Shown: piece by piece, positions 1 to 28,241 of the stretch
Layout: the number at the start of each line of letters is the position of its first letter
Numbering within the stretch: position 1 is the stretch's first letter
IMG/VR virus record: IMGVR_UViG_3300025120_000406
Location: 1-28,241 of that record
Origin: a virus
Direction: 5' to 3' (one strand)
DNA length: 28,241 bases
Made by a program: the position numbers and the translations under genes
Notes under the pieces: model-generated
Told to the model about the DNA's origin: nothing
Database searches by the model: none
The model's input: only the letters and a program-made list of their open reading frames with translations

Positions 1-635
1 TCATATCCTGTCCAACCTCCGTTGATTCGGTAGCAACAGTCGTCGAATCCTTTCGTAAGACAGACATTTAACAAATCATTATCTTTAATCCATGTTAAGG
101 CGGACCTAAACGGATAATGATCAGTTACATACTTCCATCCGCGTTCCAAGATAAGTGGGTCTTGTAATTCTTCTGCCGCACGTGAGTAATTGTACTTACC
201 TGTAAGCATTAAAACACCCGCCCCTTTGTACAATTTCCCGTCGCCAGGGGACGTATTGCCAAGGTCAGCCCTCATCTCATAGGCCGATCCATCTGCAATT
301 TCAGACATCCATTTGAAATTACCTGTTTCATGCATGAGGTTTGCAATCAACATGCACATGGCCTCTCTGTGCTGATCAAAGCCTGACATCATCAGCAATT
401 TATTAAAGTCACCACAGAAAGTATCGTCAAAAGCACTGGCTGCATAACCAGTTAACTGTTGGCAAATTTGCGGCGTGATGATGTTAGTACTGGGATTAGC
501 TGGGCCAGCACGATATAACTCAGCAAATTCATCAAGAATAGCATCAGATAACTGCCCTTCTAACCAGTTCCAAGCAGCTAACTGGTGCGACTCTTCTTTG
601 TAGTATTTAGCTGCCTTGTTCAGATTGATCGACAT
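1..635 (-). CDS. GH19 chitinase-like endolysin (3' end outside window)
   Basis: An open frame starts at the ATG at 635 and runs off the window at base 1, giving at least 211 residues. It probably cleaves peptidoglycan during lysis or entry. Seen: a His-Glu-Thr triad with Glu103 and a second Glu nine residues later (Glu112), the spacing of the two catalytic acids in bacterial GH19 enzymes; then RADLGNTSPGDG, YKGAG..MLTGKYNY and INGGW, which match the GH19 pattern of a DLGN/PGDG stretch, a G-[RA]-G...LTG..NY stretch and an INGG turn. The usual Arg of the GRG stretch is Ala here. Residues 1-90 are a helical N-terminal region I do not recognise. The start overlaps the end of the next upstream gene by 29 bases, suggesting coupled translation. 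The family call is fairly secure; whether it is the main endolysin is open, because a lysozyme is encoded at 16055-16714. Confidence 0.8.
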   Translation of the reverse strand, partial: MSINLNKAAKYYKEESHQLAAWNWLEGQLSDAILDEFAELYRAGPANPSTNIITPQICQQLTGYAASAFDDTFCGDFNKLLMMSGFDQHREAMCMLIANLMHETGNFKWMSEIADGSAYEMRADLGNTSPGDGKLYKGAGVLMLTGKYNYSRAAEELQDPLILERGWKYVTDHYPFRSALTWIKDNDLLNVCLTKGFDDCCYRINGGWTGY

Positions 636-786
636 CAGTTGTCTCTTCTTCGGGATCAAATTCAATTTTATCAAGGTACTGCCCTAAGAGTTGCCCTGAA
701 AAGTGCACAAGATTACCATCGTTCGATGCTCGTGCAGAAGCAAAAGAATTAATTGCAGAGATGAGTTCAGATTTCTTACAGGCCAT
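607..786 (-). CDS. Small conserved cyanophage-type protein, function unknown
   Basis: A 59-residue protein beginning MACKKSEL. I chose the ATG at 786 over the upstream one at 837 because the extra 17 residues are a hydrophobic run (YLFLLLYL) that does not belong to the rest. The body is a predicted helix (SELISAINSFASARASNDG), a second helix (LVHFSGQLLGQYLDKIEF) and an acidic tail (DPEEETTDVDQSEQ). The pattern resembles short proteins I know from marine cyanophages that open with KK-x-E-L and end in a D/E-rich tail, but no function is known to me. Its end overlaps the start of the GH19-like gene by 29 bases, so the two are probably co-translated. Confidence 0.65.
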   Translation of the reverse strand: MACKKSELISAINSFASARASNDGNLVHFSGQLLGQYLDKIEFDPEEETTDVDQSEQGS

Positions 787-843
787 GATTAATAGTTGGT
801 GACCTGTTAAGTATAACAATAAAAACAAATACTGCAAATGGTA

Positions 844-1212
844 TTAACTAATGTCTGCAGTAGAAATATCCATAGTGGTGGCCCAAGGTACACCAGCTGC
901 TTCTGTTGGATTTTCTTGCTCATCAAGATTAGCTGAAAGACCTGCTTCCAAAGAAGTAACTTCTTCTGAACCTAATGAATCTTGAACCCATTCAATACAA
1001 ATTGCTGGAGTGAGGTTGTCATAAGAAACAAAACCAGGATCTGAAGGATCAGCTTGATAACCTTCACTACCATACGCACCTGCAGTGTAGCTTTCACCAC
1101 TGATGCTAGGGTTAGGTCGTGAAGCGTTTAGTGACCAATGTACAGTGTATACAACACCATCAGAAAGTTCACGATCTAGGGTGTTAATATGCCAAGTGTA
1201 AGTATCAGACAT
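844..1212 (-). CDS. Short marine-phage protein, DUF7936-like
   Basis: A 122-residue protein. The N-terminal half is beta-rich and opens with YTWHINTLDRELSDGVVYTVHW, followed by a SYTAGAYGSEGY stretch, then F.SYDNLTPAICIEWVQDSLG and a final GVPW. This order (TW.I..L.R...DGVVYTVH, then AYG, then LTPE..I.WV, then PW) is one I associate with a widespread family of short proteins in marine phages, recently catalogued as DUF7936; the name is from memory. The protein is acidic with no membrane segment. It lies between the first S74 fibre and the small protein at 607-786, on the same strand. A role as a small tail or fibre-associated protein is only inferred from position. Confidence 0.7.
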   Translation of the reverse strand: MSDTYTWHINTLDRELSDGVVYTVHWSLNASRPNPSISGESYTAGAYGSEGYQADPSDPGFVSYDNLTPAICIEWVQDSLGSEEVTSLEAGLSANLDEQENPTEAAGVPWATTMDISTADIS

Positions 1213-1260
1213 TATTAGGAAGTAGTTTTTCTTATTTTAACAGTTGTATTATTTAATAGC

Positions 1261-1283
1261 AAAGCCCCGCGTTGCCACGGGGC
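1261..1283 (-). terminator. Hairpin after the first S74 fibre gene
   Basis: On the minus strand GCCCCG (1283-1278) pairs with CGGGGC (1269-1264) around an 8-base loop, followed by TTT and then AT-rich sequence. It sits 6 bases past the stop at 1290. The U-tract is short, so it may be an inefficient intrinsic terminator. The same element occurs after the other two S74 fibre genes. Confidence 0.6.
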
Positions 1284-1289
1284 GGGTTG

Positions 1290-3536
1290 CTAACCAGCCT
1301 CAAGGGCTGCGACTTTGGTTTCAAGGGTTTCGATCTTTGCGATTGCTTCTTGTAGGGCTGCAGTTAGTAAAGGGACAAGTTTGGATTGGTCGATACCTTG
1401 CATGACAGCATTGCCATCATCATCAACTTCGTCTTTAGTTCCACTGGCACACTCAGGAACAACAGCTTGTGCTTCGTGGGCAAGAAAACCGTCAACCGTC
1501 ACCTCTGGGTCTACAGTAAAGTTGAAACGATGCGCCTGTAGTTTTTTGACTCGATCGAAGGCACAAATTAGTGGGACAATATTTTCTTTAAGCCGGTAAT
1601 CAGAAGAGGTGAGATAGGCAGTAGAACTGGGACTAGATTGTACATATCCAACGGCTGTATTTGCCACTCTAAATTCAATTTGGACTCTAGTACCATTACT
1701 GTTCCTGTTCAGTAGTAGTACACGAGCGCCGCTATCAGAAGAAGTGTTAGTGAGACCTAGATAGCCAGTTGCTCCTACGTTGAAAGAAAATCCCCGGACT
1801 GTATTAGTACCATCACTTCTCCCAATATGTAAATTGCCCGAGCTGTTGATTCGCATGGCCTCGGAGTTGTTATACCCCTTAAACTGCAAAGAGTTATCAC
1901 TAACGTCATAATTAATACCACCTCTATTTGTATCCGCTGTATCACCAAATTGAATACCAGCCGTACCTCCTGCAGAGGCAACAACTCTAATTTGAGTATC
2001 TGAGTCGCCCTGAACCTGAAGCTGTCTTCCAGGCGACGAAGTTCCAATCCCAACTCGTCCCGTGCTGACGATTCGCATTAGCTCGGTGCCGCTATCAGCA
2101 GGGTTATCGGTACTGTTAACATTATTTTTGAAAATAGTTGCACCTGTGCCAGAGGTAGTCCCTATGTAAATATCTCTAGTTTTGAATCCAATTTTGGCTC
2201 GATTTCCAGAGTCAGGGCCAATGTCAATGTGGGGCGCGTTTTGACCAATGTGTAGTTGAGCATCAGGGCTCGTAGTTCCAATTCCAACCCTGCCCGAGCT
2301 GTCGATTCGCATCCGCTCGCTAGTAAGAGTCGAAAATGCCATTGAATTGTTGGCATGGTCATATCTAATTTTTCCAACATTATCTGCTCCTGTTCCTTGG
2401 GCAAAAAAGATAGAACCCTTTGTACCAGCTGCACCATTATTGATAGTTATTCCTGCATTGTTAGAATCAGTCCCTACAACAAGCGTATAGGCTCCAGTGT
2501 TAAAGCTATCAGGCGACGACGTACCAATCCCAACTCGTCCGTCGCTGTCGATTCGCATGCGCTCGGTTGGGTCGTTAGATGAGTTACTGGAAGTGGCAAA
2601 AACAAGCCCAGTAGATCCAGCTCCACCGTCATCAACAGTGTCTATAGCGGCAACAACGTGGTTATTACCGGTCAGATAAAAACCAATGTTATGGCTAATT
2701 GCAGACGTTGTGTTGCTAGTCTGCATAGCAAGCTGATACTTACTTGCAGTTCGTGAAGGCGTACTATCAGATTGTTCAGCGCCTAAATCAAGACGAGTCA
2801 ATGGGTCACTGATAGAAATCCCAACGTTGCCCGAGCTGTCGATTCGTAGGCGCTCGGTTGGTGATGACGCACCATCGGCAGTAGTGGAGAACACTAGGCG
2901 GCTAGGTTGGCTACTACCAGATGTCCAAGTTCCGCCATCCCGTAAAGCGAGTATTGTTGCTGAGCTTGTGTGGCCGCTATCACTAAAGGCAATTTCACCT
3001 AAGCCAGCATTGTTGGATGGTGAAGTTGTGCCACGCGCAAAGACTATCTTGCCATTACCTGAAGATGATCCTGAGTTACCTTGCAGAATTTGTGTGGTTG
3101 TTACAGACGAACTAGACGTCCCCACCAACAGCCTGCCCGAGCTGTCGATTTGCATCCGCTCAGTGCCATTAGTGCTGATGGCTACTTGATCTGTACCTGG
3201 TGAATAAAGTCCATTATCTGTAGTTCCAACTGAAACCGATGGTGCTACTGCCGTACCAGAGCCAGCATTAATAACATCACTAGTAAGAGCACCCGTAAGA
3301 TTTAAAGTACCACCAACAGTTAAATTACCTGTTGTATTAATAGCCCCATCAACATCTAAAGTAGTACTAGGGGATTCATTATTAACACCTACTCTATTAT
3401 TTTGTGGATTTACATAAAGAGCGGCCCTTCCATTAGGGCCATCCGGTCCAAAGCTTGCTCGTCCTTGTGTATCAAGAACGACGTTACTAACGGCAGAAGA
3501 ACCGTGAATAAGATTAGAAGTGCGAAGGGTGCTCAT
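1290..3536 (-). CDS. Tail fibre with S74 intramolecular chaperone domain (fibre 1)
   Basis: A 748-residue adhesin-type protein. After an N-terminal segment (MSTLRTSNLIHGSSAVSN) come repeated units of the form ERMRIDSSGRVGIGTSSP, at least six, separated by variable beta-rich inserts of 30-90 residues. Such repeats form trimeric beta stalks in phage fibres. The C-terminal 104 residues are an S74 peptidase/chaperone domain: SDYRLKEN with Ser645, Asp646 and Lys650, then VDGFLAHEAQ, then a terminal coiled coil (LQEAIAKIETLETKVAALEAG). By analogy with the endosialidase chaperone, this domain drives trimerisation and cuts itself off just before the Ser. One insert (2545-2846) is nearly identical to part of fibre 2. 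Host-surface binding is inferred. Confidence 0.88.
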   Translation of the reverse strand: MSTLRTSNLIHGSSAVSNVVLDTQGRASFGPDGPNGRAALYVNPQNNRVGVNNESPSTTLDVDGAINTTGNLTVGGTLNLTGALTSDVINAGSGTAVAPSVSVGTTDNGLYSPGTDQVAISTNGTERMQIDSSGRLLVGTSSSSVTTTQILQGNSGSSSGNGKIVFARGTTSPSNNAGLGEIAFSDSGHTSSATILALRDGGTWTSGSSQPSRLVFSTTADGASSPTERLRIDSSGNVGISISDPLTRLDLGAEQSDSTPSRTASKYQLAMQTSNTTSAISHNIGFYLTGNNHVVAAIDTVDDGGAGSTGLVFATSSNSSNDPTERMRIDSDGRVGIGTSSPDSFNTGAYTLVVGTDSNNAGITINNGAAGTKGSIFFAQGTGADNVGKIRYDHANNSMAFSTLTSERMRIDSSGRVGIGTTSPDAQLHIGQNAPHIDIGPDSGNRAKIGFKTRDIYIGTTSGTGATIFKNNVNSTDNPADSGTELMRIVSTGRVGIGTSSPGRQLQVQGDSDTQIRVVASAGGTAGIQFGDTADTNRGGINYDVSDNSLQFKGYNNSEAMRINSSGNLHIGRSDGTNTVRGFSFNVGATGYLGLTNTSSDSGARVLLLNRNSNGTRVQIEFRVANTAVGYVQSSPSSTAYLTSSDYRLKENIVPLICAFDRVKKLQAHRFNFTVDPEVTVDGFLAHEAQAVVPECASGTKDEVDDDGNAVMQGIDQSKLVPLLTAALQEAIAKIETLETKVAALEAG
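2545..2846. repeat. 302-base fibre cassette, copy 1
   Basis: This stretch of fibre 1 aligns without gaps to 4771-5072 in fibre 2; I count about 15 differences by hand, so roughly 95% identity. It is bounded on both sides by the recurring ERMRIDSSG-coding sequence. The encoded insert contains SDPLTRLDLGAEQSDSTPSR in both copies. Confidence 0.9.
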
Positions 3537-3603
3537 TTTTGTACGTTCTGGTAATACTAGTTTAGATCAGTTAGATCGAAGTAAAACAATTTTAATTTTT
3601 AAA

Positions 3604-3623
3604 GCCTCACGTTGCCACGGGGC
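3604..3623 (-). terminator. Decayed hairpin after the second S74 fibre gene
   Basis: This is the position-equivalent of the hairpins at 1261-1283 and 5838-5859, 9 bases past the stop at 3633. The 5' arm GCCCCG and the loop are kept, but the 3' arm reads TGAGGC instead of CGGGGC, leaving one mismatch and one G-U pair. It is probably weaker, and transcription may read through from fibre 2 into fibre 1. Confidence 0.4.
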
Positions 3624-3632
3624 GGGATGCCG

Positions 3633-5783
3633 CTAGGCGATACCAGCATCAGATAGACGCTGTTTGAGAGTTTCCATTTCTGTAATTGCTTCTTGTAATG
3701 CTGCAGTTAGTAAAGGGACAAGTTTTGATTGGTCGATTACTTGGTAGACAGGCACTGTTCGCGTGCCCATAACAGCTGGTGTTACTTCTTCCCCATCATC
3801 GTTTAGTACAGCTGGTGTTACTTCATACTCCTCTTCTTTAGTTGCATCCTTTTCGCCAGTGATGCACTCAGGAACAACGGATTGTGCTTCGTGCGCTAAG
3901 AATCCATCAACTGTGCGTTCAGGATCAGCAATAAAGTTAAACTTACACGGCTTAAGTTGTTGTAGACGAGTGATGCCATTATTAATCGCAGTTACATTTT
4001 CTTTTAAGCGATAATCTGAAGTGGTATTAAACGAAACCGAGGTTGTTCCGCTTCGAGTAATCGAACCGATAGCAGTAGTGTTGTAAGCAAAATAAGTGTA
4101 TACACTAGCTGCTCCAACTGAATGATTAAACCAAACGTCACTATTACCGGGACGGAAGGCAACTCCATTACTTGAAGATGCTCCAGCACTAGGATTGCTG
4201 ACACCAATCCCGACAGCGCCCGTGCTGTCGATACGCATGCGCTCGGTTGGCGTACCCCCACTTGTGCATGCTCTAAATAAAAGACTGTGATTTGTAGTGC
4301 CAATACCTCCAGACACAGCTTCAATGCTGGCAAACGGCCCATCAGAAAAATCTGAGCCACTAGCGATAAATGCAATACCAGCGGTTGATGGACCATTAGT
4401 TCTGTTTTGAACTAAAAGCGGATAAGATTCTCCGTCTTTTCTAACGTGAAGAGGCTTCTCTATACTTGTCGTTCCAATCCCAACTCTGCCCGAGCTGTCG
4501 ATTCGCATTGCCTCGTTAATTGAACCATCTTTGCGAATTTCAAACGAAAGATTAGCAGTTCTATTTGCACTAGTGCTAAAATCTTCTTCTGCGTTGCATT
4601 TAATTTGAGCACCTGTAATACTATTAGAAGGGCCAAAAGCAAGTGTTGCTAAGCCACTATTGCTTGTATTTGTGTTATATAAAAATAGGGTTGAACTTGC
4701 TGTGTTAGCAACTTGAAGGTTTGCAGATGTATATTCATTTGTGGTTGCTCCAACCAACAACATGCCCGAGCTGTCGATTCGCATGCGCTCGGTTGGGTCG
4801 CTAGATGAGTTACTGGAAGTGGCAAAAACAAGCCCAGTAGATCCATTTCCACCGTTTTCAACAGTGTCTATAGCGGCAACAACGTTGTCATTACCGCTCA
4901 GATAAAAACCAATGTTATGGCTAATTGCAGACGATGCATCGCTAGTCTGCATAGCAAGCTGGTACTTACTTGCAGTTCGTGAAGGCGTACTATCAGATTG
5001 TTCAGCGCCTAAATCAAGACGAGTCAATGGGTCACTGATAGAAATACCAACATTGCCCGAGCTGTCGATTCGCATCGCTTCGCTATTAATACCTTTACCG
5101 AGAAACCGAAGCGCGTTATCGCCGTGGTTGTAGCGAATCGCTCCACCGATACCGCTGCTATCTTTGAAATCAATAGCTGACTCAGCAAAATCATTGCTGG
5201 ATTCAAGTATTAGTGTTGGTTCAGACCCTGAGTTGTTTTCTGCGGCATGAATACGGAGTGTTGCATCACCTGTAGCGGCTTCTACGTCTAGGTTTGAACT
5301 AGGCGACGTTGTTCCGATTCCAACGTTGCCTGCAAAATATGCCTGTCCATTGCTGCCATAAAGATCAACATTAGTAACGTCAGATGCACTGCGAATTTGC
5401 AGGCGACCGTTGCCGCTATCTAACAACAAACGAATATGATCATCAGCAATATAGGCTGTGCCATTTACATGAAGTTTTTGGCTAGGCGACGACGTTCCAA
5501 TCCCAACCCTGCCCGAGCTGTCGATTCGTAGGCGTTCAGTGCCATCAGTTGAAATAGCTAATGTATTTGCTGCTGGTGCATATAAACCAGTATCTATATC
5601 ACCTTGTACATGAAGACCGGGTAAAGCTTCTGTACCTGAGGGGAATATTACTTCTAAGCTACTTCCACCGGCTAACAGCGTACCACCAGTTGCAGGCAAC
5701 GTAAAAGTCTGGTCATTACTTGCAGAAGCAATAATGGTACTGCGACCAGTGACGTTATTACTTAAACGAAGAACACCAGACAT
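3633..5783 (-). CDS. Tail fibre with S74 intramolecular chaperone domain (fibre 2)
   Basis: A 716-residue paralogue of fibre 1. The N terminus (MSGVLRLSNNVTGRSTIIAS) precedes repeats of the (E)RMRIDSSGRVGIGTSSP type, about five by eye, with unrelated beta-rich inserts between. The C-terminal S74 domain starts at Ser589 (SDYRLKEN, Asp590, Lys594) and contains VDGFLAHEAQ. It differs from fibre 1 by an acidic insertion (EEEYEVTPAVLNDDGEEVTP). The last residues, QRLSDAGIA, are the same as in fibre 3 and unlike fibre 1, while the preceding IDQSKLVPLLTAALQEAI matches fibre 1, so the end is a mosaic of the two neighbours. Expected role: receptor-binding fibre that self-cleaves its chaperone. Confidence 0.87.
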   Translation of the reverse strand: MSGVLRLSNNVTGRSTIIASASNDQTFTLPATGGTLLAGGSSLEVIFPSGTEALPGLHVQGDIDTGLYAPAANTLAISTDGTERLRIDSSGRVGIGTSSPSQKLHVNGTAYIADDHIRLLLDSGNGRLQIRSASDVTNVDLYGSNGQAYFAGNVGIGTTSPSSNLDVEAATGDATLRIHAAENNSGSEPTLILESSNDFAESAIDFKDSSGIGGAIRYNHGDNALRFLGKGINSEAMRIDSSGNVGISISDPLTRLDLGAEQSDSTPSRTASKYQLAMQTSDASSAISHNIGFYLSGNDNVVAAIDTVENGGNGSTGLVFATSSNSSSDPTERMRIDSSGMLLVGATTNEYTSANLQVANTASSTLFLYNTNTSNSGLATLAFGPSNSITGAQIKCNAEEDFSTSANRTANLSFEIRKDGSINEAMRIDSSGRVGIGTTSIEKPLHVRKDGESYPLLVQNRTNGPSTAGIAFIASGSDFSDGPFASIEAVSGGIGTTNHSLLFRACTSGGTPTERMRIDSTGAVGIGVSNPSAGASSSNGVAFRPGNSDVWFNHSVGAASVYTYFAYNTTAIGSITRSGTTSVSFNTTSDYRLKENVTAINNGITRLQQLKPCKFNFIADPERTVDGFLAHEAQSVVPECITGEKDATKEEEYEVTPAVLNDDGEEVTPAVMGTRTVPVYQVIDQSKLVPLLTAALQEAITEMETLKQRLSDAGIA
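4771..5072. repeat. 302-base fibre cassette, copy 2
   Basis: Partner of 2545-2846. The differences cluster where the encoded residues change (for example TSNTTS to TSDASS and TGNNHV to SGNDNV), while the flanking repeat-coding sequence is almost unchanged. Confidence 0.9.
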
Positions 5784-5837
5784 TTTAACTAACTACTTTT
5801 TAACTATTCTAACGTGAAGGATTTTTATTTATCAGTA

Positions 5838-5859
5838 AAGCCCCGCGTTGCCACGGGGC
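5838..5859 (-). terminator. Hairpin after the third S74 fibre gene
   Basis: GCCCCG and CGGGGC arms (5859-5854 and 5845-5840 on the minus strand) enclose the same 8-base loop as at 1261-1283 and are followed by TTTACTGATAAATAAAAA. It lies 9 bases past the stop at 5869. The AT-rich downstream side makes it the best intrinsic-terminator candidate of the three copies. Confidence 0.6.
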
Positions 5860-5868
5860 GGGTTGCCG

Positions 5869-7842
5869 CTAGGCGATACCAGCATCAGATAGACGCTGTT
5901 CAAGGGTTTCAATCCTTGTCATTGCTTCTTGAAGTGCTTTAATTGCAATCCACATCATTTGCTGTTCTTTAACTCCCTTACGAAGAATTTGTTCCTGAGC
6001 AGGGGTGACAACGTTACCGTCTTCATCTAGAACAGCATCTTCTGCTCTTTGTTTTGTCCACTCAGTAATTACTTCAGGACAATGTGGTGCAATTTGTTGG
6101 GCAATAACACCGTATTTCTTGTCTTCAGTATCATCAGCTTCATTGTAATGAAACTTTTTAAGTTCCCAATTTTTTAAGCAATTCCAAGTGCTATCAAGCG
6201 GTTCAATGTTTTTCTTTTCACGTTCATCGCAAAGATTAGAGTTATATGCTTGAAAGTTAGCAATACCACCATCGGATTGGACCCGAAAACGTGTAGCGTT
6301 TAAATCCTCAAAGTGTAAAGGATAACTTGAATTATTATTTGGGGAAGTACCTTTGTATCTAATAGTTAGGCCGTGTGGTGCAGATGTGCCCATATTGACA
6401 AAACTTCCAATCCAGTTGCCGTTATTGGTTACATTCATTTCGTGAATAGAACCCGTGCCTCCAAAGTAATAACTACCATTGGTGGTCATCTTTGTTGCAC
6501 CCGAGCTGTCGATTCGCATCCGCTCGGTAGGGCTCGACGCACCATCGGCGGTGGTGGAGAACTCTAGGCGTGTTGGTTTATCGTTATCTCCTTGTGTTCC
6601 GTCAGCTTTTGCTTCAATTTCTGCTCCTATCTGATAACTGCCAGCGTTTCCTACAAATTTGATGGCACCAAGGCTGTTTCCTGATCCAACAGACTGATCA
6701 TCTCTCCCCAGAATAATTTCTGCTCCAGCACCAGCATGCAGCATTTGGAGTTTTTTCTCGTCACCAGAAATAAATGCACTAGTCGTACCCACCAACAGCC
6801 TGCCCGAGCTGTCGATTCGTAGGCGCTCGGTGTTTGCAGTGCCAATTCGGAGATAATTTGAAGCAGCATTTGCAGACAACCATTGATCAGCATCATTGCT
6901 TAGATAAATATATTGGTCTGTTCCATCCAACAGAATGTTGCCGGAAGTTACTTGCAGTTTTTGGCTGGGCGACGACGTGCCGATCCCAACATTTCCCGAG
7001 CTGTCGATTCGCATGCGCTCGGTTGGTGATGACGCACCATCGGCAGTTGTGCTGAACACTAGGCGGCCTGGCATATCATTAGCGCCTGGTGTGCCGTCTA
7101 CTTTTGCTTCAATAGATGCCGCAGAAATATAGGTTGACCCATCAGCTCCCGCCCATTGCAGCGTTCCTAAGCTGTCGTTGTTTTGCACAATGGTGTAAAG
7201 ATTAGGCAAATTACCCCTTGTGCGCTTAATACTGACAATTGGTCCTCCTGAACCACTTGCCCGTACAAATGTGCCAGTGTAAACACCATTTACTTGTAAT
7301 TTATAATCTTCAGACGCAGTAGACGTACCCACCAACAGCCTGCCCGAGCTGTCGATTCGCATTCGCTCGGCTGCATTTGCTTGAAAAATTAACGCATTAT
7401 TTGGGTTGTCATAAGTAATTGCGCCGCGATCATTATCTGACTCATCACCAAATTCAATCTTGGCACTAGCATTGTCGTCCGAGCTGATTACAAGCAATGC
7501 TTGAGCGGTGGTGCTATTTAGCCTCAGTGCCGAGCCGGTTACGTCAATATCACACTTGTAGCCAGGTGACGTTGTTCCAATCCCAACATTGCCCGTACTG
7601 TCAATTAATATTGCATTGGTGCCATTAGTAGACACACCAATACTGTTAGTTCCTGCATAATATAAACCGTTATCTGTATCACCACTAAACGTATAAGTAG
7701 GTGCTGCAGCAGTACCAGAACTAACAATTATTTTTTCTACGTCAAGAGGACCACTAACTGTTAATCCACTGAGAGTAAGCGCAGGTTCCTGAAGAGAAGT
7801 ACAGCCTGTAATTGCACCGCCGCCGCCAAGTTGTAATGTCAT
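5869..7842 (-). CDS. Tail fibre with variant S74 chaperone domain (fibre 3, Cys in place of Ser)
   Basis: A 657-residue fibre paralogue. A short N-terminal part (MTLQLGGGGAITGCTSL) is followed by units of ERMRIDSSGRLLVGTS or GNVGIGTSSP with variable inserts, including two GRLVFSTTADGASSPTERM-type cassettes also found in fibre 1. The C-terminal 120 residues are of S74 type, but the cleavage motif reads CDEREKKNI: Cys538 stands where the nucleophilic Ser is expected, with Asp539 and Lys543 kept. The domain then has KYGVIAQQIAPHCPEV rather than the GFLAHEAQ of the other two fibres, so it belongs to a different S74 branch. The last residues, EQRLSDAGIA, match fibre 2. Whether it self-cleaves with Cys is unknown. 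Confidence 0.85.
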   Translation of the reverse strand: MTLQLGGGGAITGCTSLQEPALTLSGLTVSGPLDVEKIIVSSGTAAAPTYTFSGDTDNGLYYAGTNSIGVSTNGTNAILIDSTGNVGIGTTSPGYKCDIDVTGSALRLNSTTAQALLVISSDDNASAKIEFGDESDNDRGAITYDNPNNALIFQANAAERMRIDSSGRLLVGTSTASEDYKLQVNGVYTGTFVRASGSGGPIVSIKRTRGNLPNLYTIVQNNDSLGTLQWAGADGSTYISAASIEAKVDGTPGANDMPGRLVFSTTADGASSPTERMRIDSSGNVGIGTSSPSQKLQVTSGNILLDGTDQYIYLSNDADQWLSANAASNYLRIGTANTERLRIDSSGRLLVGTTSAFISGDEKKLQMLHAGAGAEIILGRDDQSVGSGNSLGAIKFVGNAGSYQIGAEIEAKADGTQGDNDKPTRLEFSTTADGASSPTERMRIDSSGATKMTTNGSYYFGGTGSIHEMNVTNNGNWIGSFVNMGTSAPHGLTIRYKGTSPNNNSSYPLHFEDLNATRFRVQSDGGIANFQAYNSNLCDEREKKNIEPLDSTWNCLKNWELKKFHYNEADDTEDKKYGVIAQQIAPHCPEVITEWTKQRAEDAVLDEDGNVVTPAQEQILRKGVKEQQMMWIAIKALQEAMTRIETLEQRLSDAGIA

Positions 7843-7853
7843 TGTTCTTTAAA

Positions 7854-8633
7854 TTAAACGATAGACCAGTTTTCGCCATCACCAATGATGACTTCTGCGC
7901 TATCTACAATTGTAATCGGTCCACAACTAGTAGCGTTCATCTCATCAGGAATAGTATAAGTAGTATTTACAGTCTGTTCATTTAATAAAAATACACGGTC
8001 AGTACCAGATCCTGTAGCTCCTCCACCAATTGATCCCCATTGAGCGCCATCATAGCCTTCGTAGGTAACAAGAGTCTGGTTCCAACGCATCATTCCAGCT
8101 AACGCCGTACCAGGGCGTTGGGCTGTTGTACCAGAAGGAATCTTCCAATAACTACTTCCATATACACCACCGTTAGTGTCACCCGAGATAGTTCCTTCTA
8201 CGGATAAACTTCCTGTTACTGTTGCGTTATTACTAACATAAAGGCCACTACTGAAATAACCATCAGCTATAAAAGTACTGATACCAGTGACTGTTGTGGT
8301 ACCACCTACAACTAAATTACCTTTAAGGTTTGTATTTCCTGTGACAGTAGCATCATTACCAACAAACAGATCATCAATTTGAGAATTACCAGTTACCGTT
8401 AGAACATTTAAATTTGTATTCCCACTAACAGTTAAGCCTTGATCAAAAGTGACATCACCAGAGGCAACAATATCACCTTCAACAGTAAGGTCTCCTTTTA
8501 TTACAACATCGCCACTAAAAGTTGGCTTATTTACTAAACCAGAAACATAAAGGGTAGCGTTTCCTTCGTTTGGAGAAACACCCGTAGTATATGTAATATA
8601 ATCAACGCGAACTTCGCCGTACTGAGGAGCCAT
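7854..8633 (-). CDS. Beta-stalk tail fibre or base protein
   Basis: A 259-residue protein that opens MAPQYGEVRVDYITYTTG. Residues about 35-150 are short beta repeats (GDLTVEGDIVASGDVTF, GNLVVGGTTTVTG) of a kind found in trimeric fibre shafts. Next comes IPSGTTAQRPGTALAGMMRW and YEGYDGAQWGSIGGG, a motif common near the ends of marine phage tail proteins, and a C-terminal beta domain (VFLLNEQTVNTTYTIPDE...IIGDGENWSIV). There is no S74 domain, so it does not carry its own chaperone. It lies between fibre 3 and the larger stalk protein, all on one strand. Structural role likely; exact place in the tail unknown. Confidence 0.72.
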   Translation of the reverse strand: MAPQYGEVRVDYITYTTGVSPNEGNATLYVSGLVNKPTFSGDVVIKGDLTVEGDIVASGDVTFDQGLTVSGNTNLNVLTVTGNSQIDDLFVGNDATVTGNTNLKGNLVVGGTTTVTGISTFIADGYFSSGLYVSNNATVTGSLSVEGTISGDTNGGVYGSSYWKIPSGTTAQRPGTALAGMMRWNQTLVTYEGYDGAQWGSIGGGATGSGTDRVFLLNEQTVNTTYTIPDEMNATSCGPITIVDSAEVIIGDGENWSIV

Positions 8634-8673
8634 TTCTTTACCTTGTGCTTAACACATATAAATGTATTCTACT

Positions 8674-10893
8674 TTAAATATTCCAAATCGTTAAGACATG
8701 TCGTCCTGCACTGTTTCCAGTTCCAGATTCAATTGTCCATCCTCTTTGGCCATTGACTGTTGCAGCAATCATTTCACCGGATGGGTTATAGAAACCTGTA
8801 TTTAAATCACCTGTGAATGTAATACCTGGTGCAGTTTGAGTACCCCATGGGAATTCAGCTTGACCTGAGAGTACTATAAAATCAGAGTGTGAAGTAACTG
8901 TTCCGCTAACAGTGACATCACCTCCGACATTTACACCACTTGTAACAAAAGCATTTCCACTGACGCTTAAATCTGCGTCAATAATAATTTCATTATCAAC
9001 TAATAAATTACCAAAATGTCCGGTCGTTGTTGAAATACTTGAACCAGTAATTGTTACACCGGTTAACTGAGTAAATGTACCGTTAGTGCCTAAGAAGTTT
9101 TCACCAGTAATAGTGATTCCCGTGACATTTGTATAATTTAAATTTGTACCACTAACCGTAATAGCTTTTAAATCAACAAAGTTACCTGAAGTAAAGTTTG
9201 CAGCATTACCTGTAACTGTTGTAAAGATACCAGTAATAGCAGTAATATTTCCACTGACGATAACATTGTCATCAACAATGACTTGACCAGAAACGAATAG
9301 GTCACCACTTACAACTAATCCACTTAAAATATTTAATTCATCAAAAGTTGTTGTACCGCTTACGTCCAGGTTTCCTGAAATAACTACGTTGCCATCAACA
9401 TCTAGATCGTTAGTAAATAAACCACTAGCCGCATGGATATATTCAATACCACTAATAGTAGTGTTACCATCGCCTGTAATATTGCCACTGACGATAGAGA
9501 AATCACCGCTCAGGCTTAGGTCTCCACTTAGTTCTGTTGTTCCATTAACAACCAAACCACTAGTAACATCAAGGTTTCCAGTTGCTGTGATGTCGTGTGC
9601 TTGTAGGTCACCCGTGATTGTGGCAGTTTGAGAGACTACTAAGACATCAAAGAAACCATCTGTACCACTAATGGTAGGTGCAGAGACAATTGTGTTAAAT
9701 GTACCACTGGTTCCTGTGATAGTTGTACCAGAAACCAATCCAGTGATAGATAAATCACCACCAATAAAACCTGATCCGTTAAGGAATAAATTTTCAACAA
9801 TGGTAAAACTACCACTAACCGTTTGGTCCCCGGAGAAACTTAAGTTAGTCGCATTTAATGTATCTACGTTAATTAAATCAGCATTAATAGTATCTCCCGT
9901 GATCGTGGTCCCAGATATGTAAGAGAAATCACCACTGATCGCTGTAATTTCATCAACAATTAAGTCACCTGTGATATTTAAATTACCTGTGATTGTTAAA
10001 TTATTCTGTATAAATGCGTCAGTAAAAGTTGCTACAATGCCTGTAACAGTCTCCCCATAAAAACCGCTAGCTACTAGCTGGTTGAAGTTACCGGAGGTTA
10101 CACGTAAATTAGTACCTGTTGCTTCTGTAAATAAAACCGTGTTACCAGTAATAGTGGCACCTGAAACTGTATCAAATACACCAAGGATTCCAGTTATATT
10201 AGTAAACTGACCGATGTCACCAGTAATGGTGGCTCCTGAAATTGTTCCTGTTGCATTAATATTGTTAGCATTAATATCACCAGTAATAGTGACACCAGAA
10301 CCAACAAATTCATCAACGATCAGATAATCAAAATAGCCACTGACAGCATCAATCCCACGGGTGACAGTTAAGTCAACAACCGTACCGCTTTCAATGCCGA
10401 CATTATCACCAGTGATTGTGGTGCCGGAAGCATAGTCAAAATAACCGCTAGTAAAGTCACTTACCGTACCAGTGGCAATAGTGAAGTTCCCTGAGGTTAC
10501 CTCAAGATAATCTCCAAGTAAATTCTGAGCATCTACTTGGTTGGTAGTAATATTTCCTGTTACTGAAACATTATTACCGATAAATAAATTTGAGTTTATT
10601 TCTACGTTTGATTCAAATACACTAGTGCCTGATACCGTTAAATTTCCACGTAAATTCTGATCGCCATAAATTGAAGCATACCCAGTGACAAGAACGTTAC
10701 CTACGGTAAAAGGATCAGTCTCTCCTTGGTTAATGTAGTATTGGTCAAGATAAACCCGAAGACCACTAAAATTTAATTTCTTATTACGTAGAGCAGGATC
10801 AATCTCAAAAACTGAGACAAGCGTTACTAGGTCTTGATCGACAATATCAGCCGGGAGAATAGCCGGGAATTGTGTAATTTTCCTATTTGCCAC
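8674..10893 (-). CDS. Long repetitive stalk protein, probable fibre or neck/tail attachment protein
   Basis: A 739-residue protein. The N-terminal 55 residues (MANRKITQFPAILPADIVDQ, then NKKLNFSGLRVYLDQYY) resemble a virion-attachment module I have seen at the start of cyanophage fibre-like proteins. Residues about 70-690 are a near-continuous run of short units built on VSG-x-TITGD or GNLTVSGT, a composition dominated by T, S, G, I, V and N typical of beta-helical trimeric shafts. The C terminus (TAPGITFTGDLNTGFYNPSG, then NGQRGWTIESGTG) contains the dNTGfY motif also seen near the start of the S74 fibres (for example GDTDNGLYYAGTN in fibre 3), suggesting a shared docking or capping element. 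No catalytic motif is visible. Confidence 0.72.
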   Translation of the reverse strand: MANRKITQFPAILPADIVDQDLVTLVSVFEIDPALRNKKLNFSGLRVYLDQYYINQGETDPFTVGNVLVTGYASIYGDQNLRGNLTVSGTSVFESNVEINSNLFIGNNVSVTGNITTNQVDAQNLLGDYLEVTSGNFTIATGTVSDFTSGYFDYASGTTITGDNVGIESGTVVDLTVTRGIDAVSGYFDYLIVDEFVGSGVTITGDINANNINATGTISGATITGDIGQFTNITGILGVFDTVSGATITGNTVLFTEATGTNLRVTSGNFNQLVASGFYGETVTGIVATFTDAFIQNNLTITGNLNITGDLIVDEITAISGDFSYISGTTITGDTINADLINVDTLNATNLSFSGDQTVSGSFTIVENLFLNGSGFIGGDLSITGLVSGTTITGTSGTFNTIVSAPTISGTDGFFDVLVVSQTATITGDLQAHDITATGNLDVTSGLVVNGTTELSGDLSLSGDFSIVSGNITGDGNTTISGIEYIHAASGLFTNDLDVDGNVVISGNLDVSGTTTFDELNILSGLVVSGDLFVSGQVIVDDNVIVSGNITAITGIFTTVTGNAANFTSGNFVDLKAITVSGTNLNYTNVTGITITGENFLGTNGTFTQLTGVTITGSSISTTTGHFGNLLVDNEIIIDADLSVSGNAFVTSGVNVGGDVTVSGTVTSHSDFIVLSGQAEFPWGTQTAPGITFTGDLNTGFYNPSGEMIAATVNGQRGWTIESGTGNSAGRHVLTIWNI

Positions 10894-10901
10894 CCTACTT
10901 T

Positions 10902-10935
10902 AAGCCAAGTCTTATACTTAATTATAAGCTGGCTT
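10902..10935. terminator. Two-part hairpin between membrane protein and stalk genes
   Basis: AAGCCA (10902-10907) pairs with TGGCTT (10930-10935), and inside it CTTATA pairs with TATAAG around a 6-base loop, with a small internal bulge. It overlaps the stop of the 10934-11428 gene. No clear U-tract follows on the minus strand, so it could be a weak terminator or an RNA-processing site. Confidence 0.35.
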
Positions 10936-11428
10936 ATTTATCTTTAATTTCAATCCTTGGTAAAATGTCTGTTGCTACTGTCCAGATACCTTGAATTCCT
11001 AGTACACACCCTGTTGTGATAGCAAAAACAATAATAATTTCAGCTAAAGTAAGGTTTCGTTTTACATAAACAATCTGAGGTTCAGCTACTGGTTGAGCAA
11101 AAGCTTGTGGAACAGGAATTGAGGCAGGAGCTGGTTGTGGTACTGGAGGTTGAATAAACTGTTGTTGAGGTTCACCAGTGGCTTGTCGTTGTGTTACTTG
11201 TGCAATTGCATCCTGTAGTGCCTGTTCTCGCATTGCTTGAAAATCTGGTCTATTAAAAACAACACCAGGTTGTTGCGCTGGTTGTGGTTCAGGTGCTGCT
11301 GCTTGGTTGAATTCAGCTGGGTTTTGATATCTCGGACCTTCAGGATTTTCGTAGTAATTTCCAGGGGGTTGACTTGCAGGTACTTGCTCTTCCACGGATA
11401 AAGTTGTATCTTTGTATGAGTGTAACAT
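10934..11428 (-). CDS. Proline/glutamine-rich single-pass membrane protein
   Basis: A 164-residue protein. Residues 1-120 are low-complexity and rich in P, Q and A (PEPQPAQQPG, QPPVPQPAPASIPVPQ), with a possible helix at 62-85. Residues about 126-150 (LTLAEIIIVFAITTGCVLGIQGIW) form one transmembrane segment, followed by a short tail LPRIEIKDK. There is no signal peptide, so it is probably a C-terminally anchored inner-membrane protein. A holin-like or spanin-like role is possible for a phage membrane protein, but nothing in the sequence proves it and no lysis gene adjoins it. Its ATG lies 9 bases from the divergent ATG at 11438. Confidence 0.7.
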   Translation of the reverse strand: MLHSYKDTTLSVEEQVPASQPPGNYYENPEGPRYQNPAEFNQAAAPEPQPAQQPGVVFNRPDFQAMREQALQDAIAQVTQRQATGEPQQQFIQPPVPQPAPASIPVPQAFAQPVAEPQIVYVKRNLTLAEIIIVFAITTGCVLGIQGIWTVATDILPRIEIKDK

Positions 11429-11437
11429 TAATCAAGA

Positions 11438-11881
11438 ATGGCTGAGGCAAATAAAGAACTGTTAGCAATTGCTTCCGAACTAAAAGGAATCAGGAATATT
11501 CTTGCTTCTATTTGGCACTCTCGTTACTCAAACGATGAAACAGACCAAGTAAGCCCTGAGATCTATGCAGAAGAATACATCTCAACTGAAGAGTGTGCTA
11601 GGAGGCTTGGTGTTACAGATCAAACCATACGTAATTGGATTTTACAAGGGAAGAAAAAACAAGTGGACCCTCGCTTTAAAGGTTGGGTTCAGGGTGTGCA
11701 TTACATTGTTATTCCTGTAGGAACCAAAAAAGAAATGGTTCGTATCCCATGGAACCAATTGATTTTAAGTTATTCCAAAGGACCAGAGGCGAGCTTGCGT
11801 ACATTTGATAATGATCGCGGTACAAATCTCTACGAAAACAAACGAGATTTCTTTGAAAATCTACAAAAAGAAAAAGGATAA
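11438..11881 (+). CDS. Helix-turn-helix DNA-binding protein (MerR/excisionase-like)
   Basis: A 147-residue protein. Residues 47-75 (YISTEECARRLGVTDQTIRN and on) are a clear winged-helix/MerR-type helix-turn-helix of the kind found in excisionases and small phage regulators. A GVHYIVIPVGTKKEMVRIPW stretch (86-105) fits the wing that often carries G-x-HY in excisionase-like proteins. The N-terminal 30 residues look helical and the tail is charged. It is the first gene of a plus-strand run of five, with the next ATG 6 bases after its stop. It may regulate this block or the divergent minus-strand genes; that is inferred from position. Confidence 0.72.
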   Translation: MAEANKELLAIASELKGIRNILASIWHSRYSNDETDQVSPEIYAEEYISTEECARRLGVTDQTIRNWILQGKKKQVDPRFKGWVQGVHYIVIPVGTKKEMVRIPWNQLILSYSKGPEASLRTFDNDRGTNLYENKRDFFENLQKEKG

Positions 11882-11886
11882 CCCAA

Positions 11887-12348
11887 ATGAAACATCGTTT
11901 TGACACAATTCTGATTGATCTATTAACAATAGATAATTACGAAGCATATTTGCCCAATAGCCTAAGTCTTCAAGTTGCTCCTTTCTTGCCGCCTACTGGG
12001 TCATTTGATGACGCAACTCTCCGTCGTTACATCCAAATGATTCGTGATTTTGAAATTGAAGACCCAAATAGCAATATGACTTTGGCCAATCGTTTGAGAT
12101 TGGCTTTTTCAGATATGAACCCAGAAACAATCTGTAGTCGCTTCCCTAATGCGGACCTGCCTTTAAAAAGAAGATTGCGCTGTGTTGCTGAGTATCTTAT
12201 TCGTGCTGGTGAATTGTCTAAAATGCGCGACGATAATGGTAAGCTAATAAAAAAACGGGGTGTGTTAGGCAAAATGGTTGTTATTTATGAACCATTACCT
12301 AAGATGATTACTGTTTTAAATCGCCAGAAACTATTGAGCCATGAGTAG
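11887..12348 (+). CDS. Unrecognised protein in the plus-strand operon
   Basis: A 153-residue protein that I do not recognise. It looks all-alpha at the start (FDTILIDLLTIDNYEAYLPN), has a FDDATLRRYIQMIRDFEIED helix, and a C-terminal part (LKRRLRCVAEYLIRAGELSK, then KKRGVLGKMVVIYEPL) that reads like a winged-helix or replication-initiator-type fold with a basic surface. No catalytic residues stand out. It starts 6 bases after the helix-turn-helix gene and its last 8 bases overlap the next gene (ATGAGTAG), so the operon is tightly packed. A nucleic-acid-related role is only a guess. Confidence 0.6.
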   Translation: MKHRFDTILIDLLTIDNYEAYLPNSLSLQVAPFLPPTGSFDDATLRRYIQMIRDFEIEDPNSNMTLANRLRLAFSDMNPETICSRFPNADLPLKRRLRCVAEYLIRAGELSKMRDDNGKLIKKRGVLGKMVVIYEPLPKMITVLNRQKLLSHE

Positions 12349-12712
12349 ACGCGAAGACTTATTAGCATCAGTCATTGGCAAAGACATGGATCCTGCTAGT
12401 GCCAAGTATGCAGACGCAACTATCAAGCTGTTGCTAGGGGATATGGGTGAACAGTCCATTAAATTCTGGGAGACTGAAGGCCCAGGAGTTATGTGCTTTC
12501 AGCCAAATAGTAGCGAAAGATCAATGTTCTGGTTAACCTTAAAAGAACTCCACAATGCAGAGGAAAACTCAGATGGTGAACTCAAAGAAACGTTTAAAAG
12601 CATCCTTGAAGCAGCTCAAAAAATCGACCCTGCAGCTGGCGCAGGATACATTATCAACGATCATCAAGGGATGCGCTACTTTGCAATCGACTATAACCAG
12701 GCATCAGAATGA
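12341..12712 (+). CDS. Unrecognised acidic protein upstream of the methyltransferase homologue
   Basis: A 123-residue protein that I do not recognise. It has mixed alpha/beta character with helices at MSRREDLLASVIGK and ELKETFKSILEAAQKI, a WETEGPGVMCFQPNS stretch and a C-terminal strand (GMRYFAIDYNQ). It overlaps the preceding gene by 8 bases and the following one by 4 (ATGA), which argues that it is a real, translationally coupled gene. Co-location with the methyltransferase homologue and dCTP deaminase suggests a DNA-metabolism or regulatory role, unproven. Confidence 0.6.
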   Translation: MSRREDLLASVIGKDMDPASAKYADATIKLLLGDMGEQSIKFWETEGPGVMCFQPNSSERSMFWLTLKELHNAEENSDGELKETFKSILEAAQKIDPAAGAGYIINDHQGMRYFAIDYNQASE

Positions 12713-13305
12713 CCGTACGTAGAGGAGATAACCGTCGCGTAGAAGGTTATGAGTGGATCTCTAATCGAGACCTTATTGACAGTGCTCATTTACTTATGGG
12801 TAACATCGATCTGGATCCTGCTAGCTCAGAGTTTGCTAACGGTTACGTAGGTGCTAATCACTTCTTTACTGCTAAGGATGATCCCATTAATGAAGCTGAA
12901 TGGTTTGGTAAAGTCTATTGTTTCCATCCACCGGCTTGTCTTTATTATAATAAACGCGAGGCGCGGTGGATTCCAACCAGGGGTTTGTCTCCTACGCTGA
13001 CATCAGGCTCAGCTATCTGGTGGAAAACTTTAAAGCAACAGTGGCTGAAAGGGAATGTTGAACAGGCTATTTATTTTACAAATTATATTGATATCGTGAT
13101 GTATTCACAGGATATCTTTGATCATCCTGTGTGCCTTTTAAAGTCTCGTCCAAAGCTTCTAAGGCATTACTTCGGTGAGGAGGAAACTGATTCGCGTACC
13201 ACAGGTGCTAGTGCAGTTATCTACCTACAACCTAGAGATAATATTGAGAAAGCCACTGAAGATTTCTGCGATATATACGGTGAAAAAGGAAGGATCTTGC
13301 TGTAG
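12709..13305 (+). CDS. Phage Dam-like adenine methyltransferase homologue with altered catalytic motif
   Basis: A 198-residue protein. The order of motifs follows the phage N6-adenine methyltransferase family (PF05869 type): a SAM-side motif DLDPAS at 34-39, then FFTAKDD (52-58), W.GKVYCF and a PP motif at 72-76, then W.PTRGLSPTLTSGSAIWW, QAIYFTN, and a late CLLKSRPKLLRHYF....ASAVIYLQP. In active enzymes the PP motif is (D/N/S)PP(Y/F); here it is HPPA, so both the polar and the aromatic residue that hold the target adenine are changed. It may be a non-methylating relative or act on something else. It is coupled to the previous gene by ATGA, with dCTP deaminase 24 bases downstream. Family moderately sure; methyltransferase activity doubtful. 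Confidence 0.6.
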   Translation: MTVRRGDNRRVEGYEWISNRDLIDSAHLLMGNIDLDPASSEFANGYVGANHFFTAKDDPINEAEWFGKVYCFHPPACLYYNKREARWIPTRGLSPTLTSGSAIWWKTLKQQWLKGNVEQAIYFTNYIDIVMYSQDIFDHPVCLLKSRPKLLRHYFGEEETDSRTTGASAVIYLQPRDNIEKATEDFCDIYGEKGRILL

Positions 13306-13329
13306 AGTTGGAGCACTCAAGCAGCAAGC

Positions 13330-13914
13330 ATGTCAGTTTTAAGCGATAAGCAGATCAAAGTATTTGCAGAAAAAGGTATGATTGCACCTTTCCAAGATAA
13401 ACTGATAAGTAATGAAAACAACACACCGATATTAAGTTATGGTCTATCAAGCTATGGGTACGATATTCGGCTGTCTCCTAGTCAGTGCCTTCTTTTTGGC
13501 GGTGTTCAACACGGTGTATGTGACGCTAAAAACTTTGATCCTGAAATATTAAAAGAGACTGAATTACACGAAGATGAGAAAGGAAAGTATTTCATCATTC
13601 CGCCATATGGTTATTGCCTTGGCGTTGCTATGGAACGTCTTTGTCTTCCCAGGGACGTTACAGTTGTTGCGGTTGGTAAGAGTACGTACGCACGTTCAGG
13701 TATCCTCGTCAACATTACTCCAGCGGAAGCCGGTTGGGAGGGTCATCTAACTCTAGAGATCAGTAACTGCACCAGCTTGTTTAATAAAATCTATGCCAAT
13801 GAGGGCATTTGTCAGCTCTTGTTTTACCAAGGGGATCCTTGTGAAGTGTCGTATCTTGAAAGAAAAGGCAAATACAACAAACAACCTTATGAGGTTGTAT
13901 TGTCAAAAGTGTGA
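13330..13914 (+). CDS. dcd: dCTP deaminase
   Basis: A 194-residue protein, the usual length for a trimeric dCTP deaminase. It converts dCTP to dUTP, the route to dTMP for phage DNA synthesis. Seen: YGLSSYGYDIRL (37-48), the typical N-terminal strand; GKSTYARSGI (116-125) with Arg122, the substrate-binding S-x-x-AR-x-G motif; GWEGHLTLEISN (135-146) with Glu143 in the position of the catalytic Glu of the LE[IF] motif; and QLLFYQG near the end. All expected residues are present, so it should be active. A bifunctional deaminase/dUTPase cannot be excluded by eye. It ends the first plus-strand block, 19 bases from the end of a convergent minus-strand gene. It is a common nucleotide-supply gene in phages. 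Confidence 0.92.
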   Translation: MSVLSDKQIKVFAEKGMIAPFQDKLISNENNTPILSYGLSSYGYDIRLSPSQCLLFGGVQHGVCDAKNFDPEILKETELHEDEKGKYFIIPPYGYCLGVAMERLCLPRDVTVVAVGKSTYARSGILVNITPAEAGWEGHLTLEISNCTSLFNKIYANEGICQLLFYQGDPCEVSYLERKGKYNKQPYEVVLSKV

Positions 13915-13933
13915 CTAGAATACTAAGTAGGTT

Positions 13934-14260
13934 TTAGTAATAAAGCTTACTGGTTGACGGTTGTGGTTTATCTGCATAGTTCGTTGAGCCAGCCCTGCCA
14001 AACTGATCTCCTTTAATAAAAGCAGGCATTTGACCTTCACGATTTCTCCATGGTGCATCTATCTGTCTTTTCTGCTGAAACTTTCCGGCGGAACGTGCTG
14101 ATTTCAGAAACTTACCAACACGATCTTGCTTGCGTTCGTTGCGAGTGTCCGCAGCACGATCGATTCTTCTCTCAGTCTCGTCGAGGCGACGAGCATCAAC
14201 GTCATAAGCTCTCTCAGGATTTAAGTCACTAATACCACTACCTGAGCTGCCTATTGCCAT
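13934..14260 (-). CDS. Small charged protein, unrecognised
   Basis: A 108-residue protein. The first 15 residues are G/S-rich (MAIGSSGSGISDLNPE). Residues about 20-65 are a highly charged R/D/E-rich segment (RRLDETERRIDRAADTRNER) likely to form a long helix, and the tail is basic and disordered. I recognise no domain. It is a lone minus-strand gene between two plus-strand blocks, with a bidirectional AT-rich start region shared with the gene at 14309. Position and composition would suit a small virion or scaffold-like protein, which is speculation. Confidence 0.55.
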   Translation of the reverse strand: MAIGSSGSGISDLNPERAYDVDARRLDETERRIDRAADTRNERKQDRVGKFLKSARSAGKFQQKRQIDAPWRNREGQMPAFIKGDQFGRAGSTNYADKPQPSTSKLYY

Positions 14261-14290
14261 TGACTTATATAACTTATAATTAACAGTATA
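14254..14290. promoter_or_regulatory. Probable divergent promoter region
   Basis: Between ATG codons at 14260 (minus) and 14309 (plus) lies an AT-rich stretch. On the plus strand a perfect TATAAT (14275-14280) follows TTGCCA (14254-14259) at a 15-base spacing, placing the start of transcription about 20 bases before the ATG. On the minus strand TATACT (14290-14285) is a -10 candidate for the 13934-14260 gene, with about 17 bases of leader. Confidence 0.45.
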
Positions 14291-14308
14291 CTCCCAGCGA
14301 ATAGATAA

Positions 14309-14704
14309 ATGGACGGCTTCCTTAGTGCTTTTATGGAAGAGAATGATACTCTTCGTCAGCGCATGGTTGACATGAATGATATTGGTCAGCCATTAGATAA
14401 CGAAGCTAATGATGTACCTATGTATGACCAGTACAACACTGGTCTAGCAGTCACCCAGCAAGATATGTCAGATCGTGTTAACTTAGCTATAGATCCAAGG
14501 GCACAACCAAGATGCGGAGTAACGGGAACAATTCCATCAGCGGAAGAGGGGATGATGCAGGGCGCTATGCCACAACCACGACAACTCTTGGTGGACATGG
14601 GGCAGCTCTCCCCCGAAGAGCAAGCAGTGGCAACGACCAACCAAAGGAAGCTGAGGGCTGGTTTAAACCGATCGGGATCAGTCCTGCAGAATCTGGCGAT
14701 TTGA
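14309..14704 (+). CDS. Unrecognised protein overlapping the DUF3310 frame
   Basis: A 131-residue acidic protein that I do not recognise. The N-terminal helix (FLSAFMEENDTLRQRMVDM) is followed by a flexible middle and a C-terminal helix (LLVDMGQLSPEEQAVATTNQ) that looks like genuine coding sequence up to LNRSGSVLQNLAI. It begins a plus-strand block behind a good TATAAT box. Its last 193 bases lie in the frame one base off from the longest possible DUF3310 reading frame, and its TGA overlaps a TTG that could start that gene. The N-terminal sequence could suit a small virion or scaffold-like protein, with no stronger evidence. Confidence 0.6.
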   Translation: MDGFLSAFMEENDTLRQRMVDMNDIGQPLDNEANDVPMYDQYNTGLAVTQQDMSDRVNLAIDPRAQPRCGVTGTIPSAEEGMMQGAMPQPRQLLVDMGQLSPEEQAVATTNQRKLRAGLNRSGSVLQNLAI

Positions 14705-15045
14705 GTCAAGAAGAGATTTTAGATTGCCCTGATGGTATTTGCCCTGTTCCATGGGCAAAGGAAGAGCCTGAAGAAAAGACCTATCAAGAGACGGTCTGGG
14801 ATACTTATATAGAAAAACATCAACAAGCTTTCACAGATAATGTGAACCACCCAGAACATTACACTGCAGGTGGTGGGATTGAATGTATTGAAGCAATTGA
14901 AGCTCAGCTGACTCCAGAAGAATATCGTGGTTACATTAAGGGTAATGTAGCAAAATACGTATGGAGAGAAAAGCATAAAGGTGGTAATGAGTCGCTTCGC
15001 AAGGCGCAGTGGTACTTATCTAGGTTGGTTTGTTTACCTGAATAA
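14512..15045 (+). CDS. DUF3310 phage protein (start uncertain)
   Basis: The conserved part is residues 111-172 of the longest reading: VNHPEHYTAGGGIECIEAIE, then GYIKGNVAKYVWREKHKGGN, then LRKAQWYLSRL. This is the DUF3310 pattern (NHP.HY..G.IE.I.....F..GN..KY..R...K....DL.KA..YL), found next to nucleotide-metabolism genes in many phages; its reaction is not firmly known to me. Three starts are possible: ATG at 14512 (193-base overlap with the previous gene), TTG at 14701 (TTGA overlap with its stop) or GTG at 14842 (domain only). The stretch DLSQEEILDCPDGICPVPW before the domain looks coding, so TTG 14701 or ATG 14512 is more likely than 14842. Confidence 0.75.
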   Translation: MRSNGNNSISGRGDDAGRYATTTTTLGGHGAALPRRASSGNDQPKEAEGWFKPIGISPAESGDLSQEEILDCPDGICPVPWAKEEPEEKTYQETVWDTYIEKHQQAFTDNVNHPEHYTAGGGIECIEAIEAQLTPEEYRGYIKGNVAKYVWREKHKGGNESLRKAQWYLSRLVCLPE

Positions 15046-15085
15046 AAATTAATTAAAGTAGACTAAAGCCACCTTTTTGATTATC

Positions 15086-15277
15086 ATGACAGTTACAACA
15101 AACGAGCACGGACAAACAAACGTCTTTGCCAAAGAACCAACAATGGAGGTAATTGAAGTGAACGAAAACCACAACACAAAAGCAGAACGTTTAAACGGCA
15201 GGCTTGCGATGCTAGGAATCATTGCTGCTCTTGGAGCCTATGCATTAACTGGAGATTTGATCCCAGGCTTGTGGTGA
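15086..15277 (+). CDS. hli: High-light-inducible protein (Hli/Scp)
   Basis: A 63-residue protein starting at the ATG at 15086; an upstream in-frame TTG adds only three residues. Residues 34-44 read ERLNGRLAMLG, the chlorophyll-binding signature ExxNGRxAMxG of Hli proteins, within a single transmembrane helix (about 36-56) ending in DLIPGLW. In cyanobacteria Hlis bind chlorophyll and carotenoid in the thylakoid membrane and protect photosystem II and its assembly; marine cyanophages carry them to keep photosynthesis running during infection. The N-terminal 30 residues are polar and free of domains. Its TGA overlaps a GTG start of the next gene (GTGA at 15274). Confidence 0.95.
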   Translation: MTVTTNEHGQTNVFAKEPTMEVIEVNENHNTKAERLNGRLAMLGIIAALGAYALTGDLIPGLW

Positions 15278-15465
15278 TTCCTCTTCTAGTAATTCCTTAT
15301 CAACCACCTCCTCCGCTACCTGTAAAGCTTTGCTCTGAGGTAGCGTGGGAGATTATTCATACACCTGTACTTAGTGAGGAAGACAAAAGAAAGGTATTGA
15401 ATAATTTAGCCCGACGCTGTGCTTTTAATTTAGGTCCAGGAGCAGCTCCACCAATTAGTTGGTAG
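15274..15465 (+). CDS. Small protein translationally coupled to hli, unrecognised
   Basis: A 63-residue protein from the GTG at 15274, whose start overlaps the hli stop as GTGA; a second GTG three bases earlier is also possible. It opens with a hydrophobic/proline stretch (VIPLLVIPYQPPPPLPVKLC), continues with a helix SEEDKRKVLNNLARRC and ends GPGAAPPISW. It has two cysteines and no recognised domain. The tight overlap is the main evidence that it is expressed, and it links this protein to Hli. Confidence 0.55.
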   Translation: MIPLLVIPYQPPPPLPVKLCSEVAWEIIHTPVLSEEDKRKVLNNLARRCAFNLGPGAAPPISW

Positions 15466-15497
15466 CCGTAGTATTAAAAGGTAATTGCTTACAGACA

Positions 15498-15731
15498 ATG
15501 GCACCAATTAAAAAACCTGCACCAGGTAACAAGCGTCCTGTAGCCAAGGACGCAGTAGGTAAAAAAACAGGCGAATCTAAATTACGTGAAGAAAATAAAA
15601 GACTTCGTGCAGAAGTCCGTGGTCTAAAAAAAGGAGGAAACGGAGAAGATAAAAAAGCCAGTGGCCAAAAAGAATCCATGAAGGATAAGATGGCTAGACT
15701 CCGTGGAATGGTTGGAAAGAAAAAGAAGTAA
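15498..15731 (+). CDS. Small lysine-rich coiled-coil protein
   Basis: A 77-residue protein beginning MAPIKKPAPGNK. I chose the ATG at 15498 because the longer TTG reading adds a hydrophobic leader (VAVVLKGNCLQT) that overlaps the previous gene. It is very rich in K, R and E. Residues about 28-43 (ESKLREENKRLRAEVRGL) are a coiled-coil-like segment, and the rest is basic and probably disordered, ending MVGKKKK. It could bind nucleic acid or act as a small scaffold; no domain is recognised. It converges on the NblA-like gene with 2 bases between the stops. Confidence 0.55.
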   Translation: MAPIKKPAPGNKRPVAKDAVGKKTGESKLREENKRLRAEVRGLKKGGNGEDKKASGQKESMKDKMARLRGMVGKKKK

Positions 15732-15733
15732 AT

Positions 15734-16030
15734 CTAGAAAGGCTGATAGTTACTTTCGTCGTCGTCATCATCATCACGCATCATAGTCAAGGCTAGTTGC
15801 GTGAGTTCAAAATCAGTGGGAATATCGAATTCAATATCAATATTTTCAGCGGCCAGCATGTCTTTAATTGCTTGAGTCTCAATCAAACGTTTATGAAAAA
15901 GGCATAACAAGGCAATTTGCAGCTGATCCCAGGTCATTTCTTGGGAGTCTAGCTCTGCCTTTCTCATTGCCAATTGTAAGTGCAAAGGCATATCATATTC
16001 TTCATTTGTCTCAATGCTATTCATGCTCAT
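15734..16030 (-). CDS. NblA-like phycobilisome-degradation adaptor (candidate)
   Basis: A 98-residue protein. Residues 16-62 (LHLQLAMRKAELDSQEM, then TWDQLQIALLCLFHKRLIET, then QAIKDMLAAE) can be laid without gaps on the NblA helix pair, which I recall as L-x-L-E-Q-x-F-x-LR-x-F-E-x-Q-V-x-x-M-S-R-E-Q-A-Q-x-F-L-x-x-L-Y...Y-K-x-L-L. Matching positions include Arg23, Glu26, Met32, Gln36, Gln38, Leu41, Leu44, the aromatic Phe45, Lys56 and Leu59. NblA steers phycobilisomes to Clp proteolysis, and freshwater and some marine cyanophages carry it. Unlike host NblA (about 60 residues) it has a 14-residue N-terminal and about 35-residue acidic C-terminal extension with six Asp in a row. It lies close to hli and just upstream of the lysozyme gene. 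The match is short and by eye, so this is a candidate call. Confidence 0.5.
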   Translation of the reverse strand: MSMNSIETNEEYDMPLHLQLAMRKAELDSQEMTWDQLQIALLCLFHKRLIETQAIKDMLAAENIDIEFDIPTDFELTQLALTMMRDDDDDDESNYQPF

Positions 16031-16054
16031 TTTCCCTGTTTCTAATATTGTAGA

Positions 16055-16714
16055 CTACAGGTTAAAGATTGTGTCGTACTCAGATTGGCTATATTCTACG
16101 TATGGGTCTGCATCTATTTCAAAATCATTTGCAAAACTAGAGAGTGCGTAAGGATCTATCGCTTCTTGTAGCTTGCGAATAGCTCGGACTTGAGCAGGAG
16201 AAGCTACATAATTCCTAAAGGCTTTTAAAAGAATATCAGAACCTATCCAAGAGCTATCTAGTAACTCACTTAAAAATAATCTGACCTCTTTACGGCGGCG
16301 TTCCACGAGGCCGCCGATAACGTTATATTCTGAATCATAGATCCACTTGGTCATTTCCTTTGCTGCTTGATTGTACTCTTCACGCTCACAGCAATCAACT
16401 ACGTTACTGTAGAGAAAAGATTCCCAACCCACTGAATGCACAAACGAAATTAAGGCATTTAACATTTGAAGATCTAAACCTAAATTTAGATCAATGATTT
16501 GAGTTGAAATAATTTTGATTTCATCATTTAGGTATGCAAGAGCTTTTTCTTTAGTACAGAGATGACCCTGACGGACCGGAGAACCGTCAGGATAATAGGT
16601 TGTACCAAAGCCAATAATAAAGGCTTCTCCATCTGTTGTGGAATCGCTACAGGCTTTCTCATGGAAGCCCTCAAACGTTTTGATTAGTTGAATCGCTTCG
16701 TTAAAGGGAACCAT
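16055..16714 (-). CDS. GH24 (T4-type) lysozyme, endolysin
   Basis: A 219-residue muramidase-type endolysin. The N-terminal domain has LIKTFEGF with Glu15 in the position of the catalytic Glu, then a loop with Asp24 and FIIGFGTTYYPDG, where Thr38 of GFGTT fits the Glu/Asp/Thr triad of GH24. ALISFVHSVGWESF and GGLVERRRKEVRLFL (the GL..RR..E...F signature) complete the family pattern. The last 60 residues are an additional acidic helical region (SPAQVRAIRKLQEAIDPYAL) that may bind the cell wall or partner proteins. There is no signal peptide, so it would need a holin to reach the wall. It lies 24 bases downstream of the NblA-like gene on the same strand. Confidence 0.88.
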   Translation of the reverse strand: MVPFNEAIQLIKTFEGFHEKACSDSTTDGEAFIIGFGTTYYPDGSPVRQGHLCTKEKALAYLNDEIKIISTQIIDLNLGLDLQMLNALISFVHSVGWESFLYSNVVDCCEREEYNQAAKEMTKWIYDSEYNVIGGLVERRRKEVRLFLSELLDSSWIGSDILLKAFRNYVASPAQVRAIRKLQEAIDPYALSSFANDFEIDADPYVEYSQSEYDTIFNL

Positions 16715-16743
16715 TTCATTACGATAAGTTATCTAATAATAGC

Positions 16744-16857
16744 TTACTTTCCTTGTCCTCTAGGCTGCTTACGTCCATGATTAGGTTTGGAGTGTTTACC
16801 AGTACCTTGCTTTGTTTTTTTTGGCCTGGATTGGATGTAGCTGCCGTTTTTGTTCAT
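16744..16857 (-). CDS. 37-residue basic protein
   Basis: This small ORF starts at ATG 16857 and reads MNKNGSYIQSRPKKT, then KQGTGKHSKPNHGRKQ, then PRGQGK and TAA at 16744. About a third of its residues are K, R or H and it has no hydrophobic core, so it is likely disordered and may bind nucleic acid or a virion component. Its ATG overlaps the TGA of the gene upstream (ATGA), the usual sign of translational coupling, which is the reason I include it despite its length. Confidence 0.5.
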   Translation of the reverse strand: MNKNGSYIQSRPKKTKQGTGKHSKPNHGRKQPRGQGK

Positions 16858-17036
16858 AGCTCGTAATTAGCTTCACAAATTATACTAAATAAAAGTAGCT
16901 TTAGTTGTCGGTATTGCTCTTGTTGTTCTGCTGGTCTAGCTGGAGATCCTGGCCAAGCCTCTAACGCATCACAGACTGCTTGATACAGAGTCCTGCAGAC
17001 AGTAGTATTTAGAGTGATTTGAAATTGGTCATCCAT
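16854..17036 (-). CDS. 60-residue protein, unrecognised
   Basis: It begins MDDQFQITLNTTVCRTL at the ATG at 17036; a longer frame upstream would overlap the previous gene, so the shorter start is preferred. It contains a helical middle (YQAVCDALEAWPGSPARPAE) and a final helix LKLLLFSIICEANYEL. Three cysteines are spread along the chain. It sits 7 bases after the stop of the gene at 17044 and its own stop overlaps the next start as ATGA, so it belongs to a tight run of three tiny genes. No domain is recognised. Confidence 0.5.
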   Translation of the reverse strand: MDDQFQITLNTTVCRTLYQAVCDALEAWPGSPARPAEQQEQYRQLKLLLFSIICEANYEL

Positions 17037-17043
17037 TCTAGAG

Positions 17044-17340
17044 TTACCATTTTTCACGATGCGACCAATAACGTGCACTCATTTTACTTGGCTTACTATC
17101 TTGAGCATTATGTCTTGCATAGTATGATTTCTTACGTGCCTTATCCTTAGCTGTTTTGGGGTTCTTTCCGGCACCTTCTACACCCTGTTGGCCAAAGCGA
17201 ATAATCTTTTCTTTTCCTTTATCACAAGCTTTTACAACGTGTGATTTAGTTTTATGTCCAGGGGTTTTCTTTGGCTTGTTACATGCCATCTTATCTTTAT
17301 GTAACTTAGCCGCACTAGCAGCTTTCTTTGCTTTAGACAT
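17044..17340 (-). CDS. Small basic phage protein with RFGQQG...ARH...YW..W pattern
   Basis: A 98-residue lysine-rich protein. The first 45 residues are K/A-rich and disordered (MSKAKKAASAAKLHKDKM). The C-terminal half has the order KEKIIRFGQQGVEGAG, KARKKSYYARHNA and MSARYWSHREKW. I recognise this order from a conserved family of short phage proteins, seen across tailed phages of cyanobacteria and others; function unknown. Conserved Arg, His and Trp suggest a specific nucleic-acid or capsid contact, not proven. It lies 5 bases past the stop of the 1030-residue gene. Confidence 0.65.
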   Translation of the reverse strand: MSKAKKAASAAKLHKDKMACNKPKKTPGHKTKSHVVKACDKGKEKIIRFGQQGVEGAGKNPKTAKDKARKKSYYARHNAQDSKPSKMSARYWSHREKW

Positions 17341-17345
17341 TTATA

Positions 17346-20300
17346 TTATTTAAAGAAATCTGTATACCCATCAATTATAGAGCGGCCAGTATCTGTGGCA
17401 TAGTCATCTTCATCCTCATCATCAAACAAATTAAAATAGTTACTAGGTTTTTCTTCTTGGTCTTCATCTATTGTATTGTCACCACTGTCAAAAATATTAC
17501 CGCCCTCTCCAAAGAAACTCCCCACGGTAGCTAATGCTTCAAAGGGATCTTCAGTATCTAAATTTTTTAAGTCAAAGTCACCGCTCAGGCCCCTCTGAAT
17601 AAATTCAATGTCAGAGCGATCAGCATCAGGCATAAAAGTATCAAAGAACTCATCTTCATCTCCTGTATAGCCTGCATTTTGAAATATCTTATATAGTTCT
17701 GATGCATTCTCGTCTTCAATTTCTTTACTATCTGAGTCGCGTTGGATATAAGTAACACCAAGTTCTTTTTGTGTGATTTTTTTCTTTTTCTCATTTAGAA
17801 ATTTAATTGATTCTCTTATTCGTTTAGCTGCTCCTGTTCTCACAGCTTCGATAATATAACCACGTACCTCCTCAATAGCTGCATTATCGTCTAAGCCATA
17901 CATTTCTAAGATCTCTTTCCATGCCTCTTCGTTTTCTTCTGGGTCAATGCCTCTAAGAAGCTCGTCTGCAAACTGGTCAGGTGTTACGAAATTCATGAAT
18001 GTCGCACCATCCAAGTCAATACCTGCTTGGTCAAGTGCTGGGATAACACTATCTGCTAAGTAATCATCAACGTCTTCTGTCGTAAGAACATCTCTTGCTG
18101 GATCAAAACCTTCTCTTGCACCTAGTACTTGATAATGTAATTTGGCAAAGGAATCTGCATCATTAAGATCGGAACCATAAAAATATGCCCACTGGTTCCA
18201 GGTGTAGTTGTTTCCGTTAGCATCAGCTTTTTGCCCTCTAGGCACAGAGTTGCCGTTAGCTTTTGCATCTGTCCAATCTTGTGTGACTTGATCTTTCTGT
18301 AAAGCATAAGTATCTTTTTTGCGTTCATTTTCACCATACTCAGATTCTGTCGGATTGAAATAAAACTCATAGTCAAAATTACCAGGGAGCTTCTGAACAT
18401 TTTCCAGTAATAAACGGGATTGTTTTGAAGCAAGATCTTTTAAACTATCTAATGCACTTTGTGTTTGAAAGATATTTTCTTCGTCTTTTTGTACATCCAT
18501 ATAACTAATAAATTCATCCATGGACTTAGACTGATCGAACCTAGGCTTTAAATAGTTTTCAATGAAATTAGTTTTAAATTCTTCTTGTATTTCATATGTA
18601 CGTTCAAAATTATTTGCTTCTAGTTGAGCCAAGGCATTTGATTGTTTAATTAAATTACCATTCGCATCAAAAGGCTCAATGCCCATCCTGGTCAATTCAA
18701 TTTCATATTGAAGTTTTCCTGTATCAGAATTTAAATCTAAATCTGAAATTGTATCTTCAAACTCAACAGTTATTTGAGTCATATCTTCATATCTTTTTAC
18801 CATCTCATTATCAAACCATTCTTGCCAGTTATATACAGCACTGTTACTTGAAGGAATACCTGTGACTCCAGATAACTGATCTTCAAGGGAATCAGCCATT
18901 GCTTCTGTATCTTTACCGAGCATGGCAAGGTACCCACCAATGCCACTATCTCCTAAGATAGATTGAGATAAAGATTCATTAGCTGAATAGATTTCATTAA
19001 AGCCAGGTAGATTCTTGTATAGTTCTAATGCAGAATTCTTGTCTTGTTGTTCTTTTAACTCAGCAGCTGCAAATTTTAAAGAGTCCTGAGTTAATGTACC
19101 AAATTTATCCTGCTCTAATAACTCTTGTCCTGTAAAATTTAAAAGGACTTTTGATTCAAACTGAGAAGTCTTGTCGTCTGTGTAATCAATTGAACGTTGT
19201 CCACTTTCTCCTACTGCTGTGAGTCCTAGCAAGTCGTCACGATAAATAGCTTTTTCAGCATCTGTTAAATCATCGAAAGCTTCGCTGTAACTAGGAAGAT
19301 CTACAGCTGCATTACCCCTGGTAGAAGGATCTGTACGTGCCATCTGAGAGAATTGGGCAGCGGCATACGTATTGAGATTGTTTCCATACCTTGCAGTAAT
19401 GTCTAGATCTTGAAAGCCTTGTCCATTAAGATTGACAGAAGTTTGTGCCTGATTCCATTGCGTACCTACATTTGAATTGTTTTCTAAAAAGTATGCAGGA
19501 TCAAAACCGCCAGTGAGAGGTTGGATGCCAGATTTTGGATCATATGGTGAGCCAATTTTCGCATCTTTATAGTAAGTATCAACAGCCGCTTTGCTAGTAC
19601 TAAGAAAATTACTTCGTCCAACAGCATCTAATCCATTAATACCGCTCATGATGCCAGAGTAGTTCCCCCCTGGACTATTCTTCATGTTAGTAATAAGACT
19701 ATTGTAAGTGGCTTTCGCACCTGCACCTAAAAGTTTTCTTGCAGCAGGTGCTATCTCTAAGTTGCCCCTGTTATTAACTAGAATTTGTTGATAAGGGATT
19801 ACGCGATTACCTCTACTGCCTGTGTTTTTCCAATGCAGTAGGGCACCTGGGTCACCGGGAAAACCTGAATACTGAGTTCTATTGTAATTAATGTTAGAAA
19901 CATCTCTATAGCTTCTTCTGTAGGTTTGCATTGCAGCATTAAAATTTCTTGCTTCTGGGCTATTCCTTATCTCGGTTACTGTTTGACTAAGGTCTGCTGG
20001 AGTCTCATGGGGACGGCCCGTGTAAAGAATGTAAGCACGTCTAGCCAGCTCGCTTCTGTTTTGTGCTTCTGGACTGGTTCTTAAGGAGTTACCAAGTTTT
20101 TGGTATGCGAATTGAGTTTTAGAGGAATCGCTCCCCCCTTGGTTGTGCATAATATAATTTCTTTCCCATCTTCTTTTTTTATCTTGTAGGCCGGGGCCAT
20201 CGGCTTCACGGGCCAAGATATTCATGTAAGATACGTTAATATCACCATCTAAAGTGTTTTTTCTACTAAGCTGTTGCATCTCATTATACAAAACATCCGT

Positions 20301-20438
20301 TCTATAACTTGAATTCCTATTCACCCAATTCAATATTTGCTGATTTGAATAGCCATCACGACTTGCCGCTTCATATGACTTATGGCCAAACTTCCCTGCG
20401 CCTCCATAATTATTTGCGTAATATGCTAGATCTGCCAT
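17346..20438 (-). CDS. Large probable virion protein, 1030 residues
   Basis: The longest protein in the window; its family is not firmly recognised. Seen: N-terminal helical region (residues 1-100); a SYRDVSNINYNRTQYSG segment; FDPAYFLENNSNVGTQW followed by DLDITARYGNNLNTYAAAQF, and later DADSFAKLHYQVLGAREGFDP, both resembling the short repeats with D-x-x-Y-[FL]...N-x-D-V and G-x-x-EGR-x-P found in DUF4214-like and some cyanophage structural proteins. The middle is rich in charged helices with D/E/Q runs, and the C terminus is strongly acidic (DDEDEDDYATD). There is no membrane segment and no clear catalytic motif. The size and position suggest a large tail, baseplate or internal virion protein. 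The HNH gene ends just before it. Confidence 0.55.
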   Translation of the reverse strand: MADLAYYANNYGGAGKFGHKSYEAASRDGYSNQQILNWVNRNSSYRTDVLYNEMQQLSRKNTLDGDINVSYMNILAREADGPGLQDKKRRWERNYIMHNQGGSDSSKTQFAYQKLGNSLRTSPEAQNRSELARRAYILYTGRPHETPADLSQTVTEIRNSPEARNFNAAMQTYRRSYRDVSNINYNRTQYSGFPGDPGALLHWKNTGSRGNRVIPYQQILVNNRGNLEIAPAARKLLGAGAKATYNSLITNMKNSPGGNYSGIMSGINGLDAVGRSNFLSTSKAAVDTYYKDAKIGSPYDPKSGIQPLTGGFDPAYFLENNSNVGTQWNQAQTSVNLNGQGFQDLDITARYGNNLNTYAAAQFSQMARTDPSTRGNAAVDLPSYSEAFDDLTDAEKAIYRDDLLGLTAVGESGQRSIDYTDDKTSQFESKVLLNFTGQELLEQDKFGTLTQDSLKFAAAELKEQQDKNSALELYKNLPGFNEIYSANESLSQSILGDSGIGGYLAMLGKDTEAMADSLEDQLSGVTGIPSSNSAVYNWQEWFDNEMVKRYEDMTQITVEFEDTISDLDLNSDTGKLQYEIELTRMGIEPFDANGNLIKQSNALAQLEANNFERTYEIQEEFKTNFIENYLKPRFDQSKSMDEFISYMDVQKDEENIFQTQSALDSLKDLASKQSRLLLENVQKLPGNFDYEFYFNPTESEYGENERKKDTYALQKDQVTQDWTDAKANGNSVPRGQKADANGNNYTWNQWAYFYGSDLNDADSFAKLHYQVLGAREGFDPARDVLTTEDVDDYLADSVIPALDQAGIDLDGATFMNFVTPDQFADELLRGIDPEENEEAWKEILEMYGLDDNAAIEEVRGYIIEAVRTGAAKRIRESIKFLNEKKKKITQKELGVTYIQRDSDSKEIEDENASELYKIFQNAGYTGDEDEFFDTFMPDADRSDIEFIQRGLSGDFDLKNLDTEDPFEALATVGSFFGEGGNIFDSGDNTIDEDQEEKPSNYFNLFDDEDEDDYATDTGRSIIDGYTDFFK

Positions 20439-20441
20439 TAT

Positions 20442-20813
20442 CTACGCGGGTTTAAACATCATGTCTAATGATTCTAATTCATTATCCAATATGTACACGC
20501 TCTTATCTTCCATCCAGTTTTGGATTGCTGCTAGCTTTGCTTCTTCAAAGAAAGGTTGGCTGCGATACCATTCTTCCATTGGGCTTGATGCTTTATCTGA
20601 ATTGCATGTTCTACATGCAGGAACTAAGTTGTAGCAATTACTAGAGCCTGATTTAAACCGTGGAACAATATGATCAAGACTCGTAGCAGGCTTACCACAA
20701 TAAGCACATTCGTGGTTCCATGCTTTATATATCTCGTCTCGGAAGCGTTTCTTTGCGTGTTTAGGCCGTAATTCAAGTAGGAGGGCGAGGGGTTCGTTCT
20801 CCGTTTTGAACAT
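20442..20813 (-). CDS. HNH endonuclease
   Basis: A 123-residue protein with a complete HNH nuclease domain. Seen: CAYC (Cys36, Cys39), LDHIVPRFKSG (Asp47-His48, the catalytic His), NCYNLVPAC (Asn62) and CRTCN (Cys67, Cys70, Asn71), so both zinc-binding CxxC pairs and the H-N-N core are present. The N-terminal 30 residues are basic and helical and the C terminus is helical. Such free-standing nucleases act as homing or packaging-associated endonucleases in phages. It lies 3 bases before the 1030-residue gene on the same strand and about 130 bases from the divergent excisionase-like gene, so it may be a mobile insert. Confidence 0.88.
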   Translation of the reverse strand: MFKTENEPLALLLELRPKHAKKRFRDEIYKAWNHECAYCGKPATSLDHIVPRFKSGSSNCYNLVPACRTCNSDKASSPMEEWYRSQPFFEEAKLAAIQNWMEDKSVYILDNELESLDMMFKPA

Positions 20814-20891
20814 AGCAATCTAGCCGTTATCTCAGTTTAAATCTGCTTATCCTTAAGAAATCTAACAATAAAGAAAAATTCTGTAAAGAAT

Positions 20892-20919
20892 TTGACAGCA
20901 TGCAAAAAACCTTTATTTT
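20892..20919 (+). promoter_or_regulatory. Probable sigma70-type promoter for the excisionase-like gene
   Basis: TTGACA (20892-20897) and TATTTT (20914-20919) are separated by 16 bases, placing the start of transcription near 20926, about 18 bases before the ATG at 20944. The -35 box is perfect and the -10 box is fair. Confidence 0.5.
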
Positions 20920-20943
20920 TAACTGGTAAGCAACTTCCGCTAC

Positions 20944-21162
20944 ATGGCTATTACCAACTGGGTTCCAGCACACAAAGCAGCTAAGGAATTGGACATCCCT
21001 CGCAAAGAGCTTAATGGCATGTGTAACAAGAGCATGTTCAGGCTAGGTAAGCACTATGGTGCAGGGCCTTCTACACGCTGCAGAGACACCTACTATTGGA
21101 ACCTTCCTGCTGTACGAGCAGCTCTCAATAAGATGGAGTCAAATGCGACAGCTGCTGTTTAA
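20944..21162 (+). CDS. Excisionase-like helix-turn-helix protein
   Basis: A 72-residue protein. WVPAHKAAKELDIPRKELNG (residues 6-25) is a winged helix-turn-helix of the MerR/excisionase type, and FRLGKHYGAGPSTRCRDTYYW followed by NLPAVRAALNKM is the typical C-terminal wing and helix. Excisionases bend DNA to direct a tyrosine recombinase towards excision. The gene has its own promoter, reads against its neighbours and overlaps by 38 bases the end of an integrase-like gene on the opposite strand. Because that neighbour seems to lack key catalytic residues, a true excision role is uncertain and it may serve as a regulator. A second G-x-HY helix-turn-helix protein is at 11438-11881. Confidence 0.68.
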   Translation: MAITNWVPAHKAAKELDIPRKELNGMCNKSMFRLGKHYGAGPSTRCRDTYYWNLPAVRAALNKMESNATAAV

Positions 21163-21541
21163 GCGGCGTATAGCAAATCTTCCTGACTTTATAAGACAGA
21201 AGTAGATGCTCAATAGAAAAAGATAACTCATCTTTATCTATTATGTTTTTTAGATCTTTCATAAGATCAACCCAGCAACCTTCTAAATTAGAGGGTTGTT
21301 TTTCTTTGAGTTGAAATAAAAAGACCCACTGAGGATGCAGTGGGCGTACAGGTCTTTTCTTTGAAGGTATATTAATTGTATTGTCTTTATTCCAAGTAAA
21401 GCCTTTTAATTGTTTAGGAGTTTTGCCATAGGTTGCAATCATTGAAAGCAACCAAGCTGTTTTCTTTGTCTTTGGTATTGCCAAAATTGAGAAAATTAAA
21501 TCTACAATTCGTTGGTCTGAAGGTAGGTGACGATGAATCAT
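21125..21541 (-). CDS. Tyrosine-recombinase-derived protein, probably catalytically inactive
   Basis: A 138-residue protein. LPSDQRIVDLIFSI (6-19), W..SMIATYG (30-39), SKKRPVRPLHPQWVFLFQL (60-78) and SYKVRKICY (116-124) line up with cyanobacterial and cyanophage integrases, where I know the order (L)PSDEEI..., ATYGLRPHEL, KTG.R...PLHPEWV..F.L and YDLRHAYA. The box I Arg that follows ATYGL is replaced (ATYGKTPKQL, Thr41). In box II Arg120 is kept but the following His is Lys. The last part, with the GH motif and the nucleophilic Tyr, is missing because the frame ends early, within the overlap with the excisionase-like gene. It starts at the end of a virion operon, 8 bases after the stop at 21550. 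Either a remnant or a repurposed DNA-binding protein. Confidence 0.55.
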   Translation of the reverse strand: MIHRHLPSDQRIVDLIFSILAIPKTKKTAWLLSMIATYGKTPKQLKGFTWNKDNTINIPSKKRPVRPLHPQWVFLFQLKEKQPSNLEGCWVDLMKDLKNIIDKDELSFSIEHLLLSYKVRKICYTPLKQQLSHLTPSY

Positions 21542-21549
21542 TTTGTTAC

Positions 21550-23241
21550 CTAGTAATTAGTACCTAACGGGAAATCCCAATTACTGATTTGGAATCCACT
21601 GGGTTGTCCTGCGCTAACTGGCTTTTGGCCAGATGCCATATTATAAGTGTTACCGTCTTTATCCACCATGAAAAAGTTCTGTAACACAATGAACTCAGAC
21701 GGGACGTTAACAATACGCTGAAGCATTGGGCTCATCATAGGAGCTTGTAAGTTAAATGGCGGTGTATCCATATAACCTAAACCGTAGTAAGCTAACTTCT
21801 CAAATGCTTTGGTTTGTGAATTTCTAGTCTTTTCAACAAGCTTGTTCTCCCATTCGGCCATTAAGCCTACCTCAACTGGAAAGTCAGACGGCTCATTTGG
21901 AAACACACCATCTGCATAACGCATCGCATAGATATGTTTACAATAGCGATACTGATCTAAGGTGTAAGTCCAATAATCAGATATTTCAGTAATATCTAAA
22001 CCGCTTTGTTTATAGTCACCGTACTTAGGCATACCTTCTGCAACACCACTAGGGTTTGGTTCATCTCCAAAACCTCTTCTATAAATTGATCCAAAAGAAT
22101 CAAATACAGCGGGAAAATCTCTATACAAAGTATCTGGCTGTCTAATATCTTTACCTGATGTAGTTAATGTTGCGCCTGGTACAGGATAAGAATATGTCTC
22201 ACCACTCGGATAAACAATTGTCATTAAGCGGTTTTGTACAACACCACTCATAATTTCTGTTTGGGCAGCATTTAGAATATTGCCACGGTATTTCATCTCT
22301 TCATAACGACCCGGTTTTACAGTGGCAACTTTGGAACGAGGAAATTTAGCGCCTGTACGTAAACCAAGTGAAGAAATATAAGCGTAATTACGCCTAGTAA
22401 AATCTTGACAACTACAACAATAACGAGTACCCGTCTGCAAAAATCTCCCTGGTTCAAAAGGTATACGTGAAGGTGTCTGAAGGACACCGTCTTCTGTTGA
22501 CTGAGTTGAACCTAGTTTCCTTACTTTCATGACACCTGTATTTTGATCGATGTTTGTCAACACTGCTTGAGCAAAACCATAACGTTTTGCTGTTAACGGA
22601 TCGCGTGTTTCAGAATCAATTGGTACACCAGAAACAGAAATAATAGTATCTTCTAAAATGTCTCCATTGATAGGTTTAATTGACGCACCAAATGGCAAAT
22701 TAACAAATAAAGGAGGTGGTACAGGATTAGCTACATCAAAAGTTCCACTTAGTTGTATGTACCAAAAGTTTTCATTATCTTGACCACTGGCCATAAAGGG
22801 CTGGTTAAAAGGAATTTCACCTGAAACAGCTAATCTTACGTTGTATTGATCTTCTAAATTATCAAAGCGTAAGTTACCTGCATTGATTCTTCCTGCCCAA
22901 TGCATTCCATATTCTTTATTTTCAGTAAGAAATCCTTGAAGAGCACCACTAATAAACGGTGCACGATTACCAATTACAGGAATACCACCTAAAGGTACTT
23001 CATATCTAAAGTCATAAAAGAAAGGACGTTGAACACCATTAGCTGCAGCCAGTTCCCATCCTCTTCTCCAGCGTGCCCAAGCTGACTCTTTATTACTCGT
23101 ATAAAAAGAATCTGGAACACTACCACCAAAAGCTCCTTGTACAGGCTTTACTTTGTACTTCTTTAGCTTTGGGGTTTCATCTTTACTAAACGAAGAGGCC
23201 CCAAAGTTTCCAAAGTTTCCTCCAGGTCTTTTCCGTGTCAT
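21550..23241 (-). CDS. Virion structural protein with split CxC...CxH motif
   Basis: A 563-residue protein starting at MTRKRPGG (ATG at 23241, two bases after the TGA of the previous gene); the longer reading overlaps that gene. The N-terminal 60 residues are G/K-rich and flexible, the rest beta-rich. Cys276-x-Cys278 (YCCSCQDFTRRN) and Cys434-x-His436 (YRYCKHIYAM) form a CxC...CxH set as in SWIM zinc-binding domains, but 155 residues apart instead of the usual short spacing. Several aromatic-rich stretches (YYGLGYMDTPPF, QNFFMVDKDGNTYN) and no enzyme motif suggest a large structural protein of the tail or capsid. It is part of a tight minus-strand operon. The similarity to SWIM is limited to the four ligands and local context. 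Confidence 0.6.
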   Translation of the reverse strand: MTRKRPGGNFGNFGASSFSKDETPKLKKYKVKPVQGAFGGSVPDSFYTSNKESAWARWRRGWELAAANGVQRPFFYDFRYEVPLGGIPVIGNRAPFISGALQGFLTENKEYGMHWAGRINAGNLRFDNLEDQYNVRLAVSGEIPFNQPFMASGQDNENFWYIQLSGTFDVANPVPPPLFVNLPFGASIKPINGDILEDTIISVSGVPIDSETRDPLTAKRYGFAQAVLTNIDQNTGVMKVRKLGSTQSTEDGVLQTPSRIPFEPGRFLQTGTRYCCSCQDFTRRNYAYISSLGLRTGAKFPRSKVATVKPGRYEEMKYRGNILNAAQTEIMSGVVQNRLMTIVYPSGETYSYPVPGATLTTSGKDIRQPDTLYRDFPAVFDSFGSIYRRGFGDEPNPSGVAEGMPKYGDYKQSGLDITEISDYWTYTLDQYRYCKHIYAMRYADGVFPNEPSDFPVEVGLMAEWENKLVEKTRNSQTKAFEKLAYYGLGYMDTPPFNLQAPMMSPMLQRIVNVPSEFIVLQNFFMVDKDGNTYNMASGQKPVSAGQPSGFQISNWDFPLGTNY

Positions 23242-23242
23242 C

Positions 23243-24037
23243 TCAATAGTAACCGCCTTGAGCAATCACATGAGCACCTGGAATATAACCTGAGGTGTTG
23301 TTATAAACGCCTTGCTGAAGAACACCAACGTAAAGACGATCACCACGCTGAAGGTTGATTCCACGTTCTTTCAATGGTGTGGCAGGGCCTAACCCAGTGG
23401 TGTTACCAGCTGCTGGAATAGGAGCTAACAATTCAGGCATCACATCACTGCAATCAACACTACCTGAATTCAAAGGCACAGTCTTACTGAAGAGTACGGT
23501 GTAGTCTCCATCTGCTGGGATAGGTACTGAAGTGCCACGTGTATGATAACAAACGAACGTTACCATTGGAAGGGTTGTTTGCGCTAAGGAGTTGTAACTA
23601 AAACCTGATGTAGTAGCAGTAGATAAGCCACTAAAAGTAATACCTGTATTAGGTCCTTCATAAATAACAGAACCAGTAAAAGTATAGTAACCAACACCAC
23701 TTTCCGGTACTCGTGTTAATACTGTCGAATCTTCTACATAGACCACCTGTCCACTAACAAGACTAATATTGTCTCCTGAAGTAGATGCATTAATTACATA
23801 GTCTTGTTGAGAAACATTCGAGTAATTATCTCTTACAATCCGAATAGCATCGATGATACCTCCACTATTGTTATCAGAGCTGAGGTTTGCATCCATATCA
23901 ACGACTAAAGCAGGGTTCTGTCCACCCTGTACGTTTAAATCATTAGGTGTGCCAACGATTTGATTAGTGATTTTAGCTCTTGCAATGAGCGGACGATCAA
24001 CAAATACTGGTTGCTTGTTGGTATTAGTAGCAGTCAT
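23243..24037 (-). CDS. Probable virion structural protein
   Basis: A 264-residue protein opening MTATNTNKQPVFVDRPLIAR. It is beta-rich with many T, S, G, V and N (SGDNISLVSGQVVYVEDST), a VTFVCYHTRGTSVPIPADGD segment and an end ERGINLQRGDRLYVGVLQQG, a compact jelly-roll-like feel common in decoration, neck or tail-attachment proteins. No catalytic motif is seen. Its ATG overlaps the stop of the preceding gene by one base (TAATG) and its TGA is two bases from the next start, so it is coupled to both neighbours. Structural role inferred from the operon. Confidence 0.6.
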   Translation of the reverse strand: MTATNTNKQPVFVDRPLIARAKITNQIVGTPNDLNVQGGQNPALVVDMDANLSSDNNSGGIIDAIRIVRDNYSNVSQQDYVINASTSGDNISLVSGQVVYVEDSTVLTRVPESGVGYYTFTGSVIYEGPNTGITFSGLSTATTSGFSYNSLAQTTLPMVTFVCYHTRGTSVPIPADGDYTVLFSKTVPLNSGSVDCSDVMPELLAPIPAAGNTTGLGPATPLKERGINLQRGDRLYVGVLQQGVYNNTSGYIPGAHVIAQGGYY

Positions 24038-24759
24038 CAGAGAAAATTATAAAGAGCAGAGGGATCTAACTTACCTGATCCAGATGCAAGCATACTATCC
24101 ATCATAGCAGTAAGCGGATCTTTATTTTGTTGTCGCTGCATTAAAGATGAAAGTAGTTGATTAGTTAAATTAGGCGCTTGTTCTTTCTCTTTCTTTTCAC
24201 CGGAATAGTAGTTATTAATTGTTAAAGGTTCAGTGGTTGCCTCACTTGGTGTTTGTGGATTTTCATAAGTTTGACCTGCATACTTTGTATCTCCATGCCC
24301 TGACTTCCCTATAACATTTCCTTCTTGATCTGTAACAGAACCATAGACACCATAGTCAGGTGCTTGAGAAATTGTAGGCGTACGTCCATCCTGTACTGCT
24401 AAATAAATGGGTGCACCTTCTGCACTCTTATCCCAAACGTCTGTTCCCTTTGTTGCAAAATAGTCAAAGGAATGGACATTTTTTCTTGGTGCATGTGCTC
24501 CAGCTGCCTTTTGTAATAAGGCTACTTTTGCTGCCATCTCAGCCTTAGGGTTATATGCGGCATAATCCATCCCTTGATTAGAGAAAACAATGTTGCGCCC
24601 TTGTTGAGCGTAAAGATTAGCCTTTGCATCAAACCTACCAACAATGTCTTTCCATGGAAGAGAAGAAGAGTACTTACTATCAATATGGTATCCCGTACCT
24701 GCGCCCATCCTTCCCTTAGGACCGGTTACACCAATTTGTATGGGGCGATAGAAAGTCAT
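24037..24759 (-). CDS. Virion-associated protein sharing the C-terminal tail of the lytic transglycosylase
   Basis: A 240-residue protein. The N-terminal domain opens MTFYRPIQIGVTGPKGRM and has GTGYHIDSKYSSSLPW, then a helix AKANLYAQQGRNIVFSNQG and SAEGAPIYLAV..GR, and finally GNVIGKSGHGDTKYAG. The HID and GHGD stretches are reminiscent of M23/M15-type wall peptidases, but the HxH ligand pair is not evident, so I do not assign an enzyme. Residues about 177-240 (TINNYYSG, LTNQLLSSL, DPLTAMM, SGSGKLDPSAL) repeat the tail of the adjacent transglycosylase. It begins 9 bases past that gene's stop. A wall-active or tail-tip role is likely by association. Confidence 0.55.
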   Translation of the reverse strand: MTFYRPIQIGVTGPKGRMGAGTGYHIDSKYSSSLPWKDIVGRFDAKANLYAQQGRNIVFSNQGMDYAAYNPKAEMAAKVALLQKAAGAHAPRKNVHSFDYFATKGTDVWDKSAEGAPIYLAVQDGRTPTISQAPDYGVYGSVTDQEGNVIGKSGHGDTKYAGQTYENPQTPSEATTEPLTINNYYSGEKKEKEQAPNLTNQLLSSLMQRQQNKDPLTAMMDSMLASGSGKLDPSALYNFL

Positions 24760-24768
24760 TGTTTTATT

Positions 24769-25419
24769 CTAAGGGTTGAATAACATAAGAGGATTAATCT
24801 TTCCACTGCCTGGACCGCCTTTTAACATTTGCTTTAATATACGTTCTAAAGGATCACCACTTTGTTTATTATTTTCTTGATTTAGCAAAGAAGAAAACAG
24901 TGGCTGTGTTAAACCTTTGTTCTTTTTTTGTTGTGTTTCAGTACCGTCACCGTAGTAGTTATTGACAGTAACAGCACCCGAGTAACCATCAGGGACTTGT
25001 GTTGTTATATTGCCTTTGTATCCTTCAAGAAAACCATCCGGATTAATAATTGATGGTCCGATTTCTTCTGCTGTTGGTGTAAATTTATCTGCTGCACCTG
25101 AACGATGTACTGACCAAGCACCTAAGCCTTGCTGATCATAAATGGCTTTAGCAGCTCTAGCGTTAGTTAGAGGATCAAATAAATCTTCATTACTTTCTAA
25201 ACCCAAGTTTTTTCTACGTTCATTTCCCATTCCACCAAGCATATTAATTTGAAACAATCCATAGCTGTTATCTCCAGTTGCTGCATTGGGATTATGTGCC
25301 CTTGGGTTCAAGCTAGATTCTGCATTTGCAATACTAACCATTCTTGGGATAGTCGTTTCATCAAAACCTGCTTGCCTAAGTAAGTTTGCTACTGCTTTGT
25401 TATTTAGAGTATTAGGCAT
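24769..25419 (-). CDS. Lytic transglycosylase (SLT-type lysozyme-like domain)
   Basis: A 216-residue protein starting at MPNTLNNKAV (ATG at 25419). A TTG at 25461 would add a hydrophobic leader (FFCGLLSLITCA) without basic residues, so it is less likely. Residues 30-60 carry the SLT signature: IANAESSLNP with Glu34 as catalytic acid (the ES motif), then GDNSYGLFQINM (G-x-x-QI-x), then a late LTNARAAKAIYDQQGLGAWSV that matches the N...A..i....G...W pattern. It cleaves glycan chains between MurNAc and GlcNAc, usually to open a local hole during phage entry. The last 65 residues (TVNNYYGD, LTQPLFSSLL, DPLERIL, PGSGKINP) match the neighbouring protein. Position in the virion operon suggests a tail-tip enzyme rather than an endolysin. 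Confidence 0.82.
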   Translation of the reverse strand: MPNTLNNKAVANLLRQAGFDETTIPRMVSIANAESSLNPRAHNPNAATGDNSYGLFQINMLGGMGNERRKNLGLESNEDLFDPLTNARAAKAIYDQQGLGAWSVHRSGAADKFTPTAEEIGPSIINPDGFLEGYKGNITTQVPDGYSGAVTVNNYYGDGTETQQKKNKGLTQPLFSSLLNQENNKQSGDPLERILKQMLKGGPGSGKINPLMLFNP

Positions 25420-25466
25420 GGCGCAGGTAATAAGGGATAGAAGACCACAAAAAAAATTCAAAACAG

Positions 25467-26648
25467 TCAGGGTTTAAAACGTTTAGAGGCAGCTACGGCA
25501 GCCAATGCTTTATCTAGCCTTGACTGATCTTCAACTGCTTCAAAAGGATTATACATAGGGTTAACATCTAATCCCTGGATATTTTGTACCTTATTACCAA
25601 ACGCAGTGGCTTCTGCTGCATCGTTTTCTGTCATACCTCTTGGCGCTTGAATGCCTCCTTGAACAATAAAATCTTCAGGTGTTTTAGTATAACGCTCAGG
25701 GAACGTAGCTGCCATCAGAGGGTTATAAGACTCCTCATACATACGTGGATTAGCAGCTTGATGAATTGCCAGCCCCAGATCTCTTACTGCATCCATCTCT
25801 TCTTGCGTCGTTGCTTTGGCTCTGCCCTGTTCATATTCAGCCATTTTTTGCTGCAGTGGATTGGCTAAGACTGCTTCAGGAGAAGACGGTAAGTTATTAG
25901 AGTCAGGAACGAAAGGAGAGTTAACTCTGTACTTCTCTAGTTCTTGAGGATTTATAGGTATACCCATGCCTTCGGGTAAGTTGTATTGAGGTGGTAATAA
26001 TTCAGAAGGTATAGAATCTAAAAGAGAAGGTTTAGGCTGTGTTACTACGGATATGCCCATTTTTCGCTTCTGTGCATCAGACATATTTTCATACTGACTT
26101 CTAGTCTTAGCTTCAAGAGCTTTTCTCTCTTCTGGCGGCAGTGCGTCCAAAGTTCCATCTGCAACCCTCGCTGGAGCTAATCCTTCAACAGCTGCAAATA
26201 AAGCACCAGCGCCAAGGACAGGTTTAACAAGCGCACCAGCAGCTGGCCCGACCAAAGGTGCTGCCATTCTACCTACAGTTTTAAGTGCGCCTAAGGTTCT
26301 ACCAGGGGCAAATAAAGCTGCCTCAGTGGCGGCAGTGCCATAATCACCTTTGCTTAAAGCATCGACAGCACCAAGACCCATTATTCCACGTCCGACATTA
26401 CGTATAACAGGCATTGCAAACGTCGCACGACCGGCATCAATCATTGAACCTGAGACACTTCTGTCAAAATCTTTTATATTAGCCCTCGTCTTAGGGCTTA
26501 AGTTTTTGAGAGTTTGCCTAGTACTTTGTGCTGATACAGGGTTAAAATTTCTTTGTAGAAAATTACCGGTACGTTGCAGAAACTTACCAGCAACAGGTAC
26601 TTTTTTTGCTTTGTCAAAAACTTGATAAGCTGTTCCTAGTAATCCCAT
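25467..26648 (-). CDS. Probable virion protein with hydrophobic central segment
   Basis: A 393-residue protein that I do not recognise. The N-terminal 60 residues are basic (KAKKVPVAGKFLQRTGNFLQ) with RTRANIKDF-type helices. Residues about 90-160 are hydrophobic, A/G/L-rich (GIMGLGAVDALSKGD, then RMAAPLVGPAAGALVKPVLG, then AGALFAAVEGLAPAR), suggesting a membrane-interacting or channel-forming stretch. The rest is P/E/Q-rich and flexible, ending KALAAVAASKRFKP. An internal or ejected protein that forms a channel in the host membrane would fit this layout and the position before the transglycosylase, but that is inference. The gap to the previous gene is 2 bases. Confidence 0.55.
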   Translation of the reverse strand: MGLLGTAYQVFDKAKKVPVAGKFLQRTGNFLQRNFNPVSAQSTRQTLKNLSPKTRANIKDFDRSVSGSMIDAGRATFAMPVIRNVGRGIMGLGAVDALSKGDYGTAATEAALFAPGRTLGALKTVGRMAAPLVGPAAGALVKPVLGAGALFAAVEGLAPARVADGTLDALPPEERKALEAKTRSQYENMSDAQKRKMGISVVTQPKPSLLDSIPSELLPPQYNLPEGMGIPINPQELEKYRVNSPFVPDSNNLPSSPEAVLANPLQQKMAEYEQGRAKATTQEEMDAVRDLGLAIHQAANPRMYEESYNPLMAATFPERYTKTPEDFIVQGGIQAPRGMTENDAAEATAFGNKVQNIQGLDVNPMYNPFEAVEDQSRLDKALAAVAASKRFKP

Positions 26649-26650
26649 GA

Positions 26651-27142
26651 CTATCTATAATTAACGTGGAGGTAGAGGTTGGCACCCACTGCTGTATCTG
26701 CAGGGCCAGGTAGAGCCATAATAAACTCTGCTCCAGAACGTTCATATCGATAACGTGCCTGGAAAGGATCTTTATAGTTAGGTACGTAAAGAATCTGTGC
26801 AAGACGATTAGTCTCATACAGATACACTTCGTCCCATACTTTTAAAGCTTCCTTGACATTACTAGAACGGATCGTACGATCAACGTCTCCAACAATGCCT
26901 TCAACTCTTGTACTCGGTGGTTGGAAATCTGTTTCAAAAGAAGCTAATTGCGTCTTACGTTCAGCTGCATCACAACGTCCAATCTGATAAACAAGTTTAT
27001 CTGCAAACACTGAATCCGGTACGGAATTCATTGCTTCTTCTAAGCTCGCATAGTCACCTGCTGGAACACTAACAATGTAGTAACCCAGATGGTATCTAAT
27101 ACGACTCTTATTAAAGTTGGATAACTGTGACACTTTCCACAA
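26651..27142 (-). CDS. Probable virion protein (head-tail joining or similar), start TTG
   Basis: A 163-residue protein that I do not recognise. It starts at TTG 27142 with an AAAGGA ribosome site 5 bases upstream; a GTG at 27133 is the alternative. It has an early strand (RIRYHLGYYIVSVPAGDY) and helices (SLEEAMNSVPDSVFADKL), and later RTIRSSNVKEALKVWDEVYL and ETNRLAQILYVPNYKDPF, a mixed alpha/beta layout ending in strands (ANLYLHVNYR). It is the first gene of a run of tightly spaced virion-type genes and lies directly after a UUCG-loop terminator, so a promoter should lie in the 23 bases before it or in the gene upstream. Function unknown. Confidence 0.5.
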   Translation of the reverse strand: MWKVSQLSNFNKSRIRYHLGYYIVSVPAGDYASLEEAMNSVPDSVFADKLVYQIGRCDAAERKTQLASFETDFQPPSTRVEGIVGDVDRTIRSSNVKEALKVWDEVYLYETNRLAQILYVPNYKDPFQARYRYERSGAEFIMALPGPADTAVGANLYLHVNYR

Positions 27143-27164
27143 CCGTATCCTTTCATTATAAATT

Positions 27165-27186
27165 AAAAAAGCCCCGAAGGGCTTTG
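27165..27186 (-). terminator. Intrinsic terminator with UUCG loop
   Basis: On the minus strand AAAGCCC TTCG GGGCTTTTTT forms a 7-base-pair stem (AAA/TTT plus GCCC/GGGC) with a stable UUCG tetraloop and a run of T. It sits just past the stop at 27188, so it ends transcription of the helix-hairpin-helix gene. It is the clearest terminator in the window. Confidence 0.85.
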
Positions 27187-27187
27187 A

Positions 27188-27598
27188 TTAAACACGAACA
27201 AGGTCTGCAGCAAACACAGAGTCCCAATCAACTCGTGAAATCTGTCGCAACTGTTCAAGATTATTAAACCTTTCACCCGACAAAGAAGATTGCAAATCTT
27301 TAATATCTCTGGCTGTTTTTATACCAACTCCTTTAATATGATCAGCGATCATTTGAGCAGTTGCGCCGTTGATATTTAAACGAGTTTCAGTTGGGAACTT
27401 GCGTGGTTCATCACCTTTTGCTGCATCTTTAACTTGAAGAGTTTTGACTTGTTTCGTCGCTTGCTCATCTGGGACAAGTTCTGTTTTATATACAGTGAAG
27501 ACCTTACCGTCTTGGTCTTCGACCATGAACCAATCTCCTTCATCCCATTCAGTTACAACTTTAAGTCGTGCCCCTGTTCTGTTGTGTTTATAAAGCAT
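27188..27598 (-). CDS. Helix-hairpin-helix protein with N-terminal SH3/KOW-like strand domain
   Basis: A 136-residue protein. Residues 1-45 (MLYKHNRTGARLKVVTEWDE, GDWFMVEDQDGKVFTVYKTE) look like a small beta barrel of SH3 or KOW type. Residues 72-125 (TRLNINGATAQMIADHIKGV, GIKTARDIKDLQSSLSGERF, NNLEQLRQISRVDW) match the ComEA-type helix-hairpin-helix pattern L-N-I-N-x-A-x...I...I-K-G-V-G-x-K-x-A...I, a non-specific DNA-contact fold. It could bind DNA near the portal, in the head or during packaging. Its ATG is at the foot of a 9-base-pair hairpin, and a UUCG terminator follows it. Confidence 0.68.
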   Translation of the reverse strand: MLYKHNRTGARLKVVTEWDEGDWFMVEDQDGKVFTVYKTELVPDEQATKQVKTLQVKDAAKGDEPRKFPTETRLNINGATAQMIADHIKGVGIKTARDIKDLQSSLSGERFNNLEQLRQISRVDWDSVFAADLVRV

Positions 27599-27625
27599 AG
27601 GACCAGCATTTATTTACTGGTCCTA
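27598..27625. other. Perfect 9-base-pair hairpin at the start codon of the HhH gene
   Basis: TAGGACCAG (27598-27606) pairs with CTGGTCCTA (27617-27625) around a 10-base loop. On the minus strand the 3' arm includes the A of the ATG of the helix-hairpin-helix gene, and no Shine-Dalgarno sequence is visible outside the stem. There is no U-tract after it. It may be a processing site, a weak terminator of the upstream structural gene or a translational control element. Confidence 0.45.
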
Positions 27626-27659
27626 TCTTAGCTTTATTTATTAAACTTTTGCAAAATTA

Positions 27660-28241
27660 CTAGGAAGCAATTTTGTAAGGGAGGTACTGCTCAAGATCGT
27701 CGTACTCAACAGATACATCAGGCTGGACGAAGCAAACTTCAACCAGGATGTAGCCGAAACGACCAGCTGCTTTGTCAGCATCAGAGATAGCCCAACCACC
27801 GTTAGTAGCGGTGGAGTTAGTAGCTGCCTTTGAATAGACGCGGAACGTTTGATCAGCTGTGTACTCTTTATAGAGCATTGGAGCTGTCAAGGTTGTAGCA
27901 GTCTGGAAGGGGTTAGTACCCAGTCCGCCTGTGCCTGCAGGGATGTTGTTTGATACGGCAGTAACGTTAGCGCCTTGTACAACACCAGAGAAGGTGGTAG
28001 GAGCACTAGCGGTACCAGGACCAAAGCCGATCACCTGAGTAGCACCTGAAGTGGTGAGACCATCAAGTGAGACACGTCCGTCGCCCCAGCCCTTGGCAAC
28101 TGAAACAGAAGAACGGTAAACATAAGCAGGACGGTCAGCAGTAGCGCCGACAACCATGCCAGTAATGTTTACACGAGTGTCATCATTCTTGTAAGGAGAA
28201 GGGATGATGACTTCGGCAGTAGTGACATAACCGTCACCAGA
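27660..28241 (-). CDS. Virion structural protein, incomplete at the 5' side (window edge)
   Basis: The frame continues without a start from the window edge: the last 28 codons read SGDGYVTTAEVIIPS, PYKNDD and TRVNITG before an internal Met at 28157, so the real start lies beyond 28241. At least 193 residues are present. It is beta-rich with G, T, S and A runs (ATQVIGFGPGTASAPTTFSG, TGGLGTNPFQ) and ends in a hydrophobic-to-acidic tail (FGYILVEVCFVQPDVSVEYD, DLEQYLPYKIAS). Such a composition and position near virion genes suits a major or minor head or decoration protein, but no domain is recognised. Confidence 0.6.
   Translation of the reverse strand, partial: SGDGYVTTAEVIIPSPYKNDDTRVNITGMVVGATADRPAYVYRSSVSVAKGWGDGRVSLDGLTTSGATQVIGFGPGTASAPTTFSGVVQGANVTAVSNNIPAGTGGLGTNPFQTATTLTAPMLYKEYTADQTFRVYSKAATNSTATNGGWAISDADKAAGRFGYILVEVCFVQPDVSVEYDDLEQYLPYKIAS

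Follow-up and report, generated by a model that had tools for sequence, protein, structure and literature searches.

The window analysed here, the whole 28,241-nt stretch of a 28-kb virus record, belongs to the lineage of Synechococcus phage S-EIV1 and carries on its minus strand an ORF of 98 codons that encodes a 98-residue NblA-like protein. The features of this gene and its surroundings are as follows.

15734–16030, minus strand: NblA-like gene, from the ORF list; conserved start Met3 at 16024, giving 96 aa
15848–16000, minus strand: NblA-homologous region, residues 11–61, ungapped on Anabaena NblA 4–54 (HMMER and HHalign alignments, reciprocal blind searches)
15941–15985, minus strand: predicted helix 1, residues 16–30 (AlphaFold2 core model)
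15848–15931, minus strand: predicted helix 2, residues 34–61 (AlphaFold2)
15767–15847, minus strand: family-specific extension, residues 62–88, absent from NblA (alignment A4)
15737–15775, minus strand: acidic tail, residues 86–98, with D86–D91 and C-terminus QPF (sequence)
16055–16714, minus strand: phage lysozyme (endolysin), PF00959 E 1.8e-18, 24 nt upstream of the NblA-like gene on the same strand
15086–15277, plus strand: hli (high-light-inducible protein), phrog_178 E 4.1e-27, convergent

For the ORF at 15734–16030, the initial annotation had noted an acidic C-terminal extension of 35 residues and six consecutive Asp residues, and all of these are present as described, the Asp residues lying at 86–91. 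It had begun the protein at Met1, a residue absent from the relatives compared, in which the conserved start is Met3. Since Met3 is kept and Met1 is lost in the relatives, and since an AGGG stands 9 nt 5′ of the second ATG, the protein is probably 96 aa in length (15734–16024). Comparison with near relatives gave a dN/dS of 0.027–0.059; the ORF is a genuine gene and evolves under purifying selection. Scanning the window revealed no RNA element and no tRNA, and the matches of the promoter scan were not specific.

Several other minus-strand genes of the window were also noted. Three large tail-fibre-like genes follow one another at 1290–3536, 3633–5783, and 5869–7842, each with a Peptidase_S74 chaperone domain near its C-terminus (E 3.6e-6, 1.2e-7, and 1.7e-9, respectively), which suggests a duplicated fibre cassette. 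A 739-aa repetitive protein with VSG/TITG repeats and a Bactofilin-like match (E 2.6e-10) is encoded at 8674–10893, and an HNH endonuclease gene at 20442–20813 stands beside that of a 1030-aa protein in a gene order kept in most relatives. The Lys-rich 98-aa protein encoded at 17044–17340 is strongly conserved within the S-EIV1 lineage, and the DNA of this stretch also matches that of HMO-2011, SIO1, and Roseobacter phages, none of which infect cyanobacteria.

Searched on its own against Pfam, the window protein had no PF04485 (NblA) match, a PHROG scan gave nothing, and PF04485 run on the window likewise found no match. An HMM search of residues 14–65 against PF04485, which the initial annotation had put forward as a check, thus returned nothing for the window protein, and the link to NblA is visible from orthologues and profiles alone. 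Because the single protein gave no NblA signal, orthologues were gathered. Two scans of IMG/VR yielded 80 loci with the NblA-like gene, and a third scan, which began from the neighbouring lysozyme and so avoided selection on the NblA-like protein itself, yielded freshwater-type contigs in which an orthologue was the next gene. The freshwater-type orthologues read LPLELQFSMRKAEL where the window protein has MPLHLQLAMRKAEL and NblA has LSLEQQFSIRSF. The sole phage isolate with the protein is S-EIV1, which infects Synechococcus and whose AHV82245 (56% identical) is annotated as 'hypothetical'; no relative was found on plasmids.

These loci show that the NblA-like gene is fixed in the S-EIV1 lineage, directly behind the endolysin. 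In 78 of 81 loci the gene immediately upstream, on the same strand, is that of the lysozyme; in the remaining three the contig breaks off at the NblA-like gene. In the lysozyme-first test an NblA-like orthologue adjoined the lysozyme in all 23 loci. The initial annotation had joined the gene with hli into a small photosynthesis-control set. The distance that it gave, about 460 bases, is right; hli, however, is on the opposite strand, in convergent orientation, with two ORFs between, and was found near the NblA-like gene in only 24 of the 81 loci. The pairing was accordingly rejected: as the lysozyme is the invariant neighbour and hli an occasional one, we regard the NblA-like gene as a fixed, probably late gene rather than as half of an hli pair.

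The relationship to NblA was examined in both directions. A 35-row orthologue profile run against the PDB (177,635 chains, E <= 10) gave Anabaena NblA (1OJH) as its sole match, at E 2.8e-4; the core-only profile matched the same protein at E 2.4e-4, and a profile of the first-found members had already had it as its sole match (E 0.012–0.016). As a yardstick, a single-sequence search with Anabaena NblA reached the NblA of S. elongatus at E 8.6e-4 and that of T. vulcanus at E 0.011. HHalign comparison of the family with 69 diverse NblA sequences gave P 8.6e-7 and a probability of 91.5%, ungapped across 49 columns, and the core alone gave P 7.6e-8 and 94.5%. The true score was 35.0, against 21.9 for the best of 500 column-shuffled and heptad-block-shuffled decoys; all of the 600 decoys in a second run fell far under the true score, and the reversed alignment had no match to NblA.

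When PF04485 was run blind on whole contigs, the NblA-like gene was the only gene matched in all 7 of the freshwater-type contigs (E from 2.8e-7 to 1.6e-4), and it was also matched in S-EIV1 (E 5.9e-4) and in 3 of 8 other related contigs. PF04485 was the top Pfam family for all 10 freshwater-type orthologues tested, and no member reached 25 bits, the curated cut-off in Pfam, the best orthologue scoring 24.6 bits. In the reciprocal scan, the family profile run blind on 386 cyanobacterial genomes gave matches in 23. Of these, 22 fell on NblA genes, with E as low as 3.4e-6, and one was weak and lay inside a 691-aa frame. The family profile found cyanobacterial NblA genes only once freshwater orthologues were included; a profile made from marine members only (A2) found none in 146 cyanobacterial genomes. 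A tblastn search of phages with Anabaena NblA gave nothing at E 1, and a more central NblA query found Microcystis phages. The results obtained with the orthologues are not mutually independent; the scan of phages with PF04485 and that of cyanobacteria with the family profile are reciprocal.

HMMER and HHalign independently arrived at the register that the initial annotation had drawn without gaps, and the descent from NblA that it had proposed is borne out by the reciprocal blind searches and the profile–profile comparison. Judged by these alignments, residues ~11–61 very probably share common descent with NblA.

The predicted fold agrees with this assignment. A helical hairpin had been anticipated, and the AlphaFold2 monomer model of the core is a confident helix-loop-helix, consisting of two helices and a short loop, with a mean pLDDT of 90.8. 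In the full-length model a further helix (residues 73–88) is less certain, being predicted with moderate confidence, and the acidic tail is of low confidence. Foldseek comparison of the full and core models with the PDB and viral libraries gave no significant match and none to NblA, in a search that had no NblA control and to which short helical models are poorly suited. The extension was rightly singled out as unusual for NblA. Residues 62–88 contain a conserved E-x(4)-EFD-x-PT-x-x-EL-x-x-LA, within which E62, P71, E75, and L79 are invariant (alignment A4), and the charge of the tail stays between −9 and −13 in all relatives for which it was counted, although its exact letters vary and the six-Asp run of the window protein is not conserved. 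Given invariant residues of its own and the retained acidity of the tail, the extension belongs to what is conserved in the subfamily and is not noise.

Residue by residue, the core is conserved in its framework and altered at both ends. All nine residues on which the initial annotation had relied fall on positions that are conserved or common in NblA, namely (window/NblA) Arg23/R16, Glu26/E19, Met32/M25, Gln36/Q29, Gln38/Q31, Leu41/L34, Leu44/L37, Lys56/K49, and Leu59/L52. The equivalents of NblA L7, L9, Q12, F/L13, R16, M25, S/T26, D/E28, Q29, L34, L37, Y38, K49, L51, and L52 are retained. At the C-terminal end, NblA Lys53-His54 is replaced by Ala-Ala in the window protein, and family-wide the K53 position is Q or A and the H54 position A, D, or S. 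We take the basic residues K53 and H54 to be the antenna-binding end of NblA. At the N-terminal end, the invariant Glu10 and Gln11 of NblA are replaced by His17 and Leu18, so that the motif L-x-LEQQF of NblA reads M-P-L-H-L-Q-L in the window, with L9 and Q12 retained and E10 and Q11 not; the freshwater orthologues retain the E. These most conserved N-terminal residues of NblA have been associated with ClpC binding (PMC4103541). The protein is also longer, at 96–98 aa with the conserved extension against ~60 aa without it in NblA. As the curated Pfam cut-off is missed and both signature ends are lost, we file the family as a divergent NblA-like subfamily and not as NblA.

This subfamily differs from the NblA proteins described so far. 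Cyanobacterial NblA (PF04485; 1OJH, 2Q8V, 2QDO, 3CS5) has the ungapped 50-residue helix-loop-helix in common with the phage protein; the latter, however, is under the curated cut-off, has lost E10-Q11 and K53-H54, and adds the 35-residue acidic extension, with its predicted third helix, and a late-operon location. The freshwater cyanophages Ma-LMM01, MaMV-DC, and PaV-LD likewise encode NblA homologues, but these score 45–52 bits against PF04485, whereas the family described here scores at most 24.6 bits, and their genes are near nrdA or elsewhere, whereas here the gene is fixed behind the lysozyme. S-EIV1 AHV82245 is an orthologue in the same place behind the lysozyme, a freshwater form with a longer acidic tail that is not annotated as NblA. 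Distant NblA homologues have likewise been predicted in marine cyanophages, in the myoviruses S-SCSM1 (ORF237) and S-TIM5 (PMC9602691), but the S-SCSM1 protein is a different short sequence of 54 aa. In profile comparison, the S-SCSM1/S-TIM5 set reached only P 0.033 with NblA and did not match the family described here, and two loci with the published marine myovirus NblA sequences (L203:24854-25018 and L204:28952-29116) had no PF04485 match and only a poor profile match to NblA. On these comparisons, the published annotation of marine myovirus NblA deserves renewed scrutiny. Nishimura et al. give hli and ptoX as the only photosynthetic genes of the S-EIV1 lineage (PMC5332604), and the literature passages compared that name both S-EIV1 and nblA draw no link between the two; Nadel et al. 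(2019) may already include the S-EIV1 gene. S. elongatus UTEX 3055 reportedly carries an 89-kb prophage whose closest likeness is S-EIV1 (PMC9239245), and this prophage may hold a laboratory-tractable copy of the NblA-like gene.

NblA connects ClpC with phycobiliproteins (PMC7966870, PMC4103541), and the other phage NblAs tested so far cause phycobilisome loss or bleaching upon expression (PMC9602691). On balance, we favour the interpretation that the gene encodes a divergent, tail-extended NblA homologue, fixed in the S-EIV1 lineage and probably late, that serves as a ClpC adaptor for phycobilisome proteins. The protein would be expressed late, probably together with the lysozyme, would dimerise as NblA does and bind phycobiliproteins, and would deliver them to the host ClpC-ClpP protease, so that antenna protein degraded late in infection would yield amino acids for virion synthesis and light input would fall. 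Through the changed ClpC-side motif and the added acidic extension, one of these two contacts might have been retuned, for instance to suit antennae rich in phycoerythrin or to hold ClpC in another way. The Synechococcus host of the only isolate, the phage NblA precedent, the reciprocal homology, and the helix-loop-helix model argue for this interpretation; the scores below the Pfam cut-off, the failure of the window protein by itself to match NblA, the replaced invariant residues, and a fixed, lysozyme-linked gene where other phage nblA genes are patchy count against it.

With both contact regions altered in the window protein, a serious rival is a redirected Clp adaptor or anti-adaptor derived from NblA, which would retain the NblA fold, and possibly its contact with ClpC, and either deliver some other host protein or block ClpC, sparing phage proteins. 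This would fit the loss of K53 and H54 at the antenna end, the presence instead of an extension with invariant residues of its own, and the fixation of the gene in the lineage. In the marine members, however, the most conserved N-terminal residues, with which ClpC binding has been associated (PMC4103541), have changed too, and nothing points positively to another target, so we consider this reading unlikely. A virion, assembly, or lysis protein of NblA descent, acting in concert with the lysozyme or tail genes nearby, appears less likely still. The gene always follows immediately after the endolysin, where the structural operon ends, as one would expect of a structural or lysis gene, but position alone is weak evidence, since the published marine phage nblA of S-SCSM1 is also among virion genes, and the protein is not a holin, as its sequence has no apparent transmembrane or signal segment. 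Six of 27 members weakly resemble the tail-assembly-chaperone family phrog_2992 (best E 0.0078); the window protein does not match it and the resemblance is not reciprocal, so a tail assembly chaperone was rejected, and the link to NblA is both far stronger and reciprocal. Chance likeness of two amphipathic helices to NblA is close to refuted, for although short helical motifs easily give spurious matches and the window protein by itself has no significant one, both sets of decoys, heptad-preserving ones included, scored far below the family, the reversed alignment was null, and blind searches succeeded both ways.

In other phages, nblA is an accessory gene of scattered occurrence (PMC9602691). 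It is conceivable, albeit doubtful, that NblA has become throughout this lineage, in fresh and salt water alike, an obligatory late, lysis-coupled protein whose added acidic domain confers a new substrate or a new mode of ClpC engagement. If so, controlled host proteolysis would be part of the core programme of these phages and no longer an optional addition to their metabolism.

The S-EIV1 lineage is widespread and, if its NblA is active, antenna dismantling would be universal in the lineage and late. A recognisable NblA was found in 125 of the 386 cyanobacterial genomes sampled, and many of those listed without one are of 1.8–2.2 Mb; an active phage protein would act in small-genome cyanobacteria, many of which apparently have no recognisable NblA of their own. 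A natural NblA that is strongly conserved and yet lacks the usual contact residues would also help to reveal the contacts on which delivery to Clp depends.
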